DNA from: Trichococcus shcherbakoviae
GTDB lineage: Bacteria; Bacillota; Bacilli; Lactobacillales; Aerococcaceae
Direction of reading: 5' to 3'
Assembly: GCF_963666195.1 (NCBI RefSeq)
Contig: NZ_OY762653.1
Coordinates: forward strand, 2,220,501 to 2,284,500
Length of the DNA stretch: 64,000 nucleotides
The position numbers and the translations under genes were made by a program. Numbering within the stretch: the stretch's first letter is position 1; each line of letters starts with the position of its first letter. The notes under the pieces are model-generated. The model was given only the letters and a program-made list of their open reading frames with translations. It was not told the DNA's origin and ran no database searches. This document shows positions 1-64,000 of this stretch, one piece after another.

Positions 1-545
1 CAAATGATGAATCGGGGGAATACGCGAAAGCAATCGAAATGCTTTACGGGCTGTCCTACACCATCAAAATGAGCAGCAAAAGCGGCAATGCCCCGGCGGA
101 TTTCTTCGAATATGTCGTTCCGCCATTGGAGGGCCTCTGGTGGACGGAGCTTGATCGCCCCTTTGACACGAGCCAAAAGGACAAATTGATCTGGACAGCG
201 ATAATCCGGCAGCCGGAATTTGTCACTGATGAGGTATTCCGATGGGCCGTTGAGGGATTGAAGAAAAAGAAACCGGCGCTTGACCTCACTAAGGCGAGGT
301 TGGCGGAGTTCACAGAAGGGCTTTGCGTTCAGATGCTGCATATGGGTCCCTATGATACGGAAGCAGTGACTGTCAAGGCTATCGACGACTTTGCTGCGTC
401 CAAGGGATACGTCAATGCCATTTCGGAAGTAAGTCCGGATGGCACAATCCGTAGGCACCATGAAATTTACCTGAACGATGCGCGCAGAGTCGCTCCGGAA
501 AAGATGAAGACAGTCGTCCGCCATCCGATCAGGATGAAAATGTAA
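1..545 (+). CDS. GyrI-like small-molecule-binding domain protein (5' end missing)
   Basis: The reading frame is already open at the left edge: the codons before the first internal ATG (position 39) read NDESGEYAKAIEMLYGLSY, which is the usual N-terminal part of this family (a GDPNDESGEYAKA-type stretch), so the gene starts outside the window. About 180 residues are visible. The GyrI/effector-binding fold binds small molecules; stand-alone members are thought to be soluble cytoplasmic ligand binders or hydrolases, but no substrate can be read here. The PPLEGLWW stretch and C-terminal region are typical. A hairpin terminator follows directly. It is the first of three GyrI-like proteins in this window (others near 17.2 and 42.7 kb). 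Confidence 0.85.
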   Translation, partial: NDESGEYAKAIEMLYGLSYTIKMSSKSGNAPADFFEYVVPPLEGLWWTELDRPFDTSQKDKLIWTAIIRQPEFVTDEVFRWAVEGLKKKKPALDLTKARLAEFTEGLCVQMLHMGPYDTEAVTVKAIDDFAASKGYVNAISEVSPDGTIRRHHEIYLNDARRVAPEKMKTVVRHPIRMKM

Positions 546-583
546 AATGGATCGTGAAATGAAATCACGTTGTCGTATGATTT

Positions 584-618
584 GCTCTAGCCTGTTACCG
601 CAGTCCTAGAGCTTTTTT
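584..618 (+). terminator. rho-independent terminator
   Basis: Arms GCTCTAG (584-590) and CTAGAGC (606-612) are followed by six T. It ends transcription of the GyrI-like gene. Confidence 0.7.
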
Positions 619-734
619 CTTATCATAATCATAAAATGAAAAATGCTCTTTCGTTGTCATGGACTGCGACGTCTTCAAGAAAAGGCAGATTTCCGGTTGC
701 CCTCACAGCATCATTTAGCCAAGGAGGAATTGTA

Positions 735-1508
735 TTGGAAAAGCTACTTCGGAAATATTATTTGAGCTCCTTTTATGTTATTACATTCCTATTCAGCATT
801 TTTTTGTTAACCTTACATTTTATATTCCGAGCTGCAGGGAACTACTCTGTTTCCTTCACCCAATTGTCACCCGCACTTGCGGTGGTTGCTGTGTCCTTGA
901 TATTAAAGGACAAAATGATCATCAAGGATATAAGGAACCATTTTCGTGTGGATAGGACTGTTATGAAATGGCTGATACTTGCCATTGCTGTCCCGGCCAT
1001 GTGCATCATCGTCAGCAGTTTCATACTGTCGTATTATGAAGTAGGCTTTGTCTCTTGGGAAGGCGATGCATTGTTCTATATACTGAATATAGTTGCGATG
1101 CTGATCGGTTGCGCGGCAGAAGAAATAGGTTGGCGCGGGTTTCTGTTGCCGAACCTGCAAAAAAAGTATACACCGTTTACCAGCAGTGTGATCGTGGGAA
1201 TCCTGTGGGGCGTTTGGCATTTGAACTTTACTGGTGGCCTTTTTGGGTTCGTTTTGTATACGATCACCATCATCGAGATGTCTATTTTGATGTCTTGGCT
1301 GTACAACAAAACAGCTGGGAATCTTGTGCTCATGACTGTTTGGCACTTTACTTTCAATGCTACCTCGCATATGTTCTTATGGGACAGGTTCACCCTACAG
1401 TTGTTTGCGATTGAGAGTATAGTTTTCGGTATTCTTTGTCTATTCCTGTTTGTTGCCGAGAGAAATTCCTCTTTCTTTAAAAGCAGTGCTGGGAGCATCC
1501 AAGTATGA
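735..1508 (+). CDS. CPBP family intramembrane metalloprotease
   Basis: This is a polytopic membrane protein of the CPBP (Rce1/Abi-like) family, glutamate intramembrane proteases. All three motifs are present: EEIGWR (EExxxR), a WGVWH segment (the usual FxxxH) and HFTFN (HxxxN). I place the start at the TTG at 735 because AAGGAGGA lies 7 bases upstream; an ATG at 636 in the same frame has no good ribosome binding site. That gives 257 residues with several hydrophobic segments. The stop overlaps the next start (ATGA), so the two genes are probably translationally coupled. In Gram-positive bacteria such proteins are often tied to peptide processing or bacteriocin self-immunity, but no peptide gene is seen nearby. 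Confidence 0.85.
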   Translation: MEKLLRKYYLSSFYVITFLFSIFLLTLHFIFRAAGNYSVSFTQLSPALAVVAVSLILKDKMIIKDIRNHFRVDRTVMKWLILAIAVPAMCIIVSSFILSYYEVGFVSWEGDALFYILNIVAMLIGCAAEEIGWRGFLLPNLQKKYTPFTSSVIVGILWGVWHLNFTGGLFGFVLYTITIIEMSILMSWLYNKTAGNLVLMTVWHFTFNATSHMFLWDRFTLQLFAIESIVFGILCLFLFVAERNSSFFKSSAGSIQV

Positions 1509-2578
1509 AAAACATACATTTCAAAGGAAAAACAGTAAAAATAGCGCTGATAAGCATGATGCTGTTAATCGGCGTTATTTCAATAGGCTCGATGGGTTAC
1601 GTCAAAACGAACTATGATGAAAGTTTTTCCAGGGTCGACAAACCGGATCCTAAATATTCGGGCTATCTCAGATACAGCGATGTGGCGGATGCATATGATC
1701 GCACGGAGATCGCGTTCGAATCAAGCGGAAATATTTTGAAAGGCCATGTCTATGGCAGCGAAAATGATAAAGGCTTAGTCGTCATTTCTGCTGGTTTGGG
1801 ATTCGGTGCAGAAAACTATCTGGCAGAAACGATGTATTTCGTTGATAACGGATGGCGCGTTTTGACCTTCGACAATACCGGGACACACGAAAGCGAAGGC
1901 GAGAGCACGATGGGCCCTTCGCAATCCTTGCTGGATTTGGATGCTGCCTTGACGTACATTCAAGGCGAGCAACGATTAAACAATTTACCTGTCATGCTAT
2001 ATGGACATAGCTGGGGAGGCTATGCGGTCACCGCAATTTTGGATTACGGCTTTGATATTGCTGCAGTCGCCAGCATCGCTGGATTCAATTCGCCCATTGA
2101 ACTATTAAATGAGCAGTCGGACAGCCTGTTAGGGGCATTTTCCCCACTAGCCTATCCTTTCCTGTGGATATATCAGAATATGCTTTTCGGCAACACTGCC
2201 TGGGTTACAGCTACCAACGGCATAAATGGTACGGATACTCCGGTCATGATTATCCATGGCGTCGAAGATGAAGTGATAGCATACGACGGAGCGAGCATCA
2301 TTGCCCATCGTGACGAAATAATCAATCCTAACGTTATTTATAAAACTAGCAGTGCAGAAAATTATGATGGACACAACAATCTATTCGAATCCGATGCCGC
2401 AAGCGAATATGCTAAAGCAAAAAATCTGGAATATAAGGAGATATACGATCGCTATGACGGGGAAATCCCAGATGACATCAAGGCGGAATATTACGAAAGT
2501 GTCTACAGATTCCGGACGAGTGAGTTGGATCTGGACTTCATGGATGAGATCAATTTCTTTTTTGAGGAGCAACAATGA
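1505..2578 (+). CDS. membrane-anchored alpha/beta hydrolase
   Basis: The 357-residue protein begins with a hydrophobic signal or anchor segment (about residues 11-30) and then an alpha/beta hydrolase domain, so the enzyme probably faces outside. The nucleophile elbow is GHSWGG with Ser169; the acid is likely Asp255 in HGVEDEV and the base His290 in YDGHNN. Fold and triad fit serine hydrolases of the prolyl-oligopeptidase or dienelactone hydrolase type; the substrate is unknown. The start codon overlaps the stop of the CPBP protease gene, so both are likely made together. The C-terminal tail after the catalytic His is acidic and unusually long (about 65 residues). Confidence 0.85.
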   Translation: MKNIHFKGKTVKIALISMMLLIGVISIGSMGYVKTNYDESFSRVDKPDPKYSGYLRYSDVADAYDRTEIAFESSGNILKGHVYGSENDKGLVVISAGLGFGAENYLAETMYFVDNGWRVLTFDNTGTHESEGESTMGPSQSLLDLDAALTYIQGEQRLNNLPVMLYGHSWGGYAVTAILDYGFDIAAVASIAGFNSPIELLNEQSDSLLGAFSPLAYPFLWIYQNMLFGNTAWVTATNGINGTDTPVMIIHGVEDEVIAYDGASIIAHRDEIINPNVIYKTSSAENYDGHNNLFESDAASEYAKAKNLEYKEIYDRYDGEIPDDIKAEYYESVYRFRTSELDLDFMDEINFFFEEQQ

Positions 2579-2614
2579 TTTCTGAATTATTTTGCTATAT
2601 GGAAAATAAAACGC

Positions 2615-2645
2615 TTCCCTTGAAGTGCACTCCAAGGTGTATACT
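2615..2645 (+). promoter_or_regulatory. MerR-type promoter with 19-bp spacer
   Basis: Between a -35-like TTCCCT (2615-2620) and a -10 TATACT (2640-2645) lies a 19-bp spacer holding the dyad CTTGAAGTGCACTCCAAG (2619-2636). An overlong spacer with a central dyad is the hallmark of promoters activated by MerR-family proteins, and this dyad resembles those of the AdhR-like subgroup that controls reductases in Bacillota. It precedes an SDR gene. No MerR gene is in the window. Confidence 0.6.
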
Positions 2646-2731
2646 TCTGTTGGTAATGCGAGTGGCGCCATTTTGATTAGCAAAAAGGCGCAATGATCAA
2701 AATAAACAGCTTCGGAAAGGAAGGAAATAAT

Positions 2732-3565
2732 ATGACAACATGGTTGATTACAGGCTGTTCCAGCGGCATCGGCAGAGGAATCGCAAAAGCAGTTTTAAAA
2801 CATGGGGATAACGCGATAGTGACTGCACGGAACATTTCCACGGTGGCGGATATCGTCGAAAATTATCCCGACACTGCTATTGCGGTGCCTTTGGATATAA
2901 CGAATAAAGAAAGTATTGCAGATGCCGTGAAAGCGGCAGCCGATAATTTTGGCGGAATTGATATCTTGGTCAACAATGCAGGATACGGCTACCGCTCGTC
3001 CGTCGAAGAAGGCGAGGAAGAAAGTGTGAATCTCTTGTTCAATACGAACTTCTTCGGCCCGATTGAATTGATCAAGCAAGTATTGCCATACATGCGTGCA
3101 CAGAAAAACGGCGCCATACTCAATGTTTCCTCGATTGCTGCCGCCCGCTCAGGTGTCGGCTCCGGCTACTATGCAGCATCCAAGGCCGCTTTGGAATTGA
3201 TGACGGACGGCTTGATGAAGGAAGTCGCTCCGTTGGGGATCAAAGTAATGACCGTGGAACCAGGCGCATTCCGGACCAAATTCTACGACACTTCCCTGAA
3301 AGGGACCCAGAAGCAGATCGAAGATTATGCCGAAACTGCTTGAAAAACCAGAAAAGAGAACATCGTCGACAACCAGGACCAACCCGGCGATCCCGACAAG
3401 GCGGGGGAAGTCATCTACGAAACCATGAAGAAAGAAAATCTTCCGAAACGGTTATTGCTTGGTTCGGATGCAGTGAAAATCGTATCCGCCGAGATGAAGG
3501 AAAGGTTGCAGGAGATCGAGGATTGGAGCGCCGTCAGTAAACAGACAGACTACTGAATTGGGTTG
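2732..3565 (+). pseudogene. short-chain dehydrogenase/reductase interrupted by in-frame TGA
   Basis: A classical SDR: cofactor loop TGCSSGIGRG at residues 8-17, NNAG, the catalytic Ser in NVSSIAAA and the YxxxK pair in YYAASKAA. The start at 2732 has GGAAAGGAAGG just upstream; an upstream ATG at 2693 does not. The frame meets TGA at 3341-3343 after 203 codons, but the same frame continues without a shift for 74 more codons (KTRKENIVDNQDQPGDPDKA, then a normal SDR tail) to a stop at 3563. Homologues have Gly at this spot (A-G-K), so a single GGA-to-TGA change explains it. The truncated product keeps the catalytic residues but loses the C-terminal substrate-side helices. It sits behind a MerR-type promoter and before an old-yellow-enzyme gene. 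Confidence 0.8.
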
Positions 3566-3594
3566 ATTGAAAATGTAAGAACATTGCAATGATG

Positions 3595-3644
3595 TAAGAC
3601 TGTGTAGATGGCCATATAAGCCTGATCCGCAGTCTTATTTGTTT
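3595..3644 (+). terminator. terminator-like hairpin after the broken SDR gene
   Basis: TAAGACTG (3595-3602) pairs with CAGTCTTA (3630-3637), followed by a T-rich stretch broken by one G. Confidence 0.45.
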
Positions 3645-3698
3645 GAGTGGTACCTACGGAGAAACTCAAAGCCAATCCTCTTGCAAAAGGAAGTGACT

Positions 3699-3726
3699 TA
3701 TAATAAAATATATGCATGCGCATGCA
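3699..3726 (+). promoter_or_regulatory. -10 box with adjoining 14-bp palindrome
   Basis: A TATAAT box (3699-3704) is followed eight bases later by the perfect palindrome TGCATGCGCATGCA (3713-3726), placed around the expected transcription start of the oxidoreductase gene. That position suits a repressor operator; the regulator is unknown. No convincing -35 box is visible. Confidence 0.45.
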
Positions 3727-3809
3727 ATTTGAAGCGGCCGAGCATTTTGTTAGGGAATTTCTGGCAAGCTCGGTAGAATGAAATAAAGCGATCCAAGGGA
3801 GAGAAAAAT

Positions 3810-4916
3810 ATGTCAACAATGAACAGCAAACTGACTTTCAAACGCGGCCTTGAACTTAAAAACCGCATCATGATGGCACCGATGACGACGAAGATGAGTT
3901 TCTATGATGGGGTAGTGACATCCGACGAAATCAATTACTATGCGCTTCGTTCCGGTGAAATAGGTGCGGTCATCACAGGCGCTGCAAATGTTCAGAACGA
4001 CGGTAAAGGTTGGGAAGGCGAATTGAGCGTCGCTTCCGATGTGTTCATTCCGGGTTTGAGTAAATTGGCTTCTGCCATCAAGAAAAATGGCACTAAAGCC
4101 ATCCTGCAGATTTTCCACGGTGGCCGCATGACGGATTCAAGCGTATTGAGAGGCGTTCAGCCAGTAGCGCCAAGTGCGATTGCTGCCGAAAGACCGAATG
4201 CCGAAACGCCAAGAGCATTGGCAGATGACGAAATACTTGATCTGATCGAAAACTTTAAAGCCGCGACTCGCCGCGCGATTGAAGCCGGTTTTGACGGTGT
4301 GGAACTGCATGGTGCAAATACTTATTTGTTGCAACAATTCTTCTCGCCGCACTCCAACCGCAGGGACGACGAATGGGGCGGCACCCTGGAAAATCGGTTC
4401 AGTTTCATCGACAAATTGGTTGATGAAGTGACAGCAACCGTGGATGAATCGGGCGCCGAAAACTTTATCGTCGGCTACCGCTTTTCCCCTGAAGAATACG
4501 AAAATCCTGGAATCCGTTTTTCGGATACGCTCTTCCTTGTGGACCAATTAGCCGATAAAGGTTTGGATTATCTGCATATTTCCTTGAGGGACCGTCAACT
4601 GGTTTCCGTTTCTGAAGATCATAAAGAGAAAAGCATGATGGCGTACATCCATGAGCAAATTAACGGACGTGTGCCGTTGGTCGGTGTCGGCGATGTCCGC
4701 ACGAGCGAAGACGCGGAGCAAGTATTGGAAAATGCGGAGCTTGTTGCCGTTGGACGTGCATTGCTGATCGATCCACATTGGGGTGCGAAAGCCCTCGACA
4801 AAAAGGATGATCTGATTCGCCAAGAAATATCCAGCTACGACCGCGAAGAACTGTTCCTTGCGAACGGCGTCTGGGGTTTCATGGAATTCATGATGCCGGA
4901 CCGTTTGGGAAAATAA
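3810..4916 (+). CDS. NADH-dependent flavin oxidoreductase, old yellow enzyme family
   Basis: A 368-residue FMN-dependent TIM-barrel oxidoreductase. The N-terminus (LELKNRIMMAPMTT) and the ELHGANTYLLQQFFSPHSNRR segment, with catalytic HGAN and the SPxxNxRxDxWGG stretch, are diagnostic of the OYE/NADH:flavin oxidoreductase family, which reduces activated C=C bonds or nitro groups. GVGDVRTSEDAEQVL and VAVGRALL near the C-terminus form the phosphate-binding end of the barrel. No C-terminal FeS/pyridine-nucleotide domain is present, so it is the short single-domain type. GGGAGAG lies before the ATG. A palindrome near the promoter suggests repression, perhaps by an electrophile sensor. Confidence 0.92.
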   Translation: MSTMNSKLTFKRGLELKNRIMMAPMTTKMSFYDGVVTSDEINYYALRSGEIGAVITGAANVQNDGKGWEGELSVASDVFIPGLSKLASAIKKNGTKAILQIFHGGRMTDSSVLRGVQPVAPSAIAAERPNAETPRALADDEILDLIENFKAATRRAIEAGFDGVELHGANTYLLQQFFSPHSNRRDDEWGGTLENRFSFIDKLVDEVTATVDESGAENFIVGYRFSPEEYENPGIRFSDTLFLVDQLADKGLDYLHISLRDRQLVSVSEDHKEKSMMAYIHEQINGRVPLVGVGDVRTSEDAEQVLENAELVAVGRALLIDPHWGAKALDKKDDLIRQEISSYDREELFLANGVWGFMEFMMPDRLGK

Positions 4917-4927
4917 GCAATTAGTTA

Positions 4928-4972
4928 GACCATACAGACTTCCTGGAATGGAAGTTCTGTGTGGTCTTTTTT
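4928..4972 (+). terminator. rho-independent terminator
   Basis: A long stem (AGACCA-ACAGACTTCC against GGAAGTTCTGTGTGGTCT) ends in a T run, just after the flavin oxidoreductase gene. Confidence 0.85.
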
Positions 4973-5017
4973 GCGTTGTGTCAGGTGAAGCTGTACACGA
5001 TTCCGGGGCTGATGATA

Positions 5018-5026
5018 TGTTATAAT
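5018..5026 (+). promoter_or_regulatory. extended -10 promoter
   Basis: TGTTATAAT is a perfect TGn-extended -10 box about 90 bases before the lipoprotein gene. No clear -35 box is needed for this class. Confidence 0.5.
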
Positions 5027-5117
5027 GAGGTCGAAAAAGAACGGTTACAAAGTGCGTAGGACAGTCGATTGTCTTCCTTAATCCATAGGCTTTTGTCAGT
5101 CCAAGGAGGGACTTCAG

Positions 5118-5717
5118 ATGATCAAAAATAACAAACGCCAGTACAAGTTTTTCCTCATCATGACCATGTTTTTGTTTATCTTTTCGGGCTGCGGTTCATC
5201 GAGCGACGAAACTGACTCATCTTCAGATCCGGAAGCGATCAGGGAGAGCCAAATCAGCGAACTGGAAAGCAGTGATCTGATCGCGAATGTGGATGCGTAT
5301 ACGGCTATCCAAGGCGTGCTAGCGGAATCAGCAGCTCCGACGCCAGCCAAAGTGTTCATCATCGAAAACGATGAATCCGTTGAGGAAGGGGCCGGAGAAA
5401 AGTACGTGTATTCACCGCACTATCTCGATTTGCCGGAAGAATTGCAGGCCAAGTCGGACGCCGAGATGAACGTGCTGGTGAGGCTTCGCAGCTATTACAT
5501 GGAGACGGGAACCTATTCAAATGAAGGGATCGCTTATACGCGCTACGTCCAAATAACCATCCTGGACAGGGCTGCCGGCACCATCATCCATGAGGAAACA
5601 ATGATCGGATCAGCTCCTTTCAGCATCAGTGAAGATCAATCAGCCGGTTATGGCTATGTGGCGGAATATCAGGTTTTGGATACAATCTTGTCATTTTTCG
5701 GGTATACGGAAGAATGA
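5118..5717 (+). CDS. secreted lipoprotein of unknown function
   Basis: The N-terminus has basic residues, a hydrophobic stretch and a lipobox ending FSGC (Cys near residue 27), followed by a Ser/Asp/Glu-rich linker. The mature protein would be lipid-anchored on the outer face of the membrane. The rest (about 150 residues) is acidic with several predicted beta strands; I do not recognise a named family. CAAGGAGGG seven bases before ATG supports the start. It appears monocistronic between its own extended -10 promoter and the DUF2703 gene. Confidence 0.8.
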   Translation: MIKNNKRQYKFFLIMTMFLFIFSGCGSSSDETDSSSDPEAIRESQISELESSDLIANVDAYTAIQGVLAESAAPTPAKVFIIENDESVEEGAGEKYVYSPHYLDLPEELQAKSDAEMNVLVRLRSYYMETGTYSNEGIAYTRYVQITILDRAAGTIIHEETMIGSAPFSISEDQSAGYGYVAEYQVLDTILSFFGYTEE

Positions 5718-5800
5718 AGATTTACATCGCGACTTATATCAATTCCGATCATAGGCAGAGTCAATTAATCGGGCCGTTCTCATGAAAGTGGAGGGAAATT

Positions 5801-6331
5801 ATGAGTAATAAAAAAGATGAATGTTCTTGCGGGGGTGATTGCTGCGCACAAAAACAAGAAAAAAAGAAAATTGACATCGATTTCTTGTATTTGGATTTAA
5901 ATACATGCAAAAGGTGTCAGGGGGCTGAAAGTAATTTGGATCGGGCCACAAATGAAGTTTCGGCAGTTTTGACATCCGCTGGCTATGGAGTGAGCGTAAA
6001 TAAAGTAAATATCTCATCACCTGAGTTGGCAATCAAATATGAATTTCTCAGTTCGCCAACGATAAGAATCAACGGTAATGACATCTCCTTGGATGTTACA
6101 GAAACTTCTTGCAAGGACTGCGGAGATATTTGCGGAGATTCTGTAGATTGCAGATCCTGGATATATGAAGGTATTGAACATCCTGAACCACCAAAAGAAA
6201 TGCTTGTGAATGCAATTCTGAAGGAAGTCTATGGAATGCATTCAGAATCTCCGAAATCCAAAAAGGAGTATGTATTGCCGGATAACCTAAGAGCATTCTT
6301 CACTGGGTCTGAAGCAAAGAAAGAGGAATGA
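5801..6331 (+). CDS. DUF2703 domain protein, cysteine-rich
   Basis: The 176-residue protein starts with a Cys cluster (CSCGGDCCAQ) and then a DUF2703 domain: DFLYLDLNTCKRCQG carries a CxxC at a thioredoxin-like active-site position, and further on TETSCKDCGDICGDSVDCR gives another set of Cys. SPTIRINGNDI resembles the cis-Pro loop of thioredoxin folds. This points to redox or metal-thiol chemistry in the cytoplasm; DUF2703 proteins have no settled function. GGAGGG lies upstream of the ATG. No metal resistance genes are adjacent. Confidence 0.75.
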   Translation: MSNKKDECSCGGDCCAQKQEKKKIDIDFLYLDLNTCKRCQGAESNLDRATNEVSAVLTSAGYGVSVNKVNISSPELAIKYEFLSSPTIRINGNDISLDVTETSCKDCGDICGDSVDCRSWIYEGIEHPEPPKEMLVNAILKEVYGMHSESPKSKKEYVLPDNLRAFFTGSEAKKEE

Positions 6332-6346
6332 GAAAAGCGGAGAACT

Positions 6347-6421
6347 ATGCCAAAAGTTACCATAAGTGGGGAAGCAAAGATGATTGATCAGGATGGATTA
6401 GCTTTATCTTCAATTTTGTAG
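6347..6421 (+). CDS. possible 24-residue peptide or gene remnant
   Basis: A short frame (MPKVTISGEAKMIDQDGL and six more residues) begins seven bases after a GGAG and ends in TAG. The start of the sequence looks like a natural protein N-terminus rather than random, so it may be the head of a truncated gene. There is no further support. Confidence 0.2.
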   Translation: MPKVTISGEAKMIDQDGLALSSIL

Positions 6422-6494
6422 CTTACAGAGGCGAATAAAAGTGGATAATCTAAAAAAGAGCGATTATCTATTTAAGGTAGTCCGGCTTGTGTTC

Positions 6495-6534
6495 ACATTT
6501 TGTCCGCAATACTGTTGGATTATGGACAAAATGT
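6495..6534. repeat. perfect 11-bp inverted repeat upstream of the HIT gene
   Basis: ACATTTTGTCC (6495-6505) and GGACAAAATGT (6524-6534) are exact reverse complements separated by 18 bases, and end 16 bases before a TATAAT box. The placement suits a regulator site or a pair of half-sites; no T run follows, so it is unlikely to be a terminator. Confidence 0.6.
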
Positions 6535-6550
6535 AGGCGCTTAAAAGTGC

Positions 6551-6556
6551 TATAAT
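6551..6556 (+). promoter_or_regulatory. -10 box of the HIT gene
   Basis: TATAAT 35 bases before the ATG. No convincing -35 hexamer at standard spacing is visible; the inverted repeat just upstream may bind an activator. Confidence 0.45.
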
Positions 6557-6590
6557 GAACCAGAAGAATATTTCTAGGAGGTCTGTGTTG

Positions 6591-7013
6591 ATGAAAGATG
6601 AAAATTGCGCCTATTGCATGGAAGGCGAAATGGTGTTGGCTTTCGGCTACCCTTGCTGTGAATTGCCTTACAGTAAAGTCTACGTTTTTAAAGAACAAAG
6701 CCACAAAGGCCGTGTGATTGTTGCCTATAAAGACCACGTGAGCGAATTGGTGAACATCACGGATGAGGAGCGCAACGGTTACTTCGCGGATATCGCCACA
6801 GTTGCGAACGCATTGCACAAAGCCTTCAGCCCTGAAAAAGTAAACTACGGCGCTTACGGCGATACCGGCAAACACCTGCACTTCCACTTGGTGCCAAAAT
6901 ACAAAGACGATGCCTTCGAATGGGGCTCGACATTCGACATGAACCCAGGCCGTGTGACCTTGACGGACGATGCGTACGAAGCATTAGCTGAAGAAATCCG
7001 CATCAATCTATAA
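6591..7013 (+). CDS. HIT family protein
   Basis: A 140-residue histidine-triad nucleotide-binding/hydrolase protein. The triad is KHLHFHLVPKY (HxHxH), and CAYCMEG near the N-terminus is typical of members with a zinc-binding CxxC. HIT enzymes cleave nucleoside phosphoramidates or dinucleotide polyphosphates in the cytoplasm; the exact substrate is not readable. The start at 6591 follows AGGAGG (6576-6581) by 9 bases; a TTG at 6588 is a close alternative, while the ATG at 6555 overlaps the -10 box and can be dismissed. Single-gene unit, closed by a terminator. Confidence 0.9.
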   Translation: MKDENCAYCMEGEMVLAFGYPCCELPYSKVYVFKEQSHKGRVIVAYKDHVSELVNITDEERNGYFADIATVANALHKAFSPEKVNYGAYGDTGKHLHFHLVPKYKDDAFEWGSTFDMNPGRVTLTDDAYEALAEEIRINL

Positions 7014-7039
7014 GGAAATGTAAAAATTCTCTTTCTAAG

Positions 7040-7071
7040 AAGCTGATTCCAAAAACGGAATCAGCTTTTTT
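7040..7071 (+). terminator. rho-independent terminator
   Basis: AGCTGATTCC and GGAATCAGCT form a perfect stem with loop AAAAAC and a T tail after the HIT gene. Confidence 0.9.
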
Positions 7072-7080
7072 GCGCGGACT

Positions 7081-7288
7081 CGTCGACTGTTGAGGGCAGG
7101 ATATTTGCGGAATAGCCGACAAGCGCTTCAGGCGTCGACTGTTGCGGAAAAAGTGAATGCGGAACAGTCAACATAAGCTGCGGCCGTCGACTATTGTCGG
7201 AAAAATGAAGGACGAACAGTCAACGGGTGCTCACTTCGTCGGCTGATCTCTAGGGAGCGGATGTGGAACAGCCGACAAGAGGTATAGA
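7081..7288. repeat. four tandem 52-bp inverted-repeat units
   Basis: Units begin at 7081, 7133, 7185 and 7237, exactly 52 bases apart. Each starts with CGTCGACTGTT or a variant (CGTCGGCTGAT in the fourth) and carries about 20 bases later the complement GGAACAGTCAAC or GGAACAGCCGAC, so each unit can fold into a hairpin. The spacer within and between arms is poorly conserved, while arms and period are kept. A fifth partial arm (AACAGCCGACAGAACG, 7298-7313) is out of register. No open frame runs through it, and the array is too short and too palindromic for CRISPR. Confidence 0.85.
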
Positions 7289-7289
7289 A

Positions 7290-7335
7290 AACGCATAAAC
7301 AGCCGACAGAACGCCCCATCGGCCGTTTGTGCGTT
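7290..7335. repeat. imperfect 17-bp inverted repeat ending the 52-bp array
   Basis: AACGCATAAACAGCCGA (7290-7306) pairs with TCGGCCGTTTGTGCGTT (7319-7335) with two mismatches. It borrows the last arm of the array as part of its own stem. No T run follows on the + strand. Confidence 0.6.
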
Positions 7336-7436
7336 TCAGCATTTTTTCTGCATACTGTACTGTTTGTTCCGCTCAAAAAGGGCACCGTTTCAGTTTGATT
7401 TGATTCGTAAAATTAGTAGGAGTCGGAGCGATGTTC

Positions 7437-7442
7437 TATAAT
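7437..7442 (+). promoter_or_regulatory. -10 box of the photolyase gene
   Basis: TATAAT within GGAGCGATGTTCTATAAT. Nearly the same stretch (GGAGCGGATGTTCTATAAT) precedes the gene at 25442, which suggests a shared promoter type. No standard -35 is visible. Confidence 0.5.
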
Positions 7443-7481
7443 AAGAATAACAACAAACGCACACAAATTGGGGGAAACCGG

Positions 7482-8852
7482 ATGATACTGGAAGAAAGAA
7501 TCAAGCAACTGAACGCTAAAAATACAGCGATGGAGCGACCCTATGTCGTCTATTGGATGCAGAGCTCGCAGCGGGCGGAGTACAACCATGCTTTGGAATA
7601 CGCGATCCGCCAGGCAAACAGGCTCGAGAAGCCGCTGGTCGTTTACTTCGGGATTACGGACGGTTTTCCGGAAGCCAATGAGCGCCACTATGCATTCATG
7701 CTGGAAGGGCTGAAGGAAACGAAGGCCGCCTTGGAGCAACGCGGCATCCAAATGCTGATCCGGAAAATATCGCCGGAACAAGGAGCATTGGAAATTTCCG
7801 GATTGGCGGCCCTGTTGGTGGTCGACCGCGGTTATCTCCGGATCGAGCGGCAATGGCGCGCTACCTTGGCCGAGGGTGCTGAATGTGCCGTCGTTCAGAT
7901 TGAAAGCAATGTCGTTGTTCCGGTCGAACTGGCTTCTCCGAAAGAGGAGTATTCCGCCGCGACCCTGCGCTCCAAGCTGAAGAAAATCCTGCCGCATTGT
8001 TTGGCGCCATTGGAGGAGACCGTCTGCCAACATCCATCCGTAGCAGCGGAGCTTCCATTCGAGGCCTATGACGTTTCCGATACCGAAAAGGCCTTGGCCG
8101 GCTTGGCTATCGACCGTAGTGTCCCGCGCGTTTCCGATTATATCGGCGGAACCACGGTGGCCAAACTCTGGTTGGAGGATTTCATCGAGAATAGACTGGC
8201 CGGGTACAGCGAACGCAAGAATCGTCCCGGCGAGTCCTTCACCTCAAATCTGAGTCCATATCTCCATTTCGGCCAGATTTCACCGCTCTATATCTACCGC
8301 AGACTGATGGGGATGGACAGCGAAAGTCAGCAAAGTTTCCTCGAGGAACTTGTTGTCAGAAGAGAATTGGCCGTCAATTTCGTTTACTACAATGAACAGT
8401 ACGATTCCTATGCAGCTGTTCCGGATTGGGCCAAGAAGACACTGGACAAGCACTTGGCGGATGAACGCGAATATCTGTATTCTGTGGAGGAATTGGAAGC
8501 GGCCAAGACCCACGACGACTATTGGAACGCCGCGCAGCTGGAGATGAACCTGACCGGTAAAATGCATGGGTACATGCGGATGTACTGGGCCAAGAAAATT
8601 CTTGAGTGGAGCAGCACGCCGGAGGAAGCCTATCGAAAAGCCATTTATCTGAACAATAAGTACCTGTTGGACGGCCGCGATCCGAACGGGTTTGCCGGAG
8701 TGAGCTGGTGCTTCGGCAAGCATGACCGGCCGTGGGGGGAACGTGCCATCTTCGGCAATGTCCGGTTCATGAATGACAAAGGCCTGAAGCGCAAGTTCGA
8801 TATGCAACTGTATCTGGAACAGGTTGCGGAACGGGCACGCAAACGCAACTAA
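7482..8852 (+). CDS. phrB: class II CPD photolyase
   Basis: A 456-residue deoxyribodipyrimidine photolyase that repairs UV-made cyclobutane pyrimidine dimers with blue light and FAD. The class II signature is clear: WNAAQLEMNLTGKMHGYMR followed by MYWAKKILEW, and DPNGFAGVSWCFGKHDRPWGERA with KRKFD near the C-terminus. The N-terminal half is the alpha/beta antenna domain (RPYVVYWMQSSQRAEYN), the C-terminal half the helical FAD domain. I start at 7482, eight bases after GGGGGAAA; the ATG at 7431 overlaps the promoter -10 box. The next gene begins 15 bases downstream with its own AAGGAGG, and a heliorhodopsin gene follows, so the three are likely co-expressed. Confidence 0.95.
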   Translation: MILEERIKQLNAKNTAMERPYVVYWMQSSQRAEYNHALEYAIRQANRLEKPLVVYFGITDGFPEANERHYAFMLEGLKETKAALEQRGIQMLIRKISPEQGALEISGLAALLVVDRGYLRIERQWRATLAEGAECAVVQIESNVVVPVELASPKEEYSAATLRSKLKKILPHCLAPLEETVCQHPSVAAELPFEAYDVSDTEKALAGLAIDRSVPRVSDYIGGTTVAKLWLEDFIENRLAGYSERKNRPGESFTSNLSPYLHFGQISPLYIYRRLMGMDSESQQSFLEELVVRRELAVNFVYYNEQYDSYAAVPDWAKKTLDKHLADEREYLYSVEELEAAKTHDDYWNAAQLEMNLTGKMHGYMRMYWAKKILEWSSTPEEAYRKAIYLNNKYLLDGRDPNGFAGVSWCFGKHDRPWGERAIFGNVRFMNDKGLKRKFDMQLYLEQVAERARKRN

Positions 8853-8867
8853 AAGGAGGCGGAACGG

Positions 8868-9497
8868 ATGGCGAGAAACGGCAAAAAGGCAGAACCCTTG
8901 CCTATAATCCTTTTGGTTCTTTTCGTTATAGCGTACATTATTTCGGCTATCCGTCCATTGGATCGGCTGGCTTGGATAGGTCAGATGACGCCAGCAGTTC
9001 TGTTGGTATTATTGCTGGTCGTGACTTACCGGAAGTTCCGTTTCAGCACTTTCGTCTATGTGATGGCTTTTCTGCATGCCTTGTTGTTGCTGTACGGCGC
9101 GCACTACACTTACTCCCAGAATCCGCTGTTCAATCAATGGAAAGAGCAGTTTGGTTGGGAGCGCAATTACTTCGACCGGGTGGGGCACTTTGCCCAAGGC
9201 TTCGTACCGGCTTTTTTGGCCAAGGAGTTTTTGTTGCGGGGCGGCTACGTCAAGAAAGGCAAACTGCTGATGCTTATCGTTATTCTGTCCTGCCTCGGCT
9301 TCAGCGCAGCCTACGAACTGAGTGAATTCGCGGTCGTTAAAATTATGGATGTTCCCGCCGACACCGTGATGGGGACACAGGGAGACGCCTTCGACAGCCT
9401 CTGGGATATGATTTGGGCCTTGATCGGTGCGAGCCTGGCGGTGTTCGTGTTCGGCCCGTTCCAAGACAGCCAAATAGAACAGATGGGGGATGGTTAA
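8868..9497 (+). CDS. DUF2238 (YjdF-like) membrane protein
   Basis: A 209-residue polytopic membrane protein with about five or six hydrophobic helices. The stretch NYFDRVGHFAQGFVPA, the central YELSEF and the GTQGDAFDSLWDM segment are the conserved polar marks of the DUF2238/YjdF family. The family has no proven function; buried His, Glu and Asp hint at metal or proton handling. It lies between the photolyase and the heliorhodopsin genes, 15 bases after the former with AAGGAGG before ATG, so it is almost surely translated from the photolyase mRNA. That placement makes it a candidate partner in the light response. Confidence 0.85.
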   Translation: MARNGKKAEPLPIILLVLFVIAYIISAIRPLDRLAWIGQMTPAVLLVLLLVVTYRKFRFSTFVYVMAFLHALLLLYGAHYTYSQNPLFNQWKEQFGWERNYFDRVGHFAQGFVPAFLAKEFLLRGGYVKKGKLLMLIVILSCLGFSAAYELSEFAVVKIMDVPADTVMGTQGDAFDSLWDMIWALIGASLAVFVFGPFQDSQIEQMGDG

Positions 9498-9590
9498 AGG
9501 CATTCTGATTGAAGAACAGTTTGATTCAACGAATGAGAACGGTCAATTGGCATTATTTTCCAGTCATTTTAGAAAGGTAGGTATATCATC

Positions 9591-10382
9591 ATGAAAGAGA
9601 TCACGACAGAAAAACTACGGCGCTTCAATCTGATCATGGGTGGACTCCACCTGATCCAAGCAGTCGCAATGCTGTTTTTGGCAACAAATGTCATCCAGAA
9701 AATCGGTGAGTTCAGTCCTGAAATCAGCCAATTCTACTTGGCCTTCAATCCTGAAACGCGCTCGTTGGAGACTGCCTCGCGAGTTCTTTTTGAATTACCA
9801 TTTGGAGTTATGGTCGCTTCGTTCTTGTTCATTTCAGCCATCGCGCATGCCTTGGTTTCCATTCCGAAAAAGCTTAATGAAATCTATAATGCTGATTTGG
9901 CGAAGGGCATCAATAAATTCCGCTGGTTCGAGTATTCGCTCAGCTCGTCAATCATGATTGTCCTGATTGCGACGCTGTTCGGCATCTACGATATCGCTTC
10001 GCTGATTCTGATCTTCATCGTCAACGCCACCATGAATTTTTTCGGGCTTGTAATGGAACAGTTGAATGTAGGCCGCTCAAAAGACAACATTGAGTGGGGA
10101 CCGTTCATTTGGGGCTCGATTGCCGGTGTTGCGCCATGGATCGCTATTTTGCTGTACATGTTCGGGACCGGTAATTTCGGCGAAGTGCCTTGGTTTGTCT
10201 GGGCAATCGTCGGTACTTATTTCGTTGCTTTCAACACGTTCCCGATCAACATGATTTTGCAGTACAAAAAAGTCGGGAAATGGGCGGACTACCTCTACGG
10301 GGAGCGGGTCTACATCGTGCTCAGTCTGGTTGCGAAATCGATTCTTGCCTGGCTTGTGCTTTTCGGAGCGATGCAGCCGTAA
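9591..10382 (+). CDS. heliorhodopsin
   Basis: A 263-residue seven-helix retinal protein of the heliorhodopsin family, which sits in the membrane with inverted topology (N-terminus inside) and acts as a slow-photocycle sensor rather than a pump. Key residues fit: retinal Schiff-base Lys249 in the family SxxxK motif (SLVAK, Ser245/Lys249), counterion Glu114 in RWFEYSLSSS, and His20 and His86 at positions like the two conserved His of described members. The FNTFPINMILQY segment before helix 7 is also typical. AAGGTAGG precedes ATG. It lies 93 bases after the DUF2238 gene and on the same strand as the photolyase. No retinal or carotenoid synthesis gene is in the window, so the chromophore source is open. 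Confidence 0.93.
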   Translation: MKEITTEKLRRFNLIMGGLHLIQAVAMLFLATNVIQKIGEFSPEISQFYLAFNPETRSLETASRVLFELPFGVMVASFLFISAIAHALVSIPKKLNEIYNADLAKGINKFRWFEYSLSSSIMIVLIATLFGIYDIASLILIFIVNATMNFFGLVMEQLNVGRSKDNIEWGPFIWGSIAGVAPWIAILLYMFGTGNFGEVPWFVWAIVGTYFVAFNTFPINMILQYKKVGKWADYLYGERVYIVLSLVAKSILAWLVLFGAMQP

Positions 10383-10523
10383 TTTTGGTAGGCTTCAGGC
10401 GCTGTCATTTACAAAAACAATACAGGATTTTTTGATACGATTTACAATGACGGTGTATATTGGATGTGTGGAGGAAATGTAACTTGTTGCTGCTTTGCTT
10501 ATTTTTGAATGACATGCTTCAGC

Positions 10524-10582
10524 CGGACAGGTTGGGCGTCCACCAGAAAGCTTCTGATGGATGCCCAACCTGTCCGCTTTTT
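10524..10582 (+). terminator. large rho-independent terminator after heliorhodopsin
   Basis: CGGACAGGTTGGGC (10524-10537) and GCCCAACCTGTCCG (10563-10576) are perfect complements followed by TTTTT. It lies 140 bases after the heliorhodopsin stop and probably closes that unit. Confidence 0.8.
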
Positions 10583-10677
10583 GCGTCGTCAGCCAAGAAT
10601 GCCATTATTGGCAATCGCCGGCGACAAGGACTACAATGATTTTGAGGAAAAAGGAATTAAAGTGAGGAGGAAATCAG

Positions 10678-10926
10678 ATGAAAGAACTGCAGCAAATTCC
10701 CGGCATCGGTCCGAAGATGGCGGCAACACTGGTCTCATTGGGCATAAATACAGTCGCTGACCTGCGCGACAAGAATCCGCAGGAACTTTATGAGCGTTTG
10801 AACAGGATAACCGGGCAGCGACAAGATCCCTGCGTATTGTACACTTTCCGCTGCGCCGTCTATTATGCGACCGAACCGAATCCGGATCCGGAAAAATTGA
10901 AGTGGTGGAACTGGAAAAATGGATAG
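10678..10926 (+). CDS. helix-hairpin-helix protein, Cdd1/pathogenicity-locus family
   Basis: An 82-residue protein built around one helix-hairpin-helix motif (LQQIPGIGPKMAATLVSLGI), which normally binds DNA backbone without sequence preference. The C-terminal CVLYTFRCAVYYA and WWNW ending match the small Cdd1-type family found in many bacteria, function unknown, often near DNA-repair or stress genes. AGGAGG sits 7 bases before ATG. It follows the heliorhodopsin unit but is separated from it by a strong terminator. Confidence 0.8.
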   Translation: MKELQQIPGIGPKMAATLVSLGINTVADLRDKNPQELYERLNRITGQRQDPCVLYTFRCAVYYATEPNPDPEKLKWWNWKNG

Positions 10927-10954
10927 GTCAGCCAAACCGTCTTCTTTACTATTT

Positions 10955-10973
10955 ATACCTATAGGGGTATAAT
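10955..10973 (+). promoter_or_regulatory. -10 box overlapping a CsoR/CstR-like half-dyad
   Basis: ATACC-TATA-GGGGTAT (10955-10970) resembles the TACCCC-TATA-GGGGTA operator of the CsoR/CstR family, with the left half two bases short, and it runs into TATAAT (10968-10973). CsoR-family proteins sense copper, persulfide or other electrophiles. No such regulator gene is in the window, so the link is inference. Confidence 0.35.
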
Positions 10974-11020
10974 GGTTTTTAACAAATCTGGTGAAGCCCT
11001 ACAGAGTAAAGGAGATAACA

Positions 11021-11614
11021 ATGGCGCAGGAATTCTACAAGAAAATATACTCGGTGCGGGAATTTTATACGATTTTGTATGAAGGGGTCCGCACAATGAA
11101 ATACATGATCAAGGCCAAAAAGAAAAAAGAATTAAGTCCGGAATTTATCGAAAGGATCATGTTGGGGGTGACGGAAGTCAATGGCTGTGAAGTTTGTTCC
11201 TATGCCCACACGAAAATGGCGCTCGAGCAGGGGATGGCTGCGGAAGAAATCCAGCAATTGTTGGCGGGGTCTGTTGACGAAATCTCTGTTGAGGAAATGC
11301 CGGCGTACCTTTTCGCCCAGCATTATGCGGACAGAAGAGGGTATCCGACCGAAGAATCCTGGGATCGGATTGTTTCGCTTTATGGGGAAGACAAGGCTAA
11401 AGGAATTTTGGGTGCCATTCGGGCCATAATGGTCGGCAATGCGCATGGGATCGCATTCAGTGCTTTCTTGAGCCGTTTGAAAGGCAAAGCTGTCAAAAAG
11501 AGCAGTCTGTTGTATGAAATCACAATGATGCTGAGCATCATCGTCTATCTGCCGCTGACCTTGATCCATGCTCTAATCGACGGCCTGTTCAAGAAACCTG
11601 TCATCAGTTTCTGA
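11021..11614 (+). CDS. carboxymuconolactone decarboxylase/AhpD-like protein
   Basis: A 197-residue member of the AhpD-like superfamily. The motif EVNGCEVCSYAH (NGCxxCxxxH) holds the CxxC pair and the proton-relay His used by alkylhydroperoxidases, so a thiol-based peroxide or disulfide reaction is likely; the family label decarboxylase should not be taken literally. The start at 11021 follows AAAGGAGATAACA; a GTG at 10991 in frame is less well placed. The C-terminal 30 residues are hydrophobic (YEITMMLSIIVYLPLTLIHA), suggesting membrane contact. The promoter overlaps a CsoR/CstR-like half-site. Confidence 0.85.
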   Translation: MAQEFYKKIYSVREFYTILYEGVRTMKYMIKAKKKKELSPEFIERIMLGVTEVNGCEVCSYAHTKMALEQGMAAEEIQQLLAGSVDEISVEEMPAYLFAQHYADRRGYPTEESWDRIVSLYGEDKAKGILGAIRAIMVGNAHGIAFSAFLSRLKGKAVKKSSLLYEITMMLSIIVYLPLTLIHALIDGLFKKPVISF

Positions 11615-11659
11615 GGATGCACTTGAACTAAAATCATTCTGTTTGTGGATAACGAAAAA

Positions 11660-11706
11660 GATAAGCTGTGGAAAACCATTACTAATGGCTTTTCCACAGC
11701 TTATCT
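11660..11706. terminator. bidirectional terminator between convergent genes
   Basis: GATAAGCTGTGGAAAA and TTTTCCACAGCTTATC form a long stem with an AT-rich top, placed between the AhpD-like gene (+) and nadC (-). Confidence 0.85.
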
Positions 11707-11731
11707 GCGTTTAAATGGGTATAACTTTCCG

Positions 11732-12568
11732 TCAGACCCGTTCCAGGTTCTTCAACGACAGATCGAGGATCGCGGAAGAGTGGGTCAGGGCTCCTGATGA
11801 AAGGTAATCCACTCCGGTATCGCGCAAGGCAGCGATGTTTTCAGCGGTTAGGTTTCCGGAGCATTCCACCAAGGCGCACCCGTCAATCAAACGGACGGCT
11901 TCCTTCATATCCGCCGGGGTCATATTGTCCAGCATGATGATGTCGGCTCTCGCTTCGAGGGCCTCTTTGACCATATCCAAGTTTTCCACTTCGACTTCGA
12001 TCTTATGCACAAAAGAGGCATATTCCCGCGCAGCAGCAACAGCCTGTTTGATGCCGCCCGCCGCAGCGATGTGGTTATCCTTCAGCATGACGCCGTCGGA
12101 TAGGCTGAAACGGTGGTTGTGACCGCCGCCGACTTTTACGGCATACTTCTCGAAAATTCGGTTGTTCGGTGTCGTCTTGCGAGTGTCTAGCAGCGTGATG
12201 CCGCTCCCCTCCAGCAAGTTGACAATCTTGCGGGTATGCGTGGCGATGCCGCTCATGCGTTGGAGATAATTCAGGGCGGTGCGTTCGCCGGACAGGATGA
12301 CGCGGATGTCACCGATCACCTCGGCCAACAAATCTCCCGATTTGACGGCATCACCGTCCTGACAATGGAAAAATACTTCGATCGTATCATCAAGGAGAGC
12401 GAAGGTCCTGGCGAAGACATCCAGGCCCGCGATGATGCCGTCCTGTTTGCACAACAGCTCGGCTTTGCCTTTCGTATAGCCTGTGAGGATGGCGTTGATT
12501 GAGATATCCTCAGTGGGGATGTCTTCCTGCAGTGCCGCCAAAATCAGGCGATCCCTATTACTTTGCAT
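11732..12568 (-). CDS. nadC: nicotinate-nucleotide pyrophosphorylase (carboxylating)
   Basis: Quinolinate phosphoribosyltransferase, which converts quinolinate and PRPP to nicotinate mononucleotide, last step of the de novo NAD branch. The 278 residues show the family marks LSGERTALNYLQRMSGIATHT (shown in part: GERTALNYLQRMSGIAT), LDTRKTTP, KVGGGHNHRFSLSDGVMLKDNH (part: GGGHNHRFSLSD, KDNH) and EVEVEN. A longer frame to 12799 exists, but the start at 12568 has GAGGAGG just upstream inside the end of nadB and gives normal length. It overlaps nadB by 11 bases, so the two are coupled. Controlled with nadA and nadB from the NiaR-type promoter. Confidence 0.93.
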   Translation of the reverse strand: MQSNRDRLILAALQEDIPTEDISINAILTGYTKGKAELLCKQDGIIAGLDVFARTFALLDDTIEVFFHCQDGDAVKSGDLLAEVIGDIRVILSGERTALNYLQRMSGIATHTRKIVNLLEGSGITLLDTRKTTPNNRIFEKYAVKVGGGHNHRFSLSDGVMLKDNHIAAAGGIKQAVAAAREYASFVHKIEVEVENLDMVKEALEARADIIMLDNMTPADMKEAVRLIDGCALVECSGNLTAENIAALRDTGVDYLSSGALTHSSAILDLSLKNLERV

Positions 12569-13838
12569 GGGCTTCCTCCTCGATTCCGATTTCTTCCAAT
12601 AGTCTTCTGCGTGCTTCCGCCAAGCCATCCGTGACGGAGCGGGCATCCGGTTCGGGGAAAGGATAAGGAAGTGCGCACTGGAATGACTCATCGATGGCTT
12701 GGGCGGCGCGCTTGCTGAAAACCAAGCTTTCCAACAGCGAATTGCTCGCCAAACGGTTCTTCCCGTGAACGCCGTTGCAGCTCGTTTCCCCTGCGGCATA
12801 CAAGTTAGCCAGCGAAGTTTTGCTTTGCAGATCCACTTCGATGCCGCCCATGAAGTAATGCTGGGCGGGCACGACCGGGATGTAATCTTCTGTCAAATCA
12901 TAGCCTTCCTGCAGGCAGTGGGCATGGATGCCCGGGAACCTTTCGGCGATCGATCCTTCTACGTGGCCTTTCAAAAGCATACGGACATAAGGCAAGCGGT
13001 CTTTTTCCATTTGGGTGTAGATTGCTTTCGTCAACAGGTCGCGCGGCAACAGTTCATCAGCAAAGCGTTGGCCGTCTTTGCCTACGAGGATGGAGCCTTC
13101 CCCACGCAGCGATTCCGAAATCAGGAAAGCTCTCCCTGGACGTCCGGTATACAACGAAGTGGGGTGGATCTGGACATAATTCATGTCCTTGACGCGGATG
13201 CCGTGCTTCAGCGCAACGGCGATGGCATCGCCTGTCAAATGCGCGAAGTTGGTCGATTTGCTGAACAGCCCGCCGATGCCGCCAGTGGCAAGTAAGGTGG
13301 ACTGTGCATAAACGTTGAATAACTTTCTGGACTGATCGCGGAGCACCGCGCCGTGGCAACGGTCGCCGGCAACCAAAAGATCGACAAGCGTGCTGTTTTC
13401 CAGAATGCTGACATTTTTCCGCTCTTTTATCCTAGCAATCAGTTTGCTGTTGATTTCCTTTCCGGTCATGTCTTTGCAATGCAAAATCCTGGCTCGGGAG
13501 TGGGCGCCTTCTTTGGTGTAGGAGAAGCCATCCCCCTTTTTGTCGAATGCGATGCCCAAACCGATCAAATCGTCGATGATTTCCTGCGAGGACCGGATCA
13601 TGGCTGAAACGGCCGCTTCGTTGTTTTCGTAGTGGCCGGCACGTAAAGTGTCCTCCATGAAAGGCTCGAAATCCGTTTCGTCGCGCTGGACGCAGATGCC
13701 GCCTTGGGCAAGGAAGGAGTCGTTATCTTCCAAAGTACCCTTTGTGACGATTAGAATTTTTTTGTCTTTGCTGATGTTGAGGGCTGCGAAGAGTCCGGCG
13801 ACACCTGTTCCGATGATAAGGACATCATAGTTGCGCAT
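12558..13838 (-). CDS. nadB: L-aspartate oxidase
   Basis: FAD enzyme that oxidises L-aspartate to iminoaspartate, substrate of NadA. The Rossmann FAD motif is VLIIGTGVAGLFAA at the N-terminus; FLAQGGICV, GGIGGLFSKSTN and the VPAQHYFMGGIEVD and AAGETSCNGVHGKNRLASNS segments are typical of the succinate dehydrogenase/aspartate oxidase family. At 426 residues it lacks most of the C-terminal helical domain found in longer (about 530-residue) forms, which is common in Bacillota. It overlaps nadA by 14 bases and nadC by 11, so the three form a tight operon. Confidence 0.94.
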   Translation of the reverse strand: MRNYDVLIIGTGVAGLFAALNISKDKKILIVTKGTLEDNDSFLAQGGICVQRDETDFEPFMEDTLRAGHYENNEAAVSAMIRSSQEIIDDLIGLGIAFDKKGDGFSYTKEGAHSRARILHCKDMTGKEINSKLIARIKERKNVSILENSTLVDLLVAGDRCHGAVLRDQSRKLFNVYAQSTLLATGGIGGLFSKSTNFAHLTGDAIAVALKHGIRVKDMNYVQIHPTSLYTGRPGRAFLISESLRGEGSILVGKDGQRFADELLPRDLLTKAIYTQMEKDRLPYVRMLLKGHVEGSIAERFPGIHAHCLQEGYDLTEDYIPVVPAQHYFMGGIEVDLQSKTSLANLYAAGETSCNGVHGKNRLASNSLLESLVFSKRAAQAIDESFQCALPYPFPEPDARSVTDGLAEARRRLLEEIGIEEEAHAK

Positions 13839-14754
13839 AGGTCTTCACCTCGGCCAATGCCAGCATACGTTCCAAAGGCTGTAAACCTTTTTGGCGCAGC
13901 ACTTCATCCATTTCCACAGCAGGTTCGAAAGTTTCCAGAGCATAGATGATTTTCTCGACCGTGTTTAGTTTCATGTCGGGACAGACCTGACCTACGGAAG
14001 GGGCATGGAAGCTTTTGCCCGGCGACCGTTTTTCCATCTCATGGATGACACCGATTTCCGTGCAGATGATGAAATCCTGGGATGGGCTCTTTTCGGTATA
14101 GGCAACGAGGTCCGATGTGCTGCCGACGAAGTCCGCCAAAACAAGGATTTCCTCCTTGCATTCCGGATGCGCCAGAATTTCGGCTTGCGGAAAGTCGCGT
14201 TTCATCTTCAGGACATCGACAACGCGGATGCTGGTATGGATCGGGCAGTAGCCGTCATTGAAGAGGAACGTTTTCTCGGGAAGCTGATGCGAAATGTATC
14301 TGCCCAGGTGCTCGTCGGGAATGAAATAGATATAGCGGTTGGGAAGGGCGGCGATGACGTTTTTCGCATTGGATGACGTCACGCAGACATCGGCGTGCGC
14401 CTTGATTTCAGCTGTGGAGTTGATGTAGCAGACGACAGCCACGTCTTCGTAAGTTTCGCGGATTTTCTGTATGTCGCGGATTTTGACCATGTGGGCCATC
14501 GGACAATCCGCTTTCAGGTCGGGCATCAGGACGACTTTCTCCGGATTCAGCATCTTCGCGCTTTCGCCCATGAAGGCGACGCCGCAGAAAACGATCACTT
14601 TTTCCGTGACCTGTGCTGCAATTTTGCTCAAATAGTACGAATCCCCGATAAAGTCTGCGATATCTTGAACGGCTCCAGGAACGTAGTAGTGTGCGAGAAT
14701 GACGGCATCTTTTTCTGCTTTCAGTTGCAATATTCTTTCCGTAAGTTCATCCAT
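13825..14754 (-). CDS. nadA: quinolinate synthase
   Basis: [4Fe-4S] enzyme condensing iminoaspartate and dihydroxyacetone phosphate to quinolinate. The 309 residues contain the three cluster cysteines in FCGVAFMGESA, GYCPIHTSI or the nearby VCVTSSNA region, and VCPDMKLNT, plus AHYYVPGAVQDIADFIGDS at the N-terminus. The exact middle ligand needs an alignment. First gene of nadABC; the start follows AGGGGTCG. The upstream promoter overlaps a NiaR-type operator, so expression should fall when niacin is plentiful. Confidence 0.94.
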   Translation of the reverse strand: MDELTERILQLKAEKDAVILAHYYVPGAVQDIADFIGDSYYLSKIAAQVTEKVIVFCGVAFMGESAKMLNPEKVVLMPDLKADCPMAHMVKIRDIQKIRETYEDVAVVCYINSTAEIKAHADVCVTSSNAKNVIAALPNRYIYFIPDEHLGRYISHQLPEKTFLFNDGYCPIHTSIRVVDVLKMKRDFPQAEILAHPECKEEILVLADFVGSTSDLVAYTEKSPSQDFIICTEIGVIHEMEKRSPGKSFHAPSVGQVCPDMKLNTVEKIIYALETFEPAVEMDEVLRQKGLQPLERMLALAEVKTYAQL

Positions 14755-14792
14755 TGTTGCGACCCCTTTTTTGTGATAGTTTAATGAAAATG

Positions 14793-14831
14793 ACTATATC
14801 ACGTAACTTTACAGGTGTCAAGACACCTTGT
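14793..14831 (-). promoter_or_regulatory. nadABC promoter with NiaR-type operator
   Basis: Reading the minus strand, TTGACA (plus 14816-14821) and TATAGT (plus 14793-14798) are 17 bases apart. The palindrome AGGTGTC-AA-GACACCT (14813-14828) covers the -35 box and matches the known NiaR (YrxA) niacin-responsive repressor site of Bacillota. The niaR gene itself is not in the window. Confidence 0.85.
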
Positions 14832-14928
14832 GAAAGAAAGAACTTATCCAGCTTATTTGGCCATTCCATTTCGAGACTATCGGAATTCATCAAATAGCAT
14901 CAGCTACCCATCAACAGTGATCGATGTA

Positions 14929-14966
14929 AAAAAGCCTTTCCCCAATTTTGGAGAAAGGCTTTTTTA
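14929..14966 (-). terminator. rho-independent terminator (both strands possible)
   Basis: AAAAAAGCCTTTC and GAAAGGCTTTTTT arms with an AATT loop, just downstream of the DUF2202 gene. Confidence 0.85.
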
Positions 14967-14979
14967 GGTGTGTGACTTC

Positions 14980-15627
14980 TCAATACTTCTCGAGGCTCTT
15001 TCGGAATGACTGCAGATGTCCTTCGGAAGCATTGCGTAAAGCCGTGAAGGTTGCACGAACGTCATCAGGGATGTCCTGTTCGAGGAATTTGTTGTACATC
15101 GCGATGTTGTCAACTTCTCCTGTGGCGCAGTTATCCAATGCCTCTCTTACATCCGCCGCACGTTGGATGTGATCTGCAGATTCGTCAGCCGGAATCGCCA
15201 AATTGTATTTTTCGAACAGAACAGTCATTTCGGTGATGTGCTGAGCTTCAGAAGAAATGATGTTGTTGAACGGAGCTTGATCTCCGAATGTTTCCAGTAC
15301 GTAGGCGTATTCTCCATGGGCCAATTGTTCATCCTGGATGGCATATGTGAACATCTCTTCCATCGTCAGATTGTCGTCTGCCATGGCGCCGACCGCACCG
15401 TAGCTGTATGGTGCGTCATTCGATTCGTCTTCTTCCATGTCGCTTTCTTCCATCATGGATTCATCTTGTTCGGAACTGTTGGCTGTTTCTGAACTGCTTT
15501 CGACCATTTCCGATGAGCCGCCTGCTGAAGAATCATTTGTCGAGGTATCATCGTCCGCGGAACAACCGACCAACAGGAGCAGACTCAACAAGGCGGCCGA
15601 ACCGTAAAGTTTCTTCTTACTGTTCAT
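14980..15627 (-). CDS. DUF2202 ferritin-like lipoprotein
   Basis: The N-terminus MNSKKKLYGSAALLSLLLLV followed by GC is a lipoprotein signal (Cys near residue 22), then comes a very acidic and Ser-rich linker of about 70 residues. The C-terminal domain (about residues 85-215) is of the DUF2202 type, a four-helix ferritin-like fold: EEMFTYAIQDEQLAHGEY, SEAQHITEM and the final EGHLQSFRKSLE carry the Glu/His pairs expected for a di-iron or other metal site. It is probably anchored outside the membrane. The start at 15627 fits a 215-residue product with GAAAGGACG upstream; an in-frame ATG at 15645 is possible. Confidence 0.85.
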   Translation of the reverse strand: MNSKKKLYGSAALLSLLLLVGCSADDDTSTNDSSAGGSSEMVESSSETANSSEQDESMMEESDMEEDESNDAPYSYGAVGAMADDNLTMEEMFTYAIQDEQLAHGEYAYVLETFGDQAPFNNIISSEAQHITEMTVLFEKYNLAIPADESADHIQRAADVREALDNCATGEVDNIAMYNKFLEQDIPDDVRATFTALRNASEGHLQSFRKSLEKY

Positions 15628-15957
15628 TTTTTTTCGTCCTTTCATACAAACGCTGCACGATTGAATGGGGAGGGTAATTTGAGAATGTGGCTGACGTTTT
15701 TGAATGATGAATGGCAAGGATGAACGAACAACTTGTCAACTCAAAGGTACGCCACCCTAGAAAAAATGTCAAAAAATTGGACCTAGACGGAAGTAAAATT
15801 AACCTCTCCCACGATATCCCAATATTTGCATAGGCACGCTGTTTTGAGTACTATTGAATTAGGCGAATAATGTATTTATTTCGTGATACGCTGTATGACC
15901 GGTTACTTAAAGGCAATTATTTTTTTTATTGGGCTCGTTGGATAAGGAGGAAATAAG

Positions 15958-16779
15958 ATGGAAACAAAAATGGAAACGAAACAACTGGAAACACCCATCA
16001 AAATAACGGTGGCTGTGACTTACCTGATCATGATCGTCGTCAATGCATTGGCAAACATCCTTCCGATCAACGGCATCGACACGGGTGCGGTATCGGATGC
16101 CTATCCGAACTTGTTTGCGCCCGCAGGATTGACATTTTCAATCTGGGGTGTCATCTATCTGTTGTTGTTGGGTTATACGCTTTACCAATTCGGTATTTTC
16201 CAAGGGGATAAGAGCAAGGTGAAGACGGAATTATTGCGGAAAATCGGTATCGTCTTTTCAATCAGTTCAGTGGTGAACGCTGCTTGGATCTTCAGTTGGC
16301 ATTACCGCATGATCGGCCTGTCGGTGCTTCTTATGCTGGTGCTTCTGCTGAGCCTGATTTACATCAACCAGTTGATCCTGAAGGAAAAACTCGATCAAAA
16401 GGAAAAACTGTTCATCCGTCTGCCGTTCAGCGTCTATTTCGGCTGGATCACGGTGGCGACGATCGCGAACATCACAACGCTGCTGGTCGACATCGGCTGG
16501 AATGGCTTCGGAATCTCCGAATCAGTCTGGACAATACTTATAATCGTAATCGGGCTTGCGATCGGAGCCGTCACGATGATCCGCAACCACGATATCGCAT
16601 ACGGACTCGTGATCATCTGGGCTTATGCGGGCATTCTGATCAAGCATATGTCCGAGGCTGGATTCAACGGCCAATACTCGGGCATCATCACGACCGTCAT
16701 CGCCTGCATCGTGCTGATGGGCGTGGCGATCGGCTATGTACTCTTCGCGAAGAAACAAACTCCATCTATCCTAAAATGA
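15958..16779 (+). CDS. TspO/MBR-like tryptophan-rich membrane protein
   Basis: A 273-residue protein with about eight hydrophobic helices. PNLFAPAGLTFSIWGVIYLL resembles the conserved first loop and helix of TspO/MBR (tryptophan-rich sensory) proteins, and this longer form is common in Bacillota under that label. True TspO is about 160 residues and binds tetrapyrroles, so function transfer is weak. AAGGAGGAAATAAG before ATG supports the start (a second ATG four codons in is less likely). It stands alone, with its own terminator. Confidence 0.65.
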   Translation: METKMETKQLETPIKITVAVTYLIMIVVNALANILPINGIDTGAVSDAYPNLFAPAGLTFSIWGVIYLLLLGYTLYQFGIFQGDKSKVKTELLRKIGIVFSISSVVNAAWIFSWHYRMIGLSVLLMLVLLLSLIYINQLILKEKLDQKEKLFIRLPFSVYFGWITVATIANITTLLVDIGWNGFGISESVWTILIIVIGLAIGAVTMIRNHDIAYGLVIIWAYAGILIKHMSEAGFNGQYSGIITTVIACIVLMGVAIGYVLFAKKQTPSILK

Positions 16780-16818
16780 TTATAATTTCGACAATGGGGT
16801 AGTTTGATGGATTAGAGA

Positions 16819-16866
16819 CAGGTCCCGGCACTGATTCAACTGAATTGGTGCCGGGACCTGTTTTTG
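16819..16866 (+). terminator. rho-independent terminator
   Basis: CAGGTCCCGGCAC and GTGCCGGGACCTG are perfect arms, followed by TTTTT. Confidence 0.88.
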
Positions 16867-16973
16867 CGCCATTTCAGACCCTTTCCGCTGTCATCGTATT
16901 GATGGTTCTGCGGTTGCGGAAGTGATAAAATAAGCATGAGACAATGTGCTTCAGAAAAGGAGACGTGGAGAAA

Positions 16974-17432
16974 ATGAGCTTTGTGATTGAAATGGTGGAA
17001 ACGCAGGAACAACCGACTTTGGTTTTGAAAACGGTTACTCCGGTAAGCGAGCTTCCGAAAATATTGGGGAAGGCCTTCATGGACATCGTCACGCACATCA
17101 TGGAATTGGGTGAACAACCGGTTGGACCAGCTTTCGTCGGCTATTTCAACATGGATATGGAAAGGCTCGAATTGGAAATCGGTTTTCCAGTGTCCAAAGC
17201 GCTGCCGGGCAAAGGCGATATCCTTGCCGGGAGCATTCCGGCAGGCAAACAGGTCAGTTGCATGTACAAAGGCCCTTATATGGAGATGCCGCCCGCTTAT
17301 GAGGAAATTGAGAAATGGATCAAAGATAATGGCTACAAGCCGCTTGGTCCCGTCTATGAACATTATTACAATTCGCCTGAGGAAGTACCCGAAAGCGAAT
17401 TGTTGACGAAAATCGTATTCTTATTGGAATGA
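16974..17432 (+). CDS. GyrI-like effector-binding domain protein (second copy)
   Basis: A 152-residue stand-alone effector-binding domain: FVGYFNMDMERLELEIGFPV, SIPAGKQVSCMYKGPY and PVYEHYYNSPEEVPESEL follow the AraC effector-binding/GyrI pattern of two repeated beta-alpha units. It has no DNA-binding domain. The same segments recur in the 42470-42946 protein (SIIPAGKRVSCLNIGPY), so the two are related paralogues. The ATG at 16974 is preceded by AAGGAGACGTGGAG; a GTG at 16965 is possible but too close to the ribosome site. Confidence 0.85.
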   Translation: MSFVIEMVETQEQPTLVLKTVTPVSELPKILGKAFMDIVTHIMELGEQPVGPAFVGYFNMDMERLELEIGFPVSKALPGKGDILAGSIPAGKQVSCMYKGPYMEMPPAYEEIEKWIKDNGYKPLGPVYEHYYNSPEEVPESELLTKIVFLLE

Positions 17433-17472
17433 GAATACGCCAATCCCTATTTCAAAGAATGAGGCGATATCT

Positions 17473-17883
17473 ATGACAGACGTAATGATCAACAAAGAAG
17501 TGGAAGCATTTTTTGCCGGGAAACCGGAAACCAAAGCTTTGTTCATGGCTGTGGAAAGGAAAATCCGGGCAATCGGACCCGCCATTATCACGGTGACAAA
17601 GACCCAGATTTCTTTTGCCACGCGGACACAATTCGCCTGGGTCTGGATGCCGCTGACGACCGACAGAAAGCGGCCGCTGCACAGCCTGGTGCTGAGCTTC
17701 GGCTGCGGGCGCAAGATTGTGCATGATCAGATTGTCGAAGCCGTCGAACCGTATCCCGGACGATGGACGCACCATGTCATCATTGCGGAGGAAGCGGATC
17801 TGACGGGTATCCTTGATGTTTGGCTGCTGGAAGCCTACCGGTTCTCGGAAACGCGCGGACGCCAGCCTGCTTCAAAGATATAA
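17473..17883 (+). CDS. DUF5655 domain protein
   Basis: The 136 residues match the DUF5655 pattern: an N-terminal helix (VEAFFAGKPETKALFMAVER), ITVTKTQISFATRTQFAWVW and the final LLEAYRFSETRGR. The fold is thought to be of the YdhG/DUF1801 kind and the role is unknown. It lies 40 bases after the GyrI-like gene with GAGGCGA before ATG and 36 bases before the nucleoside kinase, so the three may share a transcript. Confidence 0.75.
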   Translation: MTDVMINKEVEAFFAGKPETKALFMAVERKIRAIGPAIITVTKTQISFATRTQFAWVWMPLTTDRKRPLHSLVLSFGCGRKIVHDQIVEAVEPYPGRWTHHVIIAEEADLTGILDVWLLEAYRFSETRGRQPASKI

Positions 17884-17919
17884 GCAACCGCAAAACGAGA
17901 GTAAGGGGGGGAGAACATT

Positions 17920-19305
17920 ATGAGTGAAACGCATCTGCACAGAGGTCGCCAGACTGTCAAATTGGGTTTGATCAAGGTAGTGCATGATCTTTTTCCGGAA
18001 GAGACGCTGAAGACATCCTATTCCATTTTGGAAGGGGTCTTCTGCAATCTGTACGGATCGATCTTGTCGACAAGGGAAGTGAAGCAGATCGAATTGAAAC
18101 TGCGGGAATGGGTCGAAAAGGACTGCGCTATCGAGCTGCTGGATAAAGAGGGCGGCTATTACCATTATCAGGTGGGGGACATCATCGTGAAGGCTGTCTA
18201 TCCGGCTTTCACGGAGCCCCACCTTGTCGAACCGTTCACCATCCTGCCATTTTCCTACGGGTTCATCGTGGATTTCGGGGATATCGACAAGGGCAGCAAT
18301 CGACCGCTGATTCCGCCTGTGCAGTTATCCCAAGCGTTCGAAAAGAACCAGATCTGGATGGACAATATCAACATCGAGTTCGTCAATGACGTGAATGACT
18401 ATATCCGATCCGGGCGCACGATGAAATTGGTCAGCATCGCCGAAGCTCTGCACGAAAAGGAAATTTCCATCATTGCGGACGCCATCCTGCAGCATCGGCG
18501 CGCCTTGCGCCTGCTGTTGGTTTCGGGGCCTTCCTCTTCAGGGAAAACATCCTTCACTCAAAGATTATCAACGCAGCTGGAAGTGAACGGGCTGAAGCCG
18601 GTCGCACTGTCTTTGGACCATTATTTCGTGGACAGGGAGCATACGCCCCGGGATGCAGACGGAAAGTACGACTTCGACAGCATGGAGGCGTTGGATCTGC
18701 CCTTGCTGAAGCAACAAATCGCGCAGCTGATCGCCGGCGAGCGTGTATCCGTCCCTCAATTCGACTTCATCACTGGCCAGCGCCAGGCCGAATATAAACC
18801 GATGCAGGTTGGTCCATCGGAGATCCTTATCATTGAAGGTATCCATGCGCTGAATCCGGAATTGGTCACCAGCATCAACCGCAACCTTATCTACAAAATC
18901 TACATCAGTGCACTCGGCGGCCTGAACATCGACCTGATGAGCCGGGTTCCGACTTCGGAAATCCGGCTGCTGCGCCGTTTGGTCAGGGATGACAAATACC
19001 GGGGCGTCACGCCGGAAAATACGATCCATCAATGGGACAGCGTGCGCCGCGGCGAATACCAGAACATCTTCAAATTTCAGGAAGAAGCCGACGTGATGTT
19101 CAATTCCAGTATGATCTATGAGATGAACGCCCTGCGCCCCTTCGCGGAAACAGCGCTGCAGAAGATTCCGGCCGACAGCCCTTATTATGATACGCGGGAA
19201 CGGCTCCTGAACCTGCTGAGTTTCTTCGAACCGCTGGATGTCTCCAAAGTGCCGTTCAATTCCATTCTGAGGGAATTCATCGGCGGCAGCATTTATTACG
19301 ATTGA
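17920..19305 (+). CDS. uridine kinase-like nucleoside kinase
   Basis: A 461-residue protein. The C-terminal half is a P-loop kinase of the uridine kinase/phosphoribulokinase class: Walker A GPSSSGKTSF near residue 205, SLDHYFVDREHTPRD, the EGIHALNP acid motif and a lid with RLLRRLVRDDKYRG. The N-terminal 190 residues carry the ThrRS-related substrate region (FEKNQIWMDNINIEFVNDVN) common in this Bacillota/Thermotoga group but shorter than the usual TGS-containing forms. Likely phosphorylates a nucleoside; the substrate is not fixed. GGGGGGGAG precedes the ATG. Confidence 0.85.
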   Translation: MSETHLHRGRQTVKLGLIKVVHDLFPEETLKTSYSILEGVFCNLYGSILSTREVKQIELKLREWVEKDCAIELLDKEGGYYHYQVGDIIVKAVYPAFTEPHLVEPFTILPFSYGFIVDFGDIDKGSNRPLIPPVQLSQAFEKNQIWMDNINIEFVNDVNDYIRSGRTMKLVSIAEALHEKEISIIADAILQHRRALRLLLVSGPSSSGKTSFTQRLSTQLEVNGLKPVALSLDHYFVDREHTPRDADGKYDFDSMEALDLPLLKQQIAQLIAGERVSVPQFDFITGQRQAEYKPMQVGPSEILIIEGIHALNPELVTSINRNLIYKIYISALGGLNIDLMSRVPTSEIRLLRRLVRDDKYRGVTPENTIHQWDSVRRGEYQNIFKFQEEADVMFNSSMIYEMNALRPFAETALQKIPADSPYYDTRERLLNLLSFFEPLDVSKVPFNSILREFIGGSIYYD

Positions 19306-19324
19306 GCCGAAAAAGGAAGGGCCG

Positions 19325-20266
19325 ATGGAAATGAATAGGGAGGAAATCATCGCGTGGCTTCTGGAAGGCGATCCAGCCATCCAATTTCATACAAGACGCG
19401 ATCTGTTGCATGAAGACCAGGCTGCGTTGGCTGACCTGCGGAACAGGATAGCAAAGGAAGGTTGGGGCCGCGCTTTTCTGGAACGGCAACAGCCTGATGG
19501 GCACTGGGGACGTTGGTTTTATCAGCCGAAATGGACAAGCAGCCATTACACCTTGCTGGATCTGCGGAACCTCTGCATCCCGGCGACCTGGGAAATAAAA
19601 AAGGCGCTGGATCTCATCCTTGCGACCGTCATCGCCACTGATGGCGGTATCAATCCGGCAAAAGGCATCGAGCAGAGCGATGTCTGCGTCAATGGCATGT
19701 TCCTGAACTATGCCTGCTATTTCGGGACGGAAGAAGACAAGCTCAGAACGGTAGTGGATTTCGTCATCAGCCAACAGTTGCCGGACGGCGGCTTCAATTG
19801 CCGGCTGAACCGTTCCGGTGCCCGGCACAGTTCGGTGCATTCCACGCTCAGTGTGCTTGAAGGCATCCGGGAGTATGCTGCAGCCGGTTATGTTTATCGT
19901 TTGGATGAATTGAAACGGATCGAAAGCGGAGGACAGGAATTCCTTTTGCGGCACCGGCTGTACAAATCCGACCACACCGGCGCAATCATCCATCCGAGCT
20001 TTTTGAAATTGGTCTATCCGCCACGTTGGCGCTACGACATTCTGCGCGCGCTTGATTATTTCCAAAGTGTCGGTTATCCGTATGACGAAAGGTTGCAGGA
20101 TGCTCTGGACGTTCTGAACGCTAAACGCTTGCCGGACGGACGCTGGAAAACGCAGGCCCATCATCCGGGCGAAGTGCATTTCATGATGGAAGAGGCCGGA
20201 AAACCGAGCCGATGGAATACGCTCAGATGTCTGCGGGTGCTGGAATACTATAGTCAGGACTTTTGA
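19325..20266 (+). CDS. alpha/alpha-toroid (prenyltransferase/squalene-cyclase-like) protein
   Basis: A 313-residue soluble protein with repeated QxPDGxW-type motifs: RQQPDGHWGRWF, SQQLPDGGFNCR and RLPDGRWKTQ, the hallmark of the alpha/alpha toroid shared by squalene cyclases, prenyltransferases and related proteins. The DxDD acid motif of squalene cyclases is not obvious, so enzyme activity cannot be claimed. The start follows AAGGAAGG; it is 19 bases after the kinase gene, and its end meets the YdeI-like gene region, so an operon is likely. Confidence 0.7.
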   Translation: MEMNREEIIAWLLEGDPAIQFHTRRDLLHEDQAALADLRNRIAKEGWGRAFLERQQPDGHWGRWFYQPKWTSSHYTLLDLRNLCIPATWEIKKALDLILATVIATDGGINPAKGIEQSDVCVNGMFLNYACYFGTEEDKLRTVVDFVISQQLPDGGFNCRLNRSGARHSSVHSTLSVLEGIREYAAAGYVYRLDELKRIESGGQEFLLRHRLYKSDHTGAIIHPSFLKLVYPPRWRYDILRALDYFQSVGYPYDERLQDALDVLNAKRLPDGRWKTQAHHPGEVHFMMEEAGKPSRWNTLRCLRVLEYYSQDF

Positions 20267-20304
20267 GTTTTAAAGAAAAAAATCAACGTAGAAGGAGCGC
20301 TCAG

Positions 20305-20898
20305 ATGGATGCAACCGGATTTCCAAAAGATTGGCTCAGAGTGCAAGGGCCTCAGGAATGGCATGAATGGCTGGCGCAAAACCATGATCAAAAGGATCAA
20401 ATCTGGCTGGAAATAAAAAAAGCCCATGCTGCAGGCGAGGGCATTCTGCTCGCGGAGGCAGTCGAAGAGGCGCTCTGCTTCGGCTGGATCGACGGCAAAA
20501 TGTACAGTCTGGATGAAGAAAGCTTCATCATTCGGGTCACTCCCCGCAGATCAGGAAGCGTCTGGTCTTTGGTCAACCGGCGGCGTGCGGAGGCTTTGAT
20601 GGAGGCTGGGAGGATGACTGAGTCTGGTTTGGCAGCGATCCAAGCAGCAAAGGACAGCGGAAAATGGCAAGCGGCCTATTCCTCGAAGGAAGTTCCGGAG
20701 CTGCCCGAGGAATTGGAGCAGGCATTCAGGGATGACCCTGCTGCCCGCGTTTGTTTCGATGGCTGGCCGACCGGCGAAAAAGCCCACTATCTTTTCTGGA
20801 TCGCCCAAGCCCAACGTGCGGATACCCGCCAAAAAAGGATCGCCGAAACGTTAGAACGGGCAAAAGCCAAAAATAGCCATAAAAAGCCATCCCCTTGA
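20305..20898 (+). CDS. YdeI/OmpD-associated family protein
   Basis: About 197 residues matching the YdeI/OmpD-associated family: DQIWLEIKKAHA, EAVEEALCFGWIDGKMYSLD, RVTPRRSGSVWSLVNRRRAE and a C-terminal Lys/Arg-rich tail. Related proteins have been linked to protection against antimicrobial peptides in enterobacteria, but the role in Bacillota is not known. The ATG at 20305 follows GAAGGAGCG; a TTG at 20263 overlapping the stop of the previous gene is a weaker start. It converges on the LLM gene 32 bases away. Confidence 0.8.
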   Translation: MDATGFPKDWLRVQGPQEWHEWLAQNHDQKDQIWLEIKKAHAAGEGILLAEAVEEALCFGWIDGKMYSLDEESFIIRVTPRRSGSVWSLVNRRRAEALMEAGRMTESGLAAIQAAKDSGKWQAAYSSKEVPELPEELEQAFRDDPAARVCFDGWPTGEKAHYLFWIAQAQRADTRQKRIAETLERAKAKNSHKKPSP

Positions 20899-20930
20899 AG
20901 AGGATGACTAAGCTTGATTCGTAAGGCTGC

Positions 20931-21926
20931 CTAAAGTAATTCCTGCGCCAACAAGGAATAGGTTTTGAGCCTCGCCTGTTGGGAATGCGGCATGCTGATG
21001 ATCATCGCTTCGTCGAAACCGTACTGTTCCTGCAGATTCAGCAATGTTTCGGCTGCCTCTGTTGCGGTCCCGATAATATGCGTCTTGCGGATGTCGTTGA
21101 TAAGCTGCTTCTCGATTTCCGTCAGCGGGTAAGCTGCGGCTTGTTCCGGGGTCATCAGGTGGTTGCGCATCATTCCGCGGAAAAGCTGCATCTTGAAAAT
21201 CGCATACGGCAACTCTTCATAGAGCGCTTCTTCGCGCGTGTCCGCGACGATGGCATGGAAAGCGACACTGATCTGTTTTTCGGGCATGGCTGCGGATGGA
21301 ACAAAATTCTTCTTGTAGAGGTCGAAAATACTTTTATCAAGCGTCCCGGTGAAGAACTGCGCGAATGAATAGCCGACGCCCATTCTGCCGGCCTGCACGG
21401 CACTGTTTCCGCTCGAACCCAATAACCAGGTCTGCGGAACGGTCACGTCTACAGGCGCCGCGGGAGTGTCCCGGTAAAGTGGGTCCTGGGGTTTTCGGTC
21501 TTCCAAAAGATCCAATATCGTCCGCAGTTTTTCGTAATGATTCTCCAATTGGGGCGGGTTGCCTTGCGCCAATGCGTACATGGACTGACGATCGCCTCCG
21601 GGTGCCCGGCCGACACCCAGATCAATCCGGCCGGGCGCAAAGCCGGACAGCGTTTTGAAGACTTCTGCGATTTTCAAAGGGGAGTAATGCATCATCATGA
21701 CGCCTCCGGTTCCGACCCGGATCCGATCCGTCGCGGCCGCTATGAAGGCGGCGATGATTTCGGGTGCGGCGCTCGCCATCAAATTGCTGCCGTGATGCTC
21801 GGCGAACCAAATTCGTTCGTACCCGAGGCTGTCCCCTAAACGGGCGAGTTCTTTGGCGTTCTGCAGGGACTGCTCGGCTGTACCGCCTGCTGTGATGTGG
21901 ACTTGGTCCAAGATGCTTAGTTTCAT
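20931..21926 (-). CDS. LLM class flavin-dependent oxidoreductase
   Basis: A 331-residue bacterial luciferase-like monooxygenase. LSILDQVHITAGGTAEQSLQ, RIWFAEHHGSNLMASAAPEI, GGVMMMHYSPLKIAEVF and DLGVGRAPGGD are characteristic of the small-molecule LLM group whose members use reduced flavin; the substrate is unknown. The start at 21926 has CGGAGGAAATT before ATG, while the longer frame to 22019 reads through the promoter. Transcribed from a well-formed promoter directly upstream. Confidence 0.9.
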   Translation of the reverse strand: MKLSILDQVHITAGGTAEQSLQNAKELARLGDSLGYERIWFAEHHGSNLMASAAPEIIAAFIAAATDRIRVGTGGVMMMHYSPLKIAEVFKTLSGFAPGRIDLGVGRAPGGDRQSMYALAQGNPPQLENHYEKLRTILDLLEDRKPQDPLYRDTPAAPVDVTVPQTWLLGSSGNSAVQAGRMGVGYSFAQFFTGTLDKSIFDLYKKNFVPSAAMPEKQISVAFHAIVADTREEALYEELPYAIFKMQLFRGMMRNHLMTPEQAAAYPLTEIEKQLINDIRKTHIIGTATEAAETLLNLQEQYGFDEAMIISMPHSQQARLKTYSLLAQELL

Positions 21927-21990
21927 AATTTCCTCCGATTTTTCATTCTGAATAATTTGTGAAGGCTTTGTGCGAAATGCTGATAAGATG

Positions 21991-22019
21991 ACTATAACAA
22001 ACCTAGTCGCTTGGGACAA
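21991..22019 (-). promoter_or_regulatory. promoter of the LLM oxidoreductase gene
   Basis: On the minus strand TTGTCC (plus 22014-22019) and TATAGT (plus 21991-21996) are separated by 17 bases, about 65 bases before the start codon. Confidence 0.6.
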
Positions 22020-22080
22020 AGAATCAGCTTTTAAAATGTAAGCAGGATAGGGTGGTCACAAAAGAAAAGGAAGTGGTTAA

Positions 22081-22500
22081 ATGAGCATCATCCATCATAT
22101 CGAAATCAATGTCAGCAATCTGGCAGCCAGCAAGCAATTTTGGTCCTGGCTGCTGGAAAAGTTGGGCTTCAGTAAATACCAGGAATGGGAGCAAGGCTTC
22201 AGCTACAAGGAAGATGATACTTACATCGTCTTCGTCCAGACAGCGGAACGCTTCTTGGATGGATCCTACCACCGCAGCCGGACGGGATTGAACCATCTCG
22301 CCTTCGCTGTCGACACAAAGCATCAGGTAGACGAACTGTACAGGGAACTGCAAATTCGCGGTATCCCGTTGTTGTATCCCGAAAGGCATCCTTTCGCAGG
22401 CGGAAAGGAACACTACGCCGTCTTTTTCGAAGACCCCGATCGGATCAAAGTCGAGGTTGCGGCAAGGTCCCCATTCGGACAGACGAAACACATCCATTAA
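22081..22500 (+). CDS. VOC (glyoxalase-like) family protein
   Basis: The 139 residues form two paired beta-alpha-beta-beta-beta units: HHIEINVSNLAASKQFWSWL with a metal-site His, GLNHLAFAVDTKHQVDELY, and YAVFFEDPDRIKVEVAA with the closing Glu. This is the vicinal oxygen chelate fold of glyoxalases, dioxygenases and resistance proteins. The reaction is not readable. AAGGAAG before ATG. It is followed by a flavodoxin-like gene 36 bases on. Confidence 0.88.
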   Translation: MSIIHHIEINVSNLAASKQFWSWLLEKLGFSKYQEWEQGFSYKEDDTYIVFVQTAERFLDGSYHRSRTGLNHLAFAVDTKHQVDELYRELQIRGIPLLYPERHPFAGGKEHYAVFFEDPDRIKVEVAARSPFGQTKHIH

Positions 22501-22536
22501 TGGCGAAAATTTAAATAACAGAAAGTGGGAAAGGCT

Positions 22537-23037
22537 ATGGAAATCGGGATCATCATCCATTCTCTGACCGGAAATACCTTGTCGGTAGCGGAGCGGCTGC
22601 AGGAAAGGCTGGCGGCTGACGGGCACGACGTGGAAATCGAACAGCTCAAGACCATCGGAGAGGAAAAAACAAACGAGAACAACAGCGCGAACATCACACT
22701 GAAGTCCTATCCAGATCCGCAGGCACACGATCTTCTGATCATCGCCGGACCGGTGAGAGGCGCTTCCGCTTCCCCTGTCCTGAAGCATTATTTTTCGCGG
22801 GTCGGCCAATTTGAGAACAAGCCCACGCTCCTGTTTGTGACCGAGTTCTTCCCTTTCCCGTGGATGGGCGGAAAAAATGCCTTGAAGCAGATGACGGCAC
22901 TTTGCGCAGAACACGGTGCCGAAGTCATCGGCAGCGGCGTCATCAATTGGAAGAATCCTCACCGCGAAAGGCAGATTACGGATTTGCTTCAGCAGTTCAG
23001 TGATTTGGCCGCGCGGATGGATCAAAAAATCAAATAG
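22537..23037 (+). CDS. flavodoxin-like protein
   Basis: A 166-residue flavodoxin-fold protein: the first strand and phosphate loop read IGIIIHSLTGNTLSVAERL (T/S-x-T-G-N-T pattern), and AHDLLIIAGPVRGASASPVL is the second FMN loop region. It probably binds FMN and carries electrons or acts as a small NAD(P)H-quinone type reductase. The ATG at 22537 follows GGGAAAGG; the GTG at 22525 is a weak alternative. It is the likely upstream partner in a transcript with rtcB. Confidence 0.8.
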   Translation: MEIGIIIHSLTGNTLSVAERLQERLAADGHDVEIEQLKTIGEEKTNENNSANITLKSYPDPQAHDLLIIAGPVRGASASPVLKHYFSRVGQFENKPTLLFVTEFFPFPWMGGKNALKQMTALCAEHGAEVIGSGVINWKNPHRERQITDLLQQFSDLAARMDQKIK

Positions 23038-23075
23038 CTGCGCTGCGCAAGGTATCCGGAAAGGGGCATCAAGAG

Positions 23076-24322
23076 ATGATTACCATCTTCAATTCCAAGG
23101 AACAGAAGTGGCCAATCAAGGTGTGGCTGGAGAATGAGGAACAGATAGGTGAGGATTGTCTGCAGCAAGCGAAGAACTTGTCTAATCTGCCGTTTCTGCA
23201 TCAATGGGTCGTATTGATGCCGGATACGCATTCCGGCTATGGGATGCCGATCGGAGGCGTCATCGCTGCCGAAAATGTCATCATTCCGAATGCGGTCGGG
23301 GTGGATATCGGCTGCGGGATGAGCTTTGTCCAGACGAACGTTCCGGTTGAACGGCTGATCGAAATCGAGACGCCGAACGGGAAGCTGGCCCAGGCGATCG
23401 CGGGCGACATCCTGCGGAATATCCCGACCGGCTTCGAGCACCATAAGAAAAAACAGCAATGCAAATCGGTCGCCCGCTTCCTTGATGGCATGACACCCGA
23501 GGAAAAGGAAACAATGCCGCAGGAATTGATGAAGGAACTGGACGATGCCGCCTATCAAGTCGGCACGCTCGGCAGCGGCAACCATTTCATCGAACTGCAG
23601 ACGGACGATCAGGGAAAGCTTGGCATCATGCTGCATTCCGGATCGCGCAATCTGGGCTTCAAAATCTGCCATTATTTCAACGATTTGGCCAAGGAAATGA
23701 ACAAGCAGGACCAGTCTCCGGTCCCTCCCGAATGGGATCTGGCTTATTTTTCAACCGAAAGTGATCTCGGGAAACAGTATCTGCGCTGGATGAAATTGGC
23801 GATGGATTTCGCCGAAGAAAACCGCAACCAGATGATGGAGAAAGTGCTCGATATCGTCCGACTCTGGGTGAAAAAATACGCCGGCATCAACCATGTCAAT
23901 TTGTCGGATGCCGTCCACTGCCACCACAATTATGCCGCACTGGAAGATCATTACGGCAAAGAAGTCTGGTCCACCGCAAAGGGGCGATCCGCGCCGGTGT
24001 GGGCGAACTGGGCATCATTCCGGGCGCGATGGGGACCTATTCCTATCTGGTCAAAGGCAAAGGCAATCCGGAAAGTTTCCAGTCCTGTTCACACGGGGCT
24101 GGCAGGCGCATGAGCCGATTGGATGCTAGAGAGCAGTTCAGTGTCCAGGACACCATCCTGGATTTGAGGGCATTAGGAGTCTTTCTCGCGAAAGCCAAAC
24201 GGACAGACGTCGGCACAGAATCGCGATTTGCCTATAAAGCCATCGATTTTGTGCTCTCCCAGGAACTAGATCTCGTTGAACCGGTACGCCGCCTAAAGAC
24301 CGTCGCAGTTGTAAAAGGCTGA
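23076..24322 (+). pseudogene. rtcB: RtcB RNA ligase, frameshifted
   Basis: RtcB joins 2',3'-cyclic phosphate to 5'-OH RNA ends with GTP and Mn2+. The N-terminal part is intact: MPDTHSGYGMPIGGV, VGVDIGCGMSF with the metal Asp and Cys, GTLGSGNHFIEL and MLHSGSRNLG with metal His. After VW at 23964-23969 the frame goes wrong (STAKGRSAPVW...), stopping at 24113, while another frame reads GAIRAGVGELGIIPGAMGTY and SCSHGAGRRMSR to 24322. The expected sequence is VWVHRKGAIRAGV, so one G is missing in what should be TGGGTCC (here TGGTCC). The guanylylated His lies in SHGAGR, beyond the shift, so the truncated product would be inactive. Restoring the base gives about 415 residues, normal for the family. 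Confidence 0.88.
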
Positions 24323-24341
24323 AAAGAAAAGAGGGACAAAA

Positions 24342-25319
24342 ATGGAACTGCAGGAAAGGTACATCGCGGCCGGCCTGAAACATATACCGCCGACCGAAAA
24401 AGATGGAGTGGAAAGGGCCATGCGCCGCATCATTGCGGAGCGGCTTCAGGAACGCGGCGATGCTTCCGAAGAAACGGAACGCGAAGTGTTGAGGGGATTG
24501 GGGAGTCCGAGGATTCTGGCTGAAAAGCAACTGAGTGAACCGCCCCATCTGATCGGACCGGAACTCTACGGCACCTACATGTTGATCGTAAAAATCGTCA
24601 TGACGGTGGCGGTCATTGGCACGCTGATCGGAAATACCGTCGATTTCATCGTCAATGATGTGGAATTGCTGCGTTATTTCGCCATAAGTTTCGCGACGGC
24701 AATAAGTGCGGCAATCGGTGCCTTCGGGTGGGTGACGCTCGTGTTCGCCATCATGGAAAGGACGGCAAAAGAGAAGATCCTTAGAGAAATCCAGGAAGAC
24801 TGGAGTCTGGCTGATCTGCCCGAGAAGGAAGTTCCGCAGAAACCGTTCAGCAGGATTGGGGTCATCATCGGCATCATCTTTACGGTGCTTTTCCTCGTCC
24901 TCGTCAACCAATACAGCCAGCTGCTGGGATTCTACTATTCACTGGACGGCAGCATCCAGGAAATGATTCCGGTGTTGAATCAGGAAGTGTTCCGTAGTTA
25001 CCTGCCTTACATCAACGCCATGTTGGTGCTGCAATTGCTGTTCTCCGCCAGCAAACTCGTTTTCAGGAAGTGGACCTATCCGGTCGCGACCGCCAATCTG
25101 ATTTTAAATGTGCTTTCGTTTGTATTGTTGTGGTTCATCCTTCAAGATACAGCCATCCTGAATCCGGAGCTCGTCACGAAAATCGCCGAAGCCACGGATG
25201 GGCAAAGGGTGCTCAATACTGCATTCAACTCGATCAAAGCTGTATTCCTGTTCATCTTCCTGCTGGACTCGTTCGAAGGTTTCCATGATGCCTACAAAAA
25301 CAGCAAAAAGCCGGTCTGA
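24342..25319 (+). CDS. HAAS-like membrane protein
   Basis: The 325-residue protein begins with a helical cytoplasmic region (ELQERYIAAGLKHIPPTEKD and RRIIAERLQERG) that resembles the HAAS signalling domain, followed by six or so membrane helices. HAAS proteins are usually paired with a PadR regulator, but none lies upstream here. Function unknown. It starts 20 bases after the rtcB stop with AGAGGGAC before ATG, so it may share that transcript. Confidence 0.6.
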   Translation: MELQERYIAAGLKHIPPTEKDGVERAMRRIIAERLQERGDASEETEREVLRGLGSPRILAEKQLSEPPHLIGPELYGTYMLIVKIVMTVAVIGTLIGNTVDFIVNDVELLRYFAISFATAISAAIGAFGWVTLVFAIMERTAKEKILREIQEDWSLADLPEKEVPQKPFSRIGVIIGIIFTVLFLVLVNQYSQLLGFYYSLDGSIQEMIPVLNQEVFRSYLPYINAMLVLQLLFSASKLVFRKWTYPVATANLILNVLSFVLLWFILQDTAILNPELVTKIAEATDGQRVLNTAFNSIKAVFLFIFLLDSFEGFHDAYKNSKKPV

Positions 25320-25360
25320 ACCGGCAAACAATTGCTGCGGGTATGTGAAAAGAGGAGCGG

Positions 25361-25372
25361 ATGTTCTATAAT
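25361..25372 (+). promoter_or_regulatory. -10 region shared in sequence with the photolyase promoter
   Basis: ATGTTCTATAAT (TATAAT at 25367-25372) preceded by GGAGCGG. The photolyase promoter at 7431-7442 has the identical ATGTTCTATAAT preceded by GGAGCG, and both continue with GAAT and ACAAA-like bases. Confidence 0.45.
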
Positions 25373-25441
25373 GGGAATGCAAAACAAAACGGTTATTCCG
25401 CTGAGCGGTGGACCGGTATTTTTGGAGGGAACCAATTAATC

Positions 25442-25813
25442 ATGGAACAGACAAAAGCAAAAGAATACATCCTTTACAACGAAGTCACGAACGAATATCT
25501 GACGCGCGTCACCTTTATGGGCAGCACCGTCTATAAGACGACGACGCTCGATTTGGCGATGCGTTTCTCCGAGCAGGATAAGGAAAACTTGGAGGCGATG
25601 GGAGCCGGCAATCCGGAAAAGGTGCTGAACAACATCGAAGCGACGGCCTTCGGAAACGACAGCGATGTGAAGGAAACATATAGACTGTCCAACTTGAGCT
25701 TCCTGTCGATCAACGACTTGACGCTGGAGGAAAGGGCAGCCTTCGATCAGGAAATCGAAGAAGGCAAAAAGAAAGCCGCGAGGATTCATTGCTGCCGGAT
25801 CGTCAGCAGATAA
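25442..25813 (+). CDS. protein of unknown function
   Basis: A 123-residue soluble protein (EYILYNEVTNEYLTRVTF near the N-terminus) that I do not recognise. It is acidic in the middle and ends with a basic CCRIVSR tail that looks atypical, so the 3' end could be frameshifted. The start at 25442 has GGAGGG 12 bases upstream; the earlier ATG at 25361 is part of the -10 region. It stands alone between the HAAS-like gene and a long intergenic stretch. Confidence 0.6.
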   Translation: MEQTKAKEYILYNEVTNEYLTRVTFMGSTVYKTTTLDLAMRFSEQDKENLEAMGAGNPEKVLNNIEATAFGNDSDVKETYRLSNLSFLSINDLTLEERAAFDQEIEEGKKKAARIHCCRIVSR

Positions 25814-25988
25814 TCCGCCAAGACGCAGCAAGCAGCAATCAATCAAACCAGTCATTATTCAGGACAGAGCAGTAGGCAAATTTTTAGGTCAGGTTGCACA
25901 AGCCAGCCCCGTAAAAAGGCTGCTGCTGACTTCGAATGACACTCCTCGACGGATGGGCGAGGAACGCCAGCGAAAAGGCAAAAAAACG

Positions 25989-26038
25989 GGGCTGTATCAA
26001 ACCAGAAGATAATTTTCTGGTTTGATACAGCCCTTTTC
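25989..26038 (+). terminator. rho-independent terminator
   Basis: GGGCTGTATCAAACCAGAA and TTCTGGTTTGATACAGCCC form a 19-bp perfect stem followed by TTTTC. Confidence 0.8.
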
Positions 26039-26065
26039 TATGGAAAAATGAATTTATGCTGACGA

Positions 26066-26196
26066 TTAGCTCCGGGCAGGAGATCTTCCGCCGGAGCTAA
26101 ACAACAAAAAAGAGCATCACCTCCGACCACTACGGCTTCGCAGGAGAACAGCCACCAATTCCGACTCCAGCTCCGGCCAGCATTCTCTCACCGGAG
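26066..26196. repeat. CCGG-armed hairpin repeats
   Basis: TTAGCTCCGG (26066-26075) pairs with CCGGAGCTAA (26091-26100); a second pair CTCCGG (26171-26176) and CCGGAG (26191-26196) follows. Similar hairpins with CCGG arms and a purine-rich GAGG core occur near 51.0 and 61.8 kb. No gene fits in 25814-26283; apart from these and the terminators I see nothing else there. Confidence 0.6.
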
Positions 26197-26237
26197 TTGA
26201 AGTTGAGCTACCCGGCATCCCTGCCACCAAAGCAGAA

Positions 26238-26270
26238 AAAAGAGGCTATCTCTTATGAGACGGCCCCGTT
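26238..26270 (-). terminator. probable terminator of the acetate transporter gene
   Basis: On the minus strand GGCCGTCTC and GAGATAGCC form an imperfect stem followed by TCTTTTTTC. Confidence 0.45.
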
Positions 26271-26283
26271 CTTGTTTCATATT

Positions 26284-26931
26284 TTATTTGCTTGTTGCTA
26301 CTTCGACTTTTGCTGCCTTCTTAACAGTCGTCACATTGCCCAACGGCAGGACTTCTTCGCCATAGACTTCGTTCAAAACTTGTGCCAATGCGCCGTAGAT
26401 TGCTGAGAATCCGCAGAAGATACCTTCGTAACCCGCGATAGTCGCAATCATTTCATTGCCTGTGAAGTCTCCCAAAGCAAGCAAGAAGAAAAGCAATGTT
26501 AATGAACCGAAGACGATCTGCAGGTTTTTGCTGATGCGCAATGTTCCGACGAACATGCCCAACGTGAACAGACCCCACATGAACAGGTAAGCAGCCATCG
26601 CTTGAGCCGAAGCCGCTTCGCCCATGCCAAGTCCAGGCATAACGATCGTTCCGACAAGGGAAAGCCAGAAGAAACCGTAAGAAGTGAAGGCAGTTGCGCC
26701 GAAAGTGTTGTTTTTCTTGAATTCCATGATGCCGGCAATGACTTGCGCCATGCCACCGAAGAAAATGCCCATAGCCAAAATCATCGTGTTCATCGGGAAG
26801 TAACCTGCATTGTGGATGTTCAACAGGACTGTTGTCATTCCGAAGCCCAATAAGCCAAGCGGCGCTGGATTAGCAGTGAATTCTTTCAAGCTGACGATCG
26901 TGTTGTTCTGTGTATTTGATGCGTTTTTCAT
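26284..26931 (-). CDS. acetate uptake transporter (GPR1/FUN34/SatP family)
   Basis: A 215-residue six-helix membrane protein. The family signature [18 protein letters not shown] is at the N-terminus, then [22 protein letters not shown] and SYGFFWLSL. Members form hexamers that move acetate and succinate with protons. I place the start at 26931 ([10 protein letters not shown]) after AAAGGAGAAC; a longer frame to 27186 lies in the promoter region. The C-terminal [21 protein letters not shown] tail is hydrophilic. Single gene with its own promoter. Confidence 0.9.
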
Positions 26932-26980
26932 TAGTAGTCCGTTCTCCTTTGATTTCAAATCTGAAAATAATGTCAGGGTG

Positions 26981-27009
26981 ATTATATCCATATTGCTTGC
27001 TGTCGTCAA
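26981..27009 (-). promoter_or_regulatory. promoter of the acetate transporter gene
   Basis: Reading the minus strand, TTGACG (plus 27004-27009) and TATAAT (plus 26981-26986) are 17 bases apart, 50 bases before the start codon. Confidence 0.75.
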
Positions 27010-27151
27010 TCTGTTTCGTTGAAAGTACACCAAAAGTTCATTTTTAATACGACGGTAAGTGCGTCTGGGTGTCAGCGTTCTTTCTATGTAAGTGCTGTGA
27101 AGAAGTGATTCTGCAGAGAAAATAATAAAACGATTTTGAGGATTCGAAAGG

Positions 27152-28024
27152 ATGGAAGAGAAAATGATAGCGATAAAGAAAATCATTGCGGTCGGCGGGG
27201 TTCTGCTCGGGACTGTCGGAGTTGTGCATGCCTATCTGCGCATGGCGCCTTCCAAAGCCGCTGGGGAATTTGCCGATTTGGCGGAGGATTTATTGAAGGA
27301 AACGGAGCCGGCAAAGGGTCGCTTCACAGAAACAGATATTGCGACGCTACCCGGCCCTGTCCGACGTCATCTACGCCGTTGCGGATATCTCGGGAAACCG
27401 AAAATGGCCTACATGAAGGTAGTTTTTCCGAATGTCTCCTTTTCGCTCGGAAAGGGAAAAAAGGCCATCAATATTGCGTATACACAATATAATTTTGTGG
27501 ACGGTCCCGACCGGATCGCCTACATCGACAGTTCACTCTATGGCGTACCTTTCGAAGGGGTTGATGCCTATGTCGACGGCAAGGGCTCGATGAAAGGGAT
27601 TTTGGCAAAAAATATCACACTGTTCGACATTGACGGAGAAGCGATGGACAAGGCCAGTCTGGTGACGTTCCTGTCCGAGTGCCTCTTCGTTCCGAATGCG
27701 GCTCTTCAGGACTACATCCGCTGGGAGGCAATCGATGCGCACCACGCCAAAGCAGTGATCACGGCGCACGGCACCACTGCGGAAGGGGTCTTCACTTTCA
27801 ATGAAGATGATGAAATGATTGCCTTTTCGACCAACGACCGGGAAGCTACGACGATGGATGGAAAAAGTGAAAAAGTCAGATGGTCAGCCATCTGCGGTGG
27901 ATACAAGGAAATCAATGGCATTCGTCAGCCGACGGATCTGAAGGCGGTCTGGCACTATGACGAAGGGGATTTCACTTACTTTGATGCGAAAGCTGCGATG
28001 ATGAGTTATGACAAACAAGAATGA
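27152..28024 (+). CDS. DUF6544/DUF6920 family protein
   Basis: A 290-residue protein with one N-terminal hydrophobic segment (about residues 5-30), then a domain marked by [39 protein letters not shown] and [20 protein letters not shown], as in the DUF6544/6920 family. Function unknown; probably membrane-anchored. GAGGA lies 9 bases before the ATG used here; an ATG four codons later is possible. The 3' end overlaps the P-type ATPase gene by 17 bases, so the two are coupled. Confidence 0.75.
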
Positions 28025-30452
28025 TTGGAATGAATGGAAAGGATTGACGGAAGCGGAAGCGGCTGAGCGGAGAGTCCGATATGGACCAAACGCGCTGCCG
28101 GTACCGAAGCATCGCCTCCTTAGGCTGATCGCAAGGCAATTCCGGGGCATCTTCAATCTTATGCTATTGATTGCGGCGGGAGTGACCTTTTCTTTGGGTG
28201 AGCCGATCGACGGCGCCTTTATCCTGTTGTTTGTGTTCCTCGGGACAGCGCTCAACGTCTATCAGGAGCACAAATCGAATCAGGCGGCCGATAAATTGAA
28301 AGCCTATCTGCTGAGCACGATCACGGTGATGAGGGACGGAGTGGAAACGGAAGTGCCGACCGAGATGTTGGTGCCCGGGGACATCCTGAAGCTCGAGTCG
28401 GGCGATATCGTCCCTGCAGACGCCATTGTCCGCGAAGACCGCGATCTGCTGGTGGATGAAACGACTTTTACGGGAGAGTCCATTCCGGTTACGAAACGTG
28501 CGTCCGCGTCAAGCGCAGCCGTTGCCGACAAAGCGACGGTTGCCGCCGATGAAGAGCGCCTGCTGCAAGGGATTGTGATCGTGCGGGGGAATGCATTGGC
28601 TGAAATCACCGCAATCGGTCAGGAAACGCAGTTGGCCCATATCGCTTCAACGGCATCCACCGTCCAGGCGGAGAGCGAACTCGTCAAGAGCGTGGATAAA
28701 ATCAGCAACTTCATCATGAAAGTGACGCTGCTGACGCTCGGATTCGTCGTGGTGGCTAACATCCTGATTGAAGGCCGGCAGGCGGATGTCACGGGCCTGC
28801 TGATTTTTGCGATCGCGTTGGCCGTTTCGGCCATACCGGAAGCTTTGCCTTTGGTGCTGACGTTCTCGCTTTCACGGGGAGCCTTGGAATTCGCCAAACG
28901 CGACGTCATCGTCAAGCGGCTTTCCGCGGTCCAGGATTTGGGATCCGTCAATCTGTTGTGCACCGACAAAACCGGTACAATCACGGAAAATCATCTTGTA
29001 TTCAGCAATGTTTATCCGATGGCGGAATCACCCTACGATCCACTGGTCTTGGCGCGGTTGGCCGCCATCAATCTGCATGAGCGTATACCGGAACCTTTCG
29101 ACCACGCAAGCGATGAGGCCCTCACACACGAACAACGGCAGATTGTGGAGCGCTACAGTCTCGTGCAGGAGGAGGCTTTCGATCCGGCGCTGCGCAGCAA
29201 CGGTGCGATCGTGAAACAAGCAGACGGCAAAATGCTGCATATCCGACGCGGGAGCCCGGAATATTTCTTCGGGGAAGGTTTGATTCCCCGGGATGCAGTT
29301 GCGAATTGGTTAGAGGCGGAGGAAGAAAAGGGGCACCGGGTACTGGGCGTGAGCTACGATGACGGCAGCGGTGCGCGTTTCGGCGGATTTGTCTCTTTCG
29401 TGGACCGCATCAAGGATTCCACTATTGCGACCGTAGCGGCCGCAAAACAGATGAACGTCGCCATCACGGTCATCACCGGGGATGCTTTGAAGGTTGCCGA
29501 GGCCGTCGGAAGGGAAGCCGGTCTGGTGACGGAGAGCGCTGAAGTTACGGAGGCTGCCGCCTTTTTGGCATTGCCGCTTGCCGAAAGGAAGAAACGCCTG
29601 TCCTCCATCCGCGTCTTTGCCCGGACAACGCCGGAGCAGAAACTGGAATTGATCCAATTGCTGAAGGAACAGTTCACGGTCGGTTACTTGGGTGAAGGGA
29701 TCAATGATGCACCAGCCCTGAAGGCGGCACATGTCTCGATGGTCGTGCAGTCCGCAGCGGATGTCGCCCGTGAGACCGCCGATATCGTATTGCTGCAGAA
29801 CGATCTGCGGGTCATCGTCGAAGGCATCCGCTTCGGACGGGAAACGCACGCCAACACGATGAAATACATCCGCGCCACTTTGATCTCGAACTTCGGGAAT
29901 TTCTATGCGGTCGCGATCGGCTCGCTCTTCATCAGCTTTTTGCCGATGTTGCCGAAACAGCTGCTGCTCCTGAATCTGCTTTCCGATTTTCCGATGATGG
30001 CCATCGCTTTTGACCGCGTATCGGCCCAGGAAGTGGAACGGCCGCAGCGCTATGATCTGCATTCCCTCTACATCATTTTCGTCACGATGGGACTTGTGAG
30101 CACGGTCTTCGATTTCATTTGCTTTGGGCTGTTCTATCGGATTTCCCCGGCAGTGCTGCAGACCAACTGGTTCATCGCCAGCGTTCTGACTGAGATATTG
30201 TTGATGCTTTCCATCCGCTCCTTGGCGCCAATCACCAAAGCTGGCTGGCCGGCACCGTCGATCGTGGTTCTATCGGTGATCGCCATGGTACTTGCCGTAG
30301 GATTGCCGATGATCCCCGCTACTGCCGCCTTCTTTGAATTCCAAACGCCGACAATGGCGCATTTGGGGATCATCTTGGGGATCGCCTTCGCGTATCTTAT
30401 CGTTACGGAACTCGTCAAACGTCCATTGTCAGGTTTCGTCAAAAAGAAATGA
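28008..30452 (+). CDS. cation-translocating P-type ATPase
   Basis: An 814-residue P2/P3-type ATPase: N-terminal cation-ATPase domain (LTEAEAAERRVRYGPNALP), TFTGES actuator loop, phosphorylation motif CTDKTGTITEN, and six C-terminal helices. Helix 4 reads AIPEALPLVLTFSL, between the PEGLP of Ca2+ pumps and the PEMLP of MgtA, so the ion cannot be fixed; Mg2+, Ca2+ or H+ are possible. The hinge motif is GEGINDAPALK rather than the usual GDGINDAPAL, a Glu for Asp change that may mark a subfamily. The start overlaps the previous gene; a SHOCT-domain protein follows. Confidence 0.85.
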   Translation: MTNKNDWNEWKGLTEAEAAERRVRYGPNALPVPKHRLLRLIARQFRGIFNLMLLIAAGVTFSLGEPIDGAFILLFVFLGTALNVYQEHKSNQAADKLKAYLLSTITVMRDGVETEVPTEMLVPGDILKLESGDIVPADAIVREDRDLLVDETTFTGESIPVTKRASASSAAVADKATVAADEERLLQGIVIVRGNALAEITAIGQETQLAHIASTASTVQAESELVKSVDKISNFIMKVTLLTLGFVVVANILIEGRQADVTGLLIFAIALAVSAIPEALPLVLTFSLSRGALEFAKRDVIVKRLSAVQDLGSVNLLCTDKTGTITENHLVFSNVYPMAESPYDPLVLARLAAINLHERIPEPFDHASDEALTHEQRQIVERYSLVQEEAFDPALRSNGAIVKQADGKMLHIRRGSPEYFFGEGLIPRDAVANWLEAEEEKGHRVLGVSYDDGSGARFGGFVSFVDRIKDSTIATVAAAKQMNVAITVITGDALKVAEAVGREAGLVTESAEVTEAAAFLALPLAERKKRLSSIRVFARTTPEQKLELIQLLKEQFTVGYLGEGINDAPALKAAHVSMVVQSAADVARETADIVLLQNDLRVIVEGIRFGRETHANTMKYIRATLISNFGNFYAVAIGSLFISFLPMLPKQLLLLNLLSDFPMMAIAFDRVSAQEVERPQRYDLHSLYIIFVTMGLVSTVFDFICFGLFYRISPAVLQTNWFIASVLTEILLMLSIRSLAPITKAGWPAPSIVVLSVIAMVLAVGLPMIPATAAFFEFQTPTMAHLGIILGIAFAYLIVTELVKRPLSGFVKKK

Positions 30453-30505
30453 GCTGTTCGAAAACGCAGGAATAGACCAGTAATTTGAAAGAGAAGGTGA
30501 GTGGT

Positions 30506-30769
30506 ATGCATCCTTTTTATGGGGCCGTAAACGAATTTTTTGCAGAAGGGTATTGGTGGGTCGGCTTGCTGTCGATGGCCATGTACCTAACCTTTTGGGC
30601 TGTCGTCATCCTTTTTGCGGTCAAGCTCTTCAAAAAATATTTCACCGATAGGCCAACTCCGCCAAAATCGGAGGAAGATTCGGCACTGAAGATCCTTCGC
30701 GAAAGGTATGCGCGCGGCGAAATCGATGCCGAGGAATTCAAACAGAAGAAAAGCGATTTGCTGGAATGA
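30506..30769 (+). CDS. small membrane protein with SHOCT domain
   Basis: An 87-residue protein with one hydrophobic helix (LLSMAMYLTFWAVVILFAV) followed by a C-terminal SHOCT motif, ALKILRERYARGEIDAEEFK, a short oligomerisation module. The ATG at 30506 follows GAAGGTGAGTGG; a TTG at 30485 is a weaker start. It is 53 bases after the P-type ATPase and may be a small partner, but this is a guess from position only. Confidence 0.75.
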   Translation: MHPFYGAVNEFFAEGYWWVGLLSMAMYLTFWAVVILFAVKLFKKYFTDRPTPPKSEEDSALKILRERYARGEIDAEEFKQKKSDLLE

Positions 30770-30807
30770 GGCAATAAGGAACAGTTTTGGCCTGGAAGGG
30801 GTGCATC

Positions 30808-30960
30808 ATGGAACTGCGTTCGTTGCTGCAATTGGCGTACTTTGGCGCTACAACGATTATATTCAAAAGGAAACGGCCGCTGTTGGGTTCCATCATCCTG
30901 ACCGACAAATGCAATTTGGCCTGCAAGCACTGCGCCGTCAGCAACATCACTAGGAGGTGA
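30808..30960 (+). pseudogene. truncated radical SAM gene (first 50 codons)
   Basis: The frame reads MELRSLLQLAYFGATT, then GSIILTDKCNLACKHCAVSN and stops after ITRR. CNLACKHC is an intact radical SAM CxxxCxxC cluster motif, normally followed by about 280 more residues, so only the head of a radical SAM protein is left. The stop codon lies inside the AGGAGGTGA that serves as ribosome site for the next radical SAM gene, as if a deletion had fused the head directly to the neighbour leader. GGAAGGGG precedes the ATG, so the peptide may still be made. Confidence 0.65.
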
Positions 30961-30964
30961 AGTT

Positions 30965-32218
30965 ATGCGTTGGACATCATTGTTGCGGATATACCTTACC
31001 CGCTCGTTCAAGCCTTTCGTATTTGAAGGGACCCATGAGAATACATTGGATTTTGAAAAACTGGATGATCTGGGGCTGTATGTGCATATCCCGTTCTGCC
31101 GTTCGTTGTGCAGTTTCTGCCCTTATTGCAAAGTGGTCCACAATAAACCGCAGGCGGATGCCTATAAGATTGCGCTGCTGAAGGAAATCGACCTGGTCTG
31201 CAAAGGGATGTCCGGCAAAAAACAGGCGACGAGTCTTTATTTCGGCGGAGGGACGCCGGCCATGATGTTGGACGATCTGAAGGACATCATCGCGAAGCTG
31301 AAACAATACTTCGTTCTGACGGGCGGAATCGGCGTGGAACTCCATCCCAGCGACATCACCGAAGGGAATCTGCAGAAATTGAGGGAGGCGGGGGTGACGA
31401 TGTTGAGCATCGGCATCCAATCCTTCCAGGAAGACTGCCTACGGAAAATCGGGAGAAGAAACGACTCATTCGTCGAAAAGATCCGTTTGGTGAGAAGTTC
31501 CGGCTTTGACGTAGTCGACGTGGACCTGATATTTGCCATCCCGGGTCAGACCGACGAGATTCTGGCGAATGACATCCATACGGCCTTCGCCAGCGGGGCG
31601 ACGCAAGTCTCGACTTATCCCTTCATCGACTTCACTTTCGCCGACAATGCCTACAAGCCGATGAGCGAAGAAGTAAAGCGGGAGATGCTGGAGCATTTGA
31701 CGGATTATTGCCATGCAAATGGCATCGAGCGGACATCGGTCTGGACGTTCGCGCAGCGGCAAACCGAAAAATATTCTTCCGTCACGCGGGATGCCTTTCT
31801 CGGATTCGGTGTTTCCGCAACCACGCTGCTGAAGGATATCTTCAAGATCAATACGTTTTCGATTCCCGAATACATCAAGCGGATTGAGGGCGATGCTTTG
31901 CCGACATCCTTGACGCTCCATTTCACCAAAAGGCAGCGGGCGGTCTATTACCTGTTCTGGAGTGCCTATGCAATGCGAATAGACGCCGACAGATTCGAGG
32001 AACTCATCGGCACCCCATTGAACAGGATGTTCGGACTGGAACTGTTCTTGGCGACCAAGTTAGGCTATCTTAAGAAAACAGGACGTGTCTACGAGCTGAC
32101 CGACAAGGCCGCTTATCTCTATCACGATGTCGAACAGGCGTATACCACAGCCTACATCGATAAGATGTGGCATATTTCAAGGCTACAGCCTTTCCCAGAA
32201 AAAATCATTTTGAAATAA
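30965..32218 (+). CDS. radical SAM protein, HemN/HemW-like
   Basis: A 417-residue radical SAM enzyme: LYVHIPFCRSLCSFCPYC holds the CxxxCxxC cluster motif with the family His-Ile-Pro-Phe-Cys lead, then YFGGGTPAMM (the GGGTP SAM site), IGIQSFQ and DVDLIFAIPGQT. These are the marks of coproporphyrinogen III oxidase-like proteins; HemW (heme chaperone) and other oxidases share them, so I avoid a gene symbol. AGGAGG is 9 bases before ATG. The N-terminal 20 residues are basic and amphipathic. No other heme genes are near. Confidence 0.85.
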   Translation: MRWTSLLRIYLTRSFKPFVFEGTHENTLDFEKLDDLGLYVHIPFCRSLCSFCPYCKVVHNKPQADAYKIALLKEIDLVCKGMSGKKQATSLYFGGGTPAMMLDDLKDIIAKLKQYFVLTGGIGVELHPSDITEGNLQKLREAGVTMLSIGIQSFQEDCLRKIGRRNDSFVEKIRLVRSSGFDVVDVDLIFAIPGQTDEILANDIHTAFASGATQVSTYPFIDFTFADNAYKPMSEEVKREMLEHLTDYCHANGIERTSVWTFAQRQTEKYSSVTRDAFLGFGVSATTLLKDIFKINTFSIPEYIKRIEGDALPTSLTLHFTKRQRAVYYLFWSAYAMRIDADRFEELIGTPLNRMFGLELFLATKLGYLKKTGRVYELTDKAAYLYHDVEQAYTTAYIDKMWHISRLQPFPEKIILK

Positions 32219-32231
32219 TTAAACGGCAAAG

Positions 32232-32263
32232 CAAAAAGGCTGATTCCGCATGGAGTCAGCCTT
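32232..32263 (-). terminator. terminator of the MFS gene
   Basis: AAGGCTGATTCC and GGAGTCAGCCTT with one mismatch, and a T run on the minus strand. Confidence 0.75.
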
Positions 32264-32292
32264 CTCGGGTATGGATCAGATGCAATGCGGAA

Positions 32293-33528
32293 TCAATTGT
32301 CCTCCGTGCGCAGCATCAGCACGCCTCCGATGATGAAGAGGAGGGAAATGCTGGCGAGCCCGTTGCGTGAATCGCCGGTCAATTGGCTCGTGAGCGCATA
32401 AAGCGCCGGACCCATGATGGCCGCGAATTTGCCGAGGATGTTGTAGAAACCGAAATATTCATTGGCGTTCTCCTTCGGCACAAGCTTGGCGAAATAGGAA
32501 CGCGACAGTGCCTGGATACCGCCTTGTGAAGTTGCGACCAGCGCAGCGAGGATCCAAAATTCTAGGGCTGTGGTCATGCGGAAAGCCAGCAGACAAGCAA
32601 ACAGATAAATGACGATGCCCACCAAAATCATCTTTTTGCTGCCGAAGCGCTTGGCCAGTACTCCGTAGAGGATCGTGAAAGGAAATGACAGAATCGGAAT
32701 CACCAGCACAGCAATCATCAGCATATCAGACACGACCCCGATACTGTCGCCGAAGACAGCTGCCATGTGGATGATTGTGTTCAGCCCATCGATGTAAAAG
32801 AAGTAGGCAATCAGGAACAGGAACATTTTCTTGTGGCTGCGGATCTGGTGCAGCGTTTTGTTAAGGCGGGCGAAACTGTCATGGATGATGTGTTCGCTGG
32901 CCGGGACAAAATAGCGCTGTTTCACATTGCGCAGCATCGGAATCGTGAAGACAATCCACCAAAATGCTGTGAACAGGAAGGAGGCTTTGACGGCGGTCGT
33001 CCTGGGAATGCCGATTTTCTCGCCGAACATGATCAGCAGGATCGAAAGCACGAATGGGATGGTACTGCCACCGATGTAACCCATCGCAAATCCGTAAGTG
33101 GAGACCCGATCCATCCGATCCTCTGTCGCGACATCCACCAAAAAGGCGTCATAGAAAATGTTCGCGCCTGAAAAGCCGATTGTCGTGAGCATATAGAAGG
33201 CAAGCAGCAGGCGCCAATCGTCCGTGAAGCTCAGTGCGGCGGTTGCGACAACACCTATCAGGAAGAAACTTTTGAACAGCCGCATTTTCCATTTCGGATA
33301 ATCACCTATCGTACCGAGGATCGGGGCGAATACTGCTATAGCCAAAGTCGCGGCAGAGGTCGCATAGCCCCAATAGGAATCCGCCAAGTTCGGGGCAATG
33401 CCTTCGCCGGTCGTGATCGATTTATAAAAAAGCGGCAGAATGACCGAGGAGATGATGATGGAGTAGGCGGAATTCGCCCAATCGTACATGATCCAACTTT
33501 TTTCCTGCAGCGAAAAACTTTTTAACAT
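32293..33528 (-). CDS. MFS transporter, Atg22/UMF1-like
   Basis: A 411-residue protein with about 12 helices. WIMYDWANSAYSIIISSVILPLFY is the typical N-terminus of the Atg22-like (UMF1) branch of the MFS (YDWANS motif), and GFSGANIFYDAFLVD, ATEDRMDRVSTYGFAMGYIG and SQGGIQALSRSYFAKLVP (shown as conserved blocks) agree. Bacterial members have no proven substrate; yeast Atg22 exports amino acids. The start at 33528 is preceded by GGAGGCGGAAGCC, better than the upstream TTG. Convergent with the radical SAM gene. Confidence 0.88.
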   Translation of the reverse strand: MLKSFSLQEKSWIMYDWANSAYSIIISSVILPLFYKSITTGEGIAPNLADSYWGYATSAATLAIAVFAPILGTIGDYPKWKMRLFKSFFLIGVVATAALSFTDDWRLLLAFYMLTTIGFSGANIFYDAFLVDVATEDRMDRVSTYGFAMGYIGGSTIPFVLSILLIMFGEKIGIPRTTAVKASFLFTAFWWIVFTIPMLRNVKQRYFVPASEHIIHDSFARLNKTLHQIRSHKKMFLFLIAYFFYIDGLNTIIHMAAVFGDSIGVVSDMLMIAVLVIPILSFPFTILYGVLAKRFGSKKMILVGIVIYLFACLLAFRMTTALEFWILAALVATSQGGIQALSRSYFAKLVPKENANEYFGFYNILGKFAAIMGPALYALTSQLTGDSRNGLASISLLFIIGGVLMLRTEDN

Positions 33529-33571
33529 GGCTTCCGCCTCCAATCACCTAAATTGGTATCGCTCTCATTTG

Positions 33572-33599
33572 TTTATAATTTATTTATAACAGTTGTTAA
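33572..33599 (-). promoter_or_regulatory. promoter of the MFS gene
   Basis: Minus-strand TTAACA (plus 33594-33599) and TATAAA (plus 33572-33577) with a 16-base spacer. Confidence 0.45.
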
Positions 33600-33757
33600 G
33601 GGATAGCACAAGCCCAAACCAGTCGAGCAGCCTAACTTTGCGGGAAAAATGAAAAATATGGTAAAATTCAGGTATAAAGAAAGACCAGTATTTGCTGCCG
33701 CTATCCAATCAAACACGTATATATGCAGAATAAGGAACAGAATGGAGGATGAAAATA

Positions 33758-34282
33758 ATGGCCAAATATGAACGCCCGGAATACACAGTGCTGCTGTCGG
33801 AGGAACCGTTTGAATTGCGGGAATACCGCGATTTCTACATCGTGGAATATGACAATGCCAATGATCCGGATGTGGACAGCGGGTTCGGCACCTTGTTCCG
33901 TTATATTTCAAAAGACAATCAGGCGGACCGGAAAATCAGTATGACCGTACCGGTGATCCAGGAACTATCGGAAGATCGCATGAAGATGGCGTTCGTTGTC
34001 CCGAAGGCGGAATGGGAAGATATTCCGCAGCCCAACAGTCCTGCGCTGACCGTAAAAAAATTCGCCAGCGGCCTTTTTGCGGTCATCCAATACGGTGGTT
34101 ATTCGAATGATCGCAAAGAACGGGACATGCTGGAGAAGCTAGCTCAGTGGCTGCAGGAGAAAAAGTACCAGCCAGCTTCGAATTATATGCTGGCGTCCTT
34201 CAACGCGCCGTTCGTGCCGCCGATGTTCCGGCACAACGAAATCATGGTGCGGGTCGGAACGGATCAACAGGATTCCGAGTAA
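33758..34282 (+). CDS. SOUL family heme-binding-like protein
   Basis: A 174-residue SOUL/HBP-like protein: YERPEYTVLLSEEPFELREY at the N-terminus, FGTLFRYISKDN, ISMTVPVIQ (the M/PV turn of the family) and the final SFNAPFVPPMFRHNEIMV. Animal relatives bind heme or tetrapyrroles; bacterial ones are mostly untested. The SOUL fold is structurally related to the GyrI fold, of which this window has three. GGAGGATGAAAATA precedes the ATG at 33758; an ATG three codons earlier overlaps the ribosome site. Confidence 0.85.
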   Translation: MAKYERPEYTVLLSEEPFELREYRDFYIVEYDNANDPDVDSGFGTLFRYISKDNQADRKISMTVPVIQELSEDRMKMAFVVPKAEWEDIPQPNSPALTVKKFASGLFAVIQYGGYSNDRKERDMLEKLAQWLQEKKYQPASNYMLASFNAPFVPPMFRHNEIMVRVGTDQQDSE

Positions 34283-34351
34283 ATAATGGACAATCAGGTG
34301 TTCCTTTTGTATCGTATTCGAGAATAAACTTACCAAAAAGGGGACTAGTGC

Positions 34352-34912
34352 ATGAAAAACTTAAAAAGCGGCTTGAAAGGCTTGTTCGCTTTATTGGCGA
34401 TCATTCTGGCCGTATGGTTCAACGGCGTAGACTCGCTTTTCGAGGAACAAACATCCGATTCTTCGATCAGCATAGCCGCCAGCAGCTCGCAAACAATTGA
34501 AGAAGGTACCCAAGAAAGTGAAATACAGGAGTCGACCGAAACGGTAATCAGCAGCGGTGTCACGCAAGGGCAGTCCTATTCAACGAAAGACGAAGTTGCG
34601 GCCTACATCCACCAGTTCAACGAGCTGCCGCCCAATTATCTGACAAAGGACGAAGCAGAAGCATTTGGCTGGGACAACGCTGAAGGGAACTTGTGGGAAG
34701 TGACTGACGGAATGTCGATTGGCGGTGATTTCTTCGGCAATCGCGAGGGACTGCTTCCGAAGAAATCAGGCAGGACCTATTACGAAGCCGACATCGATTA
34801 TGACGGTGGCTTCCGTGGGGCGGAGCGCATCGTGTTCTCGAATGACGGCCTGATCTTTTACACGGATGATCATTACGAATCGTTCGAACAGCTGTACGGG
34901 GAGGGGGATTGA
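34352..34912 (+). CDS. secreted barnase-family ribonuclease
   Basis: A 186-residue protein: an N-terminal hydrophobic export segment (residues 9-22), a Ser/Glu/Thr-rich linker, and a barnase domain from about residue 78. LPPNYLTKDEAEAFGW, GMSIGGDFFGNREG, SGRTYYEADIDY and TDDHYESFEQLY align closely with barnase, and the catalytic residues are kept: Glu145 (general base), Arg155 and Arg159, His174 (general acid). It should cleave single-stranded RNA outside the cell or in competitors. There is no clear signal peptidase site, so it may stay tethered. The next gene encodes its inhibitor barstar. GGGGAC precedes ATG. Confidence 0.92.
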   Translation: MKNLKSGLKGLFALLAIILAVWFNGVDSLFEEQTSDSSISIAASSSQTIEEGTQESEIQESTETVISSGVTQGQSYSTKDEVAAYIHQFNELPPNYLTKDEAEAFGWDNAEGNLWEVTDGMSIGGDFFGNREGLLPKKSGRTYYEADIDYDGGFRGAERIVFSNDGLIFYTDDHYESFEQLYGEGD

Positions 34913-34918
34913 TTGAAC

Positions 34919-35203
34919 ATGGAAATCATCCGTTTGGACGGCAGCAAGATGACCGACCGGAAAGCGACACATGCCTATCTGAAAAGAAAACTGCATCTCC
35001 CCGAATATTACGGCAATAATCTGGATGCCTTGTGGGATTGTCTGACGACCGATTTTTCCGGAAAAATGATTATCCTGCATGATCCGCAAACCGTTAAAAA
35101 CCAACTCGGTGACTATGGATACTCCTTGGTGAGCTTGTTCAAGGAAGTTGCTGCAATCAACTCCGCCATCCGTTTGATCCTAGTCTACCCGCTCCAAAGT
35201 TGA
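34919..35203 (+). CDS. barstar-like ribonuclease inhibitor
   Basis: A 94-residue cytoplasmic inhibitor of the barnase-like enzyme encoded just upstream. YYGNNLDALWDCLTTDF is the barstar signature, with Asp36, Trp39 and Asp40 matching the residues that plug the ribonuclease active site (Asp35, Trp38, Asp39 in the Bacillus protein). GGGGAGGGGG lies in the end of the ribonuclease gene; the ATG at 34919 or the in-frame TTG at 34913 could be used. Tight coupling ensures that inhibitor is made with the toxin. Confidence 0.92.
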   Translation: MEIIRLDGSKMTDRKATHAYLKRKLHLPEYYGNNLDALWDCLTTDFSGKMIILHDPQTVKNQLGDYGYSLVSLFKEVAAINSAIRLILVYPLQS

Positions 35204-35257
35204 TCCGAATCAACAAGTTGGGAATCCCCGATTGTCAACCTAAAAATAAGGATGCAC

Positions 35258-35294
35258 GCAAAAAAAGACGATTCGCTCAGAATCGTCTTTTTTT
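35258..35294 (+). terminator. rho-independent terminator of the barnase/barstar unit
   Basis: AAAAAAGACGATTC and GAATCGTCTTTTTT with a 5-base loop. Confidence 0.88.
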
Positions 35295-35391
35295 GCGGTT
35301 TTGTCAATTTCCGAACGAAAAATTCTTTCATTGATTGTCAACCAAGCGTATAGTTGACTGTATGGGGTAGACAAGTCAATGAGGTGATCAG

Positions 35392-35928
35392 ATGGGGAAA
35401 AGAAAAGTCAGAGTCTATATCGCAGTCAGTCTGGATGGCTACATCGCACATTCGGATGGAAATATCGATTGGCTCGACAGTGTTGCCAGACCGGATGAAG
35501 ATTATGGCTACGCCGCTTTTATCGAAACGATTGACACGGTCATCATGGGCCGGAAGACCTACGAAAAAGTGTTGTCTTTCGGTGGGGAATTCCCGCATGC
35601 AGGCCGGGACTGTTACGTTCTGACCCGGACGGAGCGAGCTCCTGATGGGCAGGTCCATTTTTACAGCGGACCAGCAGACGAGCTGTTGGATCAGATCCGG
35701 AGCAGGCCGGGCAAAGACATCTTTATCGATGGCGGATCCGAGGCAATCGACCTGTTCCGTGAAAAGGGGTTGATCGACAGCTATACCGTATCCATCATCC
35801 CGATTCTGCTCGGCGAAGGCATTCCGTTGTTCAAAGAAAGCAAGAAGGAACAACCTTTGAAATTGGTTGAAGTAACCACTTTTGATTCCGGTTTGGTGCA
35901 GCTCAGCTACGAGCCCGTCAACCTATAG
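35392..35928 (+). CDS. dihydrofolate reductase family protein (RibD C-terminal-like)
   Basis: The 178 residues match the YyaP/RibD-C branch of the DHFR fold: VYIAVSLDGYIAHSDGNIDW, VIMGRKTYEKVL, GKDIFIDGGSEAI and YTVSIIPILLGEGIPLF. It should bind NADPH; the substrate is unknown and true DHFR activity is unlikely. GAGGTGATCAG precedes ATG. It converges with the AlkD-like gene, with only 12 bases between their stops. Confidence 0.88.
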   Translation: MGKRKVRVYIAVSLDGYIAHSDGNIDWLDSVARPDEDYGYAAFIETIDTVIMGRKTYEKVLSFGGEFPHAGRDCYVLTRTERAPDGQVHFYSGPADELLDQIRSRPGKDIFIDGGSEAIDLFREKGLIDSYTVSIIPILLGEGIPLFKESKKEQPLKLVEVTTFDSGLVQLSYEPVNL

Positions 35929-35940
35929 ATGCTTTCTCGG

Positions 35941-36597
35941 TCAGACATACTTGCTGCCTTCGCGGATGCTCAGGTTGGACAGGTCATCCTTATGCGCGGA
36001 AATGAATGCGCGCACCCAATCGGGATTCGTTTTGCTGAAATCACGCAGGCTCCAACCGATGGCTTTGTTGATGAAGAATTCCTTTTGGTTGAGGTTATTC
36101 CTGATGATTTCCGCCAGTAAAGCGGTGTCCGTCTTGGATTTGAAACCGAGTTGATGGTCGATGGCTACGCGACGCAGCCAGATGTCGTCCGCTACGCTCC
36201 ATTCCAGCAGGGCAGATTTGCATTCCGGGAAACGTTGGACAATCGATCCGACAACCCCATCCAGGCCATCGACGGTATCCCACCAAGATTTTGTCTGGAT
36301 GTACTGCTTCAGCTTCGGCAAATCTTCCGGACCAAGGCAGTCCTGGATCGCCAGAAGATAATCGACGCCAGCATACTGGAACTCACGTTCATCCCGCTTG
36401 AAGCATTGGTCCACGAAATCGAAGTCGACGATTTTTTCTTTTTTTGCGATTGCAAGATATTTTTTATAGGCAGCTTTCCGCGGACCAGTCGGGATGCCCA
36501 GGAACGGGAATTGATTCCGCATATAGGCCGACATTTGGGGAGCGCGCTCTTCATCGCGCAATGCCAGCAGAGATTCAAAAATGCCATCATACCACAT
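35941..36597 (-). CDS. DNA alkylation repair protein, AlkD-like
   Basis: A 218-residue all-helical HEAT-like repeat protein of the DNA alkylation repair family: FPFLGIPTGPRKAAYKKYL, SWWDTVDGLDGVVG with the conserved Trp/Asp pair, DIWLRRVAIDHQL and FFINKAIGWSLRDF. AlkD glycosylases remove positively charged alkylated bases; the catalytic Asp is likely the one in SWWDTVD. AAAGGCGG lies upstream of ATG. Together with the photolyase and HhH protein it is the third repair-linked gene in the window. Confidence 0.9.
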   Translation of the reverse strand: MWYDGIFESLLALRDEERAPQMSAYMRNQFPFLGIPTGPRKAAYKKYLAIAKKEKIVDFDFVDQCFKRDEREFQYAGVDYLLAIQDCLGPEDLPKLKQYIQTKSWWDTVDGLDGVVGSIVQRFPECKSALLEWSVADDIWLRRVAIDHQLGFKSKTDTALLAEIIRNNLNQKEFFINKAIGWSLRDFSKTNPDWVRAFISAHKDDLSNLSIREGSKYV

Positions 36598-36703
36598 TGT
36601 TTTAAACCGCCTTTCTTAGGTGGATGCGACTCATAAGCCACTCATCATGCTTACTTTAGAATAGTTTCAAGAAAAGTGCAATCATGATCCCAAGGAGGAT
36701 ATT

Positions 36704-37468
36704 ATGGAACAAAAACAAAATAGAAAACCCAGCTTGATCCGAAAAGTGCTGATCGGATTGGCTGTAGTTATAGTGATCGCTGCAGGGGCATTCTTTTGGT
36801 ACGCGAATGACTACTACAAAGCGACGGTGGATGCGATCGAGGCGCTGCAGTCGGATGGATCGGTCACCATCACCGAAACCGATGACGCAATCACCTTTGC
36901 GCCGAATGGGGAAGATCCGGAGAAAGGCATCATCTTTTATCCGGGCGGAAAAGTTGAGAGTGAAGCCTATGCGCCATTGCTGCGCAGCTTGGCCGAAGCG
37001 GATTTGTTGGTGGTCGTCGCCAAGATGCCATTCCATTTGGCAGTCTTTGATGCGGACGCGGCAGAAGCAATCATGGAACAGGAAGATGAGGTTGAGGATT
37101 GGTATCTCGCCGGGCATTCCTTGGGCGGCGTCATGGCCTCCAGTTTTGCTGCCGATCAATCTGATGAGGTAGTAGGCTTGATTTTCCTGGCTTCCTATCC
37201 AGCAGGTGATTTGACCGACGCGCCGTTTCCAGTACTTTCCATCTATGGTTCAGAAGATGAAGTGCTGAGCCGTGAAAGCTACGACGAAGCGCAAGGGAAG
37301 CTTCCGGATGACTACACGGAAATCGTGCTGGATGGCGGCAATCATGGCCAATTCGGCGATTATGGACTGCAGGAGGGCGACGGAACAGCAACTATTTCAA
37401 CCGTACAGCAGCAACAGCAGACGGTTGAAGCAATCACATCATTCATCGAAAACAATCGCCAGCAATAA
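36704..37468 (+). CDS. membrane-anchored alpha/beta hydrolase
   Basis: A 254-residue protein with an N-terminal membrane anchor (residues 13-33), then a compact alpha/beta hydrolase domain of the family found in many Bacillota as a lone extracytoplasmic enzyme. The triad is Ser139 in AGHSLGG, Asp185 in GSEDEVLS and His214 in GGNHGQFGDYG. The oxyanion strand is GIIFYPGGKVE. The Gln-rich stretch near the C-terminus (TVQQQQQTVE) is part of the last helix. CAAGGAGGATATT precedes ATG. Substrate unknown. Confidence 0.88.
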   Translation: MEQKQNRKPSLIRKVLIGLAVVIVIAAGAFFWYANDYYKATVDAIEALQSDGSVTITETDDAITFAPNGEDPEKGIIFYPGGKVESEAYAPLLRSLAEADLLVVVAKMPFHLAVFDADAAEAIMEQEDEVEDWYLAGHSLGGVMASSFAADQSDEVVGLIFLASYPAGDLTDAPFPVLSIYGSEDEVLSRESYDEAQGKLPDDYTEIVLDGGNHGQFGDYGLQEGDGTATISTVQQQQQTVEAITSFIENNRQQ

Positions 37469-37515
37469 CGCAGCGGATCAAATAATAAGTGAGATTTGTA
37501 TGAAAGGAAGAAAAT

Positions 37516-38127
37516 ATGACAGAAATAACGATGGCGAAAATGAGCCAATTAACGGAAGCCCAAAAAGAGGAAGTCAAAAAAATTTTCGTCACCAGCTACT
37601 ATAAGGACATGAAGACGTTGCACCGGGATACTGAGCGCTTACTTGGCGGATTCCGCAGACTGCTGCAGGAAGACCTGATCCGGGTTGCGATGGACGGTGA
37701 TCGTCCGGTCGCGATGGTAGGTTGTTCGACCAACCAACGCCGCGCCATGGAAGTAAACAAAGAGGATTTCTTGGCCAATTTTGGATTTGTCTGGGGACAT
37801 GTAGGTTATTTCAGTTTTCGCAAAGAATATGGAGAGCCACTGGCCATCGATGATGAGACGCTCTATTTTGAATGCGTGGCGACCAATGAAGCCGATCGTC
37901 GCCAGGGTGTTGCCGGCCAGATGTTGCTCAAACTGATTGAAACGGAACCTTATCGAACTTTCGCCTTGGATGTCGTCGACAGCAACGGACGGGCACAAAG
38001 CGTTTATGAACGGATTGGATTCCGCGAAGTGCACCGCAAAAAATCCTGGATCGGAAAAATTTTCATGGACTACTCGGAAAGCATTTGGATGAGCCGTCCG
38101 AAGCATTTGCCGAATCCCTCGGAATGA
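37516..38127 (+). CDS. GNAT family N-acetyltransferase
   Basis: The 203 residues show an acetyl-CoA fold: LYFECVATNEADRRQGVAGQ (motif A, R/Q-x-x-G-x-A/G) and FALDVVDSNGRAQSVYERIG with the closing GF. The acceptor substrate is unknown. An insert between strands 2 and 4 (LANFGFVWGHVGYFSF) is longer than in simple members. GAAAGGAAG precedes ATG; the gene follows the hydrolase by 47 bases and could be co-transcribed. Confidence 0.85.
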   Translation: MTEITMAKMSQLTEAQKEEVKKIFVTSYYKDMKTLHRDTERLLGGFRRLLQEDLIRVAMDGDRPVAMVGCSTNQRRAMEVNKEDFLANFGFVWGHVGYFSFRKEYGEPLAIDDETLYFECVATNEADRRQGVAGQMLLKLIETEPYRTFALDVVDSNGRAQSVYERIGFREVHRKKSWIGKIFMDYSESIWMSRPKHLPNPSE

Positions 38128-38146
38128 TGGGAAAGTAAAAATCAAT

Positions 38147-38175
38147 TAGACAAACAGTGCAGGCTTTGATATAGT
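38147..38175 (+). promoter_or_regulatory. promoter of the T-box/argS unit
   Basis: TAGACA (38147-38152) and TATAGT (38170-38175) are 17 bases apart, just before the T-box leader. Confidence 0.6.
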
Positions 38176-38189
38176 ATTACAGATAGTAA

Positions 38190-38490
38190 ACACATTCATT
38201 GATGAAGAAAGTACTTCGAGCAATGTTCACAGCGAGCGGGGAAGGTGGAAGCCCGTAATGGAGCGAAGAAGGAAACGCACTTCAGAGAAAATGACTTGAA
38301 GACAAACGTGATCCCCCTGTTCATCGGACATCTGGGAAAGGACGTTTGTGAGTAGCGTCATTCGGTTTAGCCCCGTTAACGGTTCAAAAGGATAAAATAA
38401 TCAGAGCCCATCTGTGTTGCTTTATCGAATTAGAGTGGTACCACGGATGTTCGTCTCTATTTTGCCAGGGCAGAATAGGGGCTTTTTTTA
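38190..38490 (+). ncRNA. T-box leader (riboregulator) of argS
   Basis: The leader carries the T-box core AGAGTGGTACCACGG (38432-38446) with the TGGT acceptor-pairing bulge at 38436-38439. It is followed by a terminator whose arms are CTATTTTGCC and GGGCAGAATAG and a T run (38483-38489). Upstream stem regions include GAAACGCACTTCAG, where CGC (38276-38278), an Arg codon, is the best candidate for the specifier; that matches the downstream arginyl-tRNA synthetase. Uncharged tRNA-Arg would favour the antiterminator and allow argS transcription. Confidence 0.92.
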
Positions 38491-38582
38491 TCGTTATCGC
38501 AGATTTGCGACACCAACGAGAAAGAAAATGATCCGTTCATCATGTGGATAGGCAGAGGCATATAATAAAGGAGCAGAAAAAC

Positions 38583-40280
38583 ATGGATTATAAAAAGATT
38601 GTTGCTGAAGAGATTCAAAAGCTTGTACCGGAGCATTTAACCTATGACCAAGTGTACCAATTGCTTGAAGTACCTAAATATACTGAGCACGGGGACGTCG
38701 CGTTTCCGGCATTCGCACTAGCGAAAGCACTGCGCAAAGCACCGCAAGCCATCGCTGGAGATCTGGCGGCACAACTGAACCATCCTTACATTGAAAAGGT
38801 TGAAGCGGTAGGCCCATACGTCAATCTTTTCCTTGAAAAAGCAGCGGTAACGAATGCGGTCCTGCATGAAATTGCTGCCGAGAAGCAAGCATTCGGAACA
38901 GCCGATATCGGAAAAGGAGGCAACGTGCCGATCGATATGTCCTCGCCGAATATCGCGAAACCGATCTCGATGGGTCATTTGCGCTCTACGGTAATCGGAA
39001 ATTCATTGGCTAACATCATGAAGAAAGTCGGCTACAACCCTATCAAAATCAACCACTTGGGCGACTGGGGCACCCAATTCGGTAAGCTGATCGTGGCCTA
39101 CAAATTGTGGGGCAACGAAGAAAAAGTCAAAGCGGAACCGATCAATGAATTGTTGACTCTGTATGTCCGTTTCCACACGGAAGCAGAATCAGACGATACC
39201 ATGAACGACGAAGCCCGCGCTTGGTTCAAGAAATTGGAAGATGGCGATGCAGAAGCTTTGCATCTTTGGGAGTGGTTCCGTTCCGAATCGCTGCAGGAAT
39301 TCATGAAAATCTACGATATGTTGGGGATCACTTTTGATTCCTTCAACGGTGAAGCTTTCTACAACGACAAGATGGATGAAGTCGTTGAACTGCTTGACAA
39401 AGCCGGCATCCTGACCCAAGACCGCGGTGCAACCATCGTTGATTTGGAAAAATACAACTTGAACCCGGCCTTGATCAAGAAATCGGACGGCGCAACGCTG
39501 TACATCACCCGCGACTTGGCTGCGGCGATCTACCGCAAACGCAACTATGATTTTGCGATGTCCCTGTATGCAGTCGGTAATGAACAAAGCAACCACTTTA
39601 AACAACTGAAAGCTGTTTTGAAAGAGCTCGGCTACGATTGGGCAGAAAACATGCATCATATCCCGTTCGGTCTGATCACGCAAGGCGGCAAGAAACTGTC
39701 GACGCGTCAAGGGAAAGTCATCCTGCTTGAGGAAGTCCTGAACGAAGCGACTGAACTTTCCTTGAAACAGATCAACGAGAAGAATCCGACATTGGAAGAC
39801 AAGGAAGCAGTCGCCAAAGCAGTCGGCGTCGGTGCTGTCGTATTCCATGACCTGAAAAATGACCGTCTGAACAATTTCGACTTCGATTTGGAGGAAGTCG
39901 TGCAATTCGAAGGCGAAACAGGCCCTTATGTCCAATATACAAACGCACGCGGTTTGAGCATCTTGCGCAAAGCGGCAGTTGAATTGGACACGAATGAAGC
40001 GGCTGATCTTGGTTTGGATGACGCGTACGCATGGGAAGTCGTGAAACTGTTGAACAGTTTCCCTGAAATCATCCAGCAAGCTTACGAAAAATTCGAGCCA
40101 TCCGTGATCGCGAAATACACGATCCACTTGTCCCAAGCATTCAATAAATACTACGGCAACACAAAAGTGCTGGTAGAAGACGACAAACGCAACGCCCGCC
40201 TGGCATTAGTCCAATCCGTAGCCACAGTCCTGCAAGAAGGCCTAAGACTCCTAGGAGTCCAATCCCCAGAAAAAATGTAG
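38583..40280 (+). CDS. argS: arginyl-tRNA synthetase
   Basis: Class I aminoacyl-tRNA synthetase that charges tRNA-Arg. The 565-residue protein has the N-terminal Add-1 domain, the HIGH-type motif in [17 protein letters not shown], and the KMSKS counterpart [11 protein letters not shown]; the C-terminal DALR-type anticodon-binding domain ends SQAFNKYYG. The ATG at 38583 follows AAAGGAGCAG, so the upstream GTG at 38544 is not needed. Expression is controlled by the T-box leader. The stop codon is part of a large structured repeat that follows. Confidence 0.97.
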
Positions 40281-40414
40281 GATACGATGAATCCCGGGTA
40301 GAAATCGAGCACTAAGGGGACAAACACAAAGCGGACGTTTTTTGTCCGCGTGGGGTTGTCAACTTAGGCGGAGATTTCTGGGATTCAGAGTTCGACTAAG
40401 TAGAGCGAGATGAA
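40277..40414 (+). repeat. structured repeat element, copy 1
   Basis: It begins with GTAGGATACGATGAA (overlapping the argS stop) and ends with TTCAGAGTTCGACTAAGT plus GAGATGA. The outer stem GAATCCCGGGTAGAAATC/GAGATTTCTGGGATTC (40289-40306 with 40371-40386) encloses CTAAG..GACAA/TTGTC..CTTAG and an inner GCGGAC/GTCCGC hairpin. Copy 2 at 40522 has the same ends and fold but different stem bases, so pairing seems to be conserved. There is no open frame. Function unknown; a structured RNA or mobile repeat is possible. Confidence 0.65.
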
Positions 40415-40510
40415 AAGCGTTTAGATACCCGGACGTTGGAGCAAATAACGAAGTGAACCTCTTTTGTTCACTACGTTATTTGCGAAACGGGAGTGGTATC
40501 TGCTTTTCAG
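40411..40510. repeat. long hairpin between the two structured repeats
   Basis: GCAAATAACG-A-AGTGAAC (40441-40458) pairs with GTTCACT-A-CGTTATTTGC (40466-40483) over 17 pairs with one mismatch, and TGAAAAGC (40411-40418) with GCTTTTCA (40502-40509) outside it. No T run follows, so it is not a standard terminator. Confidence 0.65.
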
Positions 40511-40521
40511 AACGCGTTTGC

Positions 40522-40721
40522 GTAGGATACGATGAAATGCGGGAGGGGATGAGCACTAAGAGGACATTACAAGAACGGCCGCAGTTTGGCCGTGACGTAA
40601 TGTCAGCTTAGGCACTCAAACGTCACAGTGCGACGTTTGAGGTCTTTCGCAATATTTGTGCTGAGTCTAATGAGGCACTTTCTGCTAGCATTTCAGAGTT
40701 CGACTAAGTTGGATGAGATGA
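40522..40721 (+). repeat. structured repeat element, copy 2
   Basis: It starts GTAGGATACGATGAAATGCG and ends CAGAGTTCGACTAAGT then GGATGAGATGA, like copy 1. Inside, GAGCACTAAG is shared exactly with copy 1; CTAAGAGGACATTAC pairs with GTAATGTCAGCTTAG, CGGCC with GGCCG, and CAAACGTC with GACGTTTG as a further hairpin. The outer GAAATGC pairs with GCATTTC. Same design, different stems. Confidence 0.65.
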
Positions 40722-40745
40722 TTCATCCTTCTTCAAAAACCAAAA

Positions 40746-40779
40746 CCGCCTAAAATTATTTATATAGTTTTAGGTTTTT
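40746..40779 (+). terminator. rho-independent terminator
   Basis: CCTAAAAT and AGTTTTAGG arms with an AT loop followed by TTTTTT, after the structured repeats and before the ClC gene. Confidence 0.7.
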
Positions 40780-40821
40780 TGATTTTCATTGAACAATAAA
40801 AACAGAAAGAAGGGATAACCT

Positions 40822-42372
40822 GTGGATATTTACAGGAAGCTCATGGCTGATGAGCGCATCGTTTACCTTGCGAAAGGAACACTTGTAGGATTATCAGCCG
40901 GCTTCATTGTCAGCCTTTTCAGATTAGGCATTGAATTTATACTGGAAACCGTAGTTGCAAGCTATCATTATATGCAAGAACAGCCAATCTGGCTCATCCC
41001 TTGGGTAATTTTTTCAGTGGCAGCCGCGCTCATCGTCGGAAAACTTGTCAAAAGCGAACCCAACATCAAGGGCAGCGGCATTCCGCAAGTGGAAGGCCAA
41101 GTACAAGGAATCATCAGCCTCAACTGGTGGCCCGTGCTCTGGAAAAAATTCATCGGAGGTCTGCTGGCGATCGGATCGGGTCTTTTCTTAGGAAGAGAGG
41201 GTCCCTCCATCCAATTGGGATCCGCAGTGGGACAAGGCATCAGCAGTCTCACAAAAGGGGATGACGTGGAAGAAAAAATCCTGCTTTCGAGCGGCGCCGG
41301 CGCCGGTTTGGCGGCAGCTTTCAACGCACCCTTGGCAGGCTTGATGTTTGTCCTCGAGGAGGTCCATCACAACTTTTCCCCCTTGCTTGCCATCACGACC
41401 TTTTCCTCCGCACTTGTGGCAAATTTCGTGTCCTTGAACATCTTCGGGTTGACTCCTGCGTTGGACATCGGCATGATGAACACGATCCCGATCGCCTACT
41501 ACGGATTGGTTATTGGCTTGGGCGTCTTTCTGGGTTTGAATGGCTGGCTCTACACCAAGGTGGTCTTGTCTTTGCCTAAATTGTACGGCAAGCTGCCGTT
41601 CATCTCGGCTCGGTATAACGCAATATTGCCATTCATTCTGGTCATCCCGATCGGCTATTTTCTTCCCCAGGTCATCGGAGGAGGCAGCGAGCTGATCCTG
41701 CATTTGAGCAATTGGCAACTCTCCTTGAGGATGTTGCTCGGCTTATGGGTTTTGCGCTTTGTATTTTCGATGGTTTCCTATGGGGCGAATGTTCCCGGCG
41801 GTATTTTTCTGCCGATCTTATCCTTGGGGGCAATATTGGGCGCCATCTATGGGAAAGCAACGTTGTCTCTGTTTTCTTTCGATCCGCAATATTTGCCGCA
41901 TTTTATCATTTTTGCGATGGCGGGTTATTTCACAGCCATCGGAAAAGCACCCTTGACCGCCATCATTTTGGTGACGGAGATGGTCGGCGGGATGAATCAG
42001 TTGATGCCGCTTGCCATTTGTTCATTCAGCGCCTTTGTCACGGCCGATCTGTTGGGCGTGGATCCCATCTATGAGAGTCTTCTGGAAAGACTTATCGCTT
42101 CGCATGACAGCAAGCGCAACGGGAAAAAATATTTGTTTGATCTACCGGTCAGAGCCGAAAGCCATTTTTCCGGCAAAGAGATCCGTGATGTCCGATGGCC
42201 TGAGGATGTGTTGGTGACATCGATCAGAAGAGGCCAACAGAATGTTGTGGCAACCGGGAAAACAATTATGCAGACGGGGGATGTGTTGCATGTTTTGACC
42301 GATCTGGGCCTGGCCAAAACCGTTCAGGAAGAACTGAAGCAATTGGAAAAGAGGCGACTTTTCGACACTTGA
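40822..42372 (+). CDS. ClC-type chloride channel/antiporter with TrkA-C domain
   Basis: A 516-residue protein with the ClC core: GSGIPQVEG, GREGPSIQLGSAVGQG with the gating Glu, and LAGLMFVLEEVHHNFSP with the inner proton-pathway Glu, so it is likely a chloride/proton exchanger rather than a passive channel. The C-terminal 80 residues (FSGKEIRDVRWPEDVLVTSI and TGDVLHVLTD) form a TrkA-C (RCK_C) regulatory domain. The start is GTG; AAGGGATAACCT lies upstream. Possible roles are acid resistance or osmotic balance. Confidence 0.92.
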   Translation: MDIYRKLMADERIVYLAKGTLVGLSAGFIVSLFRLGIEFILETVVASYHYMQEQPIWLIPWVIFSVAAALIVGKLVKSEPNIKGSGIPQVEGQVQGIISLNWWPVLWKKFIGGLLAIGSGLFLGREGPSIQLGSAVGQGISSLTKGDDVEEKILLSSGAGAGLAAAFNAPLAGLMFVLEEVHHNFSPLLAITTFSSALVANFVSLNIFGLTPALDIGMMNTIPIAYYGLVIGLGVFLGLNGWLYTKVVLSLPKLYGKLPFISARYNAILPFILVIPIGYFLPQVIGGGSELILHLSNWQLSLRMLLGLWVLRFVFSMVSYGANVPGGIFLPILSLGAILGAIYGKATLSLFSFDPQYLPHFIIFAMAGYFTAIGKAPLTAIILVTEMVGGMNQLMPLAICSFSAFVTADLLGVDPIYESLLERLIASHDSKRNGKKYLFDLPVRAESHFSGKEIRDVRWPEDVLVTSIRRGQQNVVATGKTIMQTGDVLHVLTDLGLAKTVQEELKQLEKRRLFDT

Positions 42373-42469
42373 TGCACCAAAACGGATTTTTTCTGAAAAG
42401 TATGCTATCCTTATATTGAATTTTTCAAAGTCGGTGCATCGCAAGCCTTGATAGAGGGGGTACTGTAAA

Positions 42470-42946
42470 ATGGGAAGAATTTCAGACATCACATTGACCA
42501 ATCAACCGGAGCAGCGCATCATTTCCATCAAAACGGAAACGACGCTAAAAAATATGCAGACGAAGATAGAGGAATGCCGCGAAAAAATCCTGACCTACCT
42601 GAATTTGTTGGAAGAACTGCCTGCAGGTCCCTGTTTCACGATCTATTACTCATTCACGAAGCAAAATGTCGAAATTGAAGTCGGCTATCCAATCGTAAAA
42701 ATGTTGCCTGAGCAGGATGATATCCGCATGTCCATCATTCCGGCGGGGAAACGGGTATCCTGTCTGAACATCGGCCCTTATAATGAAATCCCGAAACTTT
42801 ACCAGGAAATGGATAAGTGGTTGGAATTCCATGATTTCGAAACGAACGGCATCTCCTATGAAACCTACTACAACGGCGAAGGCTTCACGCCTCAGGAATA
42901 TTTGACCAAAATCGAATTGCCTATCCAAGAGGCAGATGAATCATAA
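42470..42946 (+). CDS. GyrI-like effector-binding domain protein (third copy)
   Basis: A 158-residue stand-alone effector-binding domain: PCFTIYYSFTKQNVEIEVGY, SIIPAGKRVSCLNIGPYNE and GISYETYYNGEGFTPQEYLT. It resembles the protein at 16974-17432 most, with the same PAGKxVSC core. No DNA-binding domain. GAGGGGGT precedes ATG by 9 bases. A terminator separates it from the MATE gene. Confidence 0.85.
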   Translation: MGRISDITLTNQPEQRIISIKTETTLKNMQTKIEECREKILTYLNLLEELPAGPCFTIYYSFTKQNVEIEVGYPIVKMLPEQDDIRMSIIPAGKRVSCLNIGPYNEIPKLYQEMDKWLEFHDFETNGISYETYYNGEGFTPQEYLTKIELPIQEADES

Positions 42947-42965
42947 AAAATTATAGCTACAAAAA

Positions 42966-42998
42966 GGCGAGCCGTCGAATAGACGGCTCCACTTTTTT
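42966..42998 (+). terminator. rho-independent terminator
   Basis: GAGCCGTC and GACGGCTC stem with T run. Confidence 0.85.
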
Positions 42999-43012
42999 GG
43001 AAAGGAAAAAAT

Positions 43013-44413
43013 ATGCAAAAAAACAAACAGCCAGCGATGGCGGAAAATAAGATGGGTGTCATGCCCGTCAACAAATTACTGATTTCCATGTCCGTACCAA
43101 TGATGATTTCCATGGTAGTTCAGGCTTTATACAATGTAGTGGACAGCATCTTTGTGGCCCAAATCAGTGAAAAAGCCCTGACTGCGGTATCCTTAGCCTT
43201 CCCGGTGCAGAACTTGATGATTGCTCTGGCGGTCGGGACCGGGGTCGGGATCAATGCGTTGGTTTCTAGACGCCTCGGGGAAAAGAATTACGCAGCCGCA
43301 AACAGCACTGCAGATAATGGGATTTTTCTGAATGCCATGCATTTTCTGCTGTTTTTGGCGTTAGGCCTGTTCTTCATCCCGCTTTATTTCTCCTTTCAGA
43401 CGAAGGATGCAGAAATCATCGCCTACGGGATCGATTACCTGCAAGTCATCTGTGTCTTTTCGATCGGAATATTTATGCAAGTCAGCATGGAACGCTTGTT
43501 GCAATCCACCGGCAGAACCTTGTTCACGATGGCGACCCAAGCGACAGGCGCAATCCTGAACATCATCCTCGATCCGATCTTCATTTTCGGCTGGTTCGGT
43601 GTTCCGGCGATGGGCACAAGAGGCGCTGCGATCGCAACCGTCATCGGACAGATAGTCGCGGCTTCGCTGGCGTTCTTTTTCAATGTTCGGTTCAATAAGG
43701 AAATCAGCTTATCGTTTAAAGGGTTCCGCCCGGATATGCATACGATCAAAAAAATCTATTCGATCGGCGGCCCTTCAATTCTGATGCAAGCTGTCGGATC
43801 CTTCCTGAACTTGAGCCTGAACAATATCCTGATCCGTTTCACACCGACTGCGACCGCTGTCTTCGGTGTCTACTTCAAGCTCCAAAGTTTCATCTTCATG
43901 CCGGTTTTCGGCTTGAACAACGGGATGGTTCCTATCATCGCCTACAACTATGGTGCCGATCAAAAAGAGCGGATCAAAGAGACCATCAGATTGTCAAAAA
44001 GATATGCGATGGCGATCATGTTCATCGGCGCTGCCATTTTCTTGCTGATGCCCGGCACACTTCTACAATTGTTCAACGCATCCGATGAAATGCTGGAGAT
44101 CGGTATCCCGGCTTTGCGGATCATCAGTCTCTGCTATGTTGCTGCAGGCTACAACATCGTTTCCGGTTCTGTGTTCCAGGCCTTCGGAAGAGGCGGTCTG
44201 AGCCTTTGGGTTTCCATGATCCGCCAGGTCGTGGTCTTGCTGCCGGCAGCTTATCTGCTTTCCTTGATGGGAAACGTTGCGTTTGTCTGGTGGGCATTTC
44301 CGATCGCGGAAGCCTTCGCCTTGGTCATGAGCATCTATTTCAATAAGAAAATCGACAAAGAAGTCATCGCGAACATCTATCCGCATACAATTGGGGACGC
44401 TGTTCCAGAATAA
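43013..44413 (+). CDS. MATE family efflux transporter
   Basis: A 466-residue 12-helix antiporter of the MATE/NorM-DinF type. LLISMSVPMMISMVVQALYN, SIFVAQISEKALTAVSLAFP and the second-half FGLNNGMVPIIAYNYGA segment are typical. It exports drugs or metabolites using Na+ or H+. GGAAAGG precedes ATG. It starts 14 bases after the previous terminator and appears to be a single gene. Confidence 0.93.
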   Translation: MQKNKQPAMAENKMGVMPVNKLLISMSVPMMISMVVQALYNVVDSIFVAQISEKALTAVSLAFPVQNLMIALAVGTGVGINALVSRRLGEKNYAAANSTADNGIFLNAMHFLLFLALGLFFIPLYFSFQTKDAEIIAYGIDYLQVICVFSIGIFMQVSMERLLQSTGRTLFTMATQATGAILNIILDPIFIFGWFGVPAMGTRGAAIATVIGQIVAASLAFFFNVRFNKEISLSFKGFRPDMHTIKKIYSIGGPSILMQAVGSFLNLSLNNILIRFTPTATAVFGVYFKLQSFIFMPVFGLNNGMVPIIAYNYGADQKERIKETIRLSKRYAMAIMFIGAAIFLLMPGTLLQLFNASDEMLEIGIPALRIISLCYVAAGYNIVSGSVFQAFGRGGLSLWVSMIRQVVVLLPAAYLLSLMGNVAFVWWAFPIAEAFALVMSIYFNKKIDKEVIANIYPHTIGDAVPE

Positions 44414-44424
44414 TCAGAAAAACG

Positions 44425-44467
44425 AAGTCTTGCAGAGCCGTATAATGGTTCTGCAAGGCTTTTTTTA
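44425..44467 (+). terminator. rho-independent terminator
   Basis: GTCTTGCAGAGCC and GGTTCTGCAAGGC form an imperfect stem with a T tail. Confidence 0.85.
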
Positions 44468-44587
44468 GTGGGTTCGCGTGAAGGTGTGTTTTCGCTTCCG
44501 GAAAAGTGTCCGGCTTTACTTTTAATCCCCGGAATCCTAAAATGAAGGAGACAGAAGGACGTTTATAACCAGAATGGAGGGGTTTCA

Positions 44588-45226
44588 GTGAAGATCGGAA
44601 TCATCGGAGCGACAGGCAGACAGGGCAGATTGATTTTGGAAGAAGCGCATGCTAGGGGACACGAGGTGACCGCCATCATCCGGAATCCCGCCAAGCTTGC
44701 AGACAAAGAAGTAGCCATCATGGAGCGGGATATTTTCGATGTGCAGGTGGAGGATCTGAAAGGATTCGATGTGATTGTGGATGCGTTCAATGCACCTGCG
44801 GGAATGGAGGAGGAGCATGTGACCTCACTACAGTCCCTGATCGATGAACTGGAGCACCTGCCGGAAACGCGTTTGATCGTTGTAGGCGGAGCCGGCAGCC
44901 TTTACGCGGATCCCGGAAAAACGATCCGGGTGATGGAAACGGCCAATTTTCCCGAGGCTTTCAAACCGACTGCCACGAACATGGCCAAGGCCCTCAGCAT
45001 ACTGAAGGAAAGCAAAGCCAATTGGACTTATCTTTCGCCATCCGCTTATTTTGACCCAAACGGCAACCGGACCGGGAAATACGCGGAAGGTGCAGAAACG
45101 CTGCTGCTGAACAGCGAGGGTGAAAGTTACATCAGTTACGCGGATTATGCGATCGCGCTGGTGGACGAGATCGAAAGACAACGACATCTGAGACAACGCT
45201 ACACAGTCGTCGGCGAAAGGCAGTAG
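44588..45226 (+). CDS. NAD(P)-binding atypical SDR (NmrA/YwnB-like)
   Basis: A 212-residue single Rossmann domain: IGIIGATGRQGRLILEEAHA carries the GxxGxxG loop of atypical SDRs, and DVIVDAFNAP, LIVVGGAGSLY and WTYLSPSAYFDPNG follow the YwnB/NmrA pattern. It lacks a clear YxxxK, so it may be a redox sensor or a reductase of unknown substrate. The start is GTG with GGAGGGGTTTCA upstream. Followed 46 bases on by a methyltransferase. Confidence 0.82.
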   Translation: MKIGIIGATGRQGRLILEEAHARGHEVTAIIRNPAKLADKEVAIMERDIFDVQVEDLKGFDVIVDAFNAPAGMEEEHVTSLQSLIDELEHLPETRLIVVGGAGSLYADPGKTIRVMETANFPEAFKPTATNMAKALSILKESKANWTYLSPSAYFDPNGNRTGKYAEGAETLLLNSEGESYISYADYAIALVDEIERQRHLRQRYTVVGERQ

Positions 45227-45272
45227 GTCCTTACGCTGACAGGCACGACAACGCAGATCAGGAGGGGAATTC

Positions 45273-46019
45273 ATGGAAACATTGGATTTGATCATCGATT
45301 TTCATAAAAGCAACCCGCGCCAAGGTCCCGGCAGCCAACAAAGCACCATCAAAGCGCTGCAGTTTCTGCCGCAATTGACCCCGCAAACGCAACTGCTGGA
45401 CGTCGGCTGCGGAACCGGCGCGCAGACGATGGTGCTGAGCGAACAGACGCCAGCCCATATCACAGCGGTCGACAGCAGCAAAGAATTTTTGAGCATACTC
45501 AAACACAAAGTCCTGCAAAAAGGCATCACGAACCGCTTGACTGTCAAGGAAATGGACATGGAACAGCTGGCTTTCGCTCCGGAATCATTGGACGTCATCT
45601 GGGCAGAAGGCGCCATCTACAACATCGGCTTTTCCAGAGGCATCCGTGAGTGGAGACCATTGCTGAAAAAAGACGGTTACTTGGTTGTTTCGGAAATTTC
45701 CTGGCTGACGCCGGAACGTCCGCAGATCGTGGACAAATATTGGACCGAAGTTTACCCGGAAATGGGGACGATTGCTGAAAAGACCGCCCAGATCGAGGAG
45801 GCCGGCTACATCCCGGTGGCTCATTTTGTCCTGCCCGAATCGGACTGGACGAGCCACTATTACCATTATTACGAGGCCAATGAAGCGGCATTCCTGGAGC
45901 GGCACAGCCACAGCGAGGATGCGAAAGCCTTGGTGGAGGAGAACCGCCAGGAAATGAAACATTTCGAAAAATACAGTGCGTACTACAACTACGTTTTCTA
46001 CATCATGCAGAAACGTTGA
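45273..46019 (+). CDS. class I SAM-dependent methyltransferase
   Basis: The 248 residues contain SAM motif I LLDVGCGTGAQTMVL, motif II HITAVDSS and the DVIWAEGAIYNIGF post-motif. It belongs to the methyltransferase-11/25 type; the substrate is not known. AGGAGGGGAATTC precedes ATG. Ends before a strong bidirectional terminator. Confidence 0.9.
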   Translation: METLDLIIDFHKSNPRQGPGSQQSTIKALQFLPQLTPQTQLLDVGCGTGAQTMVLSEQTPAHITAVDSSKEFLSILKHKVLQKGITNRLTVKEMDMEQLAFAPESLDVIWAEGAIYNIGFSRGIREWRPLLKKDGYLVVSEISWLTPERPQIVDKYWTEVYPEMGTIAEKTAQIEEAGYIPVAHFVLPESDWTSHYYHYYEANEAAFLERHSHSEDAKALVEENRQEMKHFEKYSAYYNYVFYIMQKR

Positions 46020-46033
46020 AAAAACTGGAAAAT

Positions 46034-46077
46034 AGAGGCGCCCGGTCCGTAGGATGGACAGGGCGCCTCTATTTTTT
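46034..46077. terminator. bidirectional terminator between convergent genes
   Basis: AGAGGCGCCC and GGGCGCCTCT arms, A/T runs at both sides. Confidence 0.88.
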
Positions 46078-46106
46078 TTAGGATACATTCTATTTTACAA
46101 TAAATT

Positions 46107-47282
46107 CTACTTGGTCAGGAATGTCTTATAGGTACGGTCAATGAAGGTGGCTCCGATCGGCGCGGTCAGGATGATCGCCAAGACGGCGACGCTCAAAATG
46201 ATGCTGCCGGCTTCGACTCCGGCAGCCAAAGGGATCGAACCGATAGCCGCTTGGACAGTGGCCTTCGGCGTATACGCCATCGCGGAGAAAATGCGTTCTT
46301 TTGCATTCAGTTTTGTGCCTGAAACCGCCAGGAAGACGGCCACCATCCGGAAAACTAATGCTGCGAAGATCAGGGCAACTGCCGCGAAACCGGCGCCACG
46401 CAAGGCTGTGATGTCGACAGCCGATCCTACCAAAACAAACAGGAAGATTTCCGCCGCGGACCAGATTTTGGAGAATTTGTTATTCAGACGTTTGGCCAAT
46501 TCCGGGCGTCTTTTCAATAAAGTGGCTCCGACAGCCATGACGCCGAGCAACCCAGAGAAGGGAATGAATTTTGCCAAGGAATCCTCAGCCGTCACCAACA
46601 GGAAACTGGCGCTCAGCACCAGCATGACTTTCATCGTGTCGCGGATGTGGAACGTCCTGAAGAGAAAAACGAGACCCAAGCCGATCAGCAGACCGCCAAG
46701 CATACCCAAGGCAATCGAAACTGGAACGGAAAGAAGCGTGATTGCCTGGAACCCGCTGCCGGTGTACATGCCCATGAACGAGGTGAACAGGACGATGACA
46801 TAGACATCATCTACGGATGCGCCAGCCAATATCATCTGCGGAATCCCTTTGGCCTTGCCGTAGCCGCTCTCGATCAGCATGATCATGCGCGGAACAACGA
46901 CAGCAGGCGAAACGGCCCCAAGGACGGCTCCGAGGATAGCAGCCTCCAATAAAGTGATGCCCAACAATTTCGGCGCCAACAGGATGACCGCCAGAATCTC
47001 GAAGGTCGCCGGCAAAAAGGTCATCAGGACAGCAGGACGGCCGATCTTTTTGAGATCGCCCAAATCCACCGTCAGACCGGCGCGCACGAGAATGACGATC
47101 AAGGCGATTTTTCGGATATCCGCGGAAATGGCCAGCAATTCCGGCGCCATCAGATCCATTGCGTAAGGCCCCAACAGAATACCGGTCAAAATCAAGCCCA
47201 ACAAGCCTGGCAGTTGGAGCCGGGTGAAGAGCGAACTGAGAAGAAAACCGAGGATGAGAATAAGCGCGATACTGTATATCAA
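46107..47282 (-). CDS. cation:proton antiporter (CPA1/NhaP-like)
   Basis: A 391-residue protein with about 12 helices. LPGLLGLILTGILLGPYAMD, ALIVILVRAGLTVDLGDLKK, GAVSPAVVVPRMI and the helix-5 LAGASVDDVYVIVLF (with the Asp-Asp pair that binds the cation) are typical of the NhaP/CPA1 group. It likely exchanges Na+ or K+ for H+. I choose the TTG at 47282, five bases after GGAGGTG, over the TTG at 47297 which overlaps that site. Converges on the methyltransferase gene. Confidence 0.88.
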   Translation of the reverse strand: MIYSIALILILGFLLSSLFTRLQLPGLLGLILTGILLGPYAMDLMAPELLAISADIRKIALIVILVRAGLTVDLGDLKKIGRPAVLMTFLPATFEILAVILLAPKLLGITLLEAAILGAVLGAVSPAVVVPRMIMLIESGYGKAKGIPQMILAGASVDDVYVIVLFTSFMGMYTGSGFQAITLLSVPVSIALGMLGGLLIGLGLVFLFRTFHIRDTMKVMLVLSASFLLVTAEDSLAKFIPFSGLLGVMAVGATLLKRRPELAKRLNNKFSKIWSAAEIFLFVLVGSAVDITALRGAGFAAVALIFAALVFRMVAVFLAVSGTKLNAKERIFSAMAYTPKATVQAAIGSIPLAAGVEAGSIILSVAVLAIILTAPIGATFIDRTYKTFLTK

Positions 47283-47578
47283 AAGCTGCACCTCCAAATT
47301 TTTCCACTAAAAAAAAGCAGACGACAAACTGCGCCTATTGCGCAGAAGTCATCAGCTTGTATAAGCGGTTTAAGCGATTTGCTAGGGGAGACATTCATTC
47401 CCTTGTTATAGATAGAATGATAGCATGTTTTCACGAGGCAGACAAGGGGAATCAGAAATCGCTTCCTTATTTTGGCGCTATTGCCACAGCGAATTACTCC
47501 GAGAAGGTGGACCTTGTCAAAATTGCGATAATTCTCTAAAAATGATAGGATGAAAGTAATCAAATTGCACGATTCAAG

Positions 47579-47622
47579 GCCGGGAACCAGTGACTGTGGG
47601 CTTGTGGAATTTCCCGTCCGGC
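47579..47622. repeat. hairpin upstream of the 47667 gene
   Basis: GGCCGGGAA (47579-47587) pairs with TTTCCCGTCCGGCC-like bases (to 47622), an imperfect inverted repeat. The rest of 47283-47666 shows AT-rich promoter-like sequence for the flanking divergent genes but no clear gene. Confidence 0.4.
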
Positions 47623-47666
47623 CCTTCCGATAAGTTTTTCCATCAGAAAAATATGAGGTGACGTGT

Positions 47667-48425
47667 GTGAACGAAGTGAACAGAGAGAAGATTGTGAGCG
47701 AACTGAAAAGCATTCCTGCATTGAAAGGCATCGTGGCGTACGGTGGTGGAGACAATATCACGGAATCAGCCATCTTGCTGTATCATGTCGCCGGAGGCTT
47801 GTCCAACCAAGAGCTGGAACATGTGATCCACCGATTGGATGATATCGAGGTGCCCATACATTACAAACTAAGAGAAATCGATTCTGTTGTGCATGCCATT
47901 TCTGATTGCCTTGACGGTAAGATTACGATCAAGTACGAGAGCGGCCACCCTTTCGGCGTTGTGAACAGCAGCTACGCGGCTGAAATCCATTATGGCCGAA
48001 TTCTCTGGGAAGCACCGGACCAGCTGGTTACGGCATTGAAGGGGAAGGTTTCAGCGCAGGGAGAGTATCCGGAAAGGCTGCGCCAAGCGACGATTGCTTA
48101 TTTCATGGAGGAGGCGACACTGGCGCTCGAAAATGGCCATAGTGCAGCTATGCAGGGGGGCATCCATTACGCCAGCGGTAGCTTCTTCCAAGCTGCCTGT
48201 TCCTGGGTTCAGGTCATCCATGCATTGAACCGGCAGTTCCTCTTGAGCGAAAAGGGCGGCGTGAAGCGCGCGAACCAGTTGCCGATCAGCCCGAAACAAT
48301 TCCGCGTGCGCGTGAACCAAGTTTACCGCTATTTCGCCGCGAACAATCCGACGCTGGCCTATTGCGAAATCGACATGCTTGAGCAGGAGATGGCTGTGTT
48401 GGTAAGAACTTATGCGGAAGCGTAG
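47667..48425 (+). CDS. protein of unknown function, possibly nucleotidyltransferase-like
   Basis: A 252-residue soluble protein. The first half (ALKGIVAYGGGDNITESAIL) has a weak similarity to the nucleotidyltransferase fold but lacks a clear GSxxxGxxSDxD motif, and the C-terminal helical part (YFMEEATLALENGHSAAMQG and ACSWVQVIHALNRQFLLSEK) resembles HEPN or KNTase-C bundles. So the enzyme part may be inactive. The start is GTG, five bases after GAGGTGA. I cannot assign a function. Confidence 0.6.
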   Translation: MNEVNREKIVSELKSIPALKGIVAYGGGDNITESAILLYHVAGGLSNQELEHVIHRLDDIEVPIHYKLREIDSVVHAISDCLDGKITIKYESGHPFGVVNSSYAAEIHYGRILWEAPDQLVTALKGKVSAQGEYPERLRQATIAYFMEEATLALENGHSAAMQGGIHYASGSFFQAACSWVQVIHALNRQFLLSEKGGVKRANQLPISPKQFRVRVNQVYRYFAANNPTLAYCEIDMLEQEMAVLVRTYAEA

Positions 48426-48600
48426 ATTCGAAAAAATGTTTGCTTGAAATCAGACGAACGCATCATCAGAGTGAGTAACCGAACAGTCGTCTTGAACGGC
48501 TGTTTTTTTTGTAATCAGTCCTTGATTTTTGTGAAATCGCTTTCTGAGTGCTAGGCTTAAGGAGAATGAACCAGATCCATTCAAAAAGGGGATAACCAAC

Positions 48601-49266
48601 ATGGAAATTTCAAGAATGACCGTAAAGGGTAAAGGATTCGCCAGCGCGCCACCTGACACAATCGCCATTTCACTGCAGTTGGAGGACATCAAGGACACGT
48701 ACGAATTGGCGATGCAGCATGCCGCTTTGGCGCTTGAGCAAGTCCGGGAAACGTTGTTGCCGCTCGGGTTCCCTAAGAAGGAAATACGTTCCACACATTT
48801 CTCGATCGATAGCGCGTATGAACACAGAAATGATTTCCGCGGCGAAAACAAGCGCTATTTCCTCGGCTACCGCTACCGGAACGACTTGAAAATCACCTTC
48901 GGAAATGACAGCAAGCGGCTTGGAGAAATTCTATTGGCTCTTTCGCTCTGCGAAGCGGATCCGGAATTTTCGGTCTATTTTTTCCTGAAGGATCGGCATG
49001 CGGTCGAGCACGCCTTGCTGGAGGATGCCGTGCGTGATGCCAAGGATAAGGCGCAGATATTGGCTGCTGCGGGCGGTGTCATGATCGGAAAAATCCTGTC
49101 GATCGATTACGATTGGGGCGAAATTGAAGTGCGCTCCCGCGTCTATGCGGCTTCATCGAAGATGGCCTACGACAGCGCCCCGATGATCGATCTGGAGCCT
49201 GAAGACATCAGCAACAGCGATACCGTGACTGTCGTGTGGGAAATCCTGAATCCACAAAAGGCCTAA
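48601..49266 (+). CDS. SIMPL domain (DUF541) protein
   Basis: The 221 residues match the SIMPL/DUF541 family: SRMTVKGKGFASAPPDTIAI at the start, RETLLPLGFPKKEIRSTHFSI, a YFLGYRYRNDLKIT strand and the final VTVVWEIL. Related proteins form cage-like multimers (BP26, outer-membrane type); this one has no signal peptide, so it may act inside. AAGGGGATAACCAAC precedes ATG. Confidence 0.85.
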   Translation: MEISRMTVKGKGFASAPPDTIAISLQLEDIKDTYELAMQHAALALEQVRETLLPLGFPKKEIRSTHFSIDSAYEHRNDFRGENKRYFLGYRYRNDLKITFGNDSKRLGEILLALSLCEADPEFSVYFFLKDRHAVEHALLEDAVRDAKDKAQILAAAGGVMIGKILSIDYDWGEIEVRSRVYAASSKMAYDSAPMIDLEPEDISNSDTVTVVWEILNPQKA

Positions 49267-49401
49267 AGGCATGTGTTTCGAAATCGAGTAGATATACTTG
49301 GCAAACCGAAGACTATCATAATATTTCCGCAATCAGCCAAAAAAATTCTGCAACATAACAGTACAGAAAAACGCCTTGATGGTTTATCCTATACAAAGCA
49401 A

Positions 49402-49462
49402 AGCGGGTTTCTTACAAAAATTCATAAAAACTTCGCATTTGATAAGTATACTGAAACCCGCT
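49402..49462. repeat. 10-bp inverted repeat around a -10 box
   Basis: AGCGGGTTTC (49402-49411) and GAAACCCGCT (49453-49462) are exact complements, 41 bases apart, with TATACT (49447-49452) inside. It lies just before the MurE-like gene and could be an operator or an attenuator. Confidence 0.45.
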
Positions 49463-49488
49463 AGAAACATCATTAAAGGAGTAATTCC

Positions 49489-50924
49489 ATGAAACTGAAA
49501 GAAATGCTGTCTGATTATCAGCTGGGAGAGCAGCCGAATTGGGATGGAGAACAAATAATCACCGGCATTACCGATAGTTCCAGGGACATCATGGAAGGAA
49601 TGATATTTGTCGCCATCGCTGGCTTTGAACAGGATGGGCATGATTATATCCCGCTTGCAATCGCAAAAGGTGCCGCTTTGATAGTCGGCGAACACGATTG
49701 CCCAGAGGCATTACCGATTCCTTATCTAACAGTCGCCAAGTGCTAGGACAATTGGCGGATAAATTTTATGATCATCCTTCGGGCAGGAAACGCGTCATCG
49801 GCATAACCGGCACAAACGGGAAGACGACGACCGCTTTTTTCCTCAAGCATCTGTTGGAGCAGCAAGGTTATGGCGTTTCCATGATCGGTACCATCTACAA
49901 TGAAATCAATGGGATCCAATACCCGACGCCCAACACGACACCGAATGCCGAAAAAGTACATGAGTTGATTGCGGCATCAAAGGATGACTTCATCGTTATC
50001 GAAGTCTCTTCGCACGGGCTGGTACAATACCGTCTGGAGGGCGTCGTTTTTGACTACGCCCTGTTCATGAACCTGCAGCACGACCATTTGGATTACCACA
50101 AAACGATGGAGGCTTATTTCGAAGCCAAAGCAACGTTGTTCGACAAGCTGAAGCCGGATGGGAAAGCGGTCGTCAATACCGATGACGCTTGGGGCTTGAA
50201 ACTGGCGCAGCGCTTGGTCACCAAGGGGACTGCGGTCATCACCGTGGGCCATCTGGAGGATGCCGTTATGTCCATCAAAAAAATGACGAACCAAGCGATC
50301 ACATTGGACATTTCGGGTATGGTGGTGACGCTGGATCCGCATATGCCCGGTGAACACAATCTTTACGATATCGCGATGGCAGGTGCTGTCATTCAGGATC
50401 TCGGCTATCCGTTGGCGGATGTTACGGAACAGATGCGCTCTTTTGCGGGTGTGCCGGGCCGTTACGAAATCGTCCATCTGAGAAATGGGGTCCACTGCAT
50501 CATCGATTATGCGCATACGCCGGAAGCGGTCAGTTCGATTCTGACATCGATGCATAAGGACGGCGCGGAGCGGATCACGCATATCTTCGGATTCCGCGGC
50601 AACCGGGATGCGACGAAGCGGGATGAAATGATTTCGGCTTCGACTGGTCAGAGTGGGCATGTGATCTTGACGACTGACGAGCTGAATAGCATTCCGGAAG
50701 AAACGATGAGGCAGGAATATGCCGAGTATCAGCAAAAATATACTGGAATCCATAAAATCGACGTCATGATGGACCGGACATTGGCCATCCAAAGAGCAGT
50801 GAATGAGGCTCGCGAAGGCGATTGGATTCTGGTGACCGGCAAAGGCCACGAGAAATATAAGACCGCCTATGCTTTACCGGCTGCCTCCGACAAGGAAACA
50901 GCGCTGTATCTGAAAAATACATAA
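49489..50924 (+). pseudogene. MurE-like Mur ligase, frameshifted
   Basis: Mur ligases add an amino acid to UDP-MurNAc peptides using ATP. The first part (MKLKEMLSDYQLGEQPNWDG to PIPYLTVA) ends at a stop at 49746 after KC; the rest continues in another frame from about 49735 (SRQVLGQLADKFYDHPSGRK) to 50924 with P-loop GITGTNGKTTTAF, EVSSHGLVQYRLEG, HDHLDYHKTMEAYFEAKA and IIDYAHTPEAV. Expected is YLTVANSRQVLG: one copy of a 10-base repeat (AACAGTCGCC, remaining at 49728-49737) seems to be lost. The substrate motif reads TTDELNSIPEE where canonical MurE has DNPR, so this is likely a paralogue of MurE, not the housekeeping enzyme. GGAG lies before ATG. Confidence 0.8.
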
Positions 50925-50943
50925 AAAAGAGAATAGATGATAC

Positions 50944-50982
50944 CGAAAAACACTGCGTACAGGATGTTTTTCAGTTCTTTTT
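50944..50982 (+). terminator. probable terminator
   Basis: GAAAAACA and TGTTTTTC arms followed by a T-rich stretch. Confidence 0.5.
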
Positions 50983-51031
50983 GTTTGCGGATCTGGCATT
51001 TTTTGGGATCTAGGTCCGAACTGGAGCCGGA

Positions 51032-51115
51032 TTCCCGGTGAAGGCCGCCACGCCGGGAAACAGATGCGGATCTGAGGCCGAATTCCCGGTGAGGACCGCC
51101 ACACCGAGTAATCGC
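51032..51115. repeat. two CCGG-armed direct repeats
   Basis: TTCCCGGTGAAGGCCGCCAC (51032-51051) then GCCGGGAA, and again TTCCCGGTGAGGACCGCCAC (51083-51102) then ACCGAGTAA. The units differ by two bases in the first 20. Arms and purine-rich core resemble the hairpins near 26.1 and 61.8 kb. Confidence 0.65.
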
Positions 51116-51178
51116 AACAGATCCCTAGCAAGCAGGAAGCACCATGGCAAGCATGAGTAAATACTTCGACAGAATTTA

Positions 51179-51322
51179 TTATTCTGGGTGTTCGGTCTTG
51201 CCTAGGACTTTCTTGATTCGGAGGTAGGATGCGGTGAGTTGACCGTACTGGACGGAATCGATATAGTAGTGGAACAAGGGCAAGTCTCCGGAGACGTTTT
51301 CCGGTGGCCAGCCCGCAACAGG
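51179..51322 (-). pseudogene. possible C-terminal gene remnant
   Basis: A minus-strand frame reads SGDLPLFHYYIDSVQYGQLT and then ASYLRIKKVLGKTEHPE before TAA. Its composition looks like a real protein tail, while further upstream it runs into the antisense of the M20 gene, so only about 45 codons would survive. I do not recognise the family. Confidence 0.3.
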
Positions 51323-51351
51323 ATAGCACTGAAAAAAGGGAGAATGATACC

Positions 51352-52518
51352 ATGACTGCAACGCAAATGGACAAACAAACCAAAACGGAGCTCTACCAAA
51401 AAATGGTCGCTTACCGGCGTGAACTGCATGCGCACCCGGAACTTTCCGCAAAGGAATTCGCGACGACCGAGCGCATCCGCCACTGGCTAACGGAGGAAGG
51501 AATCACCATTCTTGATTACCCGCTGGAAACAGGCTTGATTGCGGAAGTCGTGGGTGCACTGCCTGGTCCGACCATCGCGCTGCGTGCGGATATTGATGCT
51601 TTGCCGGTCAAAGAAGCAACCGGTCTGCCGTTCGTTTCCGAAACGGAAGGGCTCATGCATGCCTGCGGTCACGATTATCATACAGCCTCCATGATTGGGG
51701 CGGCAATCCTGCTTCAGGGTAAAAAAGCGTTACTGAGAGGAACTGTCCGTTTCATCTTCCAACCCGCCGAAGAGATCGCACAAGGCGCGAAGTGGGTCGA
51801 AGCAGTCGGGGCTTTGGATGGCGTTTCCGCTATTTTCGGGATGCACAACAAGCCGGATCTGCCGGTAGGCACGATCGGCATCCGTGAAGGCGGACTGATG
51901 GCCAGCGCGGATCGCTTCGAACTGGAGATCCACGGCGTCGGCGGACATGCCGGCATTCCCGATTCCACAATCGATCCGATCGTCATCGCAAGCCAGATCA
52001 TCGCCGGCCTGCAGACGATCATCAGCCGCAACACGAGTCCATTCCACAACGCCGTCATCAGCATCACGCAAATCCACGGCGGTAACTCCTGGAACGTCAT
52101 TCCCGAAAAAGTCTATCTGGAGGGCACCATCCGCGCTTTCCAAAAGGAAGATCGCGAGAAGATTCCAGCCTTGATGCGCCGGACCGCGGAAGGGATTGCG
52201 TCGGGTTTCGGCGCAGTAGCGGATTTCCGTTGGCACCCATACGTTTCCATCGTGGATAATGATGCCCGATTCAAGGCAATCATGGAGGAAACGGCTGCCG
52301 AACAAGGCTATCGTTTTGTGGAGCCGAAACCGGTCGCCGGCGGGGAGGATTTCGCGCATTACCAGACGCTGATCCCTGGCTTCTTCGTCTTCATGGGCGT
52401 CGATGGCACGCGCGAATGGCACCATCCTGAGTTCAATCTCAAGGAGGAAGCCTTGGCTGTCGCCGCTGATTACTTCTCGGCTTTAGCGATCAAGGTGCTG
52501 GACCGATGGAAAGCCTGA
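51352..52518 (+). CDS. M20 family amidohydrolase/peptidase
   Basis: A 388-residue zinc-dependent amidohydrolase of the M20D type (hippurate or N-acetyl-amino acid hydrolase, diaminopimelate deacetylase). ALRADIDALPVKEATGLPF, HACGHDYHTASMIGAAILL, the catalytic IFQPAEE and GGEDFAHYQTLIPGFFVFMG carry the metal ligands and Glu base. The dimerisation domain lies between about residues 180 and 290. The start at 51352 follows AAAGGGAGAATG; the longer frame to 51304 is less likely. Confidence 0.92.
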   Translation: MTATQMDKQTKTELYQKMVAYRRELHAHPELSAKEFATTERIRHWLTEEGITILDYPLETGLIAEVVGALPGPTIALRADIDALPVKEATGLPFVSETEGLMHACGHDYHTASMIGAAILLQGKKALLRGTVRFIFQPAEEIAQGAKWVEAVGALDGVSAIFGMHNKPDLPVGTIGIREGGLMASADRFELEIHGVGGHAGIPDSTIDPIVIASQIIAGLQTIISRNTSPFHNAVISITQIHGGNSWNVIPEKVYLEGTIRAFQKEDREKIPALMRRTAEGIASGFGAVADFRWHPYVSIVDNDARFKAIMEETAAEQGYRFVEPKPVAGGEDFAHYQTLIPGFFVFMGVDGTREWHHPEFNLKEEALAVAADYFSALAIKVLDRWKA

Positions 52519-52597
52519 CAGCATTTATTCGGCAACTGAAAGAGAAAACACATATTTCGAAAGTCCGCGGATATTTTAAATGACCCCCAATTTGCGC

Positions 52598-52603
52598 TAT
52601 AAT
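52598..52603 (+). promoter_or_regulatory. -10 box of the PC4-like gene
   Basis: TATAAT, 75 bases before the ATG; no strong -35 hexamer. Confidence 0.4.
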
Positions 52604-52677
52604 AAAGAGGCAAGCTGCCGATCCGAAAAGCGTCCAGGCAGCGAACCTCAAACTCCAAAATAGAAAGGATCCTCCCT

Positions 52678-52887
52678 ATGGCAGACATCACATTTGAAAT
52701 CGTCGAAGAACTCGGCGTCCTGTCCACATCCGCAAAAGGTTGGACGAAAGAATTGAACTTGGTCAGCTGGAACGGCAGACCGCCAAAATACGACATCCGC
52801 GAATGGAGTCCGGAACACGAAAAGATGGGCAAAGGGCTGACCTTCAGCGAAGAAGAAATGGCAGCCCTCGCCAAAATCTTGAAATAA
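52678..52887 (+). CDS. YdbC/PC4-like single-stranded DNA-binding protein
   Basis: A 69-residue protein of the YdbC family, which shares the fold of the eukaryotic coactivator PC4 and binds single-stranded DNA. FEIVEELGVLSTSAKGWTKE, LNLVSWNGRPPKYDIREWSP and the C-terminal SEEEMAALAKIL helix are diagnostic. GAAAGGATCC lies upstream. Single gene with its own promoter and terminator. Confidence 0.88.
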   Translation: MADITFEIVEELGVLSTSAKGWTKELNLVSWNGRPPKYDIREWSPEHEKMGKGLTFSEEEMAALAKILK

Positions 52888-52891
52888 GCGA

Positions 52892-52928
52892 AAAAACCAA
52901 CTGAAGCGAATCGGCTCCAGTTGGTTTT
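52892..52928. terminator. bidirectional terminator
   Basis: AAAAACCAACTG and CAGTTGGTTTTT arms between convergent genes. Confidence 0.88.
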
Positions 52929-52945
52929 TCGATTTCAACGTTGCA

Positions 52946-54175
52946 TTAAGAATGGGTTGTGCCATTACGTTTCCCGCGTTGATAGAAAAGGAACATCAAA
53001 AAAGCGGAAAGCAAGGCGGTGGCGGAACCAAAATAGAAGGGCACCTGATTGTTGAATGTGTCATAGAGCCAACCGCCTATCAGACTGGCCGGCAGCAGCG
53101 TCATCCCAAGGATCATGTTGTAGAGTCCCAACCCGGTCCCTTTCTTTTCCTTGCCGATGATGTCAGAGACCAACGCTTTCTGGATGCCGTCCGTGGCGGC
53201 GCTGTACAATCCGTAAAAGGCGAACAGGCCGACGATGGCGAAGGGGGTCGAGGCCTTGCCGAAACCGAGATAGATCAGTGAGAACATCAGATAGCCGCCG
53301 ATGATGATCCGCTTGCGGCCGATTTTGTCGGACAGTTTCCCGAGCGGAACGGCGAAGGCGACTGAAACCGCATTGAACACCAGATACATGATCGGGATGA
53401 AGGCATCGCTGACGCCGACGTCGCTCGCTTTGAGCAAAAGCAGGGCATCCGTTGAATTCCCTAACGTGAAAAGGAAAACGATGGCCAGAAAAAGATAGAA
53501 GTCCTTAGGGAAATCCCGGAAGGATATTTTTCCTAGTCGTTCCGATTTGGCGCGTTTGGCTTCCTTCACAAAAAAGATGATCGACAAAAGCCCCAGCAAT
53601 CCCGGAATGGCCGCAAACAAGAAGACGCGCCGGTAGTCGCCGGGGAAAGCGGCCAACACGGCAAAGGCGATCAGCGGCCCGACGATGGCCCCGCTGTTGT
53701 CCATCGCTTTATGGAAACCGAAATTCAGACCGGCGTTGTTGTTTTCTTCAGAAGAACCGGCCACAAGACTGTCCCGGGGAGCGGTGCGGATGCCTTTGCC
53801 GACGCGTTCGACAAAACGGATCGACAGGACCTGCAAGGGTGTCATCACGAATGCGAACAGCGGGGAAAGGAGCGCGGTGATGCCGTAACCGATGATCATG
53901 AAAGGCTTGTTGCGGCCGATTTTGTCGCTCCACCAGCCGGAGAGGGATTTCAGGACGGAAGCGGTGCTTTCGGCGATCCCCTCGATCAGGGAGATTTCGG
54001 TTTTTGAAGCGCCCAGTGTCGTCAGAAATAAAGGCAGGATGCTGTAGACCATCTTTGTCGTCGTATCCGTCAGGAAACTGGTCAAGCCGACAAAGAAAAC
54101 ATTGCTTTCGACGCCGAGAATCCGCTTTTTCTTTTTCTGATTATTCGCCATCTCGAAAACCTTCTTTCCGATCAT
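52946..54175 (-). CDS. MFS transporter
   Basis: A 409-residue 12-helix carrier. NVFFVGLTSFLTDTTTKMVY, SGWWSDKIGRNKPFMIIGYG, ERVGKGIRTAPRDSLVAGSS and GKLSDKIGRKRIIIGGY (motif A in both halves) are characteristic of a bacterial MFS group with the GKGxRTAPRD motif. The substrate is unknown. Two starts fit: 54175 (GGAG upstream) and 54151 (GAAGG upstream); I use the longer. Converges on the YdbC-like gene. Confidence 0.87.
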   Translation of the reverse strand: MIGKKVFEMANNQKKKKRILGVESNVFFVGLTSFLTDTTTKMVYSILPLFLTTLGASKTEISLIEGIAESTASVLKSLSGWWSDKIGRNKPFMIIGYGITALLSPLFAFVMTPLQVLSIRFVERVGKGIRTAPRDSLVAGSSEENNNAGLNFGFHKAMDNSGAIVGPLIAFAVLAAFPGDYRRVFLFAAIPGLLGLLSIIFFVKEAKRAKSERLGKISFRDFPKDFYLFLAIVFLFTLGNSTDALLLLKASDVGVSDAFIPIMYLVFNAVSVAFAVPLGKLSDKIGRKRIIIGGYLMFSLIYLGFGKASTPFAIVGLFAFYGLYSAATDGIQKALVSDIIGKEKKGTGLGLYNMILGMTLLPASLIGGWLYDTFNNQVPFYFGSATALLSAFLMFLFYQRGKRNGTTHS

Positions 54176-54339
54176 TTCTTTATCTCCATTTAATTCCTTT
54201 TCCGGCAAAAAGTCTAGCAGAGCGACCGCGCCCACACAACCATTCCGCGCGATTCGGTCAAATGGATAATCAACCGGATTTTTGGTAAAGTGTACCTATT
54301 GAGATGTCCAGGCTGAACAGGGTTGAGGGAGGAATCGGA

Positions 54340-54891
54340 ATGAATAGATTGCAGATCAATCAAACAACATTGTCCTTGGCGAAAGGCGATATCACCCGTT
54401 GCGAAGTCGATGCCATCGTAAATGCCGCCAATGAAAGCCTGCTCGGCGGAGGAGGAGTCGACGGCGCCATCCATCGTGCCGCCGGGCCGAAATTGTTGGC
54501 TGCCTGCCGGCTTTTGAACGGGTGCCGTACAGGCGAGGCGAAGCTAACACCAGGTTTCCGCCTCAAAGCGACTTATGTCATCCACACAGTCGGACCGGTC
54601 TGGCGGGGCGGAACGCACGGTGAAACAGAATTGCTGGCCTCGTGCTACCAAAAATCGTTGGAATTGGCCGACGCCAACGGAATCCGTACGCTTGCTTTCC
54701 CGGCGATCAGCACAGGCATTTACGGCTACCCATTAAGTCAAGCAACCAAGATTGCTGTCGGAACCATTAAGACTTATCTGGAAAATAATCCGCAAACAAG
54801 CAGCACAGAAATAACCTTTGTCTGTTTTGACGATGCGACAGTGAACGCATACGAGCAGGCATTCGAAGAATTGGAAAGGGGAACTGACTGA
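54340..54891 (+). CDS. macro domain protein
   Basis: A 183-residue single macro domain that binds or hydrolyses ADP-ribose or O-acetyl-ADP-ribose. [49 protein letters not shown] and [13 protein letters not shown] are the standard macro motifs with the catalytic Asn and Asp loop. GGGAGGAATCGGA precedes ATG at 54340. The stop overlaps the start of the zinc-ribbon gene (TGATG), so the two are coupled. Confidence 0.93.
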
Positions 54892-55274
54892 TGTTTTTAT
54901 TTTTTGATGTATTGCCGTTCCGCAAGCAACTGGAATACAATCAGACGATTACCTGCAGCCGCTGCGGCCATTTTGGGCGCTATGAGGTCTATCTTGTTGG
55001 CAATCGTTTCCGCCTGTTTTTCATCCCGGTCATCACCTTCGGGAAAAAGTATCTCGTCCGGACGACCTGTTGCGATACCTGGTATTTGCTTGATCCACAA
55101 GTAGGAAAAGCGATCGAGCGGAAAGAACCGGTATCGATCCGGGACAGCGATCTGCAGATGTATCAGACCGGTGAACCGCTTGAAAGCAGATGTCCCAACT
55201 GCGGGGCCTCGTATCCTCAAGGGGCACATTTTTGCCCGAATTGCGGAACGAAAGTGGATGAAATGGAACGCTGA
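54891..55274 (+). CDS. zinc-ribbon protein
   Basis: The 127-residue protein has two zinc-binding parts: TCSRCGHFGRYEVY near the N-terminus and CPNCGASYPQGAHFCPNCGT at the C-terminus, a classical double CxxC ribbon. The middle (FRLFFIPVITFGKKYLVRTT) is hydrophobic but is probably a beta sheet. Role unknown. It is coupled to the macro domain gene by an overlapping stop and start. Confidence 0.82.
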   Translation: MFLFFDVLPFRKQLEYNQTITCSRCGHFGRYEVYLVGNRFRLFFIPVITFGKKYLVRTTCCDTWYLLDPQVGKAIERKEPVSIRDSDLQMYQTGEPLESRCPNCGASYPQGAHFCPNCGTKVDEMER

Positions 55275-55335
55275 CAGAACGCCTATGAAATAAATGAAAG
55301 ACGATTATCTGAAAGCGTTACAAATTGTTCAATTA

Positions 55336-55344
55336 TGGTATAAT
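55336..55344 (+). promoter_or_regulatory. extended -10 promoter
   Basis: TGGTATAAT is a TGn-extended -10 box 38 bases before the DUF975 start; GTTACA (55317-55322) could act as -35. Confidence 0.55.
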
Positions 55345-55381
55345 GGCACTATCGAAAATTGTAAGGGGTGGTCATAATTAT

Positions 55382-56209
55382 ATGTTAACGAACAAGGAAA
55401 TCAGATCCACAGCCAGAGAATATTTACGCGGCAATTATAAAATGGCGGTCATCAACCTGATTCTTATCACGATCGCGAACAGCACCATGCAATCGGTAGT
55501 CAGAACACTGACGGGCGAAAGCGCATTGAACATGCAGATGACAGGGGAAACCTTGCCGAATTGGGATTCCGTCTTCTCGATGCAATCCTCGCCTTTCCAA
55601 ACGACCCTGAATGTGGTCCTTTCGATCATCGTGTCGCTGATCATCGGCTCCATGCAGATGGGGAACGAATGGGGCTATCTGGATATGCTGGACGGTACAC
55701 CGCTTTCGTCGGGCCATCTGCTCAAACCGTTTGAAAACCAGTTGTTCAAAACCCTCGGCGTTCTGGCGCTGCAGGCGGTTTATGTCATTCTCTGGTCCGT
55801 ATTGCTGATCATACCGGGTATCATGAAGCTTTACGCTTTGGCATTATCGAATTTCATTTATTTCGATAATCCGGACATGAAAACGACGGATATCCTGAGA
55901 CAAAGCGAATCCTTCATGAAAGGCAAGAAGATGAGACTTTTCCAACTGGATCTGACTTACTTTGTTGTTTACCTGATCCCTGTGGCATTGTTCTTTGGTG
56001 TCGGAATAGCTGCTTTTAACATGTATGCCGGAGCGGCAACGGCTGACTCAGATGCGTTACTGTATCAAGCGTTTTTGCTGGTAGGGTTGATGTTGGCGGC
56101 ATTCGCCATCTTCGGAATCCTGACCTTCATCGTTGAGCCAAGAAGAAAAGCAGCACGCGCAGTCTTCTATTCGGAAGTTCTGAAGGAAGAAAACCTTATC
56201 CTCGGCTGA
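55382..56209 (+). CDS. DUF975 family membrane protein
   Basis: A 275-residue protein with about six helices. The N-terminus (LTNKEIRSTAREYLRGNYKM), the SLIIGSMQMGNEWGYLDM segment and IIPGIMKLYALALSNFIYFD followed by a SESFMKGKK motif match DUF975, a family of Bacillota membrane proteins without known function. Start at 55382, with AAGGGGTGG about 10 bases upstream; the ATG at 55325 lies in the promoter region. Confidence 0.85.
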   Translation: MLTNKEIRSTAREYLRGNYKMAVINLILITIANSTMQSVVRTLTGESALNMQMTGETLPNWDSVFSMQSSPFQTTLNVVLSIIVSLIIGSMQMGNEWGYLDMLDGTPLSSGHLLKPFENQLFKTLGVLALQAVYVILWSVLLIIPGIMKLYALALSNFIYFDNPDMKTTDILRQSESFMKGKKMRLFQLDLTYFVVYLIPVALFFGVGIAAFNMYAGAATADSDALLYQAFLLVGLMLAAFAIFGILTFIVEPRRKAARAVFYSEVLKEENLILG

Positions 56210-56255
56210 TCAGCCCATACAATTTCATCGAAATCATCAGCAAAGGAGCGAAATA

Positions 56256-57005
56256 ATGGAACCAAGAATTAAAAGAGAAGCACCAAGCATCACAACCGAT
56301 TTGCGCAGTGATACAGTGCAAGTTCCTAGCGTGATCCGGAACTGTTCAGGAATCCGTATTTTTGGAAAACGAATCAAATCCCTGATTTTTACGACGGATA
56401 TCGCCATTATCCTGAATAACGATGCGGATGCCGTCATCGCGGTTTATCCATTTACCCCGCATCCGGCGGTCATCCAAAGCATAGCCAATGTCTCGACCAT
56501 TCCGATTCTTTCCGGTGTCGGCGGGGGGACGACCCAAGGCAAACGCAGCGCCAACATTTCTTTGTTTTCGGAGGCGCAGGGATCCTTGGCTGTTGTCGTC
56601 AATGCGCCTACACCGATTGAAACGATTAAACAGATTGAAGAAACTGTTGATATTCCGATCGTTTGTACGATCGTCACGGAATACATGGATATCCAAGCAA
56701 GACTGGATGCTGGTGTCGATATCCTCAACGTCAGCGGAGGGAAAGATACTGCCTATATCGTGAGCCGTATCCGCGAAAATTTCCCCGATGTTCCAATCAT
56801 CGCGACGGGCGGCCCGACGGATGAAACGATTCTGGATGCGATCAACGCCGGTGCCAATGCCATAAGCTGGACGCCACCTTCCAACGGTGAATTGTTCCGC
56901 CGCAAGATGGACAAGTACCGTAACAAAGAGCGCGAGCGCTACATGCAGGAGCACCAAGGCATGACGATCGAAGAAGTCGAAGACTTGGAAGATGACAGAG
57001 ATTAA
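56256..57005 (+). CDS. TIM-barrel protein of unknown function
   Basis: A 249-residue cytoplasmic protein, very well conserved in lactic acid bacteria and relatives, usually annotated only as hydrolase. FTTDIAIILNNDADAVIAVY, GVGGGTTQGKRSANISLFSE, VVVNAPTPIETIKQIE, DILNVSGGKDTAYIV and IIATGGPTDETILDAINAGA are glycine-rich strand ends of a beta/alpha barrel with a phosphate-binding GGPT loop. The substrate is unknown. The C-terminal 25 residues are highly charged (EEVEDLEDD). AAAGGAGCG precedes ATG. Confidence 0.75.
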   Translation: MEPRIKREAPSITTDLRSDTVQVPSVIRNCSGIRIFGKRIKSLIFTTDIAIILNNDADAVIAVYPFTPHPAVIQSIANVSTIPILSGVGGGTTQGKRSANISLFSEAQGSLAVVVNAPTPIETIKQIEETVDIPIVCTIVTEYMDIQARLDAGVDILNVSGGKDTAYIVSRIRENFPDVPIIATGGPTDETILDAINAGANAISWTPPSNGELFRRKMDKYRNKERERYMQEHQGMTIEEVEDLEDDRD

Positions 57006-57012
57006 CCTATTG

Positions 57013-57069
57013 AAAAAACGCGCAAGCAGTTTGCCAGGATAGTCTGGCAGCTGCTTACGCGTTTTTTTT
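57013..57069. terminator. bidirectional terminator
   Basis: AAAACGCGCAAGCAG and CTGCTTACGCGTTTT arms with an inner TTGCCAG/CTGGCA stem between convergent genes. Confidence 0.88.
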
Positions 57070-57103
57070 CGGTATCAGAAAGCTTCTGTTGAACAAGAAG
57101 AAA

Positions 57104-57843
57104 TTACAGATCGGAAATCATACCGCCGTCGACGACGAATTGCGAGCCGGTAGAATAGCTCGAATCATCGGACGCAAGGTAGATGACCAGATTGGAGACT
57201 TCCTCAGGTTTCGCTGTCCTTCTCAAAGGAATGTCTTTTTCCAATTGTTTGATGTATTCATAAACGTCACCTTGTTCAGCCATCGGCGTTTCGATGATGC
57301 CTGGATGGACGGAATTCACACGGATGTTGAACTGTCCAAGCTCTGCTGCAGCACCCTTTGTCATCCCGGTTACTGCGTGTTTCGATGCGCTGTAGGCGAT
57401 GGCCGTAGGAGCACTCACAAGGCCATCGACTGAGGAAATGTTGACGATCGATCCGATACCTGCTTTTTTCATGGAAGACACAACAGTTTTCATGCCTAGG
57501 AACACGCCCAGTTCATCGATTTCGAATGTCAAACGGAAATCCGCTTCCGTCAATTGGTCCAATGTTTTGAAGATGCCGACGCCCGCATTGTTGACGAGCA
57601 CCGTAACCGGACCGAATTTTTCCTCGGTCAATGCAATGACCTCTTCCCAATTGGCTGATTTTGACACATCCAGTTTCATGAATACGGCATTTTCACCGAT
57701 TTCCTCAACCAAAGCTTTTCCTGCGGTTTCGTTGATGTCGGTCACGACTACTTTGGCGCCTTCCTCCGCGAATTTGCGTGCATGGCACCCATCCCTTGTG
57801 CTGCTCCTGTGATGATGGCTACTTTGTTGTCTAATTTTCCCAT
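57104..57843 (-). pseudogene. SDR family oxidoreductase, frameshifted near the N-terminus
   Basis: A FabG-like SDR. The start (MGKLDNKVAIITGAAQGMGA, with AAAGGAGC upstream) reads the TGxxxGxG cofactor motif, then breaks after GAMHA near 57777 and stops. The rest follows in another frame: TDINETAGKALVEEI, VTVLVNNAGVG, IVNISSVDGLV, YSASKHAVTGM and the ending STGSQFVVDGGM. The expected junction is MHARKFAEEGAKVV, so four bases (one copy of a CGCA doublet) appear to be missing. Restored, the protein would be 247 residues, normal length. Confidence 0.85.
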
Positions 57844-58208
57844 TGCAGATAGCTCCTTTGGATTCTTTTTTTGCCGCTCCCTAATTGTTTGGGATAACTT
57901 GTATAGGCTTACAATCATGTTATTCCTATAATGAATCGGAATCAATATTATTGCAGCATATTTATTTATTCAAAAATGAAGTGATTCCACAAAAAAATAA
58001 AAAGCTGTAAACGTTGTATTGTTAACGCGGTTTGTGGATGTTCTGAACATTTGAACGGAAAATGAACATATGCCATTGCTGTCGACATTGGAATAATTTT
58101 ATCAATATGAACGCAGTCGAGGATGCGGAGCAAGGACTTGTCTGGTGGCGGGCAGCGTTGTTGCGCGTGGAATCAACTTAAGGAACGGTCGGCTTCAGGT
58201 GTATTTTT

Positions 58209-58236
58209 TTTAAATTATCAGCCAATAATATATAAT
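58209..58236 (+). promoter_or_regulatory. candidate promoter of the zinc metalloprotease gene
   Basis: TTTAAA (58209-58214) and TATAAT (58231-58236) with 16 bases between. The rest of 57844-58339 shows no gene. Confidence 0.4.
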
Positions 58237-58339
58237 AAGTGTATGGATGAAATCGATTTTCGGATTGCAGTAAAAGTCTGGGTGGGGTTGGCAGAACCAG
58301 AGCCAGCGATGCGAAAAATAGAATATTGGAGGTATTCGT

Positions 58340-59221
58340 ATGAAATGGAAGGGTGGAAGGAGAAGTTCCAACGTTGAGGACCGACGCGGCAGTGGCGGCT
58401 TTTCGACGGGTGGCGGCGGACTGGGCATGAGCGGCATGGCGGGCGGCGGAATCTTTGGGATCATCATCATGATCATCATCGCCCTCTTCGGAGGCGGCGA
58501 CCTGTTTGGCGGTGGCGGCAGCACGCCGACTGAAACGCCACAGACAGGCATCACTGAAACCAGCAACAAGACCGAGGACGAGATGGCCGAGTTTGTATCG
58601 GTTGTACTGGCATACACGGAAGATGCTTGGACACAAGAATTTGCGAACAACAACCTGGAATATGTCGAACCGACTCTGGTGCTCTTCAGCGGACAGGTGC
58701 AATCAGCCTGTGGTGTGGCCGGTTCCCAGGTCGGACCGTTCTACTGTCCGGCCGACCAAAAACTATATATTGACTTGAGTTTCTATGATCAGCTTTCGCA
58801 GGAGTACGGCGCGTCCGGCGACTTTGCGATGGCCTACGTCGTCGCCCATGAAGTCGGACACCATGTCCAGAACTTGCTGGGCATCATGGATCAAGTGCAA
58901 AGCAGTCGTAACCAAGTCAGCGAAACGGAATACAACGAGCTGAATGTGCGTTTGGAACTGCAGGCCGATTACTTGGCCGGTGTCTGGGCAAATTATGTCC
59001 AGGAGCAGGGTGTCCTGGAGGAAGGCGACTTCGAGGAAGCCTTGCAGGCTGCTTTTGCTGTAGGGGATGATACCCTGCAGAAACAGTACCAAGGCTATGT
59101 CGTACCGGACAGCTTTACGCACGGTACCTCCGACCAACGCATGCGTTGGTTCACGAAAGGCTTCGAGACCGGCAATCTGAGCGGTGGAGATACGTTCAAT
59201 ATCGGCTATGATGAACTGTAA
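58340..59221 (+). CDS. neutral zinc metallopeptidase (YpfJ-like)
   Basis: A 293-residue protein of the putative neutral zinc metallopeptidase family. A basic, Gly/Ser-rich N-terminus is followed by a membrane helix (GGIFGIIIMIIIALFGGG); the catalytic domain has VVAHEVGHHVQ (HExxH) and the later ELQADYLAGVWAN with the third ligand Glu/Asp. So the enzyme is anchored and faces the outside. Cys pairs (SACGVAGSQVGPFYC) are conserved in the family. TTGGAGG precedes ATG. Own terminator. Confidence 0.92.
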   Translation: MKWKGGRRSSNVEDRRGSGGFSTGGGGLGMSGMAGGGIFGIIIMIIIALFGGGDLFGGGGSTPTETPQTGITETSNKTEDEMAEFVSVVLAYTEDAWTQEFANNNLEYVEPTLVLFSGQVQSACGVAGSQVGPFYCPADQKLYIDLSFYDQLSQEYGASGDFAMAYVVAHEVGHHVQNLLGIMDQVQSSRNQVSETEYNELNVRLELQADYLAGVWANYVQEQGVLEEGDFEEALQAAFAVGDDTLQKQYQGYVVPDSFTHGTSDQRMRWFTKGFETGNLSGGDTFNIGYDEL

Positions 59222-59241
59222 TTTGGAATAAATTTAGTTGG

Positions 59242-59268
59242 GCCTGTCGTGCTGCGGCAGGCTTTTTT
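59242..59268 (+). terminator. rho-independent terminator
   Basis: GCCTGTCG and CGGCAGGC arms followed by TTTTTT. Confidence 0.85.
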
Positions 59269-59307
59269 GAATTCAACAGGGCAATAATATCCTGCTTGTT
59301 CATCCGA

Positions 59308-59367
59308 TTGACACAAGCCGTACTAGGGATTATACTATGATTAACACATGAACGAATATTCATATGT
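59308..59367 (+). promoter_or_regulatory. metal-regulated promoter with ArsR/CzrA-type operator
   Basis: TTGACA (59308-59313) and TATACT (59331-59336) are 17 bases apart. Just downstream ACATGAACGAATATTCATAT (59346-59365) holds the TGAA-N6-TTCA core (59349-59362) of CzrA/CadC-type ArsR-family repressors, at the expected place around the transcription start. The repressor gene is not in the window. Confidence 0.75.
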
Positions 59368-59431
59368 AATGCGGAATCATTCCGTTTTCTGATAAATAAT
59401 ACGAATGTTTATGGCTAAGGAGGGGACACGG

Positions 59432-61678
59432 ATGTCTGAGAAAGTTAAGCAGATTGAATGGTATTTGGACGAATTGGATTGCGCCAATTGCGCCAACAAA
59501 GTTGAAACCGGCATCGCGAAAATAGAAGGGATCCTCGAAAGCAATGTGAATTTCATGACCAAGACATTGCGGATCGAAATAGAAGAGGATCAAGAGGCTG
59601 AAGTTTTGCCGAAAGTGAAACAAAAGCTCAGTATACTGGAGCCGGACATCCATCCGACACTGAAAAAAAGCGGCGCGCCGATCGGGGAGGATGGGCTGCC
59701 GGTAATGGCTGCCCGATCAGCTGAGGCAAAATACGCAGAAAATGTCCACGACCATCACGGCCCTGATTCCGAGGATGCTGAAGGGCACACATACGAACAT
59801 AGCCATGGTCATAGTCATGCGCATGGCGAAGGGGACAAGGACGAAATCCGGAAGTCCTTCATCCGCCTGATCGTCGGCTTTGGGATCCTGCTGGCGGCGA
59901 TTTTCGCACCGGTCAGCGGAACGGTTTCGTTGGCATTGTTTGTGACCGCGTACCTGATTGCGGGCTACGATATCGTTTGGAGTGCGCTACTGAACATTAA
60001 GCACGGTCAGTTGTTTGACGAAAACTTCCTGATGACGATTGCCACACTGAGCGCTTTTTATATCCAGGAGTATCCGGAAGCGGTGGCCGTGATGCTGTTC
60101 TACCAACTTGGTGAACTGTTCCAGGATATCGCGGTCGACAAATCCCGCCGCTCCATCGCCGAATTGATGGACATCCGGCCTGATTACGCAAACGTGAAGA
60201 CAGCAGCCGGCATCGAAAAAGTGGCGCCTGAAACCGTCAAAATCGGCGACATCATCCTGATCCGGCCTGGCGAAAAAGTGCCGTTGGACGGGAAAGTCGT
60301 GAGCGGAACCTCGGCAGTCGACACCTCGGCTCTGACCGGCGAATCGGTTCCGCGTGGCGTGAAAGTCGGCGACAACATTTTGAGCGGGTTCATCAACAAA
60401 AACGGCGTCATCGAAGTCGAAGTCGAAAAACTTTTCGCTGAGTCCACCGTCGTCAAAATTTTGGATTTGGTGCAGAACGCCAGCGGCCGAAAAGCGCCTA
60501 CGGAAAACTTCATCACCAAATTCGCCCGCTACTATACACCGGTTGTCGTCATTGCAGCCGTGTTGCTGGCGGTCGTGCCGCCGCTCGTCATCCCTGGAGA
60601 AAGCTTCAATGAATGGCTCTACCGAGCCAGCATCTTTCTGGTCATCTCCTGTCCGTGCGCTTTGGTCGTTTCGATTCCGGTCGGCTTCTTCGGCGGCATC
60701 GGTTCGGCCTCGCGCAAAGGCATCCTCGTCAAAGGCAGCAACTTCCTCGAAGGCCTGAATGATGTCAAAACGGTCGTGATGGACAAGACCGGAACGCTGA
60801 CTGAAGGCAAATTCGCGGTAACCCGGATCGAAAGCGCCGGCGAACTGACGGAGGAGCGTTTGTTGGAACTGGCGGCTTATGCGGAACTGCATTCCAGCCA
60901 TCCGATTGCCGATTCCATCAAGGAGGCTTACGGGAAAACGATAGCCGAAGACCGGATTGCCACCACAAATGATATCCCTGGGAACGGTCTGCAGGTCGTC
61001 GTCGATGGGCAAGAGATCCTGGCCGGCAATGCCAAACTGATGGAGAAATTCGGCATCGCACATGCGCCGGCCCACGAAACCGGGACGGTTGTGTATGTCG
61101 CTGTGGATAAACATTATGCAGGCTACATCTTGATTGCTGATGCCATCAAGGCTGATGCGAAGGCTACAATCGCCGGCTTGAAGGCGAGAGGCATCCGCAC
61201 CATCATGCTGACCGGGGATTCCCGCGCGGTGGGTGAAGCAGTCGGAAAAGAAATCGGCATCGATGAAGTCCATTCGGAATTGCTTCCGCAAGACAAAGTG
61301 TCGAAGCTGGAGGAAGTGTTGGCAAGCAAACGCAAGGGCGAAAAAGTCATCTTCGTGGGCGACGGCATCAACGATACACCAGTGTTGGCCCGTTCCGATA
61401 TCGGGATGGCGATGGGCGGATTGGGCTCCGACGCCGCCATCGAAGCTGCAGATATCGTCATCATGGACGATCAGCCATCGAAGATTTTGACCGCAATGGA
61501 TGTGGCGAAGGAAACACGCAAAATCGTCTGGCAGAACATCATTTTCGCCATGGCAGTCAAAGGGGTGTTCCTTATTCTCGGCGCGTTCGGCGTCGCCACA
61601 ATGTGGGAAGCCGTCTTCGCCGATGTCGGCGTGACCGTGTTGGCCGTGTTGAACAGTATCCGTATCCTGAAAAAATAA
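59432..61678 (+). CDS. Zn/Cd/Pb-type P1B ATPase
   Basis: A 748-residue heavy-metal exporter. The N-terminal HMA domain has LDCANCANKVE (Cys17, Cys20), followed by a His-rich linker (HDHHGPDSEDAEGHTYEHSH), then the P1B core: helix-6 CPC in SCPCALVVS, DKTGTLTEG, the SSHPIADS His-Pro site and GDGINDTPVLARSDIG. His-rich linker plus CPC with the C-terminal DVGVTVLAVLNSIR helix point to zinc or cadmium (ZntA/CadA group), not copper. AAGGAGGGG precedes the ATG at 59432. The ArsR-type operator upstream fits metal induction. Confidence 0.93.
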   Translation: MSEKVKQIEWYLDELDCANCANKVETGIAKIEGILESNVNFMTKTLRIEIEEDQEAEVLPKVKQKLSILEPDIHPTLKKSGAPIGEDGLPVMAARSAEAKYAENVHDHHGPDSEDAEGHTYEHSHGHSHAHGEGDKDEIRKSFIRLIVGFGILLAAIFAPVSGTVSLALFVTAYLIAGYDIVWSALLNIKHGQLFDENFLMTIATLSAFYIQEYPEAVAVMLFYQLGELFQDIAVDKSRRSIAELMDIRPDYANVKTAAGIEKVAPETVKIGDIILIRPGEKVPLDGKVVSGTSAVDTSALTGESVPRGVKVGDNILSGFINKNGVIEVEVEKLFAESTVVKILDLVQNASGRKAPTENFITKFARYYTPVVVIAAVLLAVVPPLVIPGESFNEWLYRASIFLVISCPCALVVSIPVGFFGGIGSASRKGILVKGSNFLEGLNDVKTVVMDKTGTLTEGKFAVTRIESAGELTEERLLELAAYAELHSSHPIADSIKEAYGKTIAEDRIATTNDIPGNGLQVVVDGQEILAGNAKLMEKFGIAHAPAHETGTVVYVAVDKHYAGYILIADAIKADAKATIAGLKARGIRTIMLTGDSRAVGEAVGKEIGIDEVHSELLPQDKVSKLEEVLASKRKGEKVIFVGDGINDTPVLARSDIGMAMGGLGSDAAIEAADIVIMDDQPSKILTAMDVAKETRKIVWQNIIFAMAVKGVFLILGAFGVATMWEAVFADVGVTVLAVLNSIRILKK

Positions 61679-61690
61679 TCGTTAGTGTGT

Positions 61691-61716
61691 GGGGGCCGCC
61701 AGCGGCCCCTATTTTT
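61691..61716 (+). terminator. rho-independent terminator of the metal ATPase gene
   Basis: GGGGCCGC and GCGGCCCC arms followed by TATTTTT. Confidence 0.75.
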
Positions 61717-61720
61717 GTCT

Positions 61721-61897
61721 GCTCCGGTGGACACCGGAGCACCGCGGTGCAAACGAGCGTCAGCTCCGAGGAGCGCATGGCTCACCGAATGTAGTGCGAA
61801 GCAAATTTGGCTGAACTCCGGGGAGGCTGCCCTCATCGGAGCTGGAGTCTTAGCTGGGCTTCTGAACTCCGGCGAGGACCCCGTTCCCCGGAGTTCA
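61721..61897. repeat. cluster of CCGG-armed hairpins
   Basis: GCTCCGGTG/CACCGGAGC (61721-61740) is a perfect hairpin; TGAACTCCGG (61863-61872) pairs with CCGGAGTTCA (61888-61897); between them GAACTCCGGGGAGGCTG and later bases form a degenerate copy. The cores share GAGG. Same family as near 26.1 and 51.0 kb. No gene in 61679-61995. Confidence 0.65.
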
Positions 61898-61995
61898 GGC
61901 AAAGCGTCCGCATCAGCGCCTGCCGAAGCGTCCCAAGCGGTTTATCCACACAGCTGTGCTACAATGAAAAAAGAATAAAAAACGAAAAGTGAGTG

Positions 61996-63192
61996 ATGAG
62001 ATTGGAAAATGGTATCCGCAATTTTGAGTTTCAAAATCCGACAAAAATAGTTTTCGGTAAAGACCAGATCAAGCGCATCAATGATTTGATTCCACAGGAC
62101 GCGAAAGTATTGATTTTGTACGGCGGCGGCAGCGTCAAGAAATTCGGCACATTCGACCGCGTCGTCGAAGCCTTAGGCAACCGCGAGTGGGCTGAATTCG
62201 GCGGCATCGAAGCGAATCCGACCTACGAAACGCTGATTCAGGCAGTCGACAAGATCAAAGCGGAAGGCTATGACTACTTGTTGGCAGTCGGCGGAGGCAG
62301 CGTCATCGATGGCGTGAAATTCGTTGCGGCAGGTGCGGTGTTCGATGGCGATCCTGTCGATATGTTCGGCAGCGGTGTCGGCAAGGGCTTGCAGGTCACA
62401 AAAGCATTGCCTTTCGGAACTGTCTTGACTTTGCCGGCCACTGCATCGGAAATGAACAACAATTCGGTTGTCACCTTTGTAGAAAAGCAAGCGAAAATCA
62501 GTTTCGCCAGTCCACATACTTATCCACAATTTTCCATCCTGGAACCGGAAGCTACCTACACGTTGCCGAAGCGCCAACTGGCGAATGGTGTCATCGATTC
62601 CTTTATCCATGTGATGGAGGCCTATCTGACTTATCCGATCGAGGCAAAAGTGCAGGATCGCTGGGCGGAAGGGCTGCTGCAGACATTGATCGAAATCGGC
62701 CCGGACGTAGTCGATGAGGACAACCATGACTATGCGACCCGCGCCAATTTTATGTGGACAGCAACGAATGCGCTGAATCGCTTCATTTCACCAGGTGTTC
62801 CCCAGGACTGGGCGACGCATCAACTGGGCCATGAAATGACGTTGGCATTCGGGATCGACCACGCGCGTACGTTATCGATTGTCCTTCCGGCCATGATGAA
62901 AGTCCGCAAGCAGCAGAAGTGGGACAAACTGCTTCAGTATGCGGAACGCGTGTGGGATATCCGCGGTGATTCCAATCTGACCGATGAAGAAAAAATCGAT
63001 TTGGCGATCAAAAAGACCGAAGACTTCTTCGCTGGCCTTGGGGCACCGATCCGCTTCGCCGATGTCGATCTGGATGAAACCGACATTCCAGACCTTGTGG
63101 AAGCACTCGTCCGCCACAAGAAAGAGAACATTTCCGAGCGCGGTGACTTCACTACAGAGGATGCAAGAGCCGTTTATACAGCCGCACTTTAA
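61996..63192 (+). CDS. iron-containing alcohol dehydrogenase (YqhD/BdhA-like)
   Basis: A 398-residue group III alcohol dehydrogenase. NFEFQNPTKIVFGKDQI at the N-terminus, the GGGSVIDGVKF nucleotide loop, ANGVIDSFIHVMEAYLT with metal Asp and His, and HQLGHEMTLAFGIDHARTLS with the other two His fit the NADPH-dependent butanol dehydrogenase/YqhD branch, which reduces aldehydes. The start is ATG at 61996 after a weak GTGAG; a TTG at 62002 is an option. TACAAT at 61960 is the likely -10. Own terminator. Confidence 0.93.
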   Translation: MRLENGIRNFEFQNPTKIVFGKDQIKRINDLIPQDAKVLILYGGGSVKKFGTFDRVVEALGNREWAEFGGIEANPTYETLIQAVDKIKAEGYDYLLAVGGGSVIDGVKFVAAGAVFDGDPVDMFGSGVGKGLQVTKALPFGTVLTLPATASEMNNNSVVTFVEKQAKISFASPHTYPQFSILEPEATYTLPKRQLANGVIDSFIHVMEAYLTYPIEAKVQDRWAEGLLQTLIEIGPDVVDEDNHDYATRANFMWTATNALNRFISPGVPQDWATHQLGHEMTLAFGIDHARTLSIVLPAMMKVRKQQKWDKLLQYAERVWDIRGDSNLTDEEKIDLAIKKTEDFFAGLGAPIRFADVDLDETDIPDLVEALVRHKKENISERGDFTTEDARAVYTAAL

Positions 63193-63218
63193 AATCTCTT
63201 CTATCTTTCATTACATCG

Positions 63219-63246
63219 AACTCCCTTTAACTGGGGAGTTTTTTTG
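63219..63246 (+). terminator. rho-independent terminator
   Basis: GAACTCCC and GGGGAGTT arms with a T7 tail. Confidence 0.85.
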
Positions 63247-63362
63247 TGCATTTTGCTCATGTTAATTTAATAATTTTTAAAACTAACATAGTGGCACTCT
63301 ATAATCTATGGTAATATTGAAGAAAGAGAGCATCGGAGTCAACAGGAAAGAAGGGTTGCCAA

Positions 63363-64000
63363 TTGGAGAATAACGAGAGCATTTTCGATACAATTTGCCG
63401 GATGCGGGATGAACAGCCGGGTCTGCCTTATCGGTTCCAGGATGAGCGGACGGCTGGGCAAAAAGATGTGCTTTATGTCCTTGCATCCGAAGGGATCCCG
63501 TTTTGGCGGAAAGAGGATTTGGCGAAGGAGTGCTGCGGCATCCTCAAGGACCTCGTCCACAAAGAAGAGGCGATCCTGACAGACCCTGTTCTGCGCCATT
63601 TTCTGGAGCATTATCCGATCTGCAGTTATTTCCTTGAATTGCGCGAAAGAGTGAGGATTACTTTGGAAGCGGAATCAGGCGCACGGGAGCGGTTGTACCA
63701 TCTCGGCATGCGGCTCGCCCGCAGCGGCACCGATCCGGAACAGGTGAAACTGGGCATCATCCTTCTGGGCTTCTTTCCGTATGATACTACCAAACAGATC
63801 ATGCGCACACTGGGTTACCACAGCGAGTACACTTTGTACGTGCTCGAGAGCATCCAGTATGTTTTCCCGCTGCAGAACAATTTCATCTTCGAATTGGCCA
63901 AGCAAACTGTCGGTTACGGAAAACTGGCGGCCATGTTCCTGCTGAAGCCGGTCACTTGGGAGCAGCAACACTGGATGATGCATGAAGGCATCAAGAGCGA
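63363..64000 (+). CDS. protein of unknown function (3' end outside the window)
   Basis: An open frame starts at TTG (63363) seven bases after GAAAGAAGGG and runs without a stop to the right edge, at least 212 residues: MENNESIFDTICRMRDEQPG, later RERLYHLGMRLARSGTDPEQ and LAKQTVGYGKLAAMFLLKPV. It looks soluble and mostly helical, perhaps HEAT- or ARM-like, and I recognise no family. Real coding is supported by codon-like composition, the ribosome site and the terminator of the previous gene upstream. Confidence 0.7.
   Translation, partial: MENNESIFDTICRMRDEQPGLPYRFQDERTAGQKDVLYVLASEGIPFWRKEDLAKECCGILKDLVHKEEAILTDPVLRHFLEHYPICSYFLELRERVRITLEAESGARERLYHLGMRLARSGTDPEQVKLGIILLGFFPYDTTKQIMRTLGYHSEYTLYVLESIQYVFPLQNNFIFELAKQTVGYGKLAAMFLLKPVTWEQQHWMMHEGIKS

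Follow-up and report, generated by a model that had tools for sequence, protein, structure and literature searches.

A photolyase–DUF2238–heliorhodopsin gene cluster in Trichococcus shcherbakoviae and its likely role in light-dependent DNA repair

The 64,000-nucleotide stretch of the Trichococcus shcherbakoviae genome analyzed in this study (the window) harbors, within 3 kb, three intact genes on the + strand that encode a class II CPD photolyase, a DUF2238 membrane protein and a heliorhodopsin, flanked by a conserved promoter element upstream and a conserved hairpin downstream (Table 1). The cluster, as described in the initial annotation of this DNA, is confirmed, and the interpretation given there, of a light-tuned UV-repair unit in which DUF2238 could connect receptor and repair enzyme, is partly supported as a whole. 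The cluster as such is already known from Trichococcus, DUF2238 included (PMC9769723, in its available text), and we think it rather probable that the window holds that cluster in a close relative of T. flocculiformis, with a heliorhodopsin that boosts the photolyase, DUF2238 as an independent enzyme, and imported retinal.

The preferred explanation can be laid out in steps: (i) green light would be absorbed by retinal-loaded heliorhodopsin, the retinal being imported from outside the cell; (ii) the cytoplasmic loops of heliorhodopsin, carrying E97, R162 and K227, would bind the class II photolyase; (iii) heliorhodopsin would increase the repair of cyclobutane dimers and allow it in green light in addition to blue; and (iv) DUF2238 would work on its own, as a membrane enzyme whose substrates are lipid head groups at the outer face, and would share the cluster and the light/UV setting without bridging heliorhodopsin and photolyase. 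Binding, the gain in repair and green-light repair have been demonstrated both in vitro and in E. coli for the orthologues from T. flocculiformis, according to the accessible part of PMC9769723, and the same steps would hold for the window copy, to judge from its 97 to 98% identity and intact contact residues.

Gene order and transcription signals

Table 1. Features of the cluster (positions refer to the window)
Feature	Positions	Strand	Evidence
Promoter element GATGTTCTATAATA, -10 box TATAAT at 7437-7442	7430-7443	+	Present in 12/12 clusters
Class II CPD photolyase, 456 aa	7482-8852	+	PF00875 E=2.6e-22; TIGR00591 E=2.1e-158
Ribosome-binding site of DUF2238, AAGGAGG	8853-8859	+	Read directly from sequence
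DUF2238 membrane protein, 209 aa, predicted Wok-type Lipocone	8868-9497	+	PF09997 E=1.3e-44
Heliorhodopsin, 263 aa, E97/R162/K227 intact	9591-10382	+	PF18761 E=1.2e-99
Conserved hairpin followed by T-run	10524-10576	+	13/13 genomes; -58.6 kcal/mol, z -6.8 for 10466-10592

The order photolyase–DUF2238–heliorhodopsin is kept in 12 of the 13 Trichococcus genomes, and chance is thereby excluded as the source of the gene order; in T. palustris, the photolyase gene lies on another contig and DUF2238 about 1 kb from heliorhodopsin. The gaps of 15 bases between photolyase and DUF2238 and of 93 bases between DUF2238 and heliorhodopsin were found as annotated, together with the AAGGAGG motif. The ATG at which the photolyase reading frame starts is also the one at which the published forward primer begins (PMC9769723, available portion).

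The annotated promoter stands as far as the TATAAT -10 box is concerned, which begins at the annotated start and is found in all clusters, but a canonical -35 is absent and no promoter is listed there by the site scan for promoters and terminators, which in total found no more sites than in shuffled sequences. The 14-mer carries one change in two of the 12 clusters (T. patagoniensis and genome G012), and the block holding it starts with AAAATTAG/AAAAATAG. No LexA-type operator was seen at the -10 box on inspection by eye. The annotated terminator is likewise borne out as a strong hairpin preceding a T-run in every genome, although the simple site scan does not list it. In the alignment of the 13 genomes, 99% of 312 cells are paired and three changes are two-sided. 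The hairpin is probably the terminator of the cluster; alternatively, it could terminate a short RNA transcribed on its own, since a promoter-like site (10432-10461, scan) lies between heliorhodopsin and the hairpin. An Rfam search of positions 7000-11100 gave six matches, every one below the gathering score. An RNA model (R1) run against 295 genomes matched 11, strongly in the four Trichococcus only; the matches in the other seven (E of 5e-5 to 7e-4) were taken as generic hairpins.

It is unlikely, in our estimation, that heliorhodopsin is transcribed apart from photolyase and DUF2238, in which case the three genes would not form one regulatory unit. Such an arrangement is suggested by four of the 12 clusters, where 1.24 to 1.57 kb with DUF6448 and signal-peptidase genes separates DUF2238 from heliorhodopsin, and by a TATAAT just 5' of heliorhodopsin, noted by eye in T. 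patagoniensis, T. palustris and the relative L081. The window itself argues otherwise, as the scan, no better than on shuffles, found the 93-base gap free of both promoter-like and terminator-like sites; on the + strand inside DUF2238 it listed one weak promoter-like site (8985-9012) and one weak terminator-like site (8990-9007).

Heliorhodopsin, photolyase and their co-occurrence

The heliorhodopsin is matched over its full length by PF18761 (333 bits, cut-off 26.7) and NF038020 (302 bits, cut-off 100), matches the solved heliorhodopsin 6is6 in phmmer (E=9.4e-55) and is 97.7% identical to that of T. flocculiformis DSM 2094. The annotated residues K249, E114, H20 and H86, which we take to be the Schiff-base lysine, the Glu counter-ion and the conserved His pair, are present and the same in 32/32 aligned rows, an alignment from which L071 and L079 (in-frame stop) and G215 (a 36-position fragment) were left out. 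The photolyase is 96.7% identical to that of T. flocculiformis DSM 2094; it scores 528.4 bits against TIGR00591 (phr2), below the cut-off of 550.05, with residues 3-447 on profile positions 4-452 of 453, and its assignment to class II rests, besides this match, on the characterized 97% identical orthologue.

In the available text of PMC9769723, the T. flocculiformis heliorhodopsin binds the photolyase with a KD of about 22 uM, makes repair about 3-fold stronger and lets it proceed in green light too; R162Q or K227Q abolishes binding, and the repair gain and green-light effect are lost in both. The same text describes bound retinal and a photocycle for this orthologue. All three published contact residues (E97, R162 and K227) are intact in the window, and K227 also occurs in 14 of the 19 heliorhodopsin rows outside the cluster.

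Beyond the cluster, any photolyase was found in 23 of 24 heliorhodopsin carriers vs 61 of 271 other genomes (295 Lactobacillales genomes; Fisher p=4.6e-13), and counted by genus in 8 of 9 vs 20 of 66 (p=0.0012); all eight genomes with a class II photolyase, defined as E<=1e-30 to the window protein, carry heliorhodopsin. DUF2238 was above the cut-off in six genomes of the same set, all with heliorhodopsin and none without, and co-occurrence of the two apart from Trichococcus comes down to two genomes (p=0.0045). L086 and L087 were left out of all counts. The refutation test proposed in the initial annotation, whether DUF2238 stands beside heliorhodopsin in relatives, gave a divided answer: it does inside Trichococcus, but not at the loci examined outside. 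Neither DUF2238 nor a class II photolyase was near any of 20 heliorhodopsin loci from other genera, and neither heliorhodopsin nor a class II photolyase was near DUF2238 at any of 69 loci outside Trichococcus (up to 8 kb a side). Among those 69, the widest neighbor cluster (response-regulator-like, by eye) was scattered over seven, and a shared theme was rejected; other recurrent neighbors were, by eye, lineage-bound housekeeping genes. No relatives of DUF2238 were found on viral contigs.

No phytoene-synthase gene and no BCD-type retinal gene was found above cut-off in any of the 13 Trichococcus genomes. The phytoene-synthase search was positive in 7 of 14 control genomes and the BCD search in 0 of 14, so the sensitivity of the latter is without a positive control. 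Sub-threshold hits occurred in five genomes (carotenoid) and two (BCD), and one of each was opened: by eye, the carotenoid hit looked like a prenyl-diphosphate synthase and the BCD hit like an ABC permease. We infer that retinal is taken up from outside; a term search of the main text of PMC9769723 returned no discussion of the cell's source of retinal.

Several observations weigh against the heliorhodopsin-boosted photolyase as the best explanation: (i) E97 and R162 occur together in 3 of the 12 clusters (3/13 Trichococcus), the other nine having A97 and H162, though R162Q abolishes binding (PMC9769723, as available); (ii) retinal was added to the expression culture in the published work, and the genus lacks the above-threshold retinal genes just described; (iii) the T. 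palustris photolyase is unlinked, and the 20 other heliorhodopsin loci have neither partner; and (iv) co-occurrence may mirror sunlit habitats, and DUF2238 has no PDB match with E<=0.001 and a weak VanZ match in only 1 of 42 members.

The alternative that draws on these points is one of common habitat, in which light-exposed Lactobacillales keep both genes, these became neighbors in Trichococcus, heliorhodopsin has another role and the in vitro binding is unphysiological; we hold it to be rather improbable. It would account for co-occurrence that persists without adjacency, for class II photolyase adjacency confined to one genus among the Lactobacillales sampled, for the variable contact residues within Trichococcus, and for the weak KD-level binding measured with retinal supplied. 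Against it stand the published repair gain and green-light effect, both lost in the R162Q and K227Q mutants, and the 15-base photolyase–DUF2238 gap, kept in 11 of the 12 clusters (27 bases in T. ilyis). Adjacency moreover recurs elsewhere, since heliorhodopsin-containing photolyase operons are stated for 12 genera (PMC9769723) and photolyase lies beside Znf-heliorhodopsins (PMC8612252), each in its available text.

DUF2238 as a predicted lipid enzyme

DUF2238 matches PF09997 with 151.9 bits (cut-off 26.4), and its AlphaFold2 model has a mean pLDDT of 91.1. Across 42 proteins (the window together with 41 of 80 loci, picked to cover the diversity; L171, with a stop, and 38 others left out), H107, E150, E153, D173, D176, D180 and G187 are invariant, and the model helices 102-124, 132-160 and 176-193 carry H107, E150, E153, D176/D180 and G187. 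The Wok site pattern (His in H2, Glu in H3 with a second acidic residue close to the end of that helix, Asp and Gly in H4) fits in 42/42, with D176 or D180 as the site Asp in our own reading. Judged by sequence and model, DUF2238 thus appears to show the hallmarks of Wok, a family of the Lipocone superfamily defined in PMC12419801, which it resembles in two extra N-terminal helices that precede the core (10-27 and 33-53), an H3-H4 handle (linker 161-175), the H/E/D site and a variable tail. In that work Pfam DUF2238 covers Wok in part, lipid head-group activity of the family is a prediction, the contexts named are cardiolipin-type and carotenoid gene neighborhoods, and the words rhodopsin and photolyase are absent from the main text. 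DUF2238 probably acts on lipids.

Foldseek of the model against the PDB gave no match with E<=0.001. Kinship with VanZ was rejected, as the single Pfam match was weak (E=0.13); Transgly_assoc appeared as a weak recurrent Pfam match in 11 of the 42 members (best 2.8e-4).

By the positive-inside rule, the cytoplasmic loops of DUF2238 measure about seven residues, with tails of 9 and 16, and its invariant polar residues would for the most part face outside, away from photolyase; an outward-facing active site, as this topology suggests, argues against a bridge to the cytoplasmic photolyase. That DUF2238 physically couples heliorhodopsin to photolyase, as first proposed, is most improbable: its place between both genes in 12 genomes, its proximity to heliorhodopsin in T. 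palustris where photolyase is not nearby, its restriction, above cut-off, to heliorhodopsin genomes among the 295 Lactobacillales and the invariant E120 and R124, placed where one helix reaches the cytoplasmic side, would fit, but heliorhodopsin and photolyase interact directly in assays without DUF2238 (PMC9769723, accessible part), the 69 outside loci lack both partners, and the genomes G065 and G077 have DUF2238 far from heliorhodopsin, on a different contig in the former and some 530 kb away in the latter.

Implications and comparison with known systems

The role of heliorhodopsin is still disputed, and that of Trichococcus is among the few with a tested partner. The natural A97/H162 orthologues of nine genomes, T. 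pasteurii and T. collinsii among them, can probe the generality of the published interface, and DUF2238 is now assayable as a predicted lipid enzyme. With no phytoene-synthase or BCD gene above cut-off in the genus, retinal supply may be a switch that an experimenter can control. If habitat can be controlled for, co-occurrence in unlinked genomes would suggest that the connection extends beyond a single operon. As a long shot, the cluster might be a three-part light/UV module in which the light state of heliorhodopsin, or the common promoter, would set both DNA repair inside the cell and outer-leaflet lipid head-group remodeling by DUF2238, with a retinal-auxotrophic cell using community retinal as the on-switch and photolyase and heliorhodopsin as evolutionary partners across Lactobacillales even when unlinked.

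The closest known system is the TfHeR-TfPHR cluster of T. flocculiformis, which in the available text of PMC9769723 has the same genes, order and genus, with no difference of kind, and whose heliorhodopsin and photolyase are 97 to 98% identical to those of the window. The heliorhodopsin–photolyase link, mentioned in the initial annotation as possibly from this genus, is therefore a published Trichococcus result, and its light-tuned repair unit gains support from that orthologue work and from the genome-wide co-occurrence. The study named DUF2238, and its tests covered heliorhodopsin and photolyase. DUF2238 is not the new element it was taken for, because PMC9769723 and PMC11109279, in the parts available, both list it in these operons; in the latter, which sorts heliorhodopsin operons into classes, the groups with photolyase and with DUF2238 are described as lying in the same operon, the partner tested being an ABC transporter. 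A survey of monoderm gene contexts (PMC8612252), whose main text does not contain the terms Trichococcus or Carnobacter, places photolyase and other light-protection genes, in its accessible portion, at the flanks of Znf-heliorhodopsins. In the actinobacterial heliorhodopsin–glutamine synthetase pair (PMC9529153, available text), heliorhodopsin also binds and regulates the enzyme encoded beside it, with another enzyme and in another phylum.

The cluster, its published counterpart and its boundaries

The initial annotation recognized three same-strand genes, and this reading was borne out: all three open reading frames are intact, the gaps between them in the window are 15 bases (photolyase-DUF2238) and 93 bases (DUF2238-heliorhodopsin), and Pfam and NCBIfam support the family assignments, except that the window photolyase, with a score of 528.4, stays below the cut-off of the class II model TIGR00591 (550.05). 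The heliorhodopsin matches solved heliorhodopsins in phmmer with E values down to 9.4e-55. The photolyase ORF as listed opens at 7431; we place the start at 7482, since the primer published for the orthologue begins at the latter ATG and the former falls inside the promoter element.

Features of the cluster, its surroundings and related loci
Feature	Sequence	Positions	Strand	Remarks
DUF2703 gene	window	5801-6331		5' of cluster
GTCGACTGTTG-like and GGAACAGTCAAC/GGAACAGCCGAC-like words	window	7060-7360		gap 5' of photolyase promoter
Photolyase	window	7482-8852	+	intact ORF
DUF2238	window	8868-9497	+	intact ORF, AAGGAGG ahead
Heliorhodopsin	window	9591-10382	+	intact ORF
Promoter-like site	window	10432-10461		consensus scan
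Hairpin	window	10524-10576		followed by T's
Second promoter element	window	25360-25373		exact GATGTTCTATAATR
Solitary heliorhodopsin	L228, Lactococcus petauri	5592-6368		on plasmid
Second heliorhodopsin	L027, T. patagoniensis	6920-7720		distant
Heliorhodopsin-photolyase row	L074, genome G237	6974-14134		one strand

The observation was correct and well read, but of an already published system. The photolyase-DUF2238-heliorhodopsin cluster has been described in three Trichococcus species (PMC9769723), and the claim that DUF2238 is a new element fails, since the protein already appears in the operons of that paper, where the operon figure legend names it and it is set aside because its function is unknown, and of PMC11109279, where photolyase and DUF2238 are among ten frequent heliorhodopsin neighbours and both are placed in the same operon. 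Interest now attaches to the gene in the middle, to the retinal pathway that is missing, to an interface that varies and to a co-occurrence reaching beyond the cluster.

The initial annotation had the genes run from a promoter to a large terminator. The element GATGTTCTATAATA lies upstream of photolyase in all 12 Trichococcus clusters (with one change in two of these), and the hairpin downstream of heliorhodopsin is present once per genome in 13/13 Trichococcus genomes, its sequence GGGCGTCCACCAGAA...TTCTGATGGATGCCC being near-identical in 12 and 86% identical in T. palustris, where it lies 3' of DUF2238 with just three T's behind. No canonical -35 was seen at the promoter element, the consensus promoter scan has no entry there, and the hairpin is not among the terminator calls of the window scan. 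Given this last result and the promoter-like site between heliorhodopsin and hairpin, the hairpin may not be part of the cluster transcript; it may also be more than a terminator. A second exact copy of the promoter element precedes a short gene without a Pfam match, and the two elements possibly share a regulator. When up to two mismatches to GATGTTCTATAATR are allowed, at least two matches occur in 8 of 100 shuffles. By eye, the gap 5' of the promoter holds several GTCGACTGTTG-like and GGAACAGTCAAC/GGAACAGCCGAC-like words. The DUF2703 gene recurs in 1 of 12 other Trichococcus heliorhodopsin loci, some of which are too short to show whether it is there.

Gene order and co-occurrence

The placing of DUF2238 next to heliorhodopsin, on which the initial annotation built, held within the genus but not at the loci examined outside it. 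Heliorhodopsin occurs in 13/13 Trichococcus genomes, and photolyase, DUF2238 and heliorhodopsin follow in the same order on one strand in 12 of them. In eight of these clusters the genes directly follow one another, 76-112 bases separating DUF2238 from heliorhodopsin; the other four carry between these genes an insert of 1.24-1.57 kb with DUF6448 and signal-peptidase genes (profile-tested in T. collinsii, assigned by sequence likeness in the remaining three), to which T. alkaliphilus adds Cdd1. T. palustris has DUF2238 at a distance of about 1 kb from heliorhodopsin, a gene on the opposite strand separating the two, and its photolyase is on a separate contig. Among 295 Lactobacillales genomes, 24 carry heliorhodopsin, 20 of them outside Trichococcus; a class-wide sample of 299 genomes gave two above cut-off, one being the window's own genome. 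Within about 7 kb on each side, where contigs allow, neither DUF2238 nor class II photolyase was found at any of 20 outside loci (19 of the 20 from Lactobacillales and one from the class-wide sample). Conversely, of 86 DUF2238 loci found in the genome collection, 80 were kept, eleven from Trichococcus, and the other 69 showed neither heliorhodopsin nor class II photolyase within the flanking DNA examined. Within these samples the three-gene adjacency is limited to Trichococcus; further genera do carry heliorhodopsin-photolyase operons (PMC9769723, which counts heliorhodopsin-containing photolyase operons in 12 genera). The contig MUZD01000004.1, titled Sedimentibacter sp. SX930, bears the Trichococcus cluster with 91-94% protein identity, and its title looks wrong.

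Co-occurrence extends beyond adjacency. Any photolyase (PF00875) was found in 84/295 Lactobacillales genomes: 23 of 24 with heliorhodopsin versus 61 of the 271 without it (Fisher p = 4.6e-13, phylogeny being handled only via the genus count, 8/9 genera with heliorhodopsin versus 20/66 without, p = 0.0012). Class II photolyase (hits to the window protein at E<=1e-30) is present in eight genomes and DUF2238 in six (leaving out two more matches below cut-off), all of them heliorhodopsin carriers. With Trichococcus removed, p is 6e-11 for any photolyase, 1.7e-5 for class II (four genomes) and 0.0045 for DUF2238 (two genomes). Sunlit habitats common to the carriers are a serious alternative explanation of this co-occurrence. 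In genome G065, 18 kb separate class II photolyase from heliorhodopsin; in G237, an FAD_binding_7-type photolyase lies 5 kb downstream of heliorhodopsin and ends a one-strand row that also holds two glycosyltransferase genes and what by eye resembles a permease gene. Other heliorhodopsin genes lie on a mobilizable plasmid of 10.5 kb in Lactococcus petauri (59.7% identical, with an IS6 transposase gene nearby) and in T. patagoniensis (36% identical, with ORFs that look like transposases by eye not far away).

DUF2238 as a probable Wok-type protein

DUF2238 has been assigned to the Wok family of the Lipocone superfamily, predicted lipid head-group membrane enzymes with the site toward the outer leaflet, for which a cardiolipin synthase function or a place in carotenoid-linked pathways has been suggested (PMC12419801). 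In the AlphaFold2 model (mean pLDDT, 91.1), two extra helices at the N terminus precede a four-helix core, and an H3-H4 handle is present. A PDB fold search with it gave no match at E<=0.001, so that the superfamily placement rests on PMC12419801 and the motif: H107, E150, E153, D173, D176, D180 and G187 are invariant in 42/42 aligned sequences (the window and 41 of the 80 loci). By the positive-inside rule, loops 54-60 and 125-131 (about 7 residues each) and tails of 9 and 16 residues are cytoplasmic; this topology directs the majority of invariant polar residues outward, although helix 102-124 carries E120 and R124 at its cytoplasmic end. Among the three genes, DUF2238 has the highest dN in 9 of 11 window-to-genome pairs, well under dS in all pairs except T. 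flocculiformis, with too few changes to tell.

Retinal supply and the heliorhodopsin-photolyase interface

Thirteen Trichococcus genomes, 11 of them at least 90% complete, were searched for retinal synthesis. None reached the cut-off for squalene/phytoene synthase (PF00494) or for BCD (PF15461), the latter search matching 0/14 control genomes and thus having no positive control. Below cut-off, BCD hits occurred in two genomes and squalene/phytoene synthase hits in five; one of each was inspected by eye, the BCD hit resembling an ABC permease and the synthase hit a prenyl-diphosphate synthase. Trichococcus heliorhodopsin probably needs external retinal, and rhodopsin-bearing bacteria without known retinal genes are already on record (PMC7734400).

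For the orthologues, PMC9769723 reports direct binding of heliorhodopsin to photolyase at the cytoplasmic face (KD, 22 +/- 15 uM), loss of binding in R162Q and K227Q heliorhodopsin, and roughly 3-fold better repair with heliorhodopsin, green light also supporting repair. By extension, a mechanism can be proposed for the window: (i) its heliorhodopsin would bind photolyase and support green-light repair in the same way; (ii) retinal would come from outside; and (iii) DUF2238 would be a separate, outward-facing lipid enzyme, of predicted activity, sharing expression with the cluster. Across 32 aligned heliorhodopsins, the published contact residues E97 and R162 are found in the window, in T. flocculiformis DSM 2094 and in a further Trichococcus carrier (G012). 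The other nine clusters carry A97/H162, and T. palustris carries D97/K162. K227 is present in 13/13 Trichococcus sequences of this heliorhodopsin and 14/19 others. The window heliorhodopsin can make the published contacts, but E97/R162/K227 are no signature of the cluster; either His162 is functional too, or else the interaction is peculiar to the T. flocculiformis group.
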